Below, piece after piece: positions 1-64,000 of a stretch of 64,000 bases of DNA. This stretch comes from Geomonas paludis (GTDB lineage Bacteria; Desulfobacterota; Desulfuromonadia; Geobacterales; Geobacteraceae), in the NCBI RefSeq assembly GCF_014193585.1, contig NZ_BLXY01000001.1:106033-170032 (forward strand). The letters are read 5' to 3'. Positions within the stretch are counted from its first letter, which is position 1; every line of letters begins with the position of its first letter. A program made the translations under genes and the position numbers. The notes beneath the pieces were generated by a model. It had not been told where the DNA came from. It searched no databases and saw only the letters and a list, made by a program, of their open reading frames with translations.

Positions 1-1230
1 CCCTGGCACCTCGCCGCTATCCTGCTCCTGCTCCTGTTCTGCGTCGCCTCCAATTGTCTCGCCGCAACGCCCTCCCCGGCCGCCACCCTGTACTATTTCT
101 GGGGCGAAGGGTGTCCGCATTGCGCCCAGGCGAAGCCGCTGCTGGAACAGCTGCAGCGCAAGTATCCCGAGCTTCGGGTGGAATCCTGGGAAGTGCTGCA
201 GCACCGCGAGAATATCCCGCGTCTGATGCGGATGGCCAGGGAAAGGGGTCGGGAGGCGACCGGCGTCCCGGTCTTCATTATCGGGGCGCACTACTTCAGC
301 GGGTTCTCCCGGCAGACCCCGGCACAGCTGGAAAGCGCCGTGAAGGAAGCCCTGCAGGATCGTGCGCAGCATGGCGTGCCACCCCGCGCCGCCACCCCCC
401 GGGCCGCCGAACGGCTCGCGATTCCCGGGGTCGGAGAGCTCGATGCGCGCCGATCCCTCCCCTACTTGACCCTGGTGATCGCCGCTTTGGACAGCTTCAA
501 CCCCTGCGCCTTCTTCGTGCTCTTTTTCCTTTTGAGCCTCTTGATCCACGTCCGATCGCGACCACGCATGATTCTCATCGGAGGCGTGTTCGTCGCCGTC
601 TCGGGGCTTTTGTACTTCCTGTTCCTTGCGGCCTGGCTGAACCTGTTCCTGGTGGCCGGCACCCTTCCCGTCGTCACCACGGCCGCCGGGGTCCTGGCGC
701 TGGTCATCGGCCTGGTCAACGTGAAGGACTTCTTCCTGTTCCGGCAGGGGATCACCCTCAGCATCCCCGAAGGGAAAAAGCCCGACCTTTTTGCACGCAT
801 GAGACGGCTCCTGAAAGCGGAGTCGCTTCCGGCGCTTCTTGCCGGGACCGGCGTCCTCGCTGTGGCCGCCAACAGCTACGAGCTGCTGTGCACCGCTGGC
901 TTCCCCATGGTCTTCACCCGTGCCCTGACGCTGCACCGGCTCCCGACGGCTGCGTACTACGGTTACCTCGCCCTGTACTGCCTGGTTTACGTACTACCGC
1001 TGGCCGCAATCGTGGCGATTTTCACGGCAACGCTGGGGGGGAAAAAACTGACCGAGTGGCAGGGGCGGGTGCTGAAGCTGGTATCGGGGCTGATGATGCT
1101 GGGGCTCGCGGGGGTGCTGCTGATACGCCCGGCGCTGTTGAACGACCCAGCGCTCTCCGGTCTTCTGCTCGCTGCGACCCTGGCGCTCGCCGCGGTGCTC
1201 GCGCTCTGCTTCCGACCAGGGCGCCGATGA
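1..1230 (+). CDS. Thioredoxin-like / DsbD-family membrane protein (5' partial)
   Basis: The frame is open from the first base, so the true start lies upstream of the window. The visible N-terminus is a hydrophobic signal-like stretch followed by a thioredoxin-fold segment with a CPHC redox motif at nucleotides 112-123. From about nucleotide 460 the protein becomes a multi-pass membrane domain with an FNPC motif and a second conserved-looking Cys in ELLCTAGFP. This is the two-cysteine arrangement of DsbD/CcdA electron-transfer domains. The likely role is to carry reducing equivalents across the inner membrane to periplasmic thiols or cytochrome c maturation. It ends 18 bp from the convergent kinase gene. 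The family call is firm; the exact partner is unknown. Confidence 0.75.
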   Translation, partial: PWHLAAILLLLLFCVASNCLAATPSPAATLYYFWGEGCPHCAQAKPLLEQLQRKYPELRVESWEVLQHRENIPRLMRMARERGREATGVPVFIIGAHYFSGFSRQTPAQLESAVKEALQDRAQHGVPPRAATPRAAERLAIPGVGELDARRSLPYLTLVIAALDSFNPCAFFVLFFLLSLLIHVRSRPRMILIGGVFVAVSGLLYFLFLAAWLNLFLVAGTLPVVTTAAGVLALVIGLVNVKDFFLFRQGITLSIPEGKKPDLFARMRRLLKAESLPALLAGTGVLAVAANSYELLCTAGFPMVFTRALTLHRLPTAAYYGYLALYCLVYVLPLAAIVAIFTATLGGKKLTEWQGRVLKLVSGLMMLGLAGVLLIRPALLNDPALSGLLLAATLALAAVLALCFRPGRR

Positions 1231-1248
1231 GGGGGACAGGATGGGGGG

Positions 1249-3756
1249 CTAGCCGGTAACGAAGCCCCCGGCCAGGGTGGTCCTGATCTTCTCCCCCAGG
1301 CTCGCCATGTCGAAGGGCTTCTGGATGAAGTTGGCCCGGCCGCGGTCCACCCCCTTGTCCAGCAGGGTTTCCGCATCGTACCCCGACATGTAGATGATCT
1401 TCACATCCGGGCGCAGGGCGAGGATGGTTTCCACCGCCTCCCTGCCGTTCGCCCCCGGCAGCATCACGTCCGAAAGCACCAGGTCGATGCCGTGGTCCGC
1501 CCGGCACAACTCCAGCGCCTCGCTCGAATTCCCGGCCAGCAGCACGCGATACCCCATGTGCTCCAGCATCTTGAGGGTCATTTTCCCCACGATCTCGTCG
1601 TCCTCGAGCACCAGCACCGTACCGGTCGCCTGCCCCGCCGGGACCGCCTTCAACTCCGGGACCCGTTCCCGGAAGCGAGGCAGGCAGACCTTGAAGGTGG
1701 TCCCCACCCCCCGCTGGCTCTCCACGGTCACGAAGCCGCCGTTCTGGGTCACCATGCCGTAGACGCTGGCAAGGCCGAGACCGCTCCCCTGGCCCACCTC
1801 GCGCGTGGTGAAGAAGGGATCGAAGACGCGCCGGCAGGTCTCGGGATCCATGCCGTGACCGGAATCGGAGATGGCGATCTCCAGGTACTCCCCCGGCGCC
1901 GCATCGATGTTGGCGCTGCAGACCTCCTCCCCTACCGTCACGTTCTCGGTGCCGATGACCAGATCCCCGCCGTCAGGCATGGCGGCACCGGCGTTACTGA
2001 CGATGTTGGCGACGATCTCTTCCAGCTGGGCCGGGTCGATCCGGACCGGCCACGACTCCCGGCACAGCTTCAGGGACATCCTGGTGCGCCGCCCGGCCAG
2101 GCATGAGACCTTGCGCGCCAGCTCACCAAATGCCTCGTTGACGTCGATGGTTTGCGGGGAGACCAGCTGCTGGCGGGAGAAGCACAGCAGCTGCGCGGTG
2201 AGGTCGCGGCAGCGCTGCGCGGCCTCGCAGATCTCGTGCAGGTTGTCGGCGATGCGCCGGTGGCTGTGGTACTCCATCCCCAGCATCTCGGTGTAGCCGA
2301 TGATGACCGAGAGCATGTTGTTGAACTCGTGCGCCACCCCTCCCGCCAGGCGCCCCACCGATTCCATCTTGATGGCCTGCCTGAGCTTGTCCTCCAGGAG
2401 CTGCTGCTTGGTGATGTCGTTGATGATCATGCCGCAGTACCCCGGCTTGGGGCGGAACAGCCACACCTGGCACCACTTGCCGTTGAAGAAGTAGCGCTCC
2501 AGGAACAGCGGCGTCCCCTCGCGGGCCAGCTGTCCCAGGCTCTCCAGCTGGGAGGACTCGAAATCCGGGAGCAGCTCCAGCATGGTGCCCCCCACCAGGT
2601 CCTCCTCGCTGCGGCCGGTGAAGGCCTCGAAGGCGGGGTTGACCTCGACGAAGCGGAAGTCGGCGGGGGCCCCCATGGGCCCCAGCAGCATCTTCAAGAG
2701 GGCGAACCCGTTGCCCATGTTCTCGAACAGCAGCCGGTACTTGTCCTCGCTCTCCTTGAGGTTGCGGTAGACGGTGCGGGCCGAGACGATGGCCATGGCG
2801 CAGACGTTGGCGGCACTGACGGCGAGGTTCAGGTACCTCTCGAGGTGCCGGGGCAGGGCGAAGTGCCCGACCCACAGCCACCCCACCAGCCCGTTGTGGC
2901 TCAGGCGCACCAGGAACCCGGCGCCGTCTGCCGCCACCTCGAAACTCCCCTGCACCTCCGCGGCGAACCGGCGCAGGGTCCGGTCCCCGGTCACCGCCTC
3001 GCCGTGCCGGTACAGCGGCGCGCCGCTGCCCGGGATGAAGGCGGCCTCCCGCGCACCGAACAGCATGGCGAACAGCGAGAGGAGCTCCTCGACCACCCGC
3101 TGTTCCCCGCTGCTGCTGGACACCCGGGAGAGCAGATCGAGCAAAAGCGCGTAGTCCGTGGCCGGTGCGGCTGCGGCGTCCCCGTCATCTTTGCGCGCCA
3201 GTTCGCCGTGCGCCCTCTGCAGCTGCAGGCTCAGCAGTTCCAAGCCCACCGGGACCGTCTCCACCGGCCGCTGCACGAAGGCCCCGAACTCCTGCAGCGA
3301 GCGCAGGCTCTCCGGCGAGCTCCCGGTGTCCACCAGGGTGATCCTGGCGCAGCTTTCCGCGAAGAAGTCCGCCCCGGTACTCTGGTCGAAGCCCCAGCCG
3401 TCCACGTAGCAGCGCCAACGGCTGAGCCACCCCGGGGTGACCAGGTAGCCGCCGGCAGCGGTGAGCCTGTCGAAAGTGTAGTCGCCGCAGATGAGGGCGG
3501 CGCAGTGCCGCTTCTTGAGCAGCTGCACCCGGCGCAGGTCGTCGGGGGGCGCCCCCAGGTGTGCCAGGCACTCGCCGCCGACCACGATGGCCGGGGCGCC
3601 GCCGCACAGGCCACGCAGGTCGTCCCAGCAAAGGGGGGGACGGCCGCAGCACCCCGCGAAGGTGGTGCACTCCGCCGCGCCCAGGGAGCCGCCGGCCAGG
3701 GCGCTTTTCACGTCCTCCCCGAGGGCCTCGCAACAGAAGATGCGCGCGCTGGCCAC
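1249..3756 (-). CDS. Hybrid sensor kinase: DUF1638-like, PAS, HisKA, HATPase, receiver
   Basis: An 835-residue soluble protein. Residues 1 to about 200 are Cys-rich and resemble DUF1638 (starts ARIFCCEALGED). A GAF-like segment follows, then a PAS domain near 335-450, the HisKA box GGVAHEFNNMLSVI, an HATPase with GQGSGLGL, and a C-terminal receiver with DLVLSDVMLP. GTG at 3756 is chosen because GGAGG lies 8 nt upstream; GTG at 3762 overlaps the previous stop as GTGA but has almost no spacing to the same GGAGG. It is the last gene of a coupled trio with an MtaA/UroD-like protein and a corrinoid protein. DUF1638 proteins are known companions of corrinoid methyltransferases, so sensing of a methyl or corrinoid state is a reasonable inference. 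The output target is unknown. Confidence 0.8.
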   Translation of the reverse strand: MASARIFCCEALGEDVKSALAGGSLGAAECTTFAGCCGRPPLCWDDLRGLCGGAPAIVVGGECLAHLGAPPDDLRRVQLLKKRHCAALICGDYTFDRLTAAGGYLVTPGWLSRWRCYVDGWGFDQSTGADFFAESCARITLVDTGSSPESLRSLQEFGAFVQRPVETVPVGLELLSLQLQRAHGELARKDDGDAAAAPATDYALLLDLLSRVSSSSGEQRVVEELLSLFAMLFGAREAAFIPGSGAPLYRHGEAVTGDRTLRRFAAEVQGSFEVAADGAGFLVRLSHNGLVGWLWVGHFALPRHLERYLNLAVSAANVCAMAIVSARTVYRNLKESEDKYRLLFENMGNGFALLKMLLGPMGAPADFRFVEVNPAFEAFTGRSEEDLVGGTMLELLPDFESSQLESLGQLAREGTPLFLERYFFNGKWCQVWLFRPKPGYCGMIINDITKQQLLEDKLRQAIKMESVGRLAGGVAHEFNNMLSVIIGYTEMLGMEYHSHRRIADNLHEICEAAQRCRDLTAQLLCFSRQQLVSPQTIDVNEAFGELARKVSCLAGRRTRMSLKLCRESWPVRIDPAQLEEIVANIVSNAGAAMPDGGDLVIGTENVTVGEEVCSANIDAAPGEYLEIAISDSGHGMDPETCRRVFDPFFTTREVGQGSGLGLASVYGMVTQNGGFVTVESQRGVGTTFKVCLPRFRERVPELKAVPAGQATGTVLVLEDDEIVGKMTLKMLEHMGYRVLLAGNSSEALELCRADHGIDLVLSDVMLPGANGREAVETILALRPDVKIIYMSGYDAETLLDKGVDRGRANFIQKPFDMASLGEKIRTTLAGGFVTG

Positions 3757-3758
3757 GG

Positions 3759-4790
3759 TCACCCCCTCCCGCCGGGAAGCGGGTAGCGGCCGTATTCCCG
3801 CACGGCATCGGCGATCACGGTCAGGGTAGTTTCGGGGACCTGCCAGGGGATCTCGCCGTGCTGGTCCGAGAGGATGAAGCCGCCGCCGCATCCCGCAGCA
3901 TCGATGGCCCCCCTGACCGCAGCCAGGGTGGCAGCCTCGTCCCAGGAGCGCATGCGGATGCCGTTGAGGTTGCCGACCACCGTGATCCGCCCGCGGCAGG
4001 CATCCTTGACCGTGGCGAGGTCCTCCTCCCCCGCCCCGACCATGACCGCTCCGGTATCGACCAGGTCCTCCAGCACGGCAAGGCAGGGACCGGAGGCGAG
4101 GTGGACGGCACTGGGGGCGGCAATGGCCGCTATCACCTTTTTGGCGACGGGGGCGCCGAACCTGCGGTACAGGGCCGGGTCGATCATCAACGGGGAAGCG
4201 AGGGGATCGATGTAGGAGACGGCGTGGGCCCCGGCGGCCACCTGGGCGTTGGCCCACTGGACGCAGAAGGCGGCGTTGACCTCCATGAGCCGCTGCATCA
4301 GCTCGGGGCGGTCGAAGATGAGGTCGAGGTAGCGTTCGAAGCCCAGCTGCAGTACCGGAAGCGAGAACGGGGAGATGACGGCACCCAGGACCGGAACCGC
4401 GTCCCCCACGGCACGCCTCAGCGCCTGCTGCGCCTCCAGCACCCGCCTGAGCCCCGGCTGGTCGCCGATGCGGGGCGGCTCAAGCGTCGCGATCGCGTCC
4501 GCCGTGAGCGGCGGGGGGCCGGCATTGGGGGGGCCGTCCTCCCTGAAGATGGTGCAGCCTCCCCAGGCTTCTGCTTCCAGCGCCACGTGGAAATAGCCGT
4601 TGACGCAGTCGTGGCCGTAGCGCTCCAGCATGCGCAACTGCCCCTGCACCACGTGCTCCGCCTTGGAGAAATAGTTCTCGATGGTGAGCCCCAGTTCGCG
4701 CGCGCCGTGCAGGGTGGGGAACAACAAGAGCGGTACCCGGTCCGGTTCCCGGTGCGACGCCGTGGTGAGGATGCGCTCCATGCCGGTCAT
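3759..4790 (-). CDS. Uroporphyrinogen decarboxylase/MtaA-family corrinoid methyltransferase-like protein
   Basis: A 343-residue protein of the UroD/MtaA/CmuA fold, starting MTGMERILTTASHREPDRVP. Its ATG overlaps the stop of the corrinoid gene (ATGA) and has GGAGGG 6 nt upstream. Family members such as MtaA and MtbA bind zinc with an H-x-C motif plus a distal Cys. Here H230 is kept in HLASG, but the Cys position is Ala. The distal motif reads GGFILSDQHGEIP with no Cys at the usual place. It may therefore be a non-classical methyltransferase or a binding/sensing protein. It sits between a B12-binding protein and a DUF1638-like kinase. The fold is sure; catalysis is uncertain. Confidence 0.78.
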   Translation of the reverse strand: MTGMERILTTASHREPDRVPLLLFPTLHGARELGLTIENYFSKAEHVVQGQLRMLERYGHDCVNGYFHVALEAEAWGGCTIFREDGPPNAGPPPLTADAIATLEPPRIGDQPGLRRVLEAQQALRRAVGDAVPVLGAVISPFSLPVLQLGFERYLDLIFDRPELMQRLMEVNAAFCVQWANAQVAAGAHAVSYIDPLASPLMIDPALYRRFGAPVAKKVIAAIAAPSAVHLASGPCLAVLEDLVDTGAVMVGAGEEDLATVKDACRGRITVVGNLNGIRMRSWDEAATLAAVRGAIDAAGCGGGFILSDQHGEIPWQVPETTLTVIADAVREYGRYPLPGGRG

Positions 4791-5455
4791 GACTCGCCCT
4801 CCCACAGCTGCGCCAGGGCGGGCAGCACCTGCGACGCCGTGTCGCAGCTTACGTCCGCCCCCACCTCCCGGTGCAGGGCCGGATCGAGGCGGAACGGGGC
4901 CCCTCCCACCACGATGCGGCACTCCATCCCGAGCCGGTCCAGGGCGTCGCGCACCTCGCGCACCTTGAGGGCCGAGGGGAGCATCAGCGCCGAGATGAGC
5001 AGCACCCCGACGCCGTCACGCTGCGTGCGCCGGACCAGCTCCTGCACGCCCACCGTGCCGTAATCGAGGTACGGGATCCCGGCCCCCTTGAGCACGAACC
5101 CCACCAGGCGCTTGCCCAGCAGGTGGTAATCCTCCAGCACCGCCAGCGCCACCGGCCTGCGCTCCTGCGCCGATTCCAGGCGTCCCCCGAGCACCTCTTC
5201 CATGAACTCCTCGCACAGGCGCCCGCTCATGTAGACGTGGGACAGGGAGAGCTCGCCCCGATCCCACTTCTCGCCGATGACGGTCAGTGCCGGTGCGATT
5301 ACCTGTTCGCAGAAACTCAAGGGGGAGAGGCCGGAATCGGCGTGGATGCGCTGCACGCCCCGCCGGTCCATGCCGATCAGGGCGGATTCCAGCAGCAGCA
5401 CGGGAGAGCTGTACGGACAGTCGGCAGCGGTACCTGAATAGCAGGAGGTGACCAT
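4787..5455 (-). CDS. Corrinoid (B12-binding) protein, methyltransferase type
   Basis: A 222-residue two-domain protein. The N-terminal part (about 20-100) resembles the helical cap domain of methionine synthase and MtaC-type proteins. The C-terminal half is a Rossmann-like B12 domain with the cobalt-ligand motif DYHLLG, matching DxHxxG. The ATG at 5455 is preferred over an upstream ATG at 5509 because GGAG lies 6 nt before it. First gene of a three-gene coupled operon. It would carry a methyl-cobamide for, or be read by, the MtaA-like protein and the hybrid kinase downstream. Confidence 0.85.
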   Translation of the reverse strand: MVTSCYSGTAADCPYSSPVLLLESALIGMDRRGVQRIHADSGLSPLSFCEQVIAPALTVIGEKWDRGELSLSHVYMSGRLCEEFMEEVLGGRLESAQERRPVALAVLEDYHLLGKRLVGFVLKGAGIPYLDYGTVGVQELVRRTQRDGVGVLLISALMLPSALKVREVRDALDRLGMECRIVVGGAPFRLDPALHREVGADVSCDTASQVLPALAQLWEGES

Positions 5456-5481
5456 GTATTTCTCCAGATAGCAACTTGTAG

Positions 5482-5509
5482 TACCTAGACGACAAGCAGA
5501 TCCAGTCAA
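5482..5509 (-). promoter_or_regulatory. Candidate promoter for the corrinoid-kinase operon
   Basis: On the minus strand TTGACT (5509-5504) is followed after 16 bp by TAGGTA (5487-5482), about 27 bp before the chosen ATG. The -35 is good and the -10 is poor. Confidence 0.3.
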
Positions 5510-5713
5510 TACAGCTTCTTATGGGAACAACGGAAGGAAACGATTCTGTCAGGCAGTAAAACTTACACCGCCTTGGGAAATTAGTCCATAGCAATGTTCA
5601 CCTTTTCCCGTAACAGCCATCTGCTTTGACAGCTTTTTGATTGCCCTGTGACTGTCGTCCCAAATCATTGTCACGGCTTGTCGCGGCCCGCTCACCTCCC
5701 CGAAGAGCGTCCG

Positions 5714-5741
5714 TTGACTAAGCTGCACGGAACATTATCAT
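5714..5741 (+). promoter_or_regulatory. Sigma-70 promoter of the galactose operon
   Basis: TTGACT (5714-5719), a 16-bp spacer and TATCAT (5736-5741) lie 38 bp before the glf ATG. Both boxes match 5 of 6 consensus bases. Confidence 0.65.
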
Positions 5742-5778
5742 CTTCCAATGTTAATTCTCCTGTCGCGGGGTGAGAGCC

Positions 5779-6915
5779 ATGGGCGCATTTGACATCGTGG
5801 TCGTGGGCGCAGGCATTTCGGGATCGACGCTGGCGGAGCGCTATGCCTGCCGGGGGTCGCGGGTGCTGGTGCTGGAGAAGCGGCACCATATCGGCGGCAA
5901 CTGCTATGACAGCTTCGACGGGCACGGCATCCTGGTCTCCAACTACGGCGCCCACCTCTTCCATACCGAATACGAGGACGTCTGGCGCTACGTGAACCGC
6001 TTCTCGGCCTGGTATCCCTACGAGCACCGGGTGCTGGCCCGGGTGGACGGCAAGCTGGTGCCGATCCCGGTCAACATCACCACGGTCAACACGCTCTTCG
6101 GCTTGTCGCTGCAAAGCGAAGCGGAGATGCAGCGCTTCCTGGACCGGGTGCAGGTGAAGCATCCGGCGCCCAGAAACGGCGAGGAGGCGGCGCTGGCGCG
6201 GGTGGGGCACGTGCTGTACGAGAAGATGTTCAAGCACTACACCAAGAAGCAGTGGAACAAGTACCCGCACGAGCTGGACGCCTCGGTGCTGCAGCGGATC
6301 CCCATCCGCACCAACTTCGATGACCGCTACTTCAGCGACCGGTTCCAGGCGCTTCCCGTCGAGGGGTACACCAAACTCTTCGAGAAGATGCTCGGCCATC
6401 CCAACATCGAGGTGCGCCTGAACACCGACTACTTCGACGTGAGGGACACGGCCGAGGTGCGCGGCTGCCGCAAGCTCTTCTACGCCGGCCCCATCGACCG
6501 CTTCTTCGATTACCGGCACTCGCGGCACCAGAAGCTGCAGTGGCGCTCCATCCACTTCGAGTGGATCACCCTGGACCGGGAGTACTTCCAGGAGAACTCG
6601 GTGATCAACTACCCCGACCCCGCCGACGGCGAGTTCACCCGCATCGTCGAGTACAAGCACTTCACCCGTCAGAAGCACGAAAAGACCACCATCTCCCGCG
6701 AGTACACCACCGACGAGGGGGATCCCTACTACCCGGTCCCCAACCCCGAGAACGACGCCATCTACCGGCGCTACCAGGAGGAGGCGGACCGGCTCACCGA
6801 CGTGCACTTCGTCGGACGCCTGGCCAACTACAAGTACTTCAACATGGACCAGGCCTTCAAAAACGCCCTCGACCTGTTCCACAGCCTCGAGGGTGACGAC
6901 CCCTCCGGGTTGTAA
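5779..6915 (+). CDS. glf: UDP-galactopyranose mutase
   Basis: A 378-residue flavoprotein that interconverts UDP-galactopyranose and UDP-galactofuranose in the cytoplasm. It shows the FAD-binding N-terminus DIVVVGAGISGSTLAE, the family motif HHIGGNCYD, and a C-terminal FVGRLANYKYFNMDQA, which is typical of bacterial Glf. Length fits the family (about 370-390). ATG 5779 is chosen; a GTG three codons earlier (5770) is possible and the Shine-Dalgarno is weak. It is the first gene of a galactose cluster, so galactofuranose-containing surface polysaccharide is a likely use of the product. Confidence 0.93.
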   Translation: MGAFDIVVVGAGISGSTLAERYACRGSRVLVLEKRHHIGGNCYDSFDGHGILVSNYGAHLFHTEYEDVWRYVNRFSAWYPYEHRVLARVDGKLVPIPVNITTVNTLFGLSLQSEAEMQRFLDRVQVKHPAPRNGEEAALARVGHVLYEKMFKHYTKKQWNKYPHELDASVLQRIPIRTNFDDRYFSDRFQALPVEGYTKLFEKMLGHPNIEVRLNTDYFDVRDTAEVRGCRKLFYAGPIDRFFDYRHSRHQKLQWRSIHFEWITLDREYFQENSVINYPDPADGEFTRIVEYKHFTRQKHEKTTISREYTTDEGDPYYPVPNPENDAIYRRYQEEADRLTDVHFVGRLANYKYFNMDQAFKNALDLFHSLEGDDPSGL

Positions 6916-6979
6916 ATCGCCGCTCCCCTGCTAGTCTTTGCTGGTGAATTTTTTCTAATCATTCAGCGAGGCATGGCGC

Positions 6980-8767
6980 ATGGAATATCCCCGCCCACAA
7001 CTGCAGCGCCCGGAATGGCTCTCCCTGAACGGCCCCTGGCGCTTCACCTTCGATGACGACGGGCGCTACGGTGTCCCCTCCGACATCGAGGCCTGGCCCC
7101 TCACCATCGAGGTCCCCTTCGCCCCCGAGGCCAGCGCGTCCGGCATCGGCGACACCGGCTTCCATAAGGTGTGCTGGTACCAGCGCGACTTCGAGTTCCG
7201 CCCCGAGCGGGGCAAGAAGGTGCTGCTGCACTTCGGGGCCGTCGATTACCTCGCCCACGTCTGGATCAACGACATGCTGGTGGCGAGGCACCGCGGCGGC
7301 TTCACCCCCTTCAGCGCCGACATCGGCCACCTCCTTTCCCCGGACGGGCAGCAGCGGGTCACGGTGCGGGTGGAGGACGACCCCGAGGACCTGGAGAAGC
7401 CGCGCGGCAAGCAGGACTGGCGCCCGGAGCCGCACGCCATCTGGTACTACCGCACCACCGGCATCTGGCAGACGGTCTGGCTGGAGCAGGTGCCGGAGAC
7501 CTACGTGCGCCGGATCCGCTGGTCCCCCCACCTGGAGCGCTGGGAGATCGGCTTCGAGGCCTTCATCCTGGGGCCCATCGCGGACGAGCTCGAGGTGCAG
7601 GTGCGCCTCTTAAGCGAGGGCGACCTGCTGGTCGAGGACCGCTACCGTGTCATCCGGGGCGAGGTGCACCGCCGGATCGCCCTCTCCGACCCGGGCATCG
7701 ACGACTTCAGGAACGACCTGCTCTGGTCTCCCGAGCACCCGCGCCTGATCGACGCCGAGGTGAAGCTCATGAAGGGGGGCGAGGTGATCGACAGCATCAC
7801 CTCCTACACGGCGCTCCGCTCGGCCAAGGTGCACCGGGACCGCTTCCTTCTGAACGGCCGGCTCTACCCCCTGAAGCTGGTGCTGGACCAGGGCTACTGG
7901 CCCGACACCCTGATGACCCCGCCCTCGTCGGAGGCGGCCCGGCGCGACGTGGAGCTCGCCAAGGCGATGGGGTTCAACGGGGTGAGAAAGCACCAAAAGC
8001 TCGAGGATCCGCGCTACCTGTACTGGGCGGACCGGCTCGGCCTCGTGGTCTGGGCCGAGATGCCGTCGGCCTTCCGCTTCACCACCCGCGCCGTCAAGCG
8101 CCTGATGCGGGAGTGGACCGAGGCCATCGAGCGCGACTACAGCCACCCCTGCGTCATCGTCTGGGTCCCCTTCAACGAGTCGTGGGGGGTCCCCGACCTC
8201 ACCGCCACCCAGGCCCACCGCGACGCGGTGCACGCCTTCTACCACCTCACCAAGACGCTGGACCCGGAACGCCCGGTGATCGGCAACGACGGCTGGGAAA
8301 GCTCCGCCACCGACATCATCGGCATCCACGACTACGACAACGACCCGCACACGCTCCGCGAGCGCTACGGCCCGCAGGTGAAACCGGACGAGCTCTTCGA
8401 CCGGCGCCGCCCGGGGGGGCGCATCCTCACCTTGGACGGCTACCCGCACCGGGGCCAGCCCATCATCCTCACCGAGTTCGGGGGCGTCGCCTACGTGAAC
8501 CCCGCCGACGAATCCCACCGGGGCACCTGGGGCTACTTCAGGCACGACAACCTGGAGCAGTTCGAGAAGCTGGTGCTGGAACTCATCGACGTCGCCCGGG
8601 GCACCGCCATGTTCAGCGGCTTTTGCTACACCCAGTTCGCCGACACCTTCCAGGAAGCCAACGGCCTCCTCTACCCGGACCGCACCCCGAAGATCCCGCT
8701 GGACCGCATCGCCGAGGCGGTGCGGGGCCAGGTCGAGGAGGGGGCGCTGCACTGGGAAAGCACCTAG
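6980..8767 (+). CDS. Glycoside hydrolase family 2 protein
   Basis: A 595-residue GH2-type enzyme with an N-terminal jelly-roll sugar-binding domain (about 15-180), an Ig-like sandwich (about 185-285) and a C-terminal TIM barrel. The acid/base Glu is E400 in FNESWG and the nucleophile is E499 in LTEFGG, both in the positions expected for beta-galactosidases and beta-glucuronidases. There is no signal peptide, so it acts in the cytoplasm. It is about 40% shorter than LacZ. Neighbouring galT and galK suggest a galactoside substrate, but the sugar cannot be read from the sequence. Confidence 0.88.
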   Translation: MEYPRPQLQRPEWLSLNGPWRFTFDDDGRYGVPSDIEAWPLTIEVPFAPEASASGIGDTGFHKVCWYQRDFEFRPERGKKVLLHFGAVDYLAHVWINDMLVARHRGGFTPFSADIGHLLSPDGQQRVTVRVEDDPEDLEKPRGKQDWRPEPHAIWYYRTTGIWQTVWLEQVPETYVRRIRWSPHLERWEIGFEAFILGPIADELEVQVRLLSEGDLLVEDRYRVIRGEVHRRIALSDPGIDDFRNDLLWSPEHPRLIDAEVKLMKGGEVIDSITSYTALRSAKVHRDRFLLNGRLYPLKLVLDQGYWPDTLMTPPSSEAARRDVELAKAMGFNGVRKHQKLEDPRYLYWADRLGLVVWAEMPSAFRFTTRAVKRLMREWTEAIERDYSHPCVIVWVPFNESWGVPDLTATQAHRDAVHAFYHLTKTLDPERPVIGNDGWESSATDIIGIHDYDNDPHTLRERYGPQVKPDELFDRRRPGGRILTLDGYPHRGQPIILTEFGGVAYVNPADESHRGTWGYFRHDNLEQFEKLVLELIDVARGTAMFSGFCYTQFADTFQEANGLLYPDRTPKIPLDRIAEAVRGQVEEGALHWEST

Positions 8768-8828
8768 CCCGACCACCCAACCGACATACCACCCTCCAGC
8801 CGCGGCCGGGGGGAAAGGGACCGACGCC

Positions 8829-9910
<1,082 letters not shown>

Positions 9911-9914
<4 letters not shown>

Positions 9915-11002
9915 ACGACGCCACCCGCGCGGCCGAAGCGGCGCAGAAGGTGCGCCTGATCAGGGAGTCCCTCTGCCCGGACATGGCGGTGCGCCTGAAA
10001 GGGATCGACTGGTTCGCCTGGATCACGGCGGGCGGCTCCAACGAGGTGCTGCTCGCTGCGGAAACAGGGATCGCCGAGGTGCTGGTCACCCCGGAAGGGG
10101 CCTTCGTGGTGACCAGCGAGATCGAGGCGCAGCGCCTGGCGGACGAACAGCTTCCCGAGGGGTTCGAGCTCCGGGTGCTGCCGTGGGCCTACCCCTCGCA
10201 GATCGACGTCGTTTTGCGCGAACTGGCGCACGGCCTGCCGGTCTGCTCCGACCGCCCCGCGGAAGGGGAGCACGAGCTCCCCGCCCCCCTGCTTGCCGCC
10301 AAGCGGGTGCTCACCCATGCCGAGATGCAGCGCTACCGCTCCGTGGGGCTCCTCGCCGCGCAGGCGATGACCGAGGTGCTCACCCAGGCCCAGCCGCAGT
10401 GGAGCGAACGGCAGCTGGCCGGGGCGGGGGCGCGGGCCCTGCTGTCGCGCGGCCTCGCCCCGGCGCTGATCCTGGCCGCCGGGGAGCGGCGCTGTAAGCT
10501 GTACCGCCACCCCCTTCCCGGCGACGCCCCCCTCGGCAGCCGGGCCATGCTGGTCTTCTGCGCCCGGGGCTTCGGCCTCTACGCCAACCTGACCCGCTTC
10601 GTCGCCTTCGGTCCCCTGGCGGACGAGGAGCAGGAGCGGCACCGGCTGGTGCGCGAGATCGAGGCGCGGGTGCTGGCCCTGTCCCGCCCGGGAGAGCAGT
10701 TGAACGAGATTTACCGCGAGCTCAGCTACGCCTACGCCGGTTTCGGATTCGGCGAGGCAATCCGCGAACACCACCAGGGGGGTACCACGGGGTACCTGTC
10801 CCGCGAGACGATCGCGGGGCCGGAAAGCCAGGAGGTGCTGCAGGAGGGGATGGCGGTGGCCTGGAACCCGAGCCTTGCCGGCGCCAAGATCGAGGACACC
10901 TTCCTCATCACCGAGACCGGCCTGGTCAACCTCACCGTCGACCCGGTCTGGCCCACGGCCCCGGTGGCCGGCCTGGAGCGCCCCCTGATCTGGCAGGGGT
11001 AG
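9911..11002 (+). CDS. M24 (aminopeptidase P-like) fold protein with degenerate metal site
   Basis: A 363-residue protein with the creatinase-like N-terminal domain and the pita-bread C-terminal domain of the Xaa-Pro peptidase family. Active members bind two metals through D, D, H, E, E. Here the first Asp region reads CARGFGLYANLTRF, with both Asp apparently lost. The His region reads EHHQGGTTGY. The first Glu motif reads AWNPSLAG instead of an EPG-type motif, and only IED near the end is normal. It is probably not a peptidase. It is embedded between galT and galK with an ATGA overlap, so a role tied to galactose metabolism is inferred, but no function is known to me. Confidence 0.75.
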
Positions 11003-11016
11003 AGAAGGAGCACGAT

Positions 11017-12087
11017 ATGGACGAGACCAGCTTCGAGAACGCTTTTGGCTTTGCGGTGCAGGCAGCGGCGAGCGCACCTGGTCGGGTGAACCTGTTGGGC
11101 GAGCATACCGATTACAATGACGGCTTCGTCCTCCCCATCGCCATTCCGCTGGAGACCCGGGTGGAGGTGGCCCACAGCCACGACGGCCTGAACCACTACT
11201 ACGCCAGCGAACTGAAGGAGCGGGCCTGGTCCGAGGCGGGGGGGGCCGTCCCCAGCGGTTTCGCCGCCTACCTGCACGGCTGCCTGGCCCTCTTGCGCGT
11301 CTCCGGCTACCACTGCGACCCGGTCTGCGCCCGGGTCTCCTCGCGCGTTCCCATGGGGAGCGGGCTCTCCAGCAGCGCAGCACTCGAGGTGGCCTTTCTG
11401 CGCGCCATGCGCACGCTGTTCGGCCTCGACCTGGACGACCTCTCCCTGGCCCTGATGGCGCAGCAGGCCGAGGTGCGCTACGCCGGAGTGAACTGCGGCA
11501 TCATGGACCAGATGGCGTCGAGCCTCGCCGACACCACCCACATGCTCTTCCTGGACACCCGTTCCCTGGAGCGCAAGCTGGTCCCCCTGCCGCGCGATTC
11601 GGAACTGCTGGTGCTGGACTCCGGCGTGCCGCGCCGGCTCGGCGAGAGCAGGTACAACCTGCGCCGCCAGGAGTGCGAGGAGGCGGCGCGGCTCCTGGGT
11701 CTCGCGTCGCTGCGGGACCTGGATGACCCGACCGAACTGAGCCGACTGCCACAGGAGCTGGCGCGCCGGGCCCGGCACGTGATCAAGGAAAACGAGCGGG
11801 TGCTCCAGGCCCTGGTGGCGCCGCACGCGTGCGGCTTCGGGGAGCTGATGAACGAGTCGCACCGGAGTCTCAGGGACGACTTCGAGGTCTCCACCCCCGA
11901 ACTGGACCTCCTGGTCTCGCTGCTGCAGCAGCAGGTCGAGGTCTTCGGCGCCCGCTTAACCGGCGCGGGGTTCGGCGGCGCCTGCGTGGCGCTGGTCCGG
12001 GCGGGTTCCGCCCGCACCGTCGGCGAGCGGGTGCTTGCCCTTTACCGGGAACAGGGACAGCAGGGCACCCTGCTGGTCCCGCAGTAG
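11017..12087 (+). CDS. galK: Galactokinase
   Basis: A 356-residue GHMP kinase that phosphorylates galactose at C1. The galactokinase signature GRVNLLGEHTDYNDGFVLP is complete, the ATP loop is PMGSGLSSSAALEVA, and the C-terminal GHMP motif is GAGFGGACVAL. Shine-Dalgarno AAGGAG precedes the ATG. It sits 15 bp after the M24-like gene and 12 bp before the GH1-RmlD gene, so one transcript is likely. Confidence 0.94.
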   Translation: MDETSFENAFGFAVQAAASAPGRVNLLGEHTDYNDGFVLPIAIPLETRVEVAHSHDGLNHYYASELKERAWSEAGGAVPSGFAAYLHGCLALLRVSGYHCDPVCARVSSRVPMGSGLSSSAALEVAFLRAMRTLFGLDLDDLSLALMAQQAEVRYAGVNCGIMDQMASSLADTTHMLFLDTRSLERKLVPLPRDSELLVLDSGVPRRLGESRYNLRRQECEEAARLLGLASLRDLDDPTELSRLPQELARRARHVIKENERVLQALVAPHACGFGELMNESHRSLRDDFEVSTPELDLLVSLLQQQVEVFGARLTGAGFGGACVALVRAGSARTVGERVLALYREQGQQGTLLVPQ

Positions 12088-12099
12088 GGAGCAAGAGAC

Positions 12100-14318
<2,219 letters not shown>

Positions 14319-14331
<13 letters not shown>

Positions 14332-14350
14332 AGCGGGGCCTTTCTCTTTC
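14319..14350 (+). terminator. Intrinsic terminator, probably bidirectional
   Basis: A 9-bp stem AAAGGCCCC/GGGGCCTTT with a 6-nt loop, A-rich before and T-rich after. The upstream stop codon TGA falls inside the loop. It separates two convergent genes. Confidence 0.85.
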
Positions 14351-14369
14351 CTTGTGCCAACGTTGTCCG

Positions 14370-15485
14370 CTACCGCTTCGGCGGCCGCGGCGCCGCCAAA
14401 AGCTCCTCCATCGCCCGCACCGTCCCCTCCCACGATGTGCCGGCGACCACGGCCCGCATCGCCTGCACCATGTCCCGCTGCTTCGCCTCGGAGAGCGCCA
14501 GGGCATCTTCACACCCGGCAATGAAGCTCTCGATGCCGTCCCCGATGAAGACGATGTCCCCGTAGGGCCCGGCCACGTCGGTGATGGGCGTGCTCACCAC
14601 CGGCTTTTCCGCCGCCATGTATTCCAGGATCTTGGTGGGGCTGATGAAGCGGGTGGCATCATTCAAAGCGAAGGGAATGAGGCAGACATCCCATCCCGCC
14701 AGGAAGCGTGGCAGTTCGGCGTACTGTTGCTGACCGTAGTAGCAGATGTTCTCGCGCTGCGGCAGGGACTCCTGGGAGATCTTCAGCACCGGCCCGACCA
14801 TGACGATCTGCCACTCCGGGTGAGAGCAGGCCAGCGCGTCCAGCAGGGGGAGATTGAGCCGTTCGTCCAGCACCCCGAAATAGCCCAGGCGGGGGCGCGG
14901 CAGTAGCCGCTGGTTTTCGTGCTCGATGCCGGGATCGCAGGCAAGGCCGAAGTGGGCCGCATCGACGCTGCTCGGGAAGCAGTAGACCCGTGGGTGGTGG
15001 CGCTGCTTGGCCCGGTACAGACTGGGGCCGCCGGTGAAGACCAGGTCGGCCCGCTCCAGCAGGGCGCGCTCCCGCTGCGCCAACTCTTTTGGGGCATCGA
15101 GGAACCCGGACAGTTCGTCCATGCAGTCGTAGACGACCAGCCGGGGCTTGAGAGTCGCCGCAAGCGGCAGCGCCATGGGGGTGTAAAACCAGGCGACGTA
15201 CCGCTCCAGCCGCTCCTCGCGCAGGAGCTGCTCGAGCAGCGGGACCAGGCAGGAGAATTGTTCATCGTGATATCCCGGCCGCTCTACCGGTGTGTGCGGG
15301 CGGCAGACCAGCACCCCGGGGGCGGGGTTGCTGCACTCCAGGAAAGCATCCGCCTCCCGGTCCAGCACCGGCTCCTCGAAAAAGACGATGCGGCGGCGTT
15401 CCGCCATGCGCGCCAGCAACTGCTGCGGGCGCTGGTAGACGAAGCTCCAGCGCAGGTGGGAAAAAACGATGATTGCTTCGTGCAC
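14370..15485 (-). CDS. Glycosyltransferase (GT-B fold)
   Basis: A 371-residue cytoplasmic glycosyltransferase of the GT1/GT4 type. It starts with AIIVFSHLRWSFVYQRPQQLL, typical of enzymes annotated as UDP-galactopyranose-mutase-associated or teichuronic-type transferases, and its C-terminal half has the donor-site motif SPTKILEYMAAEKPVVSTP. GTG at 15485 is chosen because AGGAGG lies 5 nt before it; an upstream ATG at 15632 would add 49 residues unlike the family. It is convergent with the galactose operon, which supplies UDP-galactofuranose, so a surface glycan role is plausible. Confidence 0.85.
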   Translation of the reverse strand: MHEAIIVFSHLRWSFVYQRPQQLLARMAERRRIVFFEEPVLDREADAFLECSNPAPGVLVCRPHTPVERPGYHDEQFSCLVPLLEQLLREERLERYVAWFYTPMALPLAATLKPRLVVYDCMDELSGFLDAPKELAQRERALLERADLVFTGGPSLYRAKQRHHPRVYCFPSSVDAAHFGLACDPGIEHENQRLLPRPRLGYFGVLDERLNLPLLDALACSHPEWQIVMVGPVLKISQESLPQRENICYYGQQQYAELPRFLAGWDVCLIPFALNDATRFISPTKILEYMAAEKPVVSTPITDVAGPYGDIVFIGDGIESFIAGCEDALALSEAKQRDMVQAMRAVVAGTSWEGTVRAMEELLAAPRPPKR

Positions 15486-15658
15486 CCCCGCCTCCTGTCG
15501 ACGGCCCGCCGCCCGGCTGCCGTGCGCTATGATCCGCTCCGGGCAGGTGCCCGGCCCGAAACAACAGTAGAGGATTTTAACATGAGCGACCGCGAAGTGA
15601 AGCCGCGCAAGGCACCGATGCGGCCATTCCATCTAAAAAACGTAATAAACGATCACAT

Positions 15659-15685
15659 TAAAGTTATAAAGGTTCCTGCCGATGA
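15659..15685 (+). promoter_or_regulatory. FliA (sigma-28) flagellar promoter
   Basis: TAAAGTTA, exactly 11 bp, then GCCGATGA; the enterobacterial sigma-28 consensus is TAAAGTTT-N11-GCCGATAA. It lies about 90 bp upstream of a chemoreceptor gene, the class of gene sigma-28 normally reads. Confidence 0.8.
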
Positions 15686-15776
15686 AGATCAATGACCCGT
15701 GCATTTCCCCGTGCGCAGTTCCGGCCGGGGTCAGCACCACCGAACCGGGCCCTAAACGGGCGCGAAGGGAGAACTC

Positions 15777-16895
15777 ATGAAACTGTTCGGCAATGGCAAC
15801 AAGGCTCTCCTCGATGACCAGGCCGTAGAAATCGCCAAGATGGCCCAGATGCTCGACAACGTTGACAACATCGTCATGCTCTGCGACACCACCAACGACA
15901 ACAAGATCATCTACATGAACAAGCAGGCGCGGGCCCTGATGCAGCAGTTCCGCAGCCAGTTGAACGCGGGCCTGCGCGGCGCCGACGTCGCCAACGCGGA
16001 AGGGAACAGCATCCACCAGTTCCACAAGGACCCGGCCCGCATCCGCAGCATCTTCGGAGAACCGCGCGGCAGGATGCCCCACACCGCCGAGATCCCCATC
16101 GGCGAGGTTACCCTGCGTACCTCGACCTACCCCATCTGGGACAGCCACGACCCCTCCAAAGTGCTCTGTTACATGGCCTGCTGGAACGACATCACCGCCG
16201 AGAAGGCCGTGGCGCAGCACCAGCAGGAAGCTATCGAGCGCAAGGAATACCTGGAGACCCGGGTGACCCAGATCGCCACCGCCATGGAAGAGATGAGCAT
16301 GACCGTGAACGAGGTGGCCCGCAACACGGTCAACGCCGCCGACTCCGCCGCGGAGGTGGCCGGCAACGCCCGCGAGGGGCAGAACGTGGTGAGCCAGGCC
16401 GTGAGCGAGATGCGCAAGGTGGCGGAAATAGTGAGGGATTCGGCAGGGATCGTCGGGAACCTGGGGGAGAAGTCGGCCAAAATCGGCGAGTTCGTCTCGG
16501 TGATCAACGACATAGCCGACCAGACCAACCTGCTGGCGCTGAACGCGGCCATCGAGGCGGCCCGCGCCGGCGAGCAGGGACGCGGCTTCGCCGTGGTGGC
16601 CGACGAGGTGCGCCGCCTGGCGGACCGCACCGTCGCCTCCACCAAGGAGATCCGGCTCATGGTCGAGGAGATCCAGAAGGAAACGGCCCTGGCCGTGGAA
16701 TCGATCGAGCGGGGCAAGAGCGAGGCCGAGGTGAGCGAAGCGCTCTCGCACCAGGTGGACAGCTCGCTCGCCAACATCGTCACCTCGATCGAGCAGATCG
16801 AGCATGTCATCGCGCAGATCGCGACCGCCTCCGAAGAGCAGGCCGCGACCTCGACCACCATAGCCAGCAACCTCGAAGAGATCGTGCGCGGTTAA
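15777..16895 (+). CDS. Soluble methyl-accepting chemotaxis protein with PAS-like sensor
   Basis: A 372-residue chemoreceptor with no transmembrane segment. Residues 1 to about 140 form a PAS-like domain ([21 protein letters not shown]). The rest is the coiled-coil signalling domain with the tip [20 protein letters not shown] and flanking methylation helices. It would signal cytoplasmic or redox state to CheA/CheW. GAAGGGAG precedes the ATG. The FliA promoter upstream places it in the motility regulon. It is followed by a strong terminator, so it is monocistronic. Confidence 0.92.
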
Positions 16896-16937
16896 CGGGT
16901 CCACCCCGCCTCTCACCTCCTTGAGACGGGGAGGGAA

Positions 16938-16978
16938 AGCCCCGCCGGACCCGGTATCCGGCGGGGCTGCTTTGTTTC
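16938..16978 (+). terminator. Intrinsic terminator after the chemoreceptor gene
   Basis: A 12-bp stem AGCCCCGCCGGA/TCCGGCGGGGCT with a 7-nt loop and a T-rich tail. Confidence 0.85.
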
Positions 16979-17005
16979 AGGGGTGGAAGGGCGGACCTCA
17001 CTTCG

Positions 17006-17818
17006 TTACCGGCGCGGACGGTCTGACAAAAGGTCCAGCAACTGTGCCAACTCCCCTTCTTGCAGGGCTACCGGGCGCATCGGGGTCTGTTCCCGGCTTT
17101 TCCTCGGATTTTCCAGCCACTTTTCCAGCGCCGCCGAACTCCAGGTGCTCCTGTTTGGTCCGGTCTTGGGGTAGACCTCGGTCAACAGCCCGGAAAGGTT
17201 GGGGCCGATGCTGCCGCGCCCCAGCCCACCCCAGGTGCGGGTGACTACCCTGTGACAAGGGCCGCAGCGCCTCTCGAAGACATTGTCCCTGCGGGTATCG
17301 CCATTCTGGAAATGCACCACCTGGGGCGACTCTCCCGTCCGGCTTCCCACCTTACTTCCAGCCTCCCGCGCCCCCGCCAGCACCGCATTGACCAACTCCG
17401 TTTTCTGCCGCTCGGTGAAGTGAAACTGGGGCATCAGCAGCGCCGGGTTGACGATCGCGTCTGAGATTCCCTGCGCCGTGGTCCCCGCGGGGAGATGATC
17501 GAGGTCCGCCGCTACCCGGTTCCCTTTCCCCGCCGAGGTGTGGCAGCGCCGGCAGGCGTAGGTTTCCATCAGTTCGCGCCCGCGCTTTGTGGTGGCGGAG
17601 CCCGGCACGGCAAACCAGGCGAAGCGTCCCGGCACCAGGTCGTGGTGAGCGATGCGCAGCCGATCCGAACGGGGATCGCCGCCATGGCAGGCCACGCAGC
17701 TGCCCAGGGCACGGTAGTGCACGGGGTGACACCTGAGGCAGGAGGGAGTTCCGCCCTGTGCAGCCACCGGGGCGGCAAGCACGGCCAGCGCTACTAAAAG
17801 GGGGAAACGAACTGCCAA
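17006..17818 (-). CDS. Periplasmic tetraheme c-type cytochrome (last gene of the ext bc unit)
   Basis: A 270-residue secreted cytochrome with four CXXCH sites (CLRCH, CVACH, CRRCH, CGPCH). The signal peptide is LAVRFPLLVALAVLAAPVAA. A TTG start at 17818 is chosen because GAGG lies 6 nt upstream and it gives a compact signal peptide; GTG at 17836 is the alternative. The gene overlaps the end of the preceding membrane subunit. It probably takes electrons from the Rieske/cytochrome b module encoded just upstream. By position it may be one of the later ext cytochromes (ExtM-ExtS naming from memory). Confidence 0.8.
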   Translation of the reverse strand: MAVRFPLLVALAVLAAPVAAQGGTPSCLRCHPVHYRALGSCVACHGGDPRSDRLRIAHHDLVPGRFAWFAVPGSATTKRGRELMETYACRRCHTSAGKGNRVAADLDHLPAGTTAQGISDAIVNPALLMPQFHFTERQKTELVNAVLAGAREAGSKVGSRTGESPQVVHFQNGDTRRDNVFERRCGPCHRVVTRTWGGLGRGSIGPNLSGLLTEVYPKTGPNRSTWSSAALEKWLENPRKSREQTPMRPVALQEGELAQLLDLLSDRPRR

Positions 17819-18210
17819 TTGGCACCTCTGCAGCACATGGCCACCAGGGTGAGCGCCAGCACCGCCACGCAGGTGGCCAGGGCCACGCAGCACACGACGC
17901 GGGACTCACGGGGGAACCAGCAGGCTCCCTGATGCTGGGGGGAACGGGAGAGCCACGGGAGCACGATGAAACCGACCGTCAGCGCCAGCACCAGGTAGAC
18001 CAGGTACTTGGAGTAGCTGACCAGTTCCTGGATCCAGAGCAGGAACCAGGCGGACTTCACCGGGTTGGGGACGCGGGCGAGGTCGGCCTGTTCCTGCAGG
18101 GGGGCCGGGACCAGCGCCGCCAGGGCCATGAGGGCCAGCACCGTGAGGGCCAGCGCGATCTTGATGAGCCGGAAGAAGTACGGCGAACTCTTTTGGTAGC
18201 CTCGTTTCAT
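17794..18210 (-). CDS. Cytochrome b C-terminal (subunit IV-like) membrane protein
   Basis: A 138-residue protein with three predicted transmembrane helices. Its segment ADLARVPNPVKSAWFLLWIQELV recalls the subunit IV / b C-terminal half of bc and b6f complexes (PDP-like and W-x-x-Q-E features). Its ATG overlaps the cytochrome b stop (ATGA), so the two halves of a split cytochrome b are made together. Likely equivalent of ExtQ in the ext operon; that name is from memory. It would help form the quinol-oxidising inner-membrane module. Confidence 0.7.
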   Translation of the reverse strand: MKRGYQKSSPYFFRLIKIALALTVLALMALAALVPAPLQEQADLARVPNPVKSAWFLLWIQELVSYSKYLVYLVLALTVGFIVLPWLSRSPQHQGACWFPRESRVVCCVALATCVAVLALTLVAMCCRGANWQFVSPF

Positions 18211-18827
18211 AGGTAGGGGAGCACCCCCTTGTTCTTCCTGATCCGGTAGAAATGGAGCCCGCTCAGAAAGAACAGGGCCCCCGGGATCATCAGGATGTGC
18301 AGCACGTAGAACCGGAGCAGCGAGGCCGGCTCGCCCACCCCGTCCGGCACCAGCGCGGCGCGCAGCGCGCCGCCAAGCGGCATGATGTGCAGCAGTTCCA
18401 TCCCGGTCTGGGTGGCCCAGAGGGCGAGCTGGTCCATGGGGAGAAGGTAGCCGGTGTACCCCTCGAAGACGGCCAGCAATAGCAGGGCGCAGCCGACCAG
18501 CCAGTTGAGCTCCCGGGGTTTTTGGTAGGCGCCGGTAAGGATGACCCGCAGGGTGTGCAAGACGATCAGCACCAGGAAGAAGTGGCTGGCGAGCCGGTGC
18601 AGGCTTCTCAGGTAACGCCCCCCCCAGACCGAGGACTCCAGGAGCAGGATCGAAGGGTAGGCGGCGGCCGGGGCGGGCTGGTAGTAGAAAAGGAGCAGCA
18701 GCCCCGAGGCGGCCAGCAGCATGAGGCAGGTGAAGGCCACCCCTCCCAGGCAGAGGGTATAGGAGAGGGTCAGGTTCCTTTGCAGCACCGCCCGGGGAAA
18801 AAGATGTTTCAGGAAGTCCTTGATCAA
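18207..18827 (-). CDS. Diheme cytochrome b, N-terminal (b6-like) subunit
   Basis: A 206-residue four-helix membrane protein of the cytochrome b6 type. Candidate heme-ligand histidines are in SLHRLASHF (helix 2) and in YVLHILMIP and nearby (helix 4). The start is TTG, with GGGAG 8 nt upstream. A roughly 200-bp gap with G-rich palindromic repeats separates it from the Rieske gene. With the Rieske and multiheme cytochromes it should form a menaquinol-oxidising complex feeding periplasmic electron carriers. Likely ExtP equivalent. Confidence 0.82.
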   Translation of the reverse strand: MIKDFLKHLFPRAVLQRNLTLSYTLCLGGVAFTCLMLLAASGLLLLFYYQPAPAAAYPSILLLESSVWGGRYLRSLHRLASHFFLVLIVLHTLRVILTGAYQKPRELNWLVGCALLLLAVFEGYTGYLLPMDQLALWATQTGMELLHIMPLGGALRAALVPDGVGEPASLLRFYVLHILMIPGALFFLSGLHFYRIRKNKGVLPYL

Positions 18828-18889
18828 ATCAGTTGCTCCCGCTGTTTCACCTGTAATGCCACCCCACCTTGCTCCCGTCCCGCCGATCG

Positions 18890-19010
18890 ATCCCCCCTCC
18901 CCTTGCGGGAGGGGGCCAGGGGGTGGGGGAAGGTGCCATCACTCCCGTATTCCTGCGGCTTCACCCACCCCCCTGCCCCTCCCGTCAAGGGAGGGGAGCT
19001 TAAAGCTGGG
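18890..19010. repeat. G-rich palindromic intergenic repeats, family C (two copies)
   Basis: Two C-rich/G-rich inverted elements of the CCCCTCCCCTTGCGGGAGGG type lie between the Rieske and cytochrome b genes. Similar copies occur near 22437-22535, 33950-34045, 41622-41665, 57455-57570, 60508-60607 and 61811-61850. Confidence 0.75.
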
Positions 19011-19027
19011 CGAATGATTATTCGCCC

Positions 19028-19420
19028 CTACAGTTGCACGTGATAGGCCTCTCCCACCAACTGCACCTGGTAGCGCTGCAAGGCCCGGTCGGCGGGGCCC
19101 TTCAGCACCTTCCCCTCGCGGTCGAACTCGGAGCCGTGGCAGGGGCAGACCAGACCGGCGGGGGTTACGTTAACCGTGCAGCCCAGGTGGGTGCAGACCA
19201 GGTTCAACGCGTAGACCTGCCCGCCCCGGTTCAGGACCGCGATGCGCGCCTCACGGTACACCAGTGCCCCGTCACGCGGGAGATCACCCCTGGCTACCGC
19301 TAGGAGGGTCTTCTTGCGCTTGCCGCGCGGGGTCAGGAACTTCCCCAGGAACCATCCGCCCGCCACCAGCGCAATCAGGGTGCCGAGGAAGGTTCGACGT
19401 GTTTGACCAAGCTCTGCCAT
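19028..19420 (-). CDS. Rieske [2Fe-2S] protein, Tat-exported
   Basis: A 130-residue protein with an N-terminal Tat-like signal/anchor (QTRRTFLGTLIALVAGG) and the Rieske cluster motifs CTHLGC and CPCHGS. It accepts electrons from menaquinol in a bc-type complex. ATG 19420 overlaps the 3' end of the decaheme gene by 46 bp. Position and content fit the iron-sulfur subunit (ExtO by my recollection) of the selenite/tellurite-associated ext operon. Confidence 0.9.
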   Translation of the reverse strand: MAELGQTRRTFLGTLIALVAGGWFLGKFLTPRGKRKKTLLAVARGDLPRDGALVYREARIAVLNRGGQVYALNLVCTHLGCTVNVTPAGLVCPCHGSEFDREGKVLKGPADRALQRYQVQLVGEAYHVQL

Positions 19421-20634
19421 TTTTCCAGGTAGGCCCTCCGATAGGCCGTGCTCTTGCGGGAAAGTTCCAGGTAGCGCCGCTGTGGGTAGAAGGAGCCGTT
19501 GGTCACCTGCTGGCCGGTCGCGTCCCAGAAAGAGGTCAGCGTCATCCCGTCGGCCTGCAGCTGGTAAATGCGGTCCTCCCCGGGCTCCCGCAGGAAGCGG
19601 CGCGGGTTGTCGTGGCACCCCTCGCACATGACGGTGCCGCGGCGTACGGTGTGGGGGAAAAAGGCTCTCCACCGGGCGGCCAGAAGCCGGTTCTCGTCCC
19701 AGACGGCGCGGTCGTTCCTCACATCGGTGAAGTAGGCGATGAACTCCGGCCTGATCGGGCTCACCTTGCCCCGTCCGTTCAACCCCAGCGGTGGCGCGTC
19801 CTGGCGCCGCAGATACGCACTTCTCAGGTACTCCTCGGCGCCCTGGTCCCGGCGCAGCCCGTAGAGCTCCTGCGAGGGGCTGTTGCTGAAGCGCAGGAAA
19901 AAGGTGCCGTACTCCTGCGCGGCCCAGGCCGCGTGACATGCCCAGCACTCCATCTTCTCCAGGTGCGCCGCGATGCGGTGTTCCGGCACGCTGCGCTTGG
20001 GCTCATGGCAATCCCGGCACCCCTTGGCCGCCTTGCGCCCGGCGGCGAGGCTCTTCATGGAGTGGCAGGCTCCGCAGGTAAGACCGGCCTCCGCGTGCAG
20101 GTCCGGGGTCATCTTCAGGTACGCCTCCCCATAGGCCACCTCGCCGCGCTGGTAGCGCATGCTGTCCTCGCGCGGCGCCATGCCGTAGTAGTCGGTCCCG
20201 ACGAAGTACCCCTTGTGGCAGGCGAAGCAGTCGCGATCGCGGGGCTTGCCGATGTCATGCCCCTTGCCGGCGTGGCAGTCGGTGCACCCCTTGAGGTGGC
20301 AGGCGCCACAGTTGCGGGCGAAGAAGCGTGGATCGACCTTCCCGTAACTGGCGGCGACGAAGTCGAGTTCGGGGCGACGACTCCCCATGGGCTGATCGAA
20401 AAGCGCCGCGTATCCCTTGTGGCAACCGACGCAGCCGGCGGCGCGGCTCTCCCGCGAGGCAGGGTTGGCCAGGGTCCTGGTCTCGTCCAGGTGGCAGGAG
20501 AGGCAGGGAAGTCCCCGGTGCACCCCCTTCACCACCTTCTTGTGGCAGACGGTGCAGTTCTCCTTGCCTAAAGCGACGGTCGCGCTAAGGAGCAGGCACA
20601 AGGCGACGATGTAGCGCATCACTGAGCGCACCAT
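19375..20634 (-). CDS. Periplasmic decaheme c-type cytochrome
   Basis: A 419-residue exported cytochrome with ten CXXCH sites (for example CTVCH, CLSCH, CVGCH, CGACH, CTDCH, CFACH, CRDCH, CWACH, CEGCH) after the signal peptide MRYIVALCLLLSATVALG. The ATG at 20634 has AGGAG 7 nt upstream. It overlaps the upstream dodecaheme gene by 50 bp and the Rieske gene by 46 bp, so the set is tightly co-translated. It probably connects the quinol-oxidising module to outer-membrane or periplasmic acceptors. Confidence 0.88.
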   Translation of the reverse strand: MVRSVMRYIVALCLLLSATVALGKENCTVCHKKVVKGVHRGLPCLSCHLDETRTLANPASRESRAAGCVGCHKGYAALFDQPMGSRRPELDFVAASYGKVDPRFFARNCGACHLKGCTDCHAGKGHDIGKPRDRDCFACHKGYFVGTDYYGMAPREDSMRYQRGEVAYGEAYLKMTPDLHAEAGLTCGACHSMKSLAAGRKAAKGCRDCHEPKRSVPEHRIAAHLEKMECWACHAAWAAQEYGTFFLRFSNSPSQELYGLRRDQGAEEYLRSAYLRRQDAPPLGLNGRGKVSPIRPEFIAYFTDVRNDRAVWDENRLLAARWRAFFPHTVRRGTVMCEGCHDNPRRFLREPGEDRIYQLQADGMTLTSFWDATGQQVTNGSFYPQRRYLELSRKSTAYRRAYLEKWQSLVKHVEPSSAP

Positions 20635-22435
20635 GGTCCAGCTCCTTTCGATAGATAGGGTCGGCGGCCTTGTCGTGGCAGACCAGGCAGAGGTTCACCG
20701 CCAGGGCGCGGCGCACCTCGGCGCCGTTCAGGGGGCGGGAGTGCTCCCGGGTGATGGCCGAATAGGCCCGCACCTTCCCCTCCTGCAGGGTCAAAAAGCC
20801 GTCCAGCGGCTTGTCCGCCGACTGCTCGCAGATCATGGTCCCCTCGATGTTGCTGCCGGAGACCACGTGCTGGCCGAAGCCGAGGAAGGCGGGGTTGCCG
20901 TGGCACTCGCCGCAGCCGATCGCCTTCTTGCCGGTGTTGTGCGAGTAAAAGGGGGCGAAGCGAAGTTGCTGTTTGCCCTTGAAGCGCGCCACGTACTCGT
21001 CTTTGGAGAGGCTTCCGTCCGGCTCCACCACGCTCACGAAGGTCTGGCACCCCGGCGTGACCGTGGAGATCCTGCCGCGCTGGTTCAGGGCCAGCGGGAA
21101 GGGGTAGAGCATGCGGTAATCTTCCTTCTCGCTGAAGCGTCCCGGCGTCGGCACCCCCTTGACGTAGTCCATGGCGGACCGGGTCTTGTCGTAGCTGGTG
21201 TGGCAGCCGTAGCACTGGACCACGGTGCGGCTGTGGCAGGAGTAGCATTCCATCCGGCCGTGGCCGACCACGGTATGTTCTGGGGTGCCGGTGATGACCC
21301 GGCTTTTGAACAGCCTGCCGCTGCGCTTGCCCAGCACCCAGACCGCGCCGTCTTGGTAGAAGACGTTGGAGTAGGCGCGCCCCTTCGCGGTGAGAATCAT
21401 CTTCATCCCCTGCCGCATCTGCATGCGGTAACCCCGGGACTCCCGCAGCGCCTCGTCGTTTTCGCTGGCGATCTCCCGGTAGCGCGGGGGCTTCACGCCG
21501 CCGTGGCAGTCCTCGCAGGCGATCTCGGTCTGCAGGTACATGTTGCGGTAGGAGTAGCCGTCCCCCATCAGGTCGCGCGAGGTGTGGCAGTCGATGCAAT
21601 CCATGCCGGCGGCGAAATGGATGTCCGGCGCGATGTGGGTCAGGTTCCTGTTGCCGCTGGCCATGACCGCCCCCGGAAGGCCGAAGCGGGTCGGCACCAG
21701 GGAATTGCTGCCGTCGTTCAGCCCCTGGTAGGAGTAGGCGATGCGCCCGCTTCTGTTGTGGCAACGGGAGCAGACCTCGTTGCCCGGGAGGCGCTCCATG
21801 GCGTGGCTCGCCGCGTAGGGTCCCCTCCCCCGCACGGTGGCGTCGCCACCCCGGTACAGGGCGCGGTCGTTGTAAGGGAAGTGACAGGCGGCGCACCCGG
21901 AGGCGTGGCTGGCCCCGTAGACCTCCCCGCTCTCCCGCGCCACGTGGCACTGCGAACAGAACTTGCGGTACAGCTCACCGGAAACGTGGTCGAGTTCGGC
22001 CACCGGCTTGAGCCGTAGCGGCCTGCCGGCAGGATCGTAGACCTCACCGGCGCGACTGGCGAAGTCCCCCTCCTCAGGCCCTTCCCAGGTGAGACGGATG
22101 TTGCGGATCATTCCGGTCGTGGTGTACATCAGGCTCGACTGCACCCGGTCCAGTTGGTACACGTGGCAGGAGCCGCAGCTTTTGTCCCAGTGCTCGGGGG
22201 CGGAGGGATTGCTCTTACCCAGCATGCCGCGGTGGGCGGCTTCCTTTTGGGTGGCCCCGGCGTCCCCGCCGTGGCAGGCGACGCAGTCGTGGTGCGTGGC
22301 CGAGGCGTGCTCGATGCCGGCGTGGCAGGTGAGGCAGTTGTTGCCCGGCGCCCCCTGTGCACTGCACCCGGCGGCGAGAAGAGCAGCCAGCAGAGCGGCT
22401 TTGCGGGTAACCCCGGACCAGCCGCATGGCGCCAC
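20585..22435 (-). CDS. Dodecaheme c-type cytochrome lipoprotein
   Basis: A 616-residue cytochrome with twelve CXXCH sites and a lipoprotein signal (RKAALLAALLAAGCSAQG), so it is lipid-anchored, probably to the outer membrane. GTG at 22435 is chosen because it places the signal peptide at the N-terminus; the longer open frame starting at 22627 begins upstream of the inferred transcription start and runs through a repeat. It begins a second transcription unit after a terminator. It resembles the larger cytochromes of the ext selenite/tellurite operon (ExtM or ExtS; letter uncertain). Confidence 0.85.
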   Translation of the reverse strand: MAPCGWSGVTRKAALLAALLAAGCSAQGAPGNNCLTCHAGIEHASATHHDCVACHGGDAGATQKEAAHRGMLGKSNPSAPEHWDKSCGSCHVYQLDRVQSSLMYTTTGMIRNIRLTWEGPEEGDFASRAGEVYDPAGRPLRLKPVAELDHVSGELYRKFCSQCHVARESGEVYGASHASGCAACHFPYNDRALYRGGDATVRGRGPYAASHAMERLPGNEVCSRCHNRSGRIAYSYQGLNDGSNSLVPTRFGLPGAVMASGNRNLTHIAPDIHFAAGMDCIDCHTSRDLMGDGYSYRNMYLQTEIACEDCHGGVKPPRYREIASENDEALRESRGYRMQMRQGMKMILTAKGRAYSNVFYQDGAVWVLGKRSGRLFKSRVITGTPEHTVVGHGRMECYSCHSRTVVQCYGCHTSYDKTRSAMDYVKGVPTPGRFSEKEDYRMLYPFPLALNQRGRISTVTPGCQTFVSVVEPDGSLSKDEYVARFKGKQQLRFAPFYSHNTGKKAIGCGECHGNPAFLGFGQHVVSGSNIEGTMICEQSADKPLDGFLTLQEGKVRAYSAITREHSRPLNGAEVRRALAVNLCLVCHDKAADPIYRKELDHGALSDALHRRLVPAP

Positions 22436-22436
22436 G

Positions 22437-22535
22437 GTCCCCGCCCCCGGAGGGGGAGGGCCAGGGAGGGGGAAATCCATCCCCCCCGCATCCTGCGTCC
22501 CCCCTCCCGGCCTCCCCCCTCCGGAGGGAGGAGCT
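22437..22535. repeat. G-rich palindromic repeats, family C
   Basis: Facing CCCCGGAGGGGGAGG-type and CCCCCTCCGGAGGG-type elements in the leader of the dodecaheme cytochrome gene. Confidence 0.65.
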
Positions 22536-22598
22536 GCGTATGTTTCTCGGTCTGTAGCCCTCATATCGCCCGCTGTCCGGTTTACTGAACTCCCGCGC

Positions 22599-22627
22599 AT
22601 TATAGTCAAATTAAAACCATTCTCCAA
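22599..22627 (-). promoter_or_regulatory. Promoter of the second ext transcription unit
   Basis: On the minus strand a perfect TATAAT (22604-22599) is preceded by TTGGAG (22627-22622) at 17 bp. It lies between a terminator and the dodecaheme gene, leaving a roughly 155-nt leader that carries G-rich repeats. Confidence 0.6.
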
Positions 22628-22648
22628 AACCTTTCATGAGCGATGGAC

Positions 22649-22679
22649 AAAAAAAGCCGGCATCGCGGTGGATGCCGGC
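22649..22679 (-). terminator. Intrinsic terminator after extKL
   Basis: A 9-bp perfect stem GCCGGCATC/GATGCCGGC with a 6-nt loop, followed on the minus strand by seven T. It ends the first ext transcription unit. Confidence 0.88.
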
Positions 22680-22710
22680 CATAACAAACCAGGAACCGTC
22701 CTCTTTTTTG

Positions 22711-24063
22711 CTACTTTCCGCTCTTTGAGATGCTCACCGTCTTGGTGAACTCCTTCCAGACGAAGGGGTCGCCGTTGGGGGTGCCGAACGGGAGATAGGT
22801 GAGCTTCACTTCCACGTCCAGCTCGTAGGCGGCTGGCATCTCCACCGTTTTGCCGTTCACTTCCACCTCTTCCAGCGGGTAGAAGATCTCGAAGCGCTCC
22901 TTCACCAGTTTGCCCGGGGGAAGGCCGGTGTCCTCGATCAGGCCGCTCTTCTCGTAGGGGCCGCGCCCCATCCGGTCGCCGCGGGCCAGCTGCTGCGGCA
23001 CCGGCATGTAGATCTTCTCCTGGTTGAACACTTCCTTGCCGTCCTTGGTCTTACCGAGTACCGACAGAACCAGTCGGTTGGGGGTCGGTCAGCCGTCGGG
23101 GATGGAATGGCCCGCCTTGTTGAGCATCTCGACCTTGACCACCGCCCTGGGCCTGATCTTGGCGCCGTCGCGCCAGTAGTACCCGAAGGCCTCGGCCTTG
23201 AACTCGACCGCCTTGTCGCTCATGGCCGCATCACGGTAGGACTGGATGTTGTGGCCCAGCTTGGAGTTCTTCATGTGGCAGTCCTGGCAGTTCTCCTGCC
23301 CCACCTCGGCCTTGTAGGCCCAGAGGTAGCTGCCGTACGAGGTGCAGCACTGGGTCGGCTCGTCCAGTTCCAGGTTCGGCCCCAGACCGTGGCACTGGCC
23401 GCACTGGATGGCCTGGTCCATGATCGGGCTCTTGGCCATCTTGGGGAACTGGTCCGAGGGATGATCGCCGTCCTTGGAACCGTAGACCACCCCCGCCTTG
23501 GGATAGCCGTCCTGCCACTTGTGGGTGATGGCGTTCCTGTTGTGGCAGACCAGGCAGTTGATGGAGACGCTTTTCAGCTTCTCCTCGAGCTTCTTGGCCC
23601 CCTCCTTGTCTTTCTTGGCCCGCGCCTCCTTCCAGCCGTAGAGGGTGGTGACCAGTTCCTGGGCCACCGAGTCCTCGGCGTCGGCCAGCTGCGGCAGGTG
23701 GCACTTGGCGCACCCCATCAGGTGCTCCACCTTGACGTCCTTGGGGCTCTTCACCCCCGAGTACGGCTCCTCCATCAGGCCGTTCTCGATGGTGGTCATG
23801 ATGGTCATCGCCGTGCGCGCCGTCCCGAAGAGGGAGCGCGAGTGGATCGACTTGGAGGCCTGGTCATGCTGCTCCTGGTGGCATTCCACGCAGGGGCTCG
23901 AATCGTACATCCTGGCCAGCTCGGCGAGCGTCTTCGCCTTGCCCGATTTGGCCGCGATGGTCTCCTGCCAGCCGATGCCTGCTTTTCCCGCAAAAGAGGG
24001 TGCCGTCAGCACCCCTAAAACAAGGGCGGCGGCAAGGCCACCCCGCATAATCAGTGGGTTCAT
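22711..24063 (-). CDS. extKL: Pentaheme c-type cytochrome ExtKL, probable selenoprotein (UGA read as Sec)
   Basis: A 450-codon gene interrupted by one in-frame TGA at 23091-23089 (codon 325). The part before has a signal peptide (ending APSFAG) and five CXXCH hemes (CVECH, CAKCH, CLVCH, CGQCH, CQDCH). The part after, 125 codons in the same frame, has no heme and continues the protein. The TGA lies in KAGHSIPDG-x-PTPNRLVL, where related cytochromes as I recall have Cys. A SECIS-like hairpin begins at the next base. GGGAG precedes the ATG. From memory this family is annotated as a multiheme cytochrome of the selenite/tellurite ext operon. A nonsense mutation cannot be excluded by eye, but the preserved second half argues against decay. 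Confidence 0.8.
23061..23091 (-). promoter_or_regulatory. UGA codon with SECIS-like hairpin
   Basis: Directly after UGA, CCGAC pairs with GUCGG (5 bp). Inside it, AACC pairs with GGUU (4 bp) around a GACU apical loop, with a 4/2-nt internal loop between the two helices. Placement and a G at the start of the apical loop fit bacterial SECIS elements, although the loop is somewhat closer to the UGA than usual. Confidence 0.6.
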
Positions 24064-24097
24064 GGATACTCCCGTTCAACCGATGATCTGCGACTGC

Positions 24098-24123
24098 GGG
24101 CGCCCCGCTTTTACGGGGCGCCC
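24098..24123 (-). other. Intercistronic hairpin between extJ and extKL
   Basis: A 10-bp perfect stem GGGCGCCCCG/CGGGGCGCCC with a 6-nt loop, without a T-run. It may adjust the transcript or stabilise processed ends. Confidence 0.6.
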
Positions 24124-24129
24124 TTTGCC

Positions 24130-24450
24130 TCAGCAACCCTGAAGTTCGTCCCCTTCGCACTCCGTGAGCGACACCGGGGTGTCGACCTTCATCTTCTCCG
24201 CCTTGGCCTTGCCGAACTTGAGCGTCACCTCGTTACCCTGCACGGCCAGCACCTTGGGCGAGCCGCCGGCAGCCGAGACGGTGGCCCCTTTTTTCACGTA
24301 GGCCGGGGGAGCCGCCTCCAGGGTCACCGTGACCTGCTCACCCTCCACCTTGGTTACTTTCCCCTTCGCCGGTCCTGCCGCAAAGGCCGTTGCCGCCAGG
24401 CTCAGGGTCACCAGGGCAGCTGCCGCAATCCGCATCGATTTAGCAAACAT
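24130..24450 (-). CDS. extJ: Small exported protein ExtJ
   Basis: A 106-residue protein with a signal peptide (AALVTLSLAATAFAA) followed by a short basic, beta-rich domain and a C-terminus with two Cys (LTECEGDELQGC). It has no heme site. It lies between the porin and the pentaheme cytochrome genes, where the ext operon encodes ExtJ. GAGGAGG precedes the ATG. Molecular role unknown; a periplasmic accessory to the porin-cytochrome system is inferred. Confidence 0.7.
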   Translation of the reverse strand: MFAKSMRIAAAALVTLSLAATAFAAGPAKGKVTKVEGEQVTVTLEAAPPAYVKKGATVSAAGGSPKVLAVQGNEVTLKFGKAKAEKMKVDTPVSLTECEGDELQGC

Positions 24451-24471
24451 CGCTTTTCCTCCTCTTGGCCG

Positions 24472-24505
24472 AGGGGGACTGGCACCTGGCGGAGCCAGTC
24501 CCCTT
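24472..24505. repeat. Palindromic repeat, family A copy 1
   Basis: An inverted repeat (GGGGACTGGC/GCCAGTCCCC around ACCTGGCGGA) in the extI-extJ gap. Other copies are at 32453, 32556, 32727, 44361, 44414 and 55056. Confidence 0.8.
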
Positions 24506-24517
24506 CGCTGTCTGTGG

Positions 24518-25717
24518 TTAGAAGATTACCTGGAGCTGGGTCACGTAGGTCATGAACTCCTCGGTCCCGTCGGCCGTGGTACCGCTGCCGTTGCGGAAAC
24601 CGGTGGAGTTCGCCTCGAAGCTGAGCTTCAGGTTCTGGTCGCGCAGGTAATAGTTCATGCCGCCGCCGGTCCAGAAGACGCGCTGATCGTAGATGCCGTT
24701 CAGGCTGGCGAATTTCCAGTTCTCGTGGCGCACGAAGAGCTGCAGCGGGATGTTGGGGAGCATGTAGCCGGCCTTCACGTAGTAGCCGTTCTTCTCCCCG
24801 TTGATGCCCATCACGTTGGCGTCGGGATTGTCGCCCAGGTAGGCGTTGTCGAGATCGACCTTCTCGTAGGCGCCGGAAGCGGTGAAGGTCCCCAGCCCCT
24901 CGACCGGGTACTCCACGAAACCGTCGAAGGTCCAGGCCTTGTAATCCTTCTTTCCGGTCCTGGCGACGGTGTCCGCGTAGGCGATGTCAGGCTCGAACTG
25001 GTACGCCGCGCCGATGGTGGCGACCTTCTTCTTGCCCAGGTAGGTCCCCTTGTAGCCGTAGTCGTTTTCCGGGTCGAGCAGCGTCACGTGGGCGCGCGCC
25101 GAGTAGCGGAAGTTCGAGGCGGGGGCGGTGTCGCCGGAGACAGCCTTGCGTCCTTCCATGGCGTCCAGGCGGTACTGGAACATGTCGTTGAAGAGGTTGC
25201 CCCAGACGGCCACGCCGGTGTCGCGGGTGGTCACGTAGGGGGCGCGGATGAAGAGCGAGCGGTCCAGGGTGAGCGGCGCCTCGCACGCCTCCAGGTTCTC
25301 GCGCGAGAGGTTGTACTTGAACTTGCCCACGTTGATCCGGAACGCGTTGTCGAGCTTGAAGCGGACCACCGCGTCCAGGAGCTGGAAGTTGGAGCCCTGG
25401 TTCTCGGACGCCACGTCGAGCGGGGTCAGGTTCTGGTCGTCGGTGTACTCGGTCTGCACGTAAATGGACATCATGTCGCCGTACTTGCCCATGAGGGCCA
25501 GGCGGTTACGGCGGAAGTTGAAGTTAGCCGTGGTGTCCTCGTTGTTATCGCCCGAGCCGATGTCGCGGAAGGTCATCTGGAACTGGCCCTTGTAGTCCAG
25601 CTGCAGCGCCCCTTCGTCATTGGGGCCGAAGGTCATTTTGGGTCCTGCATATGCGGTTGTGCTGGTCAGAGCAAGCCCGAGCAGGGCAGCACAAACGGTC
25701 TTGTTGATATTGATCAT
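24518..25717 (-). CDS. extI: Outer-membrane porin ExtI (selenite/tellurite-associated)
   Basis: A 399-residue beta-barrel protein with a signal peptide (MININKTVCAALLGLALTSTTAYA) and the alternating hydrophobic strands and terminal Phe (TQLQVIF) of outer-membrane porins. It lies directly downstream of the rhodanese lipoprotein gene and upstream of extJ and extKL, the order of the Geobacter extHIJKL cluster. Published work on G. sulfurreducens links the ExtI homolog to selenite and tellurite uptake (recalled, not checked here). GGGAGT precedes the ATG. Confidence 0.85.
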   Translation of the reverse strand: MININKTVCAALLGLALTSTTAYAGPKMTFGPNDEGALQLDYKGQFQMTFRDIGSGDNNEDTTANFNFRRNRLALMGKYGDMMSIYVQTEYTDDQNLTPLDVASENQGSNFQLLDAVVRFKLDNAFRINVGKFKYNLSRENLEACEAPLTLDRSLFIRAPYVTTRDTGVAVWGNLFNDMFQYRLDAMEGRKAVSGDTAPASNFRYSARAHVTLLDPENDYGYKGTYLGKKKVATIGAAYQFEPDIAYADTVARTGKKDYKAWTFDGFVEYPVEGLGTFTASGAYEKVDLDNAYLGDNPDANVMGINGEKNGYYVKAGYMLPNIPLQLFVRHENWKFASLNGIYDQRVFWTGGGMNYYLRDQNLKLSFEANSTGFRNGSGTTADGTEEFMTYVTQLQVIF

Positions 25718-25769
25718 GGTCGTCTACTCCCTATGTGGTCGATTGATGATCCGAAAGCTGCCTGTGCCG

Positions 25770-27083
25770 CTAGCAGCCGCCTCCGCCGCCGGAGGTGCCG
25801 CTGCCGTTGCTGGTAGTGACCGGGCTGTGGTAGGCCGCGTCCGCATCTTCGATCTGGTTGCCGGTTGCGTAGGTCGGCTCGGGGCTCAAAAGGCGCGTGT
25901 TGTAGGTGACGATGGCGCGCCCGGCATCGATGTTGTAGGTGCGCGAATCGGTCAGGGCGGTGGTATCCCAGATGGAGCCTACCGCGAGCTTGCCCCCGGC
26001 GTTGACCAGGGTGGCGCCCACCTTGTCCGAACTGGCCATGAGCCCCCACTGTCCCCAGGAGCCGTCGTACCAGATCGCCTTCATGGCCCCGGCGGTTGTC
26101 TCGTTGTAGTAGGCATAGCCGTCGATGGCGAAGAAGAGTACCGAGGCGATGTTGCCGGCGCGGCAGATGGTGTAGACCGAGGTGCGACCGGCGGGAATGG
26201 CCAGCGCCGTCTTGACCTCGTCCACGGATTTGAACTTGCCGGCGGTGTGCAGCAGGGTGTGCGCCTTGTTGCGCCCGCCGTGCACGGCGCCCTCGAAGAC
26301 CACGTACTTGGTCGGGGTCGAGGTGTCGATGAGGTCGGAGGTGGGGCCGGCGGGAACGTCCGTGCTCCTGCCGTCGATGAAGTCGTTGCTGGCGGTCCCC
26401 GCGGTTACCGCGGCGATCATGTCGGAGAGGGAGGCCCTCAGGTCCGGCTTGACGCGGTTGATGCTGTTGGGGGTCACCACATAGCTCGACCTGGCGATGG
26501 TGGGCTTGTCGAAGACCAGCGGCAGGCCGGCGGCCTTCCAGGCCTTGTTGCCGCCGTTGAGCACCTTGAGCCTTTCCTTGGGGAAGCCCCAGTAACGGAA
26601 CACGGTGTAGCCGCGGGTAAGGTTCCACGGCGACGCGCTTTCCGCCTCGGACGTGGTAAAGACGATGGTGGTGTTGGCGTCGATGCCGGTGCGCTGGATC
26701 AGGGTGTCCATGGTGGTGCCGTCGGGAACCATGGCGCCGGTGTACATGGGGCCCTCAACGCGTGTCTGCGCCAGCTCGGCATTGAGGCCGACGCTCTGGG
26801 AACCGGGGATGTGCCCCAGGTCGTAGTTGGTTGCCGTCCCGTCGACCTGGAGGACCACCACCCGGTCGTAACCGCCGGCCTTGTTTACCTTCCCCTCGGT
26901 GATCCACTGGTTCAGTTCAGCGGGTTCGATCAGCGCGGTTGCAGTTTTGGTCGTGGTAATCCCCTTGGCGGGGCTGTCATAGCTGGTATCACCGCACCCC
27001 CAGATGCTGAGAACCGCGACGGCGATCAGACCGAGCAGCGAGAACAGCAGCACCCTGCTCTTTTGCATCATCTTTTCCGACAT
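25770..27083 (-). CDS. extH: Rhodanese-like lipoprotein ExtH
   Basis: A 437-residue exported lipoprotein; lipid Cys at residue 30 in LSIWGC. It contains at least two rhodanese-type segments. The first has DLGHIPGSQSVGL but no catalytic Cys (FTTSEAESASPW), and the second keeps the Cys in YTICRAGNIAS. The tail is Gly-rich and ends in Cys (SGGGGGC). AGGAGG is 4 nt before the ATG at 27083; the open frame extends further upstream but without such a site. It opens the extH-I-J-KL unit. Rhodanese folds can bind sulfur or selenium on Cys, in line with oxyanion chemistry of selenium. Confidence 0.85.
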   Translation of the reverse strand: MSEKMMQKSRVLLFSLLGLIAVAVLSIWGCGDTSYDSPAKGITTTKTATALIEPAELNQWITEGKVNKAGGYDRVVVLQVDGTATNYDLGHIPGSQSVGLNAELAQTRVEGPMYTGAMVPDGTTMDTLIQRTGIDANTTIVFTTSEAESASPWNLTRGYTVFRYWGFPKERLKVLNGGNKAWKAAGLPLVFDKPTIARSSYVVTPNSINRVKPDLRASLSDMIAAVTAGTASNDFIDGRSTDVPAGPTSDLIDTSTPTKYVVFEGAVHGGRNKAHTLLHTAGKFKSVDEVKTALAIPAGRTSVYTICRAGNIASVLFFAIDGYAYYNETTAGAMKAIWYDGSWGQWGLMASSDKVGATLVNAGGKLAVGSIWDTTALTDSRTYNIDAGRAIVTYNTRLLSPEPTYATGNQIEDADAAYHSPVTTSNGSGTSGGGGGC

Positions 27084-27182
27084 ACAACCTCCTTTGGATT
27101 GGCTGAAATATGGCTTCCAACAGTTCTTAGAGTTCCCGTCCTCCTTTCTCATTGATGAGCACAGTCAAAGCCCACACCGGCA

Positions 27183-27211
27183 AAAGTTAAAATATTTTCG
27201 TTTTCTGTCAA
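27183..27211 (-). promoter_or_regulatory. Candidate extH promoter
   Basis: On the minus strand TTGACA (27211-27206) is followed by AT-rich DNA with TAACTT/AACTTT at 16-17 bp spacing. The -35 is perfect; the -10 is weak, as expected for an activator-dependent promoter. Confidence 0.35.
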
Positions 27212-27424
27212 GAATGTGACTTTGGTAAGTCAAGATGCTGAGAGATAGACAGAAGCACTGTCAAACGTTGCCACGGCAAAGGGGCTGATCCTGTTACCGT
27301 GTCGCAAACTATCGACGTACAATTGCTTTTGGGCGAAAGGCCGACAGAAGGACGGCTCCCAAAGGTACTGTCGCTTCTTCGCAAGATGGGGCGAACTACT
27401 CAAGTGAAAGTTTTTCATGCCCCT

Positions 27425-27439
27425 ATGCATAACACGCAT
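27425..27439. promoter_or_regulatory. LysR operator copy 1
   Basis: ATGCATAACACGCAT, a near-palindrome. It differs at one base from the reverse complement of copy 2. Confidence 0.6.
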
Positions 27440-27555
27440 GGTAATTAAACTTGCTTAACCATCTTTTTTGATTCAATGGTTTTTTTCGACATTCAGTGTT
27501 GCAATTAATATAAGAATTTTGCAATATGCACAAACGACATATTCTCACACAACCT

Positions 27556-27570
27556 ATGCGTGTTACGCAT
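27556..27570. promoter_or_regulatory. LysR operator copy 2
   Basis: ATGCGTGTTACGCAT, a perfect palindrome with a T-N11-A core and 3-bp centre, 26 bp before the LysR ATG. Likely autoregulatory site. Confidence 0.6.
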
Positions 27571-27595
27571 CGCCGGCAGCGTCGAGACCAGACAC

Positions 27596-32436
<4,841 letters not shown>

Positions 32437-32452
32437 GGATGGCAAGAGCGGA

Positions 32453-32497
32453 AAGGGACTGGCTCCGTAGGTGCCAGGCCCTCTAGCGGAACGCTCC
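32453..32497. repeat. Palindromic repeat, family A copy 2 with companion box
   Basis: GGGACTGGCTCCG...CCAGGCCCT followed by the companion box TAGCGGAACGCTCC, just after the PFOR stop. Confidence 0.75.
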
Positions 32498-32555
32498 ATT
32501 TGTGCTCAGCCACCTTACCCAAACTGGCACCTCCCCCCCATCTTACCAATGCCCT

Positions 32556-32588
32556 AGGGGGACAGGCACCTGGCGGAGCCTGTCCCCT
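32556..32588. repeat. Palindromic repeat, family A copy 3
   Basis: AGGGGGACAGGC, ACCTGGCGGA, GCCTGTCCCCT: an almost perfect inverted repeat identical to copy 4. Confidence 0.85.
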
Positions 32589-32596
32589 CCTTGATC

Positions 32597-32715
32597 TCGT
32601 TCCCAAGGTCCACCTTGGGAACGCAAAGCCTCTCCGAAGTGCCAACTTCCCTCGGATGCAAAGCTGGAGCTTTGCGCCATATAGGGTTCCCAAGCTGGAG
32701 CTTGGGAACCAGGGG
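32597..32715. repeat. Nested palindromes, family D
   Basis: GTTCCCAAG...CTTGGGAAC occurs twice (near 32598 and 32688) and GCAAAGCTGGAGCTTTGC once between them, forming a compound hairpin block between copies 3 and 4 of family A. Confidence 0.75.
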
Positions 32716-32724
32716 AAATCCCCC

Positions 32725-33924
32725 CTAGGGGGACAGGCACCTGGCGGAGCCTGTCCCCTCCTTCTCCAGGGTGCTCGCGGCGAACAGCACCGCCGCCGCG
32801 AGGCCGATCCAGCCGGCGGCATGAAAGACGGCGGTCAGCCCGAAACGACTCTGCAGCCATCCCCCGAGCAGCGGTCCCACCACGAATCCCGCATTCAGTG
32901 CAGCATTGAAGATGCCTATCGCCAACCCCGTCCCGTGACGCTCCCCCTGTTCCAGAAGAAGCGCGGTGCTGGCAGGCTGCGACAGCACGCTGCACAGCCC
33001 GATCCCGCCCCCCAGCATGAGCACCTGGTGAAACCCCTGGGCCACGGGAATCAGGAAGTAGAGCAGCGATACCGAGATCCCTCCCAGAAGCACCAGGGCT
33101 TTACGGGGCAGTCGGTCCGAAAGCCGGCCTACCGGTCGCAGCAGTGAACTGATGACCACGGTGCTGGAAGCGAGCACCATGCCGGTCTGGGTACCGGTGA
33201 GCCCCAGACGCGCATCCAGGAGGATGGGGAGAAAACCCGCCAGGAGCGAGATTCCGCACCCCCTGCCGAAGATGAAGGCCAAAAGCCCACCCATGCTGCC
33301 GTGGCGCGCCACCTCCAGTGCGGCAGGCAAGGCGAGACCGGATTGTCGCCTGCTGGCGGGCCTTGCCGTATGAGGCTGGGCCGGTATCTGCCACAGGGCG
33401 AGTGCCAGGGCGAACACGCACAGCAGTACCAGGCTGACGAAGATGCCATAAAAGCCCCAGACATCGTGCAGCACCCCGCCCAGCAGCGGCCCGACGCCGA
33501 CGGCAAGATAGAAGGAGATGTCAAAGGTCCCGGCCGCGCGTCCCTCACCTTTGCGGCCGCCCACCACCGCAACCAGGGAGAGCATCACCGGCCTGAACAT
33601 GGCGCACGATGCTCCCTGAAGCAGTCGCAACAACGCGATGAGGGTGAGTTGGGAACAAAAGAGGTAGCCAAGTGAGACGAGAAGATAGAGCGTGAGGCTG
33701 AGCGTGGCGGCACGGCGGGCGCCGATGCGATCGACGCAGGCCCCCATGACGGGACTCAAAGCGATCTTCGACAGGGAGAAAAGCAGCAGTGGCAGCCCCA
33801 GCAGGACGCCGCGTCCGCCGAGGGAAAAAAGGTAGGTGGAAAAGAAGGCGTCGGCGATGCCGAAACCGAGGCTGGTGGCGAAGTTGATCAGAAACAGCGA
33901 CTTGAACAGCTTTCCATTCTTCAT
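32725..33924 (-). CDS. MFS transporter
   Basis: A 399-residue major facilitator protein with about twelve hydrophobic helices and the loop motif GACVDRIGARRAA between helices 2 and 3, and a second, RPVGRLSDRLPRKA, between 8 and 9. ATG 33924 is chosen because AAGGA lies 7 nt upstream; the longer frame to 34095 runs through a G-rich repeat. The last ten residues (about GTGSARCLSP) and the stop are supplied by a family A repeat, so the natural C-terminus was probably altered. Substrate unknown; drug or organic-acid export is typical of such loops. Confidence 0.85.
   Translation of the reverse strand: MKNGKLFKSLFLINFATSLGFGIADAFFSTYLFSLGGRGVLLGLPLLLFSLSKIALSPVMGACVDRIGARRAATLSLTLYLLVSLGYLFCSQLTLIALLRLLQGASCAMFRPVMLSLVAVVGGRKGEGRAAGTFDISFYLAVGVGPLLGGVLHDVWGFYGIFVSLVLLCVFALALALWQIPAQPHTARPASRRQSGLALPAALEVARHGSMGGLLAFIFGRGCGISLLAGFLPILLDARLGLTGTQTGMVLASSTVVISSLLRPVGRLSDRLPRKALVLLGGISVSLLYFLIPVAQGFHQVLMLGGGIGLCSVLSQPASTALLLEQGERHGTGLAIGIFNAALNAGFVVGPLLGGWLQSRFGLTAVFHAAGWIGLAAAVLFAASTLEKEGTGSARCLSP
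32727..32759. repeat. Palindromic repeat, family A copy 4
   Basis: Same 33 bp as copy 3. It encodes the last residues and touches the stop codon of the MFS gene read from the other strand. Confidence 0.85.
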
Positions 33925-33949
33925 GTCGGCGTCCTTGCGGGGCAGTTGC

Positions 33950-34045
33950 CCCCCTCCCCTTGCGGCTTCACCCACCCCCCAGCCCCCTCCCGCCTTCGCG
34001 GACCGAAGCGCTACGGCGCGCAGGCCCGTCAAGGGAGGGGGAGCC
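33950..34045. repeat. G-rich palindromic repeats, family C
   Basis: Facing copies of the CCCCTCCCCTTGCGG and GTCAAGGGAGGGG elements between the flavocytochrome and MFS genes. Confidence 0.65.
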
Positions 34046-34127
34046 CCGGGCCCGAAATGCCGCTGAGCCATGGTGAAGCGCCCTGCGCTTGGCAACGCAT
34101 GGCGCTTCTTTTGTTACGGGTTCCCCC

Positions 34128-35924
34128 CTACTTCTCTTTCTTGATGAAGCTCGCCGCGTTGCTGCCGGCGATCCTGCCGAAGACCACGGTGTCCGTGATG
34201 GCGTTGCCGCCCAGGCGGTTCCAGCCGTGCACGCCGCCGGTCACCTCGCCCGCTGCGTAGAAGCCGGTGACCGGGTTGCCGTCCTTGCCGATGACCTGCG
34301 CCTCGGTGTTGATCTTCACGCCGCCCATGGTGTGGTGGCGCCCCGGCTTGACCCAGATGGCGTAGTACTTCGGCCCGTCCACCGGGCGCGGGATGTCCTG
34401 ACGCTGGAATTCCGGATCCTTTTTCGCCTCGAAGGCCTTGTTGTAGGCAGTTACCGTGGCGGTGAGCGCATCGGCCGGCACGCCCATCTTGGCAGCGAGG
34501 GCGGCGATGCTGTCCGCCTGCTGCACCAGCCCAAGGGTGATGTAGCCGTCGATCTGGACGTTGCTCTTGCGGATGCTCTCGCCCAGCACCAGGAAGGCCG
34601 ACTTCTCAGGCTGCGCCAGGATGGCGGCGGAGGCCTTGTCGCGGGTGGTCAGTTCGTTGACGAAGCGCTTGCCGGCATGGTTGACCAGGATGGCGCCGCT
34701 GCCGCGCACCGTTTCCGACACGAGCACCTTGGTGTCGCCCCCCATGGTCGGGTGAATCTGGATCTGTTCCATGTCGATGAGCTTGGCGCCCGCTTTTTCG
34801 GCGAGGAACATCCCTTCGCCGGTTGCCCCGGGCTGGTTGGAGGAGGCGGTTTCCCTGAACTGCGGCTTGTACGAGCCGACCAGCTCGTTGTTGGCGGCAA
34901 AGCCCCCCGCGGTGTCGATCACGGCCTTGGCGTTGATGGTGTACACGCCGCTGTGCTTCCCCTTCACCTGCACGCCGGTGACGCGCCCCTTGCCGTCGGA
35001 GAGGATCTGCACCACCTCGGAGTTGACGCGGACGTCGAGGTTGCGCTTGGCCGCATTCTCCCGGTACACCTTGATCAGGTGCGGTCCAACCGCGGCCCCG
35101 CCCACGGGACGGTGGGTGCGGTCGACCGCGACGCCGCCCGAACGGACCAGGTCGGTCATGTCGGCACCGAGGGAGACCAGGAAGTCCACCGCATCGGCGG
35201 ATTTGTAGGCCAGCACCTTGACCAGCTCGGGATCGTTCTTGTCACGCCCCCCCTTCATGGTTTCCTTCACCATCTCGGCCGGGTCGTCGTGCATGCCGAG
35301 CCGCTCCTGGTAACGGGTCCTGGCCGCGTTGATGCCGCCTGCCGCCAGCATGCTGTTGCCGCCGGTGATGGGCATCTTCTCCAGCAGGATCACCCTGGCC
35401 CCGGCGTCGTGGGCGGTGATGGAGGCTACGTATCCCGATCCGCCGGCGCCGATGACGACCACGTCGGTGGACTCGACCCGGTTCGATTTGAGGTCCTTCT
35501 TGCCGGGGGCCGATTCCTGCACCCACTTCTTGTCGGTCGATTCCTTTTCCGTCCCCATGGCTGGGATCTTCATGGCGAAGCTGTGGCAGTAGTTGCAGTA
35601 CGCCTTGGAGGCGGCGTGCCCCTTGTGGCAGGCGGTACAGTTGGTTTCGCCCAGGTGCGAGTTGTGCGGGTTGATGTGCTCCTTGGTCTTCGCGGCGAGG
35701 TCGGCGAAGCCGCCGTGGCACCCCTTGCAGTTCTTGTTCAGCGCCGTCTCGCTGTCGTCGACGGCAAGGGATTTGCCGTGGCAGTCGGCGCAGGTGACCT
35801 GGTTCTTCTTGTGCACCCCGGAGAGGAAGGAGCTCTTGGATGAGTCCGCCCCCGAGGCCGCGGATGCCGCGATGAGCAGGGCCGCAGAGAGCAGCAGTGC
35901 CGGTACGATAGTTTTCCGTGTCAT
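34128..35924 (-). CDS. Periplasmic tetraheme flavocytochrome c (fumarate reductase family)
   Basis: A 598-residue exported enzyme. After a signal peptide (LLLSAALLIAASAASGA) come four c-type hemes (CADCH, CKGCH, CTACH, CNYCH) and a FAD domain starting DVVVIGAGGSGYVAS. Key residues of Shewanella FccA are recognisable: Arg in ETVRGSGAI, His in GRHHTMGG, Arg in NRLGGNAI. The substrate-contact Met of FccA (MITEAVRG) is Leu here (VLVSETVRG), so the acceptor may be another unsaturated acid than fumarate. It is 43 bp downstream of a porin gene and shares its sigma-54 promoter. Confidence 0.9.
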   Translation of the reverse strand: MTRKTIVPALLLSAALLIAASAASGADSSKSSFLSGVHKKNQVTCADCHGKSLAVDDSETALNKNCKGCHGGFADLAAKTKEHINPHNSHLGETNCTACHKGHAASKAYCNYCHSFAMKIPAMGTEKESTDKKWVQESAPGKKDLKSNRVESTDVVVIGAGGSGYVASITAHDAGARVILLEKMPITGGNSMLAAGGINAARTRYQERLGMHDDPAEMVKETMKGGRDKNDPELVKVLAYKSADAVDFLVSLGADMTDLVRSGGVAVDRTHRPVGGAAVGPHLIKVYRENAAKRNLDVRVNSEVVQILSDGKGRVTGVQVKGKHSGVYTINAKAVIDTAGGFAANNELVGSYKPQFRETASSNQPGATGEGMFLAEKAGAKLIDMEQIQIHPTMGGDTKVLVSETVRGSGAILVNHAGKRFVNELTTRDKASAAILAQPEKSAFLVLGESIRKSNVQIDGYITLGLVQQADSIAALAAKMGVPADALTATVTAYNKAFEAKKDPEFQRQDIPRPVDGPKYYAIWVKPGRHHTMGGVKINTEAQVIGKDGNPVTGFYAAGEVTGGVHGWNRLGGNAITDTVVFGRIAGSNAASFIKKEK

Positions 35925-35967
35925 ATTTTGTCTCCTGTTAGTACGTCGTCATTGTCCTGACCAAGCC

Positions 35968-37248
35968 CTAGAAGAGCAGCTGCACCTGGGCGCGCGCCAC
36001 GAGGTCGTCAACCTGCCCCTTGTAGATGTGGCGGTTGCCGACGTCGCCCTGGATCTTCAGGTTGTTGCCGTAGAAGAAGTAGTTGACCGCCCCCTGGATC
36101 TCCGAGATGGAATCGCTGGACACCTGGCGGTTGGGATCCATCCACGCGTAACGGAGGGCCAGTTCCAGGCGCTGCGGTATCACGAAGTAGCCGGCCTGGA
36201 CGTATCCGCCCCTGGCGATCAGTTCCTTGCCGGAGGTTTCACCCACCGCCTTGCCCCAGAAGTACTCGCCCTGCATCGACGCGCCCAGCCACTTGCAGGC
36301 GAAGTCCGCTTCCCAGGAGTCGACGCTGATGTCCTCGGCAGCCTTGGTGCCGAAGTATTTCCCTTTTACTGCCGTACCGAGCCAGCCGTTGGCGTCGGTT
36401 ACGAAGTTGGAGTTGTTGTTGTCGATGGCGGAAGTCGCCGTGGCGCCGGTCCCGGAGACGGTCTTTTTCACGGTATTGAGGTAGTAGCTGCTACCCAGCG
36501 AGACCAGGGGCTTTTGCGAGTATTCGAGGTCCCCCTCGCCGTATTTCATGTCGCCCAGCGGGTTGAAGGTCAGCCTGAAGTTGTACGCGTTGTCGCCGGT
36601 TTTGTTCTTTGTGTTCTGGCCGGCCCCGCCGAAGACGCCCGCATCGTACTTGACCAGCCCGGTCCAGAGGTCGCCGTGCAGGTTGATGCCGGTGTCGTAC
36701 CCCTGCATGAAGGCGTTCCTGACGAAGGAGCCGTCCACGAACTGCTGCGCGGTGTTGGAGGTGATCCACTGCCTGGAGTACTGGATCTTCTCCTGCCCCA
36801 GCATCACCTGCAGTTCGTCGGCGACCCGGTACTTCATGTTCACCTCTTCCATCGCCTTGGAGTTCTCCTTGACCACGTTGGACCAGTTGTAGGTCGCCTT
36901 GTAGGTGAGGTCCTTGGTGAAGGCGTAACCACTCAGGAGAGTCTTGACGCGACGCAGGTTGAACTGGCTCACGTCCTGCTTGTTGGCCACGTCGTAGTTG
37001 TCCAGTTCGTACTGGGCCTGGATCTGGCCGCCCAGCTGCAACTGGAACTTCTGGTCCGGCGAGGTGAGGACGAAGCCCTTGCCCAGCTTGTAGTCGTAAG
37101 GCTTGGACTTGGAAGCTTCCTTGTACTCCGCCTCGGTGATGACACCTTTCTCCTTCAGGATATCCTCCAGGCTCTTCGCCTGGGCATCGTGCCCTACAGC
37201 CATTGCCGCCAGAAAACCTGCCATCGCCACTGCCGCTTTCTGATTCAT
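35968..37248 (-). CDS. Outer-membrane porin (OprP/OprO-like)
   Basis: A 426-residue beta-barrel protein with signal peptide (MAGFLAAMAVGHDAQA), a short SLEDILKEKGVITEAEYKE segment typical of the N-terminus of OprP-like porins, then strands of the barrel (FQLQLGGQIQAQYELDN) and terminal Phe (AQVQLLF). It probably admits the substrate of the flavocytochrome downstream. GGAG precedes the ATG. A sigma-54 promoter lies about 60 bp upstream of the ATG. Confidence 0.85.
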   Translation of the reverse strand: MNQKAAVAMAGFLAAMAVGHDAQAKSLEDILKEKGVITEAEYKEASKSKPYDYKLGKGFVLTSPDQKFQLQLGGQIQAQYELDNYDVANKQDVSQFNLRRVKTLLSGYAFTKDLTYKATYNWSNVVKENSKAMEEVNMKYRVADELQVMLGQEKIQYSRQWITSNTAQQFVDGSFVRNAFMQGYDTGINLHGDLWTGLVKYDAGVFGGAGQNTKNKTGDNAYNFRLTFNPLGDMKYGEGDLEYSQKPLVSLGSSYYLNTVKKTVSGTGATATSAIDNNNSNFVTDANGWLGTAVKGKYFGTKAAEDISVDSWEADFACKWLGASMQGEYFWGKAVGETSGKELIARGGYVQAGYFVIPQRLELALRYAWMDPNRQVSSDSISEIQGAVNYFFYGNNLKIQGDVGNRHIYKGQVDDLVARAQVQLLF

Positions 37249-37305
37249 GATCTTCTCCTTCGGTATGTTGGGGCGCAGGCCCCGTGATTGCTCTTGAACT
37301 CATTA

Positions 37306-37324
37306 GAGCAGGATCGATACCAAA
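37306..37324 (-). promoter_or_regulatory. Sigma-54 promoter of the porin-flavocytochrome operon
   Basis: On the minus strand TTGGTAT-N5-CCTGCT has GG and GC exactly 10 bp apart, fitting TTGGCAC-N5-TTGCT. The NtrC-type activator gene is immediately upstream, which makes a sigma-54 site expected. Confidence 0.6.
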
Positions 37325-37384
37325 GGCGAAATAAGCCTTAACACACTGATATTGCACGGGAATTTGCTTTGAGGAGTGCGGCAA

Positions 37385-37413
37385 CGACTATAGACTCAGG
37401 CTATGGGACTTCC
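37385..37413. promoter_or_regulatory. Second upstream activator site candidate
   Basis: A direct repeat (CTATAGACTCAGGCTATGGG) of the right half of the palindrome near 37470, about 65-100 bp upstream of the sigma-54 promoter. Confidence 0.5.
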
Positions 37414-37462
37414 GGGGAGAAGGAGGGTTATGCGTGTGTTGACGGGGAGTTGCAGCGTTATT

Positions 37463-37494
37463 GCCGAAGTCTATAGCTATAGACTCCGGCAATA
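37463..37494. promoter_or_regulatory. 32-bp palindrome, probable upstream activating sequence
   Basis: The perfect 18-bp core AGTCTATAGCTATAGACT is flanked by TTGCCGA and CCGGCAA, giving one mismatch over the whole dyad. It lies just after the activator gene and about 140 bp upstream of the sigma-54 promoter. It could also act as a transcript hairpin, but there is no T-run. Confidence 0.6.
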
Positions 37495-37499
37495 GGGGT

Positions 37500-38903
37500 T
37501 CAGCCGCGGGCCAGTTTCAGTCGTTTCCAGAGGGAGGGTTGGGAGATGCCCAGCAGCCGTGCCGCCAGTGTCTGGTTGCCGCCGGCGCGGTTCATGGCCT
37601 CTTCGAGGAGGTAATTGGCGGCATTGGCGAAGGTGGGCAGGGGCTCGAAGCCTGCAAAGGGGTTCTGGTCCGGCGCCCGTTCCGCAACGCCTCCACCGGC
37701 GCTGATCGCCTTGGCGAATGAATCCATGGAGAGCATGCGCTCCTTGTGGGTGCTGACCGCGTCGAAGACCATGGCCTTCAACTCGCGGACGTTGCCCGGG
37801 AAGCTGTAGGTGGACAGGAGCTGGACCAGCCCGGGGGGCGGCGTCGGCTTCTTTTTGCCCAGCGTGGCGGCAGCCTCCTCCAGGAACAGGTCGAGCAGGT
37901 ACGGCAGGTCCCCCTTGCGGCTGCGCAGTGGCGGCACCTCCACGTGGTGGGTGCGCAGCCGGTAGAAGAGGTCGCGCCTGAAACTCCCTTCGGCCACTTT
38001 CGCCTCCAGGTTCTGGTGGGTCGCCACCACGACGCGCGCCTTCAGCCTCTTGGGCTGGTCGCTCCCCAGCGGGAAATACTCCCCTTCCTGGAGCAGCCGC
38101 AAAAGTTTCACCTGGGAGGCGATGCTCAGGTCCCCGATCTCGTCCAGGAACAGGGTGCCGTTGGCTGCCGCCTCGATCATGCCGCGGCGCACCCCTTCGG
38201 CCCCGGTGAAGGCGCCCCGCACGTGGCCGAACAGGGTGTCCGAAAAGACGGTGTCGTCGAGCCCGGCGACGTTCACGGCGACCAGCTCGCCCCGGCAACG
38301 GCTCAACCGGTGCGCGGCCTGGGCCAGCAGTTCCTTGCCGGAGCCGCTCTCACCGGTGATCAACAGCGGCAGCGGGCTGACGGCTACCGCCTCGATATAG
38401 GCGAAAAGGGCCTGCATGGTCCGGTCCGCGGTGCAGATGGCGGAAAACGCCTCCGGGTGCTGCAACTCGCAGGACACGAAGCGCCGCGCCATCTCCTTGT
38501 TGTCGCGTTGCAGTTCCAGGTGCTTGATGGCGCGCCCGACGCCGCAGACGATGCGCTCCTCGTCGTCGGTCTTGACGTAGTAGTCGTAGGCGCCGAGCTT
38601 CATGCAGTTGACCACCTTGCCCACCTGGTTCAGGCCGCTCACGACGATCACCGCTACCCCCGGATAACGCTCGGCGATCTGCACCAGGAGGTCCTCCCCC
38701 GATACGTGCGGCATGGTGAGATCGAGCAGGACCAGTCCGATCTCTCCACCGGCGAGGATATCCAGCACGTTGCGACTGTCGCTGCAAAGCTCCACGTTGG
38801 TGATGCCGGAGCTGCTCTCCAGCGCCAGCGACAGCGAGCGCAGCCAGGCCGGTTCATCGTCGACCAGCAGCACCTTGAAGCTTGGGTACAACTCACTGTC
38901 CAT
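37500..38903 (-). CDS. Sigma-54-dependent response regulator (NtrC family)
   Basis: A 467-residue regulator: receiver domain (VLLVDDEPAW, phospho-Asp in VLLDLTMP), AAA+ domain with Walker A GESGSGKE, sigma-54 contact loop GAFTGAE and Walker B TLFLDEIGD, and a Fis-type helix-turn-helix (NQTLAARLLGISQPSLWKRL). ATG 38903 with GGGAG upstream; it overlaps the sensor-kinase gene by 11 bp. The palindromes and the sigma-54 promoter downstream identify the porin-flavocytochrome operon as its probable target. Confidence 0.92.
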   Translation of the reverse strand: MDSELYPSFKVLLVDDEPAWLRSLSLALESSSGITNVELCSDSRNVLDILAGGEIGLVLLDLTMPHVSGEDLLVQIAERYPGVAVIVVSGLNQVGKVVNCMKLGAYDYYVKTDDEERIVCGVGRAIKHLELQRDNKEMARRFVSCELQHPEAFSAICTADRTMQALFAYIEAVAVSPLPLLITGESGSGKELLAQAAHRLSRCRGELVAVNVAGLDDTVFSDTLFGHVRGAFTGAEGVRRGMIEAAANGTLFLDEIGDLSIASQVKLLRLLQEGEYFPLGSDQPKRLKARVVVATHQNLEAKVAEGSFRRDLFYRLRTHHVEVPPLRSRKGDLPYLLDLFLEEAAATLGKKKPTPPPGLVQLLSTYSFPGNVRELKAMVFDAVSTHKERMLSMDSFAKAISAGGGVAERAPDQNPFAGFEPLPTFANAANYLLEEAMNRAGGNQTLAARLLGISQPSLWKRLKLARG

Positions 38904-40611
38904 GTTCACTCCCTGCCACGGCAGCCGGCAGGGCCAGGGTGACCGTGGTCCCCTTGCCGAGGCTGGAATCAAAGCTGATTTCGCCGCCGTGGTCCTTGAT
39001 GATGTTGGCCGAGATGGAGAGCCCCAGGCCGGTCCCCCCGCTCTCGCGCTTGGTGGTGAAGAACGGGTCGGTAAGGTGCTTCAGGTGCTCGGGCGAGATC
39101 CCGGTGCCCTCGTCGCGCACGGTGAGCATCACCCTGCCGGTAGCCGCGTCGTAGCTCGTCTGCAGGGCTATGGCGCGGGTGGGATCCGGCAGCGCCTGTC
39201 CCGCGTTCATGACCAGGTTCACCACCACCTGCTCCAGCCGTTGCTCGTTGCCGAACACCTGGGGCAACCCGTCAGCGTAAGAGGCGCTGAAATTGTTGGT
39301 GGACTTCCGCGTCGCCACGTCCACCAGCCGCACCGCCGTCTGCACCACGTGGTTGAAGTCGAGCAGCTCCTTGCGTGCCTCATCGTCCTTGCGGGCGAAG
39401 TTCTTGAGATCCTCCACCGTCTTCTTGATGCGCTGGGCCCCATCCTGCATCTCGTCCAAAATCAGCGGCACCTCCTGCCGCACCCTCTGATAGCGGATCC
39501 CTCCCAGGGTGAACTCCCCCTCTTCCTCCTGGTACCGGTCCAAAATCCTCTCGGCGTCCCGGAAAATCTTCTTCAGGGTCGGCATGTTCATCAGGATGAT
39601 GCCGGTCGGGTTGTTGATCTCGTGGGCCACCCCCGAGACGAGGATGCCCAGCGCGGCCATCTTGTCGGCCTGCACCAGTTGCTGCTGGTTTCTCTGCAAC
39701 TCGGCCAGGGCGTTGGAGAGCGACTCCGTGCGCTGTGCCACCTGGCGGCGCAACGAGTACGACCAGAACACCGTCGCCGCCAGGATCAGGGAGAGCGGGA
39801 TCACCACCAGTGCCGCGTACTTCGCCACCGTGACCCACGACGTGCGCTGCGGTTCCAGCACCCCGATCCACTTGTCGTAGATCTGGTTGAACTCCCCGGT
39901 CTTCTTGAGGATGGAAAGCCCTTCGTTCATCTGGGCCACCAGTTCGGCGTTCCCCTTTTTCACCGCATAGCAGTAGTAACGCTGCGGCGCCACGTTGGTC
40001 GCCACCGGGACCAGGTTGGTGAGCTTCTCCTCGCGGATGATGTACATGGCCGGCAGCAGGGCCACCACGGCGTAGTCGCACCGGCCGGCCGCCAACTGCT
40101 GCAGGGTCTCCCGGGGGCTGTCGGTCAGCACCAGGTCCGGGTCGTAGTGCCGTTCCTGCAGGTAGCCGTGCATGCCGCCGCCACGGTGCACCAGCACCTT
40201 TTTCCCCTTGAGCTCTTCCAGGCTCTTGACGGCGGGTGTTCCCTTGCGTGCGAAGATGGCCTGAACGATGATGGAGTGCGGCGTCGAGAAATCGTATTCT
40301 TTCGCCCTCGCCTCCGAGTAGGAGAGCCCCTCGAGGATGTCGATGTCGCCGCGGTCCAGCTCTTTGAGGATCTTGCCGAAGTCGCCCAGCCGGATCTCGA
40401 CCTGCAACCCCATGACGCGGGCGATGGCCCTGGTGAGGTCGACGATGTAGCCGGCGGGCTGCCCGCTCTTGTCGAGGAACTGGTAAGGTGGGTAGTTGCT
40501 GTTGCCGCCCACGACGATGACTCTCAGGTCGCGGCCGGATGTCTGTTCGGCGTACGCCCCGGGGACCGGCAGGCACAGAACGATCAGCAACAGTAGGATC
40601 CTGGTCAACAT
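38893..40611 (-). CDS. Sensor histidine kinase with periplasmic solute-binding (SBP_bac_3) domain
   Basis: A 572-residue membrane kinase. Signal peptide (LLLLIVLCLPVPGAYA), then a family-3 solute-binding domain (about 30-260; NYPPYQFLDKSGQPAGYIVDL), one membrane helix (about 285-307), HisKA with GVAHEINNPTGII and an HATPase with GGTGLGLS. The binding domain type usually recognises amino acids or small organic acids. ATG 40611 has AGGAG 9 nt upstream. It is cotranscribed with the sigma-54 activator and should sense the porin/flavocytochrome substrate. Confidence 0.9.
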   Translation of the reverse strand: MLTRILLLLIVLCLPVPGAYAEQTSGRDLRVIVVGGNSNYPPYQFLDKSGQPAGYIVDLTRAIARVMGLQVEIRLGDFGKILKELDRGDIDILEGLSYSEARAKEYDFSTPHSIIVQAIFARKGTPAVKSLEELKGKKVLVHRGGGMHGYLQERHYDPDLVLTDSPRETLQQLAAGRCDYAVVALLPAMYIIREEKLTNLVPVATNVAPQRYYCYAVKKGNAELVAQMNEGLSILKKTGEFNQIYDKWIGVLEPQRTSWVTVAKYAALVVIPLSLILAATVFWSYSLRRQVAQRTESLSNALAELQRNQQQLVQADKMAALGILVSGVAHEINNPTGIILMNMPTLKKIFRDAERILDRYQEEEGEFTLGGIRYQRVRQEVPLILDEMQDGAQRIKKTVEDLKNFARKDDEARKELLDFNHVVQTAVRLVDVATRKSTNNFSASYADGLPQVFGNEQRLEQVVVNLVMNAGQALPDPTRAIALQTSYDAATGRVMLTVRDEGTGISPEHLKHLTDPFFTTKRESGGTGLGLSISANIIKDHGGEISFDSSLGKGTTVTLALPAAVAGSEHGQ

Positions 40612-40887
40612 GGCAAGATGCTCCTGGGTGCAACAGGGTTCAGGTATTGCCAAAGCAAGGAGCACATCGGAGTGAAGGGGAGTTCGCGGCACTTATAACA
40701 CCAGTGGTAACTTGGGGTCAAAGCAAATATCCTTCGCCTCGCCCGGTATGTCCTCTGCAGTGCCCAACCCCTTGCAAATCCCGCACACGCTGTGCGACAA
40801 AAAGGGTTCTTTCCCTTTAAACATATTGACATATATCTTTTTGAATGTTAGTGATGTGTACCAATGTCGGTCACGAAGGAGGATGCT

Positions 40888-41139
40888 ATGGGGCTGCTGG
40901 ACCAACTTCGCGAAACAGCAAGAAGCCAGCATGACGCTGTCGGTCTTCCCGCCTGGCTGGTCGAGGACATCCTCGCTCTCTGCGCAGCCCCCTCCCTTAC
41001 GGAGGGGAGGACCGAACTGCTCGGGCTGCTCCTGCGCCAGGTGGAGGAGTTTGACAGCTATGCCGGGGCGGGCTGCTTCGGCGACTCCGTGAGCGCCGCC
41101 ACCATAGAAGGTACGCTGAACCGTCTGCGCGGCCACTAG
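40888..41139 (+). CDS. Small hypothetical protein
   Basis: An 83-residue acidic, Leu-rich, probably helical protein (MGLLDQLRETARSQHDAVGL). ATG 40888 has AAGGAGG 5 nt upstream; an in-frame ATG at 40864 lacks such a site. No signal peptide or known motif. It is divergent from the sensor kinase and alone in its orientation. Function unknown. Confidence 0.55.
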   Translation: MGLLDQLRETARSQHDAVGLPAWLVEDILALCAAPSLTEGRTELLGLLLRQVEEFDSYAGAGCFGDSVSAATIEGTLNRLRGH

Positions 41140-41286
41140 CGACCCTGTGCCCGGCAGCAATCCGGCGCCGGCCCCCCGACGTTAGGTCCCCCCTTTGCGA
41201 AGGGGGATTAGGCGGGGATTTGCAGTAGCTGCATAGCGGACAGGGGATTCGGCTACCGTGGATAAGGATATATTGCGAGGTGCTAC

Positions 41287-41535
41287 ATGGCGTGTGAACT
41301 CGTCGAGTGCTGCCAGTTTTTCAAAGACAACATGAAGGAACTGCCCAAGGCTGCCGAATATATTCAAAGCAAACTCTGCTTTGGTGACTACGAAAGCTGC
41401 AACAGGTACCAGATCTTCAAGAAGGGCGGAGGAGAGTACCTCCCCTTCGACCTCAACCCCAGCGACCATGAGGCCATCAGCAAGGTCAAGCGCTGCATGT
41501 TGAACAAACTGGAACCAGACCGGAAAGAGCCGTAG
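41287..41535 (+). CDS. Small Cys-containing hypothetical protein
   Basis: An 82-residue protein with five Cys (MACELVECCQFF, KLCFGDYESC, VKRC) and otherwise soluble composition. The Cys spacing could bind a metal or an Fe-S cluster; I do not recognise a family. It has its own strong terminator. Confidence 0.65.
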   Translation: MACELVECCQFFKDNMKELPKAAEYIQSKLCFGDYESCNRYQIFKKGGGEYLPFDLNPSDHEAISKVKRCMLNKLEPDRKEP

Positions 41536-41556
41536 CTGAGCCGGTTCACCCCCCAG

Positions 41557-41589
41557 AAGCCCCCGCCCCGCGGGGGCTTTTTTTTTGTT
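41557..41589 (+). terminator. Intrinsic terminator
   Basis: A 10-bp stem AAGCCCCCGC/GCGGGGGCTT with a 3-nt loop and a run of T. Confidence 0.92.
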
Positions 41590-41621
41590 CATCACCCATC
41601 CCGGGGGCCGTTGCCTTGGTC

Positions 41622-41665
41622 CCCCCTCCCCTTGCGGGAGGGGGTTAGGGGGTGGGGGAAGGTGT
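41622..41665. repeat. G-rich palindromic repeat, family C
   Basis: CCCCTCCCCTTGCGGGAGGG with a trailing GGGGGTGGGGGAAGGTG, nearly identical to the copy at 18896. Confidence 0.75.
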
Positions 41666-41741
41666 CAACAGTTGTGACCGCCGCGGCTCCAACCTATCGC
41701 AATTACCGATCACATCGCACAGTTTTATCGAAACAATCGGT

Positions 41742-41770
41742 TTGACTTATTTTCTACTTACATATAAAAA
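41742..41770 (+). promoter_or_regulatory. Promoter of the double-cubane reductase operon
   Basis: TTGACT (41742-41747) with TATAAA at 15 bp or TAAAAA at 17 bp, about 40 bp before the ATG, in an AT-rich tract. Confidence 0.5.
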
Positions 41771-41805
41771 TCCTCATAATTTTATCTTCGGTGGAGGGAT
41801 CTGTT

Positions 41806-43098
41806 ATGAACGACGCTTTTCAGGTGCATTCGGACCCGGAGCTGTGGGAAGAACTCGGCATGGACGTCGCCCGCTTCTCGGGCATGCCCCCCATGCTGAC
41901 CAACGCCTACAAGAACATCTTCCTGTCGCAGCACAACCGCCCTGAAAGGATGTCGTACTTCGACGACATGGTCGCCAACATCCACACCGGGCGCATCCGG
42001 GAGATCTACGACGCCAAAAAGGGAGGAAAGCCGGTGATCGGCACCTTCTGCGTCTATGTCCCGGAAGAGCTGGTGGTGGCCGCCGGCGGCATCTGCATCG
42101 GGCTTTGCGGCGGCGCCCAAGGCTCCATCGCGGACGCCGAGAAAATCCTGCCGCGCAACATCTGTCCCATGGTCAAGTCCGCCTTCGGATTCAAGGTGGG
42201 GAAAATCTGCCCCTACTTCCAGGTGGTCGACCTGGTCTACGGCGAAACCACCTGCGACGCCAAGAAAAAGACCTGGGAGCTCCTGGACCGCTACGTCCCG
42301 ACCCACGTCATGGAGATCCCGCAGATGAAGCGGGAGCGTGACAAGTGGCTCTGGCTGGACGAGGTGAAGGATTTCAAGGCCGCCGTGGAACGGATCACCG
42401 ACACCGTCGCCGATTTCGATGCCGTCGCCGCGGGGATCAAGACCATCAACGCCAAGCGCTTCGCCCTGCAGCGCCTGAACGCCCTGCGGCACCACAACCC
42501 GTCCCCCATCAGCGGCAGGGACATGCTGCTCATCGAACAGATCGCGTTCTACGACGAGCCGGTGCGCTTCGCACAGAAGGTGCACGCGCTGTGCGACGAG
42601 TTGGAACAGCGCATCGGCAACGGGGTTTCGGTTGCGCCGGCGTCGACCCCGCGCGTCATGGTCTCGGGGACCCCGATGGCGCTCCCCAACTGGAAACTGC
42701 ACTTCATCATCGAGTCCGCCGGGGCCATCGTGGTCAACGAGGAGAGTTGTATCGGCACACGCTACTACAAGGACCTGATCGACGAGGGTTCCACGGACCT
42801 CGAGCAGCAGTTGGAACGGCTCACCGAGCGCTACATGAAGATCGACTGTTCCTGCTTCACCCCCAACGACGACCGCATCGCGCAGGTGCTCAAGGAATAC
42901 GAGGCCTCCGGCGCCGAGGGGATCATCGATTACTGCCTCCAGTTCTGCCATACCTACAACATCGAGGCGGTGAAGCTGAGGGAAGCCTGCGAGGCGCGCG
43001 GCATTCCCTTCATGTCCATCGAGACCGACTATGCTCCGGACGACGTCGGGCAGTTGCAGACCCGTGTCGAGGCGTTCCTGGAGCAGATCAGGGGGTAG
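41806..43098 (+). CDS. Double-cubane-cluster-type reductase (2-hydroxyacyl-CoA dehydratase D/HgdB family)
   Basis: A 430-residue protein of the HgdB/FldC/BcrC superfamily. Candidate cluster Cys are in GTFCVYVPEE, GICIGLCGGAQ, NICPMVKS and KICPYFQ, with more in EESCIG and DCSCF. Only one such subunit is encoded and it is followed by one activase. That is the gene pattern of double-cubane cluster proteins rather than of heterodimeric dehydratases, which need two. GGAGGG lies 7 nt before ATG 41806. It would perform a very low-potential two-electron reduction; the natural substrate of this class is not established. Confidence 0.85.
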   Translation: MNDAFQVHSDPELWEELGMDVARFSGMPPMLTNAYKNIFLSQHNRPERMSYFDDMVANIHTGRIREIYDAKKGGKPVIGTFCVYVPEELVVAAGGICIGLCGGAQGSIADAEKILPRNICPMVKSAFGFKVGKICPYFQVVDLVYGETTCDAKKKTWELLDRYVPTHVMEIPQMKRERDKWLWLDEVKDFKAAVERITDTVADFDAVAAGIKTINAKRFALQRLNALRHHNPSPISGRDMLLIEQIAFYDEPVRFAQKVHALCDELEQRIGNGVSVAPASTPRVMVSGTPMALPNWKLHFIIESAGAIVVNEESCIGTRYYKDLIDEGSTDLEQQLERLTERYMKIDCSCFTPNDDRIAQVLKEYEASGAEGIIDYCLQFCHTYNIEAVKLREACEARGIPFMSIETDYAPDDVGQLQTRVEAFLEQIRG

Positions 43099-43101
43099 CT
43101 C

Positions 43102-43845
43102 ATGCAGGTAGGTATCGATCTTGGCTCGCGCACCATCAAGACCGTGGCTCTCAAAGGTGGAGAGATGCTGCAGCGCCGCGTCGTGGAGAGCGGCTTCGAG
43201 CCGCACCGCCAGGCCCTGCAGCTGCTGAATGATCACCCGCAGGCGCGGGTGGTGGCCACCGGCTACGGCCGCCACTTGATGCAGCAGCACGCCGATCTCG
43301 ACATCATCACCGAGATCAAGGCGCACGCCCTGGGGGCGCGGCACCTGTTCCCCCACTGCCGCGCCGTGCTCGACGTCGGCGGCCAGGACAGCAAGGTGAT
43401 CCAGTTGAGCGAGAACGGCCGCATCGTCAGCTTCCAGATGAACGACAAGTGCGCCGCGGGCACCGGGCGTTTCCTGGAGATGATGGCGCTGTCCCTTGGC
43501 TACGACCTGAAGCAGTTCGGCTTGGCCGCGGCCGAAGCCCAGGCCAGCACGGCCATCAACAGCATGTGTGCGGTCTTCGCCGAGTCCGAGGTGGTGTCAT
43601 TGAAGAACAGGGGCGTTGCTCCCAATGAGATTGCCCGTTCGGTGCACCTTGCCGTCGCTTCGCGGCTGGCGGCCATGGTGCAGAAGACCTGCGACTGTCA
43701 GCACCTGGTGTTTACCGGCGGCGTGGCCAACAACAAGACGCTGGTAGCGATGCTGGAGAAGGCACTGGGGGTACCGGTGCTGGTCCCGGAGGACCCTTCC
43801 GTAGTAGGGGCGCTCGGCGCGGCCCTGCATGCCGGCTGCTCCTGA
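43102..43845 (+). CDS. ATP-dependent activase of the HgdC family
   Basis: A 247-residue ASKHA-fold ATPase that donates electrons to the preceding reductase with ATP hydrolysis. Phosphate motifs VGIDLGSRTIKT and DVGGQDSK are present. The two Cys that bridge a [4Fe-4S] cluster at the dimer interface are in NDKCAAGTGRF and NSMCAVFAESE. It starts 3 bp after the reductase stop, so the two are co-expressed. Confidence 0.9.
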   Translation: MQVGIDLGSRTIKTVALKGGEMLQRRVVESGFEPHRQALQLLNDHPQARVVATGYGRHLMQQHADLDIITEIKAHALGARHLFPHCRAVLDVGGQDSKVIQLSENGRIVSFQMNDKCAAGTGRFLEMMALSLGYDLKQFGLAAAEAQASTAINSMCAVFAESEVVSLKNRGVAPNEIARSVHLAVASRLAAMVQKTCDCQHLVFTGGVANNKTLVAMLEKALGVPVLVPEDPSVVGALGAALHAGCS

Positions 43846-43915
43846 GGATGACGGAAAACATGACAACCCGGGCTCGCGTGGCCCGATACACAAAGCAAAA
43901 CAGGAGAAGAAAAAG

Positions 43916-44353
43916 ATGAGAAGAATCGTGGCCCTTACCTTGGCAGTTGCAATCACCCTGGCCGCAACGGCAGCCTTTGCCGGCATTTTGGGCGGCAACT
44001 ACCGCTACGTGGCCCCTGCCGACTTCAAAAAGTGGCTGGAGACCGGCAAGAAGGTGCAGATCGTGGACATCCAGGTCCCCGCGGAATACCAGCAGCACCA
44101 CTTCAAGGGCGCGGTGCAGACCAACGCCTTCCCGGTCAAGTCCCCCGAGGACAAGCAGAAGCTGGACCGGGTATTGCCGCAGCTGACCGCTTCCCGTGAG
44201 GAGATCGTCATCGTCTGCCCGCGCGGTGGCGGCGGCGCCAAGAACACCTACGACTACCTGAAGGGAAAGGGGATCGCCGAAGCCCGCCTCTTGATCCTCG
44301 AGGACGGCATGCAGGGGTGGCCGTATCGCGAACTGGTGGCGCAGGGGAAATAA
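43916..44353 (+). CDS. Periplasmic rhodanese-like protein
   Basis: A 145-residue exported single-domain rhodanese. Signal peptide LAVAITLAATAAFA; catalytic Cys in IVCPRGGGGA. The start ATG 43916 has AGGAG about 9 nt upstream; the frame opens earlier but lies in a non-coding-looking stretch. It is 70 bp downstream of the activase and may be cotranscribed. Sulfurtransferase or sulfide handling is inferred. Confidence 0.82.
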   Translation: MRRIVALTLAVAITLAATAAFAGILGGNYRYVAPADFKKWLETGKKVQIVDIQVPAEYQQHHFKGAVQTNAFPVKSPEDKQKLDRVLPQLTASREEIVIVCPRGGGGAKNTYDYLKGKGIAEARLLILEDGMQGWPYRELVAQGK

Positions 44354-44360
44354 ACTGTAA

Positions 44361-44395
44361 AGGGGGGACTGGCTCCGCCAGGTGCCTGTCCCCTT
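44361..44395. repeat. Palindromic repeat, family A copy 5
   Basis: AGGGGGGACTGGCTCCGCC...GCCTGTCCCCTT directly after the rhodanese gene. Confidence 0.8.
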
Positions 44396-44413
44396 GTGGT
44401 GTTTGGGCAGAAT

Positions 44414-44460
44414 GGAGCGTTCCGCTAGAGGGACAGGCACCTGAACCGAGCCAGTCCCTT
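44414..44460. repeat. Palindromic repeat, family A copy 6 with companion box
   Basis: The companion box GGAGCGTTCCGCTA (reverse of TAGCGGAACGCTCC) is followed by GGGACAGGCACCTG...GAGCCAGTCCC. Inverted relative to copy 5. Confidence 0.8.
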
Positions 44461-44574
44461 CCCCTCCCGCCTCTGGTCAGCCTCTGAGTAAAAACAGAGC
44501 ACGCTGTCCGGAAAAAACATGCCAGCCGCTTCCAAAAAATCCCTGTCCCTGTTCCGTTTTTTAAATGTGCCCCC

Positions 44575-44583
44575 TGCTATAAT
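44575..44583 (+). promoter_or_regulatory. Extended -10 promoter of the FIST-kinase operon
   Basis: TGCTATAAT, a perfect extended -10, about 48 bp before the FIST start. The -35 region is poor. Confidence 0.5.
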
Positions 44584-44630
44584 TAGCGGGTCCAAATTTG
44601 GAAAGTTCATCCACTTGACAGGTGATCATC

Positions 44631-45818
44631 ATGGGGACTTCCGTCGGGGTAGGGTACAGCCTTTTGAAAAACCCGGCAGACGCCGGCCGGCAAGCCGTGC
44701 AGCAGGCCCTGCAGCAGGGAGGCATGGAGCAGCCGGATTTCGTGTTTCTCTTTGCCACGATAGGTTACCAACAGCAACTGCTGTTGGATGCGGTTTGCGC
44801 CGCTACGCACAACCCAGCTTTGAGCGGATGCACCGGCGAGGGTATCATCGTGCGGGGCTTCGCCTCCGAAAGCAATTTCGGCGTCTGCGTCATGGCCATT
44901 GCCTCCGATGAGCTCCGCTTTACCGCCCTGGTGGAGACGGAGCTGGGCCTTGGCTTCGAAAGGGCGGGCGAGCGGCTGGCCGAACAGGTGCGTCCCCTCC
45001 TGTCGGACCAGACCTTCGCCTGTCTTCTATTTGCAGATGGCCTGGTTTTTGACTTCGACCCTTTCAAGGAGGGCTTTGAAAGGGCACTGCAGCTGGCACG
45101 CCCCCTACCCCTGTTCGGCGGCCTCTCGGCCGACAACTGGACCGCCGGCAAGACCTTCCAGTACCACAACGGCCGAGTCTTTTCTCAAAGCGTTTCCTGC
45201 GTTCTCCTTTCCGGTAGTGGCAAAGTCGCCTGGGGCGTCAATCATGGTTGTGTTCCCGTCGGCACCCAGCACACCATCACTCGTAGCAAGGGAAACGTCA
45301 TCTGCGGGATAGATGGGGTCCCCGCGCTGGACGCATTGGAGGAATATGTAGAAAATCCGCGGGACCAGTGGAACAAAATAACGCTGAACCTGTGCCTGGG
45401 TTTCAGGACACCGGAATACCTGAAGCAGGAGTATGGCGACTTCCTCATCCGCTACATGATGGACAAAGATGACGTCGAGGGGTGCGTAACCATCCAGTCG
45501 GACGTTGCCGAAGGGACGGAACTGTGGATCATGCGCCGCGACAAGGAGTTGATGTACGACGGCCTGCAGGAGATCGTGCGACAGGTCCGGGCCCGGCTTG
45601 GGTCGAACCGGCCCAAGTTGGTGCTTCATTTCGAGTGCATGGGGCGCGGCAAGGCCGTATACCAGGAGCAGGAAAAGCTCCACCTGCTGCAGTATCTGCA
45701 GGAGGAGATCGGGGCGGACATCCCCTGGATCGGCTTTTATTCCTACGGCGAGATCGGTCCCGTTTCCGAACATAACTGCATACACAATTTCACCGCTATC
45801 GTGATGGCCGTCTACTAA
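44631..45818 (+). CDS. FIST N/C domain sensor protein
   Basis: A 395-residue soluble protein with a FIST_N domain (about 10-215; NPALSGCTGEGIIV, LPLFGGLSADNW) and a FIST_C domain (about 225-380; IPWIGFYSYGEIGP). FIST proteins are ligand-sensing input proteins, proposed to bind small molecules such as amino acids, and often pair with kinases. The next gene is a histidine kinase 19 bp away. ATG 44631 is chosen with AGGTGA upstream; a GTG three codons earlier is possible. Confidence 0.88.
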   Translation: MGTSVGVGYSLLKNPADAGRQAVQQALQQGGMEQPDFVFLFATIGYQQQLLLDAVCAATHNPALSGCTGEGIIVRGFASESNFGVCVMAIASDELRFTALVETELGLGFERAGERLAEQVRPLLSDQTFACLLFADGLVFDFDPFKEGFERALQLARPLPLFGGLSADNWTAGKTFQYHNGRVFSQSVSCVLLSGSGKVAWGVNHGCVPVGTQHTITRSKGNVICGIDGVPALDALEEYVENPRDQWNKITLNLCLGFRTPEYLKQEYGDFLIRYMMDKDDVEGCVTIQSDVAEGTELWIMRRDKELMYDGLQEIVRQVRARLGSNRPKLVLHFECMGRGKAVYQEQEKLHLLQYLQEEIGADIPWIGFYSYGEIGPVSEHNCIHNFTAIVMAVY

Positions 45819-45837
45819 CCTCTTCGCAGGGGGCAGC

Positions 45838-47664
45838 ATGGACTGCGACCAGCAGCTTGAAAAGCTTCGCCAGGAGAAGGACGTCCTCGCCCAGCAGGTA
45901 AAACGGCTGATCAAGGCGGAGGGAAAGCTGTACGATTTTCAGCAGGAGCTCGACCAGCAGCTCAAGGAATACAAGGCTCTTTACGAATTCAGCCGCAACC
46001 TTAGCGGTAGCTACGACGTGGAATACCTGTCCCGCGCAACCGTTGAGTACGTGATACAGCAGTTGGAATACGAGAGGGCTATCGTCTTTCGTCGCTGCCC
46101 CTCCGGACGCTATGCGGTCTGCTCTTTCGATGGCTATTATGATCCCGCCGAGAAGGAAGAGATCTCCCGACTCAGTTTCGACGACGCCCACCTCCCGCTC
46201 ATCAGCGCCGACAAGGAGTACGTCTGCTGCACCGCGCTGACGCGGGAACCCTGGGCATCGGACTGGCGCTCGACCCTGCATCTGAACGAGTTCTACGCCT
46301 ATCCCCTGGGCTACGGCACCGTTCCCCACGCAGTACTGGTGGCAGGTAACTCCGCCGAAAACTCCCCATTTTACCGAAAAGTGGAAGCGACGCCGCGTGC
46401 GTTGCTCAGCATGGGCAACCTGGCCGGCTTGGTCTCCTCCCTGCTGGAGAATCAGGTCTATTTCGAGCAGCTCATGGAGGCCCGGGAACAGGAACGGCTC
46501 GCCGAGGCAAGGTACCGCAGCATCTTCGAAAACGCCGCCGAGGGGATCTTTCAAAGAACGCCCGAAGGCAGATACCTGAGTGCCAATCCCGCCCTGGCCC
46601 ACATGCTGGGCTATGTTTCCCCGGCAGAGCTGATGACAGAGGTGACCGATATCCGAAGCCAAGTCTACGTCGACCCGCTTTACTACGACGAATTGATGCG
46701 GCAGCTGCAGGCCTCTGGCAGAGTGGACGGATTCGAGACGGAGATGTCCCGCAAGGATGGCAGCACGATGTGGGTCTCCATGAGCATCCGTATAGTGCGC
46801 GGCAGCGACGGCAAGATCGCCTTTCTGGAGGGAATGGTCGAGGAGATCACCAAGCGCAAGGAGGCTGAGGATGCGCTCAGGGATAGCGAACGGGCGTACC
46901 GGGAGTTGAGCGAGGCGCTGGAACAGCGGGTCATTGAGGCCGTGGATGAGCTGCGTCAGAAAGACAAGATGCTGATCATGCAGGGGCGCCAGGCGGTTCT
47001 GGGAGAGATGCTCAGCAACATCGCCCACCAGTGGCGGCAACCGCTCAACATGCTGGCCCTGCTTGCCCAGGACCTGCAGCTGACTAACAGGACCCAGGGC
47101 CTCACCGCCGAGCACATCGACGGCAACATCGGCAGGACCATGGAGATCATCGAGAAGATGTCCAGGACCATCGACGACTTCAGGTACTTCTTCAGGCCCG
47201 ACCAACGCATCCAGAAGTTCCGGGCCAGAGAGCCGATGGAAAAAGCGCTGTCACTGCTGGAAGGGAGCTTCGGCATGCACGGCATCCACAGCGAGCTCTC
47301 GGTCAGCGGCGAGCCGGTGATCAGCGGTTACCTGAGCGAATTCGTCCAGGTTCTGCTGAACATCCTGATGAATGCCCGTGATGCCTTGGTAGCCAAGGCC
47401 CCGGCGGCCCCCCTCATCTCCATCAGCATGTTCAGCGAGGGGGACAGGACCGTGGTGACCATCTCCGACAACGCCGGAGGCATACCCGACGAGATCATCG
47501 GCAGGATCTTCGAGCCCTATTTCACCACCAAGGGCCCCGAGCAGGGGACCGGCATCGGTCTTTTCATGTGCAAAACCATCATTGAAAAAAGCATGAAAGG
47601 GTTGCTTACCGCGCGCAACACCGGAACCGGTGCGGAGTTCCGCATCGAGGTCAGCAACAGCTAG
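45838..47664 (+). CDS. PAS-containing sensor histidine kinase
   Basis: A 608-residue cytoplasmic kinase. A coiled coil (about 1-50) leads into a GAF-like domain (about 55-215), then PAS (about 225-345; YRSIFENAAEGIFQ), PAC, a dimerisation helix, the His box GEMLSNIAHQWRQPLN and an HATPase (NILMNARDAL, DNAGGIP, GTGIGLFMCK). It has no membrane helix. Its partner appears to be the FIST protein. It overlaps the convergent helicase gene by 4 bp. Confidence 0.92.
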   Translation: MDCDQQLEKLRQEKDVLAQQVKRLIKAEGKLYDFQQELDQQLKEYKALYEFSRNLSGSYDVEYLSRATVEYVIQQLEYERAIVFRRCPSGRYAVCSFDGYYDPAEKEEISRLSFDDAHLPLISADKEYVCCTALTREPWASDWRSTLHLNEFYAYPLGYGTVPHAVLVAGNSAENSPFYRKVEATPRALLSMGNLAGLVSSLLENQVYFEQLMEAREQERLAEARYRSIFENAAEGIFQRTPEGRYLSANPALAHMLGYVSPAELMTEVTDIRSQVYVDPLYYDELMRQLQASGRVDGFETEMSRKDGSTMWVSMSIRIVRGSDGKIAFLEGMVEEITKRKEAEDALRDSERAYRELSEALEQRVIEAVDELRQKDKMLIMQGRQAVLGEMLSNIAHQWRQPLNMLALLAQDLQLTNRTQGLTAEHIDGNIGRTMEIIEKMSRTIDDFRYFFRPDQRIQKFRAREPMEKALSLLEGSFGMHGIHSELSVSGEPVISGYLSEFVQVLLNILMNARDALVAKAPAAPLISISMFSEGDRTVVTISDNAGGIPDEIIGRIFEPYFTTKGPEQGTGIGLFMCKTIIEKSMKGLLTARNTGTGAEFRIEVSNS

Positions 47665-50060
47665 TCCGTACTGCCCCAAAACTCACCTATCTCCTTCAAT
47701 ATCCCCTTCGATACCAGCTCGGTTGCTTCACGCTCGAACCAGTCACCCGGCATGGCGCTGCTGTACCCCTCCTCGAGGAAGCGGTCATCCATGAGCACGA
47801 TCACCCCCCGGTCCGTTTCCGAGCGGATCACCCGCCCCGCCGACTGGATCGCCTTGGACATGGCGGGAATGGTGTAGGCGTACTCGAACCCCTTGCCGTA
47901 ATGGCGCTGGTAGTACGCCCGCATCTCCTCGCGTTCCAGGTCGTAGTTGGGGAGCGGCGGCCCGACCACGAAGGCGCCGATGACCATGTCCCCCGCGTAG
48001 TCCACCCCTTCGGAGAGCGATCCCCCCTGCACCGCGAGGACCACCGTGGGCACCTGCCCGGACCGGAGCTGCTCCAGGAACTCGGCCGTCCGCGCCCCCT
48101 TCATGTTGCGCTCCTGCCGGAGCACCTCGAACCCCTCCGGCGCCCGGAACAGCTCGCCGACCCGTTCCAGGAAGGTGAAACTGGGGAAGAAGGCCAGGTA
48201 GTTGCCGCGCCTGAGTGCGACGATGCGGGCCAGGGCGTCTGCGATGCGGCCGTAGTTGCGCTCGCGCTGCGCGTAGCGGGTGGAAACCTGCGGGATGATC
48301 AAAAGCTTGCGCCGCTCCGGGGGGAACGGGCTTTGGAACTCGGACCAGCGCACCTGGTCCGGGTCGAGGCCGGAGAGCTTGGCGTAGTACTCCATGGGCT
48401 TCAGGGTCGCGGAGAAACCGACCACCTGCTGGTACTCGGCGTAGCGCTCCCGGATCAGTTCGGAGGCGTCGCAGCAGGTCACCTTGACGCTGCCACCGCC
48501 GCCGTGGGGCTGGTACGAGGTGAAGAACTCCTGGCGCTCCGAGCGCACCGCGAATTCCAGCGTCTCGGTGAACTCCGACCAGTAGTAGCACAGGCGCAGG
48601 ACGGGGTCCTCCTGCCGGATCTCCACGTCCGCCTCCAGGTAGCGGGACAGTAGGGCGCGCAGCCGCCCCTCCAGGTCCAGAAACGGCGCCAGCGGCGGTT
48701 CGATGCGCGCCGCTTTGGCACCCTCACCGCGGCGGCAGGAGAGCACCGCCGCCACGCACTCATCCAACAGGGCCGCCGCCTCGCGCCGAAACGACAGCGG
48801 CACCCCGTCCAGGTCCTCGCGCATCCCCTCAAGGACCGTGCTGGACAACCGCGGGGAGTAGTATTCCATGGCCCGGGAGGGGAGGTTGTGCGCCTCGTCT
48901 ATCACCAGGTTCGGCTTGCCCACCTGGTCCACCGGGAGCCCTGCCGCACGCCCCAGCGCGGAGCGCGGCGCGAAGACGTAGTTGTAATCGCAGATGACCA
49001 CGTCGGCCAGCTTGGCGCAATCTATCTGCAGCTCGAAGGGACAGACCTGGTACGCCTCGCCGAACTGCCGAAAGGTGCGGCTTTTCAGGCTCCTTTTCTT
49101 CTCCAGCAGTTCCGCCAGCCCGTGGCGCGCCACCTTCGCGTAGTAGTCGCGGGCGTACTCGCAGTACTCCGGGGTGCAGATCGGCTCCTCCTTGAAGCAG
49201 ATCTTGCTCTTCGCGGTGATGGTGAGGGAGCGCAGCTTCGATCCCGCCTCGCGGAACCTGTGCACCGCGTCCTCGGCGACCTCGTGCTGGCTGTTCTTCG
49301 GCGTCACGTAACAGACCGCCTGCCCCCGTGCGAGCGCCTCCCTGAGCACCGGGTGCAGGACACCCACCGTCTTGCCCAGCCCGGTCGGCGCCTGGATCAG
49401 CATGCGCCGTCCCAACGCCATCCCCAGCTCGACCTCCTGCATCAGTTCCACCTGGCCGGGTCGCGGCTTGTCAAAGGGGAACGGGAAGGTTGCCGCCACC
49501 TTGCGCCTGCGCTGCGCCCTCTTCGCTGCCAGGACCGCCTCCCGGACCAGTTCATCCAGCCGGGCCTCCAGCCACTGCTGGTACTGCTCCAGGTCGAGCC
49601 GGATCTCCAGCTCCGCCGACTGCCCGTTACGTGACGAGACCAGGTGGAAGGTGAGCCTGGGCACCACGCCGTGCTCCAGCCAGTGAAAATAGCCGTAGGT
49701 GCACTGCTGCAGGCAGTACGGTTCCTCGAGCGAACCACCGCTCAGGCGCCGCTTCAGGTCCCAGAGGTTGAAGCAGCTCTTGATCTCCTCGATGCAGGGG
49801 ACGTCGCGGCCGGACACGCCGTCCATGCGCCCGTTGATCTGAAAGCGGAAGCCGCCGCGCTCGATAAGGCGTCCCACCGGCACCTCGGCCTGGTAGGTCG
49901 GGTCGTCCTGCGCCCGTTTCCGCTGCACCCTCTGGTGGATCTCCTGGCCGTCGCTGGTGGAGCGGTCGTAACCCGAACGGGGCTCGATACTGCCGGTGCG
50001 CGGCACGGGGAGAGCGAAGTACCCCACGGGTATGTTAATGATGTCTTTGGCTGGTTTCAT
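47661..50060 (-). CDS. XPD/DinG-like helicase with PD-(D/E)XK nuclease-like N-terminus
   Basis: A 799-residue superfamily 2 helicase. Walker A is APTGLGKT (224-231) and the DEAH box VIDEAH is at about 386-391. Cys candidates for the XPD-type [4Fe-4S] cluster are C288, C295, C300, C340 and C348. Motif VI is IQSAGRVIRSETDRG. Residues 1-160 contain GRMDGV (D80) and EEIKS (E92, K94), the pattern of a PD-(D/E)XK nuclease of the Cas4/RecB type. The fusion suggests combined unwinding and cutting in DNA repair. No CRISPR array is nearby. Confidence 0.88.
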   Translation of the reverse strand: MKPAKDIINIPVGYFALPVPRTGSIEPRSGYDRSTSDGQEIHQRVQRKRAQDDPTYQAEVPVGRLIERGGFRFQINGRMDGVSGRDVPCIEEIKSCFNLWDLKRRLSGGSLEEPYCLQQCTYGYFHWLEHGVVPRLTFHLVSSRNGQSAELEIRLDLEQYQQWLEARLDELVREAVLAAKRAQRRRKVAATFPFPFDKPRPGQVELMQEVELGMALGRRMLIQAPTGLGKTVGVLHPVLREALARGQAVCYVTPKNSQHEVAEDAVHRFREAGSKLRSLTITAKSKICFKEEPICTPEYCEYARDYYAKVARHGLAELLEKKRSLKSRTFRQFGEAYQVCPFELQIDCAKLADVVICDYNYVFAPRSALGRAAGLPVDQVGKPNLVIDEAHNLPSRAMEYYSPRLSSTVLEGMREDLDGVPLSFRREAAALLDECVAAVLSCRRGEGAKAARIEPPLAPFLDLEGRLRALLSRYLEADVEIRQEDPVLRLCYYWSEFTETLEFAVRSERQEFFTSYQPHGGGGSVKVTCCDASELIRERYAEYQQVVGFSATLKPMEYYAKLSGLDPDQVRWSEFQSPFPPERRKLLIIPQVSTRYAQRERNYGRIADALARIVALRRGNYLAFFPSFTFLERVGELFRAPEGFEVLRQERNMKGARTAEFLEQLRSGQVPTVVLAVQGGSLSEGVDYAGDMVIGAFVVGPPLPNYDLEREEMRAYYQRHYGKGFEYAYTIPAMSKAIQSAGRVIRSETDRGVIVLMDDRFLEEGYSSAMPGDWFEREATELVSKGILKEIGEFWGSTD

Positions 50061-50135
50061 GCGCTGCAGTCCCTTGATTCTCCGCCACTTTCTAATGACA
50101 CCTCGTCTTTTGTCAAGTTAAGAATCCGCAGGACG

Positions 50136-50163
50136 TTGCAATACCTGGCGGAGCGGGTATCCT
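50136..50163 (+). promoter_or_regulatory. Candidate promoter of the PpcA-like gene
   Basis: TTGCAA, 16 bp, TATCCT, about 45 bp before the ATG. Moderate match. Confidence 0.3.
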
Positions 50164-50206
50164 CTTCAGCGTATTCTCTAATTACATGCCCAAAGGAGAC
50201 GAAAAC

Positions 50207-50491
50207 ATGAGAAGAGCCATTGCAGCCGCCGTCCTGACCCTTTTCTGTGCCGGACTGGCCTATGCCGCTGACGAAACCGTGGTGGTGCTCCCGGCCAAGA
50301 ACGGCAACGTGACCTTCCCGCACAAGAAGCACAAGGACATGACGGAGATGAAGTGCACCAACTGCCACGAAACCGACAAGGGAGGCAAGATCGCCGATCT
50401 TGGCAAGGACTGGGCCCACAAGACCTGCAAGGGGTGCCACACCGACAAGGGCAAAGGCCCCACCAAGTGCAACGAATGTCATAAGAAGTAG
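50207..50491 (+). CDS. Periplasmic triheme cytochrome c7 (PpcA family)
   Basis: A 94-residue exported cytochrome with three CXXCH hemes (CTNCH, CKGCH, CNECH) and the paired His axial ligands of the c7 fold (FPHKKHKDM). Signal peptide ends at LAYAA. AAAGGAG precedes ATG 50207. It shuttles electrons between inner-membrane quinol oxidases and outer-membrane conduits. Its middle segment (ETDKGGKIADLGKDW) differs from the second copy at 55331, so the two are diverged paralogs. Confidence 0.92.
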   Translation: MRRAIAAAVLTLFCAGLAYAADETVVVLPAKNGNVTFPHKKHKDMTEMKCTNCHETDKGGKIADLGKDWAHKTCKGCHTDKGKGPTKCNECHKK

Positions 50492-50593
50492 CACTCTTTC
50501 CCGCCCGATCAGCACCCCGGCGGGGGCCACGGCCTCCGCCTTTTTCATGCCACACCTTCCCCCAAAAAATCAATTAGAAGCCCGCCCCAAACA

Positions 50594-50621
50594 TTGACAT
50601 TCTTTAATTTCCCGAGATAAT
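50594..50621 (+). promoter_or_regulatory. Promoter of the radical SAM operon
   Basis: A perfect TTGACA (50594-50599), a 16-bp spacer and GATAAT (50616-50621). The leader to the first gene is about 130 nt, with no riboswitch that I recognise. Confidence 0.65.
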
Positions 50622-50757
50622 GAAATCGCGCGCCCGGCCCCGCTCATCATGTGTCGGCGGACAACTCCTCGCCCTGACATGGCTCTGCAGTAACGAAGCG
50701 GCACGCACCGGGCAGCCAAGCACTCACATTAAAGGTTGAGGCAGAGGAGATTCACTC

Positions 50758-51186
50758 ATGAGGGACCCTTTCCACGACCTGCATCACCACGAATCCGTCA
50801 GCACCTCCCATATCAGGCTCATCTCCGAAGGGGGAAGCGCGCACCCGAGGAGCCCGGAGCTGGTCTGCATCGACTCCATCCAGGCCACCCAGTGCTGCAC
50901 AACGGAAGCACAGCACACGGTGTACCCGTCCGCCGGCGCGCCGGGCCAGGTGCTGCCGGAAAGCCCGGTCTGCACCCTTCCGGCGGAGTATGCCGAGGAG
51001 CTCGACCGCGCGGTCCTCCCCTCGTTGCTGCTGCAACGCCTGCAGCTGTTGCAGCTCCCTTTGGGGCCGGCAGCCGCGGTCCTGGTCAGGGACCACGGCA
51101 GGCTATGGCAGGTCGGCGATGAAACCTGCTCCTACTCGGTCAGATTGCTAGGGGGCCGCATCGCGATCTACGCTGAGCAGCGGTGA
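50758..51186 (+). CDS. Hypothetical protein, putative partner/substrate 1 of the radical SAM enzyme
   Basis: A 142-residue protein of no family known to me. It is paralogous to the next gene: SHIRLISEGG near the N-terminus, LPAEYAEELD in the middle, and a C-terminal block GRLWQVGDETCSYSVRLLGG...YAEQR. It has a His-rich start (DLHHHES) and several Cys (VCID, TQCC, VCTL, ETCS). No signal peptide. GGAG lies 8 nt before the ATG. First gene of the radical SAM operon. Confidence 0.75.
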   Translation: MRDPFHDLHHHESVSTSHIRLISEGGSAHPRSPELVCIDSIQATQCCTTEAQHTVYPSAGAPGQVLPESPVCTLPAEYAEELDRAVLPSLLLQRLQLLQLPLGPAAAVLVRDHGRLWQVGDETCSYSVRLLGGRIAIYAEQR

Positions 51187-51273
51187 ACCCGGTCACAAAG
51201 AATCGCCTGATTACCGGTAGCGGTGGCAGCAGCTCCGCATGCGCCGGATGTTATCCAGTGAAAGGAGAGAGCG

Positions 51274-51696
51274 ATGGCCGAGGAAAAGATTGAGGGGGAC
51301 AACGGTGGCAGCAGGCACCTGAAACTCGTGTCCGAAGGGGATGGTGACCCGGCAGCCCGACGCGCACAATCCTGGTCGCCGGACCAGATCGTCGCCAGTT
51401 GCATCACCTCCCAGCAGATGGAGAACTTCAGGGCCTACAACAACGTCTGCATGACCCTGCCCACCAACGACATGTACGCATTTTCACTGCCGCTGGAGCA
51501 CGCCGGAGAACTGGACCAAGGGGAGATCCCGCAGGCGGTGCGGCAGCAGTTCGACTCCCACGGCTCGGCCCTCTCCCCGACCGCCAGGATCACCGTGCAG
51601 CAGTCCGGGAGAGTCTGGTTCATCATCGATCTGGACCGGAAATATTCGGTCCGGATGGTGCCGACAGGTTTGCTGGTCTACAGCGAAAGGTTGTGA
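51274..51696 (+). CDS. Hypothetical protein, putative partner/substrate 2 of the radical SAM enzyme
   Basis: A 140-residue paralog of the preceding protein. Shared blocks are RHLKLVSEGDGD, LPLEHAGELD and the C-terminal GRVWFIIDLDRKYSVRMVPTG...YSERL. Unlike copy 1 it has few Cys (SCITS, VCMTL). The repeated C-terminal YSVR motif may be a recognition element for the SPASM enzyme, as leader or carrier domains are in other radical SAM systems; that is inference. AAAGGAGAG precedes the ATG. Confidence 0.75.
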   Translation: MAEEKIEGDNGGSRHLKLVSEGDGDPAARRAQSWSPDQIVASCITSQQMENFRAYNNVCMTLPTNDMYAFSLPLEHAGELDQGEIPQAVRQQFDSHGSALSPTARITVQQSGRVWFIIDLDRKYSVRMVPTGLLVYSERL

Positions 51697-51721
51697 CCAG
51701 CGCCCCAGCCGGAGAACGGTC

Positions 51722-53119
51722 ATGAGCAACTTCCATACCTTCGACCAGGGAGGGCAGCACTTCCTGTTTTTCAGCCGTTCCGCCAGGCTGTACCAGGTCA
51801 GCCCGCTGGCGGTTCGGCTGCTGCAGGAGTTTATTCCTGCCAGGCCCGGTGCGGAACTGCCGGTCCCGGAAACGGCGCCGCAACAGCAGCTTGGTCCTGA
51901 GGAGACCGCGCTCTACGGCGAACTGATCGACCTCTTCAACCGGGAGCGCGCCGTCCCGCTCCCCGCCCCCTACCAGCAGGAGAACCCCACCGGCGGGAAC
52001 AGCTACCAGACCTTTTCCATCTACCTCGCCCAGACCTGCAACATGGCGTGCTGTTACTGCTGGAACCGTGGCGGCACCTTCGGCAAGCCCGGGCACGTCA
52101 TGGGGTGGCGAACCGCCCGCCGCGCCACCGAACTCATCGTTTCACTGGTGGAGCGCTCCAGCGCGGAAAAGATCTTCATAAACTTCTACGGCGGCGAGCC
52201 TCTGCTCGATTTTCCGGTTTTGCAGCAGATCACCCGGGAACTACTCAAACACGAGGCCCGCCTGGGCAAAAATTTCTTCCTGACCCTGGATACCAACGGC
52301 ACCCTGCTGCAAGGACATGCCGCGCAGTTCCTGGCCCGCTACTTCACCCAGGTCGGGGTCAGCCTGGACGGCAGCCAGCGCATCCACGACCTGCAGCGCC
52401 CCGGGAAGTACGGCGAGGAAACCTGGCAGCAGATCGTCACCAACATCAGGACCTTCCCCAACCAGAAAGTACTCGGCATCCGGGCGACGCTGACGACCTT
52501 TTCCGACAGCTACCTGGAGACCTTCCGCCACCTCACCACCCTGGGCGTGGGCCGGATACAGCTCGAGTACTGCCACGAACCGGGATACCACCAAAACCCC
52601 ATCTACGAAAAGCTGATCGTGCCCCCGCAGCGGCAGCTGGCCGAACTCCAGGAGTTCGTGGATTACTACATCGAATACATCGCCAGCTACAAGTGCACCC
52701 GCGACATTCCCTTCGTCTCAAACCTTTTGGACAGCATCAACAGGATCAGGCGCGCCAGCCGCTTCACCCGCCCCTGCGGAGCCGGCACCAACACCCTGGC
52801 CATCAACAGCCACGGCGAGGTCTTTCCCTGCATCGCATTCGTGGAACGTGCCGACTTCATCATGGGGCGCACCGCAGATGCCCCCCTGTCCCTGCACCAT
52901 GCCCTGGAGGGATTCGAGGTGGACAGCCAGTTCCCCTGCCATGACTGCTGGTTGCGCTACGACTGCGCCGGTGGCTGCTACGCCACCCATTACGACATGA
53001 CGGGGCACGCCCGGCAGCCGCACCCGGAATACTGTCGAAACATGCAGGGGCGCGCCGAGGTCTTTTTCTACGCTCTCACGCAGATGCTCACCAAGTGTCC
53101 GTGGCACCTGGACCGGTAG
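51722..53119 (+). CDS. Radical SAM/SPASM peptide-modifying enzyme
   Basis: A 465-residue enzyme. The N-terminal 90 residues resemble a peptide-recognition region (RLYQVSPLAVRLLQEF). The radical SAM cluster is CNMACCYC (C106, C110, C113), with the NFYGGEPLLDF loop after it. The C-terminal SPASM domain has CGAGTNTLAINSHGEVFPC and CHDCWLRYDCAGGC...YC, which would bind two auxiliary [4Fe-4S] clusters. SPASM enzymes modify ribosomal peptides or proteins (thioethers, quinone cofactors). It lies 25 bp after the second small protein. I recall Geobacter peptide-maturase families (geopeptide, GeoRSP) but cannot assign this one to them. Confidence 0.9.
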   Translation: MSNFHTFDQGGQHFLFFSRSARLYQVSPLAVRLLQEFIPARPGAELPVPETAPQQQLGPEETALYGELIDLFNRERAVPLPAPYQQENPTGGNSYQTFSIYLAQTCNMACCYCWNRGGTFGKPGHVMGWRTARRATELIVSLVERSSAEKIFINFYGGEPLLDFPVLQQITRELLKHEARLGKNFFLTLDTNGTLLQGHAAQFLARYFTQVGVSLDGSQRIHDLQRPGKYGEETWQQIVTNIRTFPNQKVLGIRATLTTFSDSYLETFRHLTTLGVGRIQLEYCHEPGYHQNPIYEKLIVPPQRQLAELQEFVDYYIEYIASYKCTRDIPFVSNLLDSINRIRRASRFTRPCGAGTNTLAINSHGEVFPCIAFVERADFIMGRTADAPLSLHHALEGFEVDSQFPCHDCWLRYDCAGGCYATHYDMTGHARQPHPEYCRNMQGRAEVFFYALTQMLTKCPWHLDR

Positions 53120-53131
53120 ATTGCGGAACTG

Positions 53132-53806
53132 TTACCGCCCGCCGGGGGTCACGTACCAGAAGATGGCCAGGAAATGGAAGGCACTGCCGACCAGCACGAA
53201 AACGTGCCAGATGGCGTGGTTGTAAGGAAGGCGGTCCCAGAGGTAGAAGAGGACGCCGAGGGTGTAGGCTGCGCCGCCGGCAAAGAGCAGCAGTAGCCCG
53301 TTGAGCGCGAGGGATGCGGCCAGCGGCTTGATGACCACCAGCACCAGCCAGCCAAGTCCCAGGTAGAGTGCAGGCCCGAGGTAGGGAAGCCGGTGCGTGG
53401 TGTAGAGCTTCATGAAGGCGCCGACGGTGCCCAACCCCCATACCGTGATCAGCAGCCAGTACCCCCACGCCCCGCGCAGGGTCACCATGGCAAAGGGGGT
53501 GTAGGTGCCGGCGATCATGAAATAGACGCAGGCGTGGTCGAGGATACGGAACAGGTAGCGCACGCGCGGCCTTCTCACGCTGTGGTAGATGGTGGAGACG
53601 GCGTAGAAGAGCAGCATGGCGCCGGCATAGACGGAGGCGGAGACGATGCGTGCCATCTCGCCGATGCGAAGTGCCAGGCTGATCAGGGCAGCCGCCCCTG
53701 CCGCGCTGAGCATGAGCCCCACGCCGTGGGTCCAACGGTTGGCCAGCTCTTCCGCCTCGCTGTAATGAAACAGCCGCTTACTGAGATCGTCGTCATCCAT
53801 GGCCAT
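53132..53806 (-). CDS. HlyIII / PAQR-family membrane protein
   Basis: A 224-residue seven-helix membrane protein of the hemolysin III/PAQR family. Metal-ligand pattern: STIYHS in helix 2, RILDHACVYFMIAGTYTPF, and a C-terminal NHAIWHVFVLVGSAFHF with the two His. ATG 53806 has GGAGG just upstream. Convergent with the radical SAM gene (12 bp gap). Activity in bacteria is unclear; the hydrolase fold suggests lipid amide hydrolysis. Confidence 0.9.
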   Translation of the reverse strand: MAMDDDDLSKRLFHYSEAEELANRWTHGVGLMLSAAGAAALISLALRIGEMARIVSASVYAGAMLLFYAVSTIYHSVRRPRVRYLFRILDHACVYFMIAGTYTPFAMVTLRGAWGYWLLITVWGLGTVGAFMKLYTTHRLPYLGPALYLGLGWLVLVVIKPLAASLALNGLLLLFAGGAAYTLGVLFYLWDRLPYNHAIWHVFVLVGSAFHFLAIFWYVTPGGR

Positions 53807-53884
53807 GGCGCCTCCAAACATTAGCACCTGCCTAAGATACCCCGACTTTTCCTGTCCCGCAACGGTCCGGCCTCCCCTTTCAGC

Positions 53885-53913
53885 TTGACAAGCCGCCCCT
53901 TCGATACCATCAT
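53885..53913 (+). promoter_or_regulatory. Promoter of the DRTGG gene
   Basis: A perfect TTGACA, a 17-bp spacer and CATCAT, about 45 bp before the start codon. Confidence 0.5.
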
Positions 53914-53959
53914 GAGCATCGCGTTTACACTATGCTAATGAGCTATAGCGGAGGCAGCC

Positions 53960-55057
53960 TTGGCCAGGAAGATTTTCGTCGCGGCTTCGGGTCAGAACAT
54001 CGGTAAGACGACCATCAGCGTTTCACTGCTGCACCTCGCCCAGAAGAAATACGGGCGGGTCGGGTTCATGAAGCCCCTGGGGCCCAAACCCACCGTGCTG
54101 CGCGGTATCCACGTCGACAAAGACGCCGCCCTGATGGCCCAGGTATTCGACCTCACCAAGGACCTGCGCTACATGTCGCCGGTCGTGGTGTACCCGGAGA
54201 CCTCGCGGCAGGCGATCGACGGCAAGCTGAACCTCCCCGAACTGGCTGACCGCATCATGACCAGCTTTGCCGAACTGGAGAAGCACTACGACTTCATCAT
54301 CATCGAGGGATCGGGTCATCCCGGTGTCGGATCGGTGCTGAATCTGTCCAACGCGCGGATAGCGAAGATGCTGGGCGCTCCGGTCCTGATGCTGAGCGGA
54401 GGAGGCGTGGGGAACGTCATCGACACGCTGGCCATGAACAGTGCCCTGTTCAAGCTGGAGGGGGCAGACGTGCGCGGTGTCCTGGTGAACAAGCTTTTTA
54501 CCGAAAAGCGTGACACCATGCTGGACTACCTGACCCGCGCCTTCGCGGCACAGCCCTTCTCGGTCCTGGGCGGCTTCGACTACAAGCCGGTGCTGGCCAA
54601 TCCATCGCTGGGGAGGGTGGCGCGTCTGCTCGACCTCCCCTTGCACGGCAACCGCCGCGAGGTGAAGCGCATCATCCACCACGTGCAGATAGGGGCGGCA
54701 TCAACGCAGCGGGTCACGGAAATGCTGCGGGACTCCACGCTTTTGCTGGTGACCAGCAGCCGTGACGAATTGCTGGTCACCCTGGCCAACCTGTACCAGA
54801 TGCCCGAGTTCCATCAGCAGATCGCCGGTTTGGTCATCTCGGGCCAGGCGCCGGTCAGCGGCATCACCCAGCGCATCATCGACCGCAGCAACATCCCCTA
54901 TTTCCGCACCAACCAGACCACCACCGACCTCTACAAGCTCATCACCGAGGACGTTTCCAAGCTGACCGCGAAGGACACGGAGAAACTCGCGCTGATCCGG
55001 TCTCTGGCGGAGGAGCGGCTTAATTTTGACGCCATTGACGATCTGTTCGCGCAGTAG
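53960..55057 (+). CDS. AAA_26-DRTGG protein (phosphotransacetylase N-terminal-like)
   Basis: A 365-residue protein with a P-loop AAA_26 domain (about 1-215; AASGQNIGKTTIS, IIIEGSGHPGVGS) resembling dethiobiotin synthetase, and a DRTGG domain (about 225-330). This pair forms the regulatory N-terminus of long phosphate acetyltransferases, but the catalytic PTA domain is absent. The start is TTG with GGAGG about 5 nt upstream. Likely a nucleotide-responsive regulator of central metabolism. A family A repeat begins inside its TAG stop codon. Confidence 0.85.
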   Translation: MARKIFVAASGQNIGKTTISVSLLHLAQKKYGRVGFMKPLGPKPTVLRGIHVDKDAALMAQVFDLTKDLRYMSPVVVYPETSRQAIDGKLNLPELADRIMTSFAELEKHYDFIIIEGSGHPGVGSVLNLSNARIAKMLGAPVLMLSGGGVGNVIDTLAMNSALFKLEGADVRGVLVNKLFTEKRDTMLDYLTRAFAAQPFSVLGGFDYKPVLANPSLGRVARLLDLPLHGNRREVKRIIHHVQIGAASTQRVTEMLRDSTLLLVTSSRDELLVTLANLYQMPEFHQQIAGLVISGQAPVSGITQRIIDRSNIPYFRTNQTTTDLYKLITEDVSKLTAKDTEKLALIRSLAEERLNFDAIDDLFAQ

Positions 55058-55100
55058 GGACTGGCTCCGTTAGGTGCCTGTCCCTTTAGCGGAACGCTCC
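55056..55100. repeat. Palindromic repeat, family A copy 7 with companion box
   Basis: AGGGACTGGCTCCG...GTGCCTGTCCCT followed by TAGCGGAACGCTCC. Its first bases complete the stop codon of the DRTGG gene. Confidence 0.8.
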
Positions 55101-55128
55101 TTTCAGCTCCGCCACCTGCAAAAGCATT

Positions 55129-55250
55129 AACACAGAGGTCACAGAGGTTCACGGAGGACACAGAGGGAAAACCGGAGCGGGGCAAAACCTAAAACGTCTT
55201 TAAAGATTTACCTCTGTGACCTCTGTGCACCTCCGAGTCCTCCGTGTTCC
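55129..55250. repeat. Inverted repeat element, family E
   Basis: Two arms of about 40 bp (55129-55167 and 55210-55250) share the 17-bp inverted core CACAGAGGTCACAGAGG/CCTCTGTGACCTCTGTG and further CACGGAGGAC motifs. MITE-like size; no coding sequence. Confidence 0.75.
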
Positions 55251-55259
55251 GGGGTTAAC

Positions 55260-55290
55260 TAAAAAGGCGGCCTCCGTTGGAGAGCCGCCT
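55260..55290 (-). terminator. Intrinsic terminator of the ppcA-like gene
   Basis: On the minus strand AGGCGGC pairs with GCCGCCT around a 12-nt loop that can itself pair (CTCC/GGAG), followed by TTTT. Confidence 0.88.
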
Positions 55291-55330
55291 GCGCCGTCCC
55301 TCATGGGAACGGCTTGCGTGGTCCTGCTGA

Positions 55331-55603
55331 CTACTTCTGGTGGCACTCCGAGCACTTGGTCGGGCCGGCACCCTTGTCGCTGTGGCACCCTTTGCAGGTC
55401 TTGTGCGCCCAGTCCTTGCCGAACCCTTCGATCTTGCCCGGTCCCTTCTCGTGGCACGCCTTACAGTCCTTCAACGCCTCCTGGTGCTTCTTGTGGTTGA
55501 AGGTGATGTTGCCGTTTTTGGCAGGAAGGGTGATCACGTCGGCGGCGAAGGCCGCTCCTGCACCGAAAATGACGAGGGCCGCCGCTGCGACTACCTTTTT
55601 CAT
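55331..55603 (-). CDS. ppcA: Periplasmic triheme cytochrome c7 (PpcA)
   Basis: A 90-residue exported cytochrome with three CXXCH hemes (CKACH, CKGCH, CSECH). The segment CHEKGPGKIEGFGKDWAH closely matches PpcA of G. sulfurreducens as I remember it. Signal peptide ends AAFAA. AAAAGGAG precedes ATG 55603. It is a major periplasmic electron shuttle in this order. It is divergent from a membrane-bound XRE regulator, with palindromic sites between the two genes. Confidence 0.92.
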   Translation of the reverse strand: MKKVVAAAALVIFGAGAAFAADVITLPAKNGNITFNHKKHQEALKDCKACHEKGPGKIEGFGKDWAHKTCKGCHSDKGAGPTKCSECHQK

Positions 55604-55696
55604 GGTCTGCTCCTTTTCTTGCGCGTTTTTTGTTGCCGAACTGTGGTAAAAATAGCATCTGGTCTGCAGCCCCGGTATCGACATCTATAGCAATTC

Positions 55697-55732
55697 GACC
55701 CGATGTCGGGTCCGTTACTGGCCATGTCGGGC
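55697..55732. promoter_or_regulatory. Operator candidate between ppcA and the XRE regulator gene
   Basis: A perfect inverted repeat GACCCGA-TG-TCGGGTC (55697-55712), then a further direct half-site ATGTCGGGCC (55724 on). Confidence 0.5.
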
Positions 55733-55779
55733 CGTTCTGCCCCGGATCGCCCCCTTTTCACCCACCCGGAGAGCGTGGT

Positions 55780-56694
55780 ATGGCGGAAGCCAACGACAAA
55801 AACGAAAAGGTCCCGCTGCCGAGCGTCGCCATCGACGGCACCCGGACCAGGAACATCCGTGAGGCCAAGAAGCTCACCCAGCTTTACGTGGCCAACGTCG
55901 TCGGGGTCACCACGGACACCATCTCGCGCTGGGAGAACAACCGCTACCCCTCCATCAAGCGGGACAACGCCCAGAAACTGGCCGACGCCCTCGAGGTGTC
56001 CCTGGAGGAGATCCTGCGCCAGGAGCCTGCCGAAGCAGACGGGCTTTCGCCGCAGCCCGCTCCGCCCCCTGCCAAACGCGCTATCGTCCCCGTTATTGCC
56101 ATCGTTACCGCACTGCTCCTCGGCCTGCTCGTTTTCTTCCTGCTGCGACAGCCCCCGGTCCCCTCCAGCGCCACCCGCTGGACGCCGCGCTTCGCCGCTC
56201 CCGGGGAGCCATTCCCGGTCCAGGTCAAGGTGGCGCGCCAGCCTGCCAACCCATTCGGTTTCATCCTGAGGGAAAAACTTCCGGCAGGTTCCCGGCTGGT
56301 CAGCTCGCTTCCCGCCACTTCCTCTGCCGATTCAGAGCTGAAGTGGCTGGTTCCCAGCGCCGGCACGCCCGTGACCGTTTCCTTCACCCTGCAGGTCCCG
56401 GCCAGCTTCAACCCGGGCAAGGACGCCGCGCTCAAAGGGGAGATCGTCGTCCACAGCGCCGGTTCCTCGAACCGAACCGAAGCCGTCGGCGGCAACGGTT
56501 CCATCCACATAGGCGCCTATCACTGGGCCGACAGCAACGGTGACGGCCGCATCGACGATGACGAGATCATGCCCGCGTACTACATCTGCGAAGAGATGAA
56601 GGGGCTTGGACTCGACTGGAAGACCATCGAGGCGATCTGGAGCGGCAAGGGTTACCGCTGGGACGCCAAGCATGGCTACACCGTCCTGAAGTAA
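55780..56694 (+). CDS. Membrane-anchored XRE-family regulator with C-terminal EF-hand
   Basis: A 304-residue protein. Residues about 20-80 form an XRE helix-turn-helix (NIREAKKLTQLYVANVVGVT, then TISRWENNRYPS). A Pro-rich linker is followed by one membrane helix (about 101-123). The rest is extracytoplasmic: an Ig-like, DUF11-type beta domain, then a perfect EF-hand loop at 251-262 (D251, N253, D255, G256, I258, D259, E262). This layout would let external calcium act on DNA binding inside the cell, without a kinase. GGAGAG precedes the ATG. Divergent from ppcA. Confidence 0.82.
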   Translation: MAEANDKNEKVPLPSVAIDGTRTRNIREAKKLTQLYVANVVGVTTDTISRWENNRYPSIKRDNAQKLADALEVSLEEILRQEPAEADGLSPQPAPPPAKRAIVPVIAIVTALLLGLLVFFLLRQPPVPSSATRWTPRFAAPGEPFPVQVKVARQPANPFGFILREKLPAGSRLVSSLPATSSADSELKWLVPSAGTPVTVSFTLQVPASFNPGKDAALKGEIVVHSAGSSNRTEAVGGNGSIHIGAYHWADSNGDGRIDDDEIMPAYYICEEMKGLGLDWKTIEAIWSGKGYRWDAKHGYTVLK

Positions 56695-56915
56695 CCGCCC
56701 TCCCCCTCCCCCTTAACCCTTCACCCTTCCCCCAGGCCACCTCGGTTTCCCGTTCCCTGTTAGAAATGTCACCCTTTACCGATCATTAGTTTTTTTTACT
56801 TTCACAATGCCAATTATCGGGCGCATGATAAACTGTGTCCGTTGAAACTTGGGCCATTTCGGCATGGCAGCCGAGGCCGGCACATGCCTAATTAACTTTT
56901 AAAAGCGGAGGCATC

Positions 56916-57425
56916 ATGAAAGCACTGATTTTAAGCGCGGATAACTTCGAGGATACTGAGTTGCTGGTTCCCCTTTACCGGCTTCGTGAAGTCGGCTTCT
57001 CCGTCGTGGTGGCGTCCGAAAACTCCGGCACCATTCATGGCAAGCACGGCTATGAAGTGCCGGTCGACAAGACGTTTTCAGACATAAATCCTGCCGATTA
57101 CGCCGTCCTGGTGCTCCCTGGAGGGAAGGCACCGGCCGCGATTCGCAACATACCGGGCGTCCAGGAAATCGCTCGCGCCTTCATGTCGTCGGAGAAGCCG
57201 GTGGCGGCCATCTGTCACGGCCCGCAGATCCTCATCTCCGCCGGGCTGCTCAAGGGGCGCAAGGCCACCTGTTACGAGTCGGTGACCCCGGAACTGCGCG
57301 ACGCCGGGGCGCAATACCAGGACATCGAGGTGCTGGTTGACGGCAACCTGATCACCTCAAGGAAACCCGACGATCTGCCCGCCTTCTGCCGGGAACTGAC
57401 CAGGATGCTCAAGGCGCAAGGTTAG
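56916..57425 (+). CDS. DJ-1/PfpI-family protein
   Basis: A 169-residue single-domain protein with the nucleophile elbow AAICHGPQ (Cys followed by His) and the Glu of the DJ-1 family near NFEDTE. Members are protein/nucleotide deglycases, chaperones or peptidases; which one cannot be told. It is close to PfpI/YhbO in length. AAGCGGAGG precedes the ATG. The gene is monocistronic and followed by G-rich repeats. Confidence 0.9.
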   Translation: MKALILSADNFEDTELLVPLYRLREVGFSVVVASENSGTIHGKHGYEVPVDKTFSDINPADYAVLVLPGGKAPAAIRNIPGVQEIARAFMSSEKPVAAICHGPQILISAGLLKGRKATCYESVTPELRDAGAQYQDIEVLVDGNLITSRKPDDLPAFCRELTRMLKAQG

Positions 57426-57454
57426 CCTTGAAGTCCGCAGTTTGGCGCCCAACC

Positions 57455-57570
57455 ACCCTCTCCCTCTGGGAAGGGTGGCCGAAGGTCGGGTGAGGGCTCT
57501 GCCATAACCCACCAACGTCCCTTGGGCAACGCCCTCACCCCAACCCTCTCCCAGGGGGAGAGGGGGAATT
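57455..57570. repeat. Palindromic repeats, family C-like
   Basis: Facing CACCCTCTCCCTCTGGG and CCAACCCTCTCCCAGGGGGAGAGGG elements between the PfpI gene and the dapL terminator. Confidence 0.7.
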
Positions 57571-57582
57571 GATAATCGGAAT

Positions 57583-57616
57583 AAAAAAGGGCGGCTCCCG
57601 ATCGGGAGCCGCCCTT
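57583..57616 (-). terminator. Terminator of the dap operon
   Basis: A 30-bp perfect palindrome (arm AAGGGCGGCTCCCGA) with a T-run on the minus strand. Confidence 0.93.
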
Positions 57617-57638
57617 CTTGTTACCTGAATTGCCGTGA

Positions 57639-58871
57639 TTACTTAAGGTTCTTCTTGATCCTCTCGACGGCCTCGATGACGTTGTCGCGGTTACCGAAGG
57701 CGGAGAGACGGAAGTACCCTTCGCCGGAGGGGCCGAAGCCGCTGCCCGGGGTGCCGACCACGTTGCACTCGTTGAGGAGCTTGTCGAAGAAATCCCAGGA
57801 GGAGAGCCCGTTCGGGGTCTTCAGCCAGATGTAGGGGGCGTTGACGCCGCCGTACACGGTCAGCCCGGCTGCAGCGAGCCCTTCGCGGATGATGCGGGCG
57901 TTCTCCATGTAGTAGTCGATGATCTCCTTGTTCTGCTTCCACCCTTCCTCGGAATAGACCGCAGCAGCGGCCTTCTGAACCGGGTAGGAGGCGCCGTTGA
58001 ACTTGGTGGTGGTGCGGCGCAGCCAGAGCTTGTTGAAGGAGTACTTCTCGCCGCTCTCGGTGGTCCCCATTACCTCTTCCGGCACGACCACGAGGCCGCA
58101 ACGCACGCCGGTGAAGCCGGCGGTCTTGGAGAAGGAGCGGAACTCGATGGCGCACTTCTTGGCGCCTTCCACCTCGTAGATGGAGTGCGGGATGCTGGGA
58201 TCGGTGATGAAGGCCTCGTAGGCGGCATCGTAGAAGATCACGGCGTCGTTGGCGAGGGCGTAGTCCACCCACTTCTTCAGCTCAGCCTTGCTGGCCACGG
58301 TGCCGGTCGGGTTGTTGGGGAAGCAGAGGTAGATGATGTCCACTTTGCCGGTCGGGAGCGCGGGAATGAAGCCGTTTTCCTCGGTGCAAGGGAGGTAGAC
58401 GATCCCCTTGTAGTACCCTTTCTCGTCCGCCTCACCGGTGCGGCCGATCATCACGTTGGTGTCGTTGTAGACCGGGTAGACCGGGTCGCCGATGGCCACC
58501 ACGTTGTCCAGCGCGAAGATATCGAGGATGTTGGCGCAGTCGCACTTGGAGCCGTCGGAGATGAACATCTCCTCGGTCTTAAGGTCGACGCCGAGCGGCT
58601 TGTAGGACTTCTCGATGATGGCGTTGATCAGCCAGTCGTAGCCCTGCTCCGGGCCGTAGCCAGCGAACTGCTCGACGGTAGCCAGGTCGTCAACCGCTTC
58701 ATGGAACGCCTTGATGACGGCCGGGGCCAGGGGGCGGGTCACGTCGCCGATGCCCAGACGAATCACCTTCGCCTCCGGGTTGGCAGCGGCGAACGCGCGC
58801 ACGCGGCGCCCGATCTCCGGGAAGAGGTATCCGGCTTTCAGTTTCAGGTAGTTATCGTTTATCTTTGCCAT
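57639..58871 (-). CDS. dapL: LL-diaminopimelate aminotransferase
   Basis: A 410-residue PLP enzyme that converts tetrahydrodipicolinate directly to LL-diaminopimelate for lysine and peptidoglycan. Typical DapL features are the start [16 protein letters not shown], the substrate-side [11 protein letters not shown] and the PLP-Lys segment [15 protein letters not shown]. Length is that of the family. Shine-Dalgarno AAGGAG. Last gene of a dap operon, separated from dapB by a HEPN/MNT pair. Confidence 0.95.
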
Positions 58872-58888
58872 TGCTTCTCCTTCCTTCG

Positions 58889-59287
58889 CTAATTCAAATC
58901 TATCTTCTTCAGTATTTCGGTTCTTATTTCCTTCGCGATCTCGTACGCCTTAACAGCTTCGTCCAGAGATGGTTCGCTGAAACCGTTAGGATACCGAACC
59001 GCAACGCCGTATTCCGTTATCTCCTCCAGACTATCCTCGTACTGTGACAGTTCAGGGATAAACTCAAGCACTTCCGTCAGTAGTCTGACCAGGTCGTGCG
59101 TCTTGCTGGCGTTTTGGCCATGTGCCACCAAAACAGCTTTCAATACTTTCTCTATCGCCTGCTGTGCGTGAAAGCAGATGGTGTCTGTGGGAATTTCTTC
59201 TGCTGCCAGGTTGTTCCGGATATTTTGCAGATCGTTATCCGCTTTGTGCAACCACATCCCCACTATTTCATTTTGCGCATCATCCAT
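58889..59287 (-). CDS. HEPN-domain protein
   Basis: A 132-residue all-helical HEPN protein with the family features [14 protein letters not shown] and [16 protein letters not shown] plus KTHDLVRLL. The R-x4-6-H RNase motif of toxic HEPN proteins is not evident, so RNase activity is doubtful. It overlaps the MNT gene by 8 bp and is therefore its partner. The module stands inside the dap operon. Confidence 0.88.
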
Positions 59288-59591
59288 AAAGCAACCTGCC
59301 TTCGTGTGCAGCAGTGTACACTATGGTGCCAGGGACATCTTTATAACGTTCAAACTCCTCGGGGGTAAAAACAAAAGCGTCCAGCGAGAACTTTCTGCGT
59401 GGGAATAGTCTTTTCAAGGTGACATTGCGTTTATGCGGATCGAGGTCTGAGTTCATGACTACGACCAGATCGATGTCACTGTCCTCGGTCTGCCGTCCCT
59501 CGGCGTATGAACCGAACAGGAATATCCTTTGCGGGTGAACACCTTGCACAATGGTTTCGCAAAGGTTGTCTATGTCTACGGAAGTCAGCAT
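59280..59591 (-). CDS. MNT-type minimal nucleotidyltransferase
   Basis: A 103-residue pol-beta-like nucleotidyltransferase with the motif FGSYAEGRQTEDSDIDL (Gly27-Ser28, metal-binding Asp39 and Asp41). In HEPN/MNT toxin-antitoxin systems this protein neutralises HEPN by AMPylation. ATG 59591 with GAGGGG upstream. It lies 41 bp after dapB. Confidence 0.9.
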   Translation of the reverse strand: MLTSVDIDNLCETIVQGVHPQRIFLFGSYAEGRQTEDSDIDLVVVMNSDLDPHKRNVTLKRLFPRRKFSLDAFVFTPEEFERYKDVPGTIVYTAAHEGRLLYG

Positions 59592-59632
59592 TCTATTCCC
59601 CTCTGCTGCGGCCCCCTCGACAGCCAATCCCC

Positions 59633-60436
59633 TTACCTGAGTCCCAGCACGTCCTGCATATCCCACACGCCCGGCTTGGCGGTGACCACCCACTTGGCGG
59701 CGCGCACGGAACCGCGGGAGAACATGTCGCGGGTGTGGGCGCGGTGGGTGAGTTCGATGCGCTCGCCCATGCCGATGAAGTAGACGGTGTGCTCGCCGAC
59801 GATGTCGCCGCCGCGCACGGTCTGCATGCCGATCTCATCGTGGGTGCGCTCGCCGCAGATCCCCTCGCGGTGGTAGTTGGCGACCTTGTTGTAGTCGCGC
59901 CCCAGCGCGTTGGCCACGACCTCGCCCATCCTGACCGCGGTCCCGGAGGGGGAGTCCTTCTTCAGGCGGTGGTGCGCCTCGACGATCTCGACGTCGAAGT
60001 CCTCGCCCAGGATCTTGGCCACGTCGGCCAGCACCTTGAAGCAGACGTTGACGCCTACCGACATGTTGGGAGCGATGATGACCGGGATCTCGCGGGCAAG
60101 TTCCGCCGCCAGCGCGCGCTCTTCCGGGGTGAAGCCGGTGGAGCCGATGACGATGGATTTCTTGTAAAGCGCGCAGACTTCAAGGTTTTTCAGGGATACC
60201 TTGGGGGCGGTGAAGTCGATCAGGACGTCGCAGCCCTGCACGGTCGCGTTCAAGTCGTCGCTGATAAGGACGCCGATGGCGCCCAGACCCGCATTGTAAC
60301 CGGCATCCTGCCCGACCATCGGGTGGCCCGGACGCTCGAGGGCGCCGGAGAGCTCGACGCCTTCTGATTCCTTGATAGCGGCGATGATGCGTCCGCCCAT
60401 GCGGCCGGCTGCCCCGCAAACAGCTATTTTAACCAT
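59633..60436 (-). CDS. dapB: 4-hydroxy-tetrahydrodipicolinate reductase
   Basis: A 267-residue NAD(P)H-dependent enzyme. Start MVKIAVCGAAGRMGGRI (nucleotide-binding GxxGxxG), signature VEIVEAHHRLKKDSPSGTA. ATG 60436 has CGGAG 7 nt upstream; the open frame runs further to 60502. Second step of the dap branch after DapA. Confidence 0.95.
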   Translation of the reverse strand: MVKIAVCGAAGRMGGRIIAAIKESEGVELSGALERPGHPMVGQDAGYNAGLGAIGVLISDDLNATVQGCDVLIDFTAPKVSLKNLEVCALYKKSIVIGSTGFTPEERALAAELAREIPVIIAPNMSVGVNVCFKVLADVAKILGEDFDVEIVEAHHRLKKDSPSGTAVRMGEVVANALGRDYNKVANYHREGICGERTHDEIGMQTVRGGDIVGEHTVYFIGMGERIELTHRAHTRDMFSRGSVRAAKWVVTAKPGVWDMQDVLGLR

Positions 60437-60507
60437 TGGTTTCTCCGTTAGTTGATGTATTTCAGCTGACTGCGCCGTCGTTCTCTTATCTATCCCTGTC
60501 ACGTCGT

Positions 60508-60607
60508 TCCCGCCCCCGGAGGGGGAGGGTCAGGGAGGGGGCGCGCAGCGGCTCATTCAGGCAAAGGATCCCCCCTCCCGGCCTCCCCCCTCCGGGGGGA
60601 GGGGCAT
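60508..60607. repeat. G-rich palindromic repeats, family C
   Basis: Facing CCCCCGGAGGGGGAGGG and CCCCCTCCGGGGGGAGGGG elements between dapA and dapB; the operon may be transcribed through them. Confidence 0.7.
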
Positions 60608-60643
60608 GACGGGACTCTTTACCGCTGATCGCCGATCAGGCGA

Positions 60644-61516
60644 TTAAATGAGCTTGTATTCCTTCATGATGGCCACGAGCTTCGCCTTGTTGGCCTCCAT
60701 GAGCGGGGCCAGCGGCAGACGGACTTCGTCGCTGCACTTGCCCATCAGGGAAACGGCAGTCTTGACCGGCACGGGGTTGCTCTCGATGAACATGGCGTTG
60801 GAGATCTTCAGGAGGTACAGGTGCAGCCTCCTTGCCTCTTCCATGTTGCCGGCGTTGAAGGCGTCGACCAGCGAGGCGATCTCTTTCGGCATGATGTTGG
60901 CGGTCACCGAGATGACACCCTTGCCGCCCGCCGCCATGATGGGGAGGGTGATGAAGTCGTCACCGGAGAGAACGTCGAGCTTGTCGCCGCAAAGGGCCAG
61001 TACCTCGGAAGCCTGCTGCAGCGAGCCGGTTGCCTCCTTGATGGCAACGATGTTCTGGTGCTCGGCGAGACGCGCTACGGTCTCCGGCATCAGGTTGACG
61101 CCGGTGCGGCCGGGTACGTTGTACAGGATCTGGGGGAGCGCAACCGCGTCGGCTACGGCCTTGTAGTGACGGTAGAGCCCTTCCTGGGACGGCTTGTTGT
61201 AGTACGGGGTCACCAGCAGGGCACCGTCGGCGCCCAGTTCCTTGGCGTGCTTGGTGATCTCGATGGCCTCGTGGGTGGAGTTGGAGCCGGTGCCGGCGAT
61301 GACCGGAACCCTCTTGTTGACCTGCTCTACCACGATCTGGATGACCCGGTCGTGCTCCTCGTAGCTGAGGGTGGAGGACTCACCGGTGGTGCCGCAGGGC
61401 ACGATGGCGTCGGTGCCATTCTCGATCTGGAACTCGACGAGTTCCCTCAGTTTTTCTTCGTCCACCGCGTGATTGTTGAACGGGGTCACGATGGCAACGA
61501 TACTTCCCTGAAACAT
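60644..61516 (-). CDS. dapA: 4-hydroxy-tetrahydrodipicolinate synthase
   Basis: A 290-residue TIM-barrel lyase condensing pyruvate and aspartate semialdehyde. Motifs: GTTGESSTLSYEEH, the Tyr in PYYNKPSQEGLY and Schiff-base Lys in VAIKEATGS. GAGGAGG precedes the ATG. First gene of the dapA-dapB-MNT-HEPN-dapL unit. Confidence 0.96.
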   Translation of the reverse strand: MFQGSIVAIVTPFNNHAVDEEKLRELVEFQIENGTDAIVPCGTTGESSTLSYEEHDRVIQIVVEQVNKRVPVIAGTGSNSTHEAIEITKHAKELGADGALLVTPYYNKPSQEGLYRHYKAVADAVALPQILYNVPGRTGVNLMPETVARLAEHQNIVAIKEATGSLQQASEVLALCGDKLDVLSGDDFITLPIMAAGGKGVISVTANIMPKEIASLVDAFNAGNMEEARRLHLYLLKISNAMFIESNPVPVKTAVSLMGKCSDEVRLPLAPLMEANKAKLVAIMKEYKLI

Positions 61517-61636
61517 GGTCTACCTCCTCGTTAGAGCTATGTGAATGTCTAGTGGTGTTTTTGATCAGAGTGCGGCTGTGGTGACCTGGATTGTTTCACC
61601 TGGTGCTGGTGTCGCCGTAAACAAAAAAAGTTTTTA

Positions 61637-61666
61637 TTTCTAACATATAAAGAGACAAAAAGTCAA
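61637..61666 (-). promoter_or_regulatory. Candidate dapA promoter
   Basis: TTGACT (61666-61661) with TAGAAA at 18 bp on the minus strand, in AT-rich DNA 120 bp before the ATG. Confidence 0.35.
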
Positions 61667-61934
61667 AGTAATGCTCACCAGTATCCCCGCGTCAGGACCG
61701 GAGAATTACAGGGATAGGCTGTGGTTAACACGGTTTCAGAAATGGGAATTTGTCACTGCATCCTTGAAGTAGCTTCGGATCTTTTGCCCGATGGTTCATT
61801 CAAAGCGAAATCAGCCCTCACCCCTGCCCCTCTCCCGGAGGGCGAGGGGTGTAGTAGCTGGTGCACTCACGTCGATGAGGAGCGGGAGACTTCCCTCAAT
61901 CATTTGGGTCCATCCTCCCTGTCCCTTTGGGAGA

Positions 61935-62091
61935 GAAAAAAAGGGGACAGGCTACTTTTCCATCTTGCGACGTTCCTAGCGCTACTAGTTAATAGCCCCT
62001 AACAAAAGACACTCTCCTTTTTCACCGGAAGCCGCTCCGTCCGAAAAAGTAGCCTGTCCCCTTTTTTAAAAAAGTAGCCTGTCCCCTTTTC
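61935..62091. repeat. Family B repeats (three copies)
   Basis: AAAAGTAGCCTGTCCCCTTT occurs twice in tandem (62043-62067, 62068-62091) and once inverted (61935-61959). Confidence 0.8.
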
Positions 62092-62289
62092 TTCGGTCAC
62101 CCTCCCCTGCCTGTCTTAGCAAGAAGGCATGCAGATGAATTTGGGGGGGGAATTGCACAAAAATTAGGCTTCCATTTTATAGGCTAAAAGCGCCTTTCTC
62201 GACACGATGCTACCTCTGACCTTCTTTGGCAGCCAAAACCGCTTCTAGAGCCATTCTTGCTCGTTTCAGAAAATATTAATCATTACTAA

Positions 62290-62939
62290 TCATGTTTTCG
62301 AGATGACAACGAGCGATCTGGCGTCACCGGAGCAGGGAAGGGCGAAATCTTGCACCGACTCGACCCGCGCACCGAGTTTTTCCAGTTCACCTTCGGCGGC
62401 CGTCACTTCCTCTGCGGCGTTCTTCCCTTTCATGGCGACGATGCGTCCGCCGTCCTTCAAAACCGGCAGCGCCATGGCAACGAAGGAAGGTATATCCGAA
62501 AAGGCTCGGGAGACAACCCAGTCAAAGTGACCTGCGTATTGGGCGGCCAATGTTTCGGCGCGCACATGCAGCGCATCGAACCTCACCATGTTCAGCAGAC
62601 GCACCGCCTGTTTCTGGAAGCTGATCTTTTTCACTACTGCATCGACTGAAACAATGTCCAGATCGGGCTGCACCAGCTTCACAGGAATACCGGGAAAACC
62701 GCCACCGGAACCAATGTCGAGCATAGAACCCGGCCCGCGCACTACTTTCAGCAGGCTCAACGAGTCCACCAGGTGCTTCACCGCGATACCTTCGTCATCG
62801 GTTATGGCAGTGAGGTTGATCTTCCTGTTCCATTTCTTCAGTTCTTCTGCGAAGAGGTCGAGGGCGTTCAACTGGGCGGGAGTGAGATCCACACCGAGTT
62901 CCGCAGTGCCTTTTTTCAGCAGGTCTTTGGCGCGCTGAT

Positions 62940-62943
<4 letters not shown>
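62290..62943 (-). CDS. rsmG: 16S rRNA (guanine-N7) methyltransferase
   Basis: A 217-residue SAM-dependent enzyme that methylates G527 of 16S rRNA. Motifs: [23 protein letters not shown] loop [15 protein letters not shown], and VVSRAFSDI. Its ATG overlaps the mnmG stop (ATGA), the standard gidA-gidB arrangement. Confidence 0.95.

Positions 62944-64000
<1,057 letters not shown>

Follow-up and report, generated by a model that had tools for sequence, protein, structure and literature searches.

Two adjacent small genes, A and B, precede a gene for a radical SAM/SPASM enzyme, E, in a 64,000-nucleotide stretch of Geomonas paludis DNA (hereafter the window), which raises the question of what the small proteins are to the enzyme. 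An earlier note on this DNA had proposed a possible new maturation system. The enzyme class is already known, and the proposal therefore narrows to the variant, which looks new: the A-B-E unit is likely a new version of a known type of protein maturation, in which A and B each probably receive a cross-link, made by E, in a short stretch that bears cysteine (Table 1). A literature search found no paper bringing Geomonas together with radical SAM, and no title or abstract opening among the matches listed describes such an operon.

Table 1. Features of the A-B-E unit, with positions in the window.
Feature	Position	Strand	Remark
Terminator-like hairpin 3′ of the upstream cytochrome c7 gene	50519–50540	+	Consensus match only
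Promoter TTGACA-N16-GATAAT	50594–50621	+	11/12 consensus bases, near-consensus
Gene A, 142-aa small protein, proposed substrate 1	50758–51186	+	
A residues 18–26, HIRLISEGG, proposed leader motif for RRE	50809–50835	+	Common to B
A residues 36–55, proposed core, C37-x-D39 and C47-x-T49	50863–50922	+	
A residues 71–142, folded C-terminal module, beta-alpha-alpha-beta4 (predicted)	50968–51183	+	AlphaFold2
Gene B, 140-aa paralog of A, proposed substrate 2	51274–51696	+	
B residues 15–22, HLKLVSEG, proposed leader motif	51316–51339	+	
B residues 34–66, proposed core, C43-x-T45 and C59-x-T61	51373–51471	+	
B residues 73–140, C-terminal module	51490–51693	+	Alignment to A module
Gene E, 465-aa radical SAM/SPASM enzyme	51722–53119	+	
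E residues 1–90, RRE-like N-terminal domain	51722–51991	+	Three strands, then two helices (predicted)
E CX3CX2C radical SAM cluster motif, C106–C113	52037–52060	+	
E SPASM cysteines C352 to C438, 7 Cys	52775–53035	+	

The unit is flanked by a cytochrome c7 gene and a gene for an HlyIII protein. The promoter is the only site found between 50450 and 53250, against 0.5 expected from shuffles, and the best site within the 230 bp before A lies at an aligned position in 15/15 operon-bearing genomes, its first base 134–174 bp ahead of the A start codon. In these genomes, the site matches 11 of the 12 consensus bases (13 genomes), 10 (one), or 9 (one), and its spacer contains a conserved stretch, in keeping with the strong promoter described before. 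This genus-wide conservation hints at a routine role and not at an antibiotic made only now and then. The 5′ leader of about 136 nt holds no Rfam element at gathering score (search of 50450–53300). Further upstream, the hairpin behind the cytochrome c7 gene would, by its sequence, insulate the operon from that gene; four terminator-like hairpins were found in the region vs 2.4 expected.

E carries the complete set of cluster cysteines that the sequence had first suggested. C106, C110, and C113 of the CX3CX2C motif and the SPASM residues C352, C370, C406, C409, C415, C419, and C438 are invariant in the 14/14 intact orthologs aligned, and the SPASM cysteines are present in at least 90% of the 32 rows of a wider alignment. 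E exceeds the cut-offs of Pfam Radical_SAM PF04055 (54.1 bits, cut-off 29.5) and TIGR04085 SPASM (49.8 bits, cut-off 27), and scores under that of Pfam SPASM PF13186 (17.5 bits, cut-off 21.5). Its predicted model matches PDB 5why_B over the whole length, including the domain that binds the leader (TM 0.77 by query and 0.85 by target, E 8e-27), and its profile aligns to PDB 5wgg over residues 3–448 (E 1.1e-45), with residue 3 of E opposite residue 6 of 5wgg. We take both entries to be CteB, which fits the Grove 2017 structure. The N-terminal domain of E is predicted to be RRE-like, of the winged helix type.

At family level, E forms a clade of its own and lies below every NCBIfam equivalog cut-off listed. 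The highest score is for the nif11-like peptide maturase TIGR04064 (192.8 bits vs cut-off 518.7), yet no Nif11-type match was found in A/B members with Pfam or NCBIfam. Below it stand NF047865 (PapB; 191.5 bits, cut-off 340), TIGR03974 (SCIFF maturase CteB family; 170.7 bits, cut-off 425), TIGR03906 (QhpD; 165.1 bits over residues 3–463, cut-off 453), and TIGR04280 (geopeptide maturase; 102.8 bits, cut-off 400). The last is also a SPASM maturase family; its relative at locus L164, which scores 573.9 bits, falls into a different, starred clade of the tree from E.

A and B are paralogs beyond chance, as had been read from the sequence, where three common blocks had been named, N-terminal L-[IV]-S-E-G, central LP-x-E-x-A-x-ELD, and C-terminal YSVR, all present in the window pair. 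Searched against its own genome, window B finds A at E = 3.2e-10. When the ORFs of 19 loci were searched by blastp, the 13 B orthologs came up with window A as query (E 3e-15 to 1e-11) and the 15 A orthologs with window B (E 3.5e-22 to 5.9e-7). The proteins also remain without an assignable family: scans of 28 members gave no NCBIfam match at E ≤ 1 and, with Pfam, two matches, each confined to a single member (E 0.11 and 0.18), which we took as chance.

E is present in 15 of 19 Geomonas genomes and A in exactly those 15, neither being found in the other four. A adjoins E in 15/15 of them, and gene order and chromosomal slot are kept throughout, counts that are non-independent because one operon was inherited vertically. 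The contrary pattern that the earlier note had considered, small proteins widespread without a SPASM partner, did not emerge: in the searches made, all full-length A/B matches lie at the operon, none having been found outside the genus or in any genome without E. We also hunted for partners near distant SPASM enzymes with an A+B profile against 4,691 ORFs of 92 loci (L071–L074, L121–L128, and L136–L215). This profile matched at the genus loci L136 and L137, to the module within large proteins at L121–L123, and at L124 to an ORF antisense to a gene that is presumably holA, while three matches at L126, L127, and L208 are weak (E 0.14–0.56). Origin from a mobile element or phage was rejected, given the fixed slot and the lack of viral or plasmid relatives: viral contigs, searched for relatives of A1, gave 16 pattern matches of which none was confirmed, and plasmids gave no B relatives with B as the only query.

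B is dispensable, with orthologs in 13 of the 19 genus genomes, that is, 13 of the 15 with E. It is absent from one of the two remaining genomes (G016) and, in the other (G008), reduced to its last five codons and stop between A and E; both A and E are open in either case. The scar agrees at 30 of 34 bases with the end of B and its trailer in another Geomonas genome, G005 (E 4e-9). These losses bear on the suggestion of a substrate-carrier pair in which neither small protein can be spared. Neighbouring paralogs with differing cores would suit such a pair, but because A and E persist where B is lost or absent, the carrier is disfavoured and this arrangement is highly improbable. The other half of the original proposal, two substrates, is the better supported one, and the N-terminal halves of A and B show why.

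Both halves contain the motif H-[IVL]-[RK]-L-[IV]-S-E-G. The pattern matches 26/28 A/B genes by construction, and elsewhere in the 19 genomes occurs at two sites, none of them in the four E-less genomes; its reversed control gave no match. One extra site is located inside a 486-aa ORF, which we take to be MoeA, and the other just upstream of a kinase-like ORF. Between motif and module, C47 and T49 (A numbering) are the only residues invariant across the 28/28 A/B proteins. In A, both C37 and C47 are kept in the 14/14 rows scored and also in the G016 row, which stood outside that scoring; in B, C43, T45, C59, and T61 are kept in 13/13. Moreover, 28 of the 33 columns of the B core are invariant over 13 rows, and within it residues 51–66 (NFRAYNNVCMTLPTND) are invariant in 13/13, beyond Cys and Thr.

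Substitution rates were compared in segments whose borders we chose after inspecting the alignment. In A, pN/pS is lowest in the leader segment 16–27 (0.094), followed by residues 1–15 (0.14), the core (0.21), and the module (0.49). In B, it is lowest in the core (0.042), followed by the linker 67–72 (0.12, below the leader), the leader (0.17), and the module (0.24). The middles, initially called variable, thus differ between the paralogs as stated, but among B orthologs they form the most conserved part. A point against the two-substrate reading is that the share of invariant columns is no higher in the B leader than in the B module (5/10 vs 35/68, p = 1.0), though the leader has the lower pN/pS.

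C-terminal to these segments, A is predicted to fold. AlphaFold2 gives block mean pLDDT values of 93–97 for residues 71–140 and of 47–64 up to about residue 70, where low values from a shallow alignment of 28 rows are no proof of disorder; A is hence modelled as an unstructured N-half followed by a folded module. Foldseek found no match to the module in PDB or BFVD at E ≤ 0.001, and a profilin fold, the best match at 37 columns and E 0.06 or worse, was treated as none. The module recurs in five stretches of a 1,388-aa protein of genome G030 without Pfam family (−2 to 27 bits with an A/B-only profile), and once each in large frames of G109 and G055 with profile A4, in which two rows from G030 were already included; the A+B profile by itself gives E 3e-5 and 0.007 for these two. 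It was also matched, as hits only, in large frames of G496 and G590. In G055, the protein is matched by Pfam VRP1, and this type therefore looks like a large Tc-A-like protein. As the module occurs in large unrelated proteins, it is not specific to radical SAM systems.

A module that can act as a plain binding part, together with the confidently predicted fold of A, would also suit accessory proteins of E, that is, chaperones or trans-acting recognition proteins for a true substrate encoded elsewhere. However, E has its own predicted RRE-like domain, the Cys-bearing N-half of A/B is under tighter constraint than the folded module, and the leader pattern is found in no other small gene of the 19 genomes, a search that a substrate with a different leader would escape. 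We regard an accessory role as very unlikely.

Co-occurrence and synteny, a motif resembling a leader and common to A and B, the constraint profile, and an RRE-like domain in E together make two substrates the best supported reading. A and B are very probably substrates of E, and if so, there is a good probability that they are modified at the invariant cysteine; a C-x-T thioether specifically, suggested by analogy to CteA, is a tentative assignment. On balance, we favour A and B as alternative protein-sized substrates which dock via leader and RRE, with a Cys-x-Thr thioether as the most likely product. We infer that the substrate role and the docking would work as follows. The N-terminal halves would be unstructured, and the shared motif would bind, strand-like, to the RRE at the N-terminus of E, so that the next segment (A 36–55, B 34–66) could enter the radical SAM active site. 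In the most speculative step, E would form a sulphur-to-carbon thioether between the invariant Cys and the Thr at the second position after it, at one C-x-T site in A and two in B, with one CteA report as precedent. The folded module itself would stay unmodified and, again most speculatively, might hold the product inside the cell, as a mature protein, or guide it to a partner. Genes for a peptidase or exporter (leader removal, export) are absent among A, B, E, and the scanned neighbours, which counts against this scheme.

The proposed scheme has its closest parallel in CteB, a SCIFF ranthipeptide maturase, which, according to the review PMC8326336, binds the leader of its substrate to its RRE in the form of a strand and forms a ring in CteA between Cys32 and Thr34 (Hudson 2019) or Cys32 and Thr37 (Grove 2017). 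The predicted RRE-radical SAM-SPASM fold extends over the full length of E, and A and B share with CteA a proposed N-terminal leader and Cys and Thr in the core. In contrast, CteA is described there as a peptide with six Cys in 45 residues, whereas A and B comprise about 140 residues with a folded C-terminal module, and two paralogous substrates are proposed for E. No six-Cys short precursor lies beside E, the adjoining genes being A and B with 142 and 140 aa.

The QhpD match over residues 3–463 of E raises a different possibility, namely that the crosslinked segment of A/B matures into part of a working enzyme, a redox or structural element that stays protein-bound and carries Cys-to-Asp/Glu thioethers. 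Candidate pairs would be C37-x-D39 and C47-x-x-E50 in A and C59…D66 in B. At loci L072 and L073, QhpD-like relatives (352 bits to TIGR03906 for L072) adjoin, in the same order, an ORF that we take to be QhpC-like; the A/B profile found no match among the ORFs of these two loci. The likeness extends to the layout, a protein-sized substrate with an N-terminal leader encoded alongside a SPASM enzyme: PMC7876137 describes a protein-sized subunit with a 28-residue leader in which QhpD makes three Cys-Asp/Glu bonds. Against this, E remains far under the QhpD cut-off (165 vs 453 bits), does not share a clade with L071–L073, and belongs to a unit without other Qhp-like genes, and across the 28 rows no Cys-to-Asp/Glu pair is invariant over both A and B. 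A QhpC-like role is thus unlikely. Other Cys-acceptor pairs are nevertheless conserved, A C37-x-D39 being one, which weighs against the preferred Cys-x-Thr reading.

The ranthipeptide system PapB/PapA offers a further comparison. E residues 97–433 align with positions 4–330 of the 330-position NF047865 model, and window A contains one CX3E of the PapB type (C46-x3-E50), but neither A nor B has repeated CX3D/E, and C46 occurs in only 3/14 A rows. E may also perform other chemistry on the core, that is, a C-C or C-N crosslink or epimerisation that draws on the aromatic and Asn residues conserved in B. The invariance of B 51–66 beyond Cys and Thr would fit, as does the formation of C-C bonds by some SPASM enzymes mentioned in PMC8326336; still, the nearest fold is a thioether former, and in the core only Cys and Thr are invariant in both A and B, so that we hold such chemistry to be decidedly unlikely. 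Proteusin precursors likewise combine a folded and a disordered region, as PMC10858898 has it. Their folded part, however, belongs to the leader before the core, while in A it is predicted after the core.

If the two-substrate reading is right, radical SAM maturation gains a family of substrates that neither Pfam nor NCBIfam contains, a clade of enzymes that reaches none of the NCBIfam equivalog cut-offs, and an unusual substrate layout, with leader and core followed by a folded domain. Two natural substrates with differing cores and a common Cys-x-Thr would further provide a built-in test of enzyme recognition. A doubtful extension, taken as one proposal, is that E builds small Cys-x-Thr thioether rings in a disordered tail which remains joined to its dedicated folded domain, so that A and B would act inside the cell as mature crosslinked proteins and not as released peptides. 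The core would then lie between leader and domain, and the nearly fixed 33-residue B core with its two Cys-x-Thr would be a functional element derived from the protein, perhaps one for metal or redox function. The host bacteria are iron-reducing and live in soil.

All three genes are overlapped by antisense and alternative ORFs. That A, B, and E are themselves chance ORFs was nevertheless rejected, since pN/pS stays below 1 in each segment tested among the orthologs of A and of B, and the cluster motifs are retained in E.

Genes A, B, and E lie in a row on the plus strand, and a promoter-like TTGACA-N16-GATAAT element is located 5' of A. Of 15 genomes, 14 preserve a hexamer of the promoter spacer and G016 has a single change in it, while its flanks are not conserved; the hexamer is possibly a regulator site. 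The two small proteins are paralogs over nearly their whole length: window A shares 28-33% identity with the 13 B orthologs, compared with 28-37% between window B and the 15 A orthologs. In an unrooted tree, A and B split with full support, and G016, which has one copy only, falls on the A side with a long branch. Neither window A nor B reaches a Pfam or NCBIfam family; the same holds for 28 A/B homologs, save for two chance-level Pfam matches, and an A+B profile finds no match among solved structures (best E 0.38).

Positions of the unit, its neighborhood, and further loci (window coordinates unless a locus is named)
Feature	Position	Strand	Remark
Cytochrome c7 gene			Upstream of unit; NF043011, 131.8 bits (cut-off 120)
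Terminator-like hairpin			After cytochrome c7 gene, upstream of unit
TAATTT	50605-50610		Promoter spacer of A
A	50758-51186	+	142 aa
B	51274-51696	+	140 aa
E	51722-53119	+	465 aa
HlyIII-family gene		opposite	Downstream of unit
Stand-alone protein resembling phosphate acetyltransferase N-terminal part	53960-55057		117 bits, below cut-off
Second cytochrome c7-like ORF, by reading of the sequence	55331-55684	-	~5 kb from operon-side copy
A-E gap, G008	L067:6886-6991		106 bp
E, G014	L069:7284-8706		Reading frame broken
Long ORF, first genus genome without the operon	L221:7105-9111		Fills cytochrome c7-HlyIII slot
Long ORF, second genus genome without the operon	L222:7157-9103		Fills cytochrome c7-HlyIII slot
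ORF directly adjoining QhpD-like enzyme, G058	L072:8796-9131		Same order
ORF directly adjoining QhpD-like enzyme, G060	L073:3876-4205		Same order
Protein with several A/B C-terminal modules, G030	L105:3473-7639		1,388 aa, no Pfam family
GPCGG-repeat ORF and 1,228-aa frame, Desulfobacterales bacterium HSG2	L184:259-4287		Small ORF directly before frame

The N-terminal halves of A and B carry a shared motif (HIRLISEG in A, HLKLVSEG in B), which we term leader, and a Cys-bearing segment, the core. In the model of A, built from only 28 rows, residues 1-70 are predicted at low confidence (block pLDDT 47-64), with neither helix nor strand, and residues 71-140 are confidently folded. pN/pS, calculated on 13 A and 12 B rows without G014 and G016 and with segment borders set by us, amounts in A to 0.14 (residues 1-15), 0.09 (leader, 16-27), 0.31 (28-35), 0.21 (core, 36-55), 0.62 (linker, 56-70), and 0.49 (module), and in B to 0.56 (1-13), 0.17 (leader, 14-23), 0.32 (24-33), 0.042 (core, 34-66), 0.12 (linker, 67-72), and 0.24 (module). 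Invariant columns are enriched in the core over the module both in A (12/20 versus 14/72, p=0.001, without G016) and in B (28/33 versus 35/68, p=0.001). The leader exceeds the module in A (9/12, p=0.0003) and does not differ from it in B (5/10, p=1.0). If a protein acted chiefly via its folded module, the constraint profile should be the opposite. Between leader motif and module, invariance in all 28 A/B proteins is limited to C47 and T49 (A numbering); B holds a second Cys-x-Thr, C59-x-T61, kept in 13 of 13.

In E, the radical SAM motif and seven SPASM cysteines are invariant among 14 aligned intact orthologs. Within the best 25 of 69 matching NCBIfam families, the top models are the nif11 maturase (192.8 bits), PapB (191.5), the SCIFF maturase (170.7), and QhpD (165.1), and E stays far below each of their cut-offs. 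As E fails the curated cut-offs of the CteB (SCIFF), QhpD, PapB, nif11, and geopeptide maturases, we assign the unit to none of these families. In a tree of 32 rows (three from the genus and 29 others picked from 84 loci matched by an E profile), the genus enzymes group in a single clade (100/100) on a stem of 1.2 changes per column, and their nearest neighbor is a Sulfuricella enzyme, joined at 86/84 (not starred). The AlphaFold2 model of E is confident (mean pLDDT 88, pTM 0.88, 32 rows) and opens with three predicted strands and two helices, the layout expected of a leader-binding RRE. The best solved structures, 5why and 5wgg, which we take to be CteB, match over the full length with TM-scores of 0.77-0.85. 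In CteB, the leader is bound on the RRE as a strand (PMC8326336).

We propose that A and B are made from the conserved, near-consensus promoter and that the RRE of E then binds their leader motif, whereupon the core would enter the active site. There, the 5'-deoxyadenosyl radical would abstract a hydrogen from the acceptor, and the thiolate of Cys, possibly bound to an auxiliary cluster, would close the thioether. As acceptor we propose the Thr at i+2 from Cys, since no other candidate is invariant across both A and B and since the CteA ring has been assigned either to Cys32-Thr34 or to Cys32-Thr37 (PMC8326336, section 7). Since the unit contains no gene for a leader peptidase or exporter, the product may stay a whole protein inside the cell. 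The unit would work like CteB/CteA and QhpD/QhpC, while the order of leader, core, and folded domain sets A and B apart from what the consulted descriptions give for the SCIFF, PapA, and QhpC types, and proteusins differ in the order of these parts (PMC10858898).

In all 15 genomes with the unit, one flank holds the cytochrome c7 gene and a DinG/rad3-like helicase gene, the other a gene like the phosphate acetyltransferase N-terminal part, with the HlyIII gene also present in 12 of 15. The acetyltransferase-like protein occurs in two to four copies per genome in five relatives checked. The ORF filling the slot in the operon-less G007 and G015 reads, from its sequence, like a PAS-type histidine kinase. 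In G008, the five terminal codons, the stop, and the trailer of a B gene remain in the gap between A and E, matching G005 at 30 of 34 bases (E 4e-9); the unit thus lost B there by deletion and kept A and E, which shows B to be dispensable to it. This argues against substrate and carrier as an obligate pair; a substrate with a carrier was the alternative that the earlier note set beside two substrates. In G014, the start and remainder of E lie in different frames, by either a biological event or a sequencing error.

Among 19 genus genomes, 15 hold E (E<=1e-30) and A, and 13 of these also B; none of the three was found in G004, G007, G015, or G018, the last only 85% complete. A degenerate 23-base pattern written from the leader motif yields 28 hits in the 19 genomes, 26 of them in A or B; among the 28 A/B genes, it misses A of G017 and B of G010. 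Of the two other hits, one lies inside a 486-aa ORF of G016, presumably MoeA, and one shortly upstream of a kinase-like ORF in G006; a reversed control gives no hit, nor do the four E-less genomes. Thus, no further E substrate with this leader is seen across these genomes. Beyond the genus, full-length A/B was found in none of the 122 genomes searched in the order and in none of 258 in the class (best 14 candidates per genome scored), and among 345 sampled phylum genomes (best 11 scored) only the own genome is found; these sets overlap.

Further SPASM enzymes at E<=1e-30 are a second enzyme in G016 (31% identity) and one each in G058, G060, and G075 (26-29%); the surroundings of all four yielded no A/B-like gene. 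The ORFs adjoining the QhpD-like enzymes of G058 and G060, which belong to the same taxonomic order, are presumably QhpC-like gamma-subunits; TIGR03906 scores 352 bits on the L072 enzyme, below the cut-off of 453. The 1,228-aa frame of Desulfobacterales bacterium HSG2 matches the E profile, and a similar frame of 1,253 aa occurs at L156. Partial A/B matches (module or part of the profile) come from G030 and G060 in the search of the order and from G496 and G590 in that of the class. Single modules match large frames of G055, G109, G496, and G590, that of G055 being Tc-A-like by its VRP1 match.
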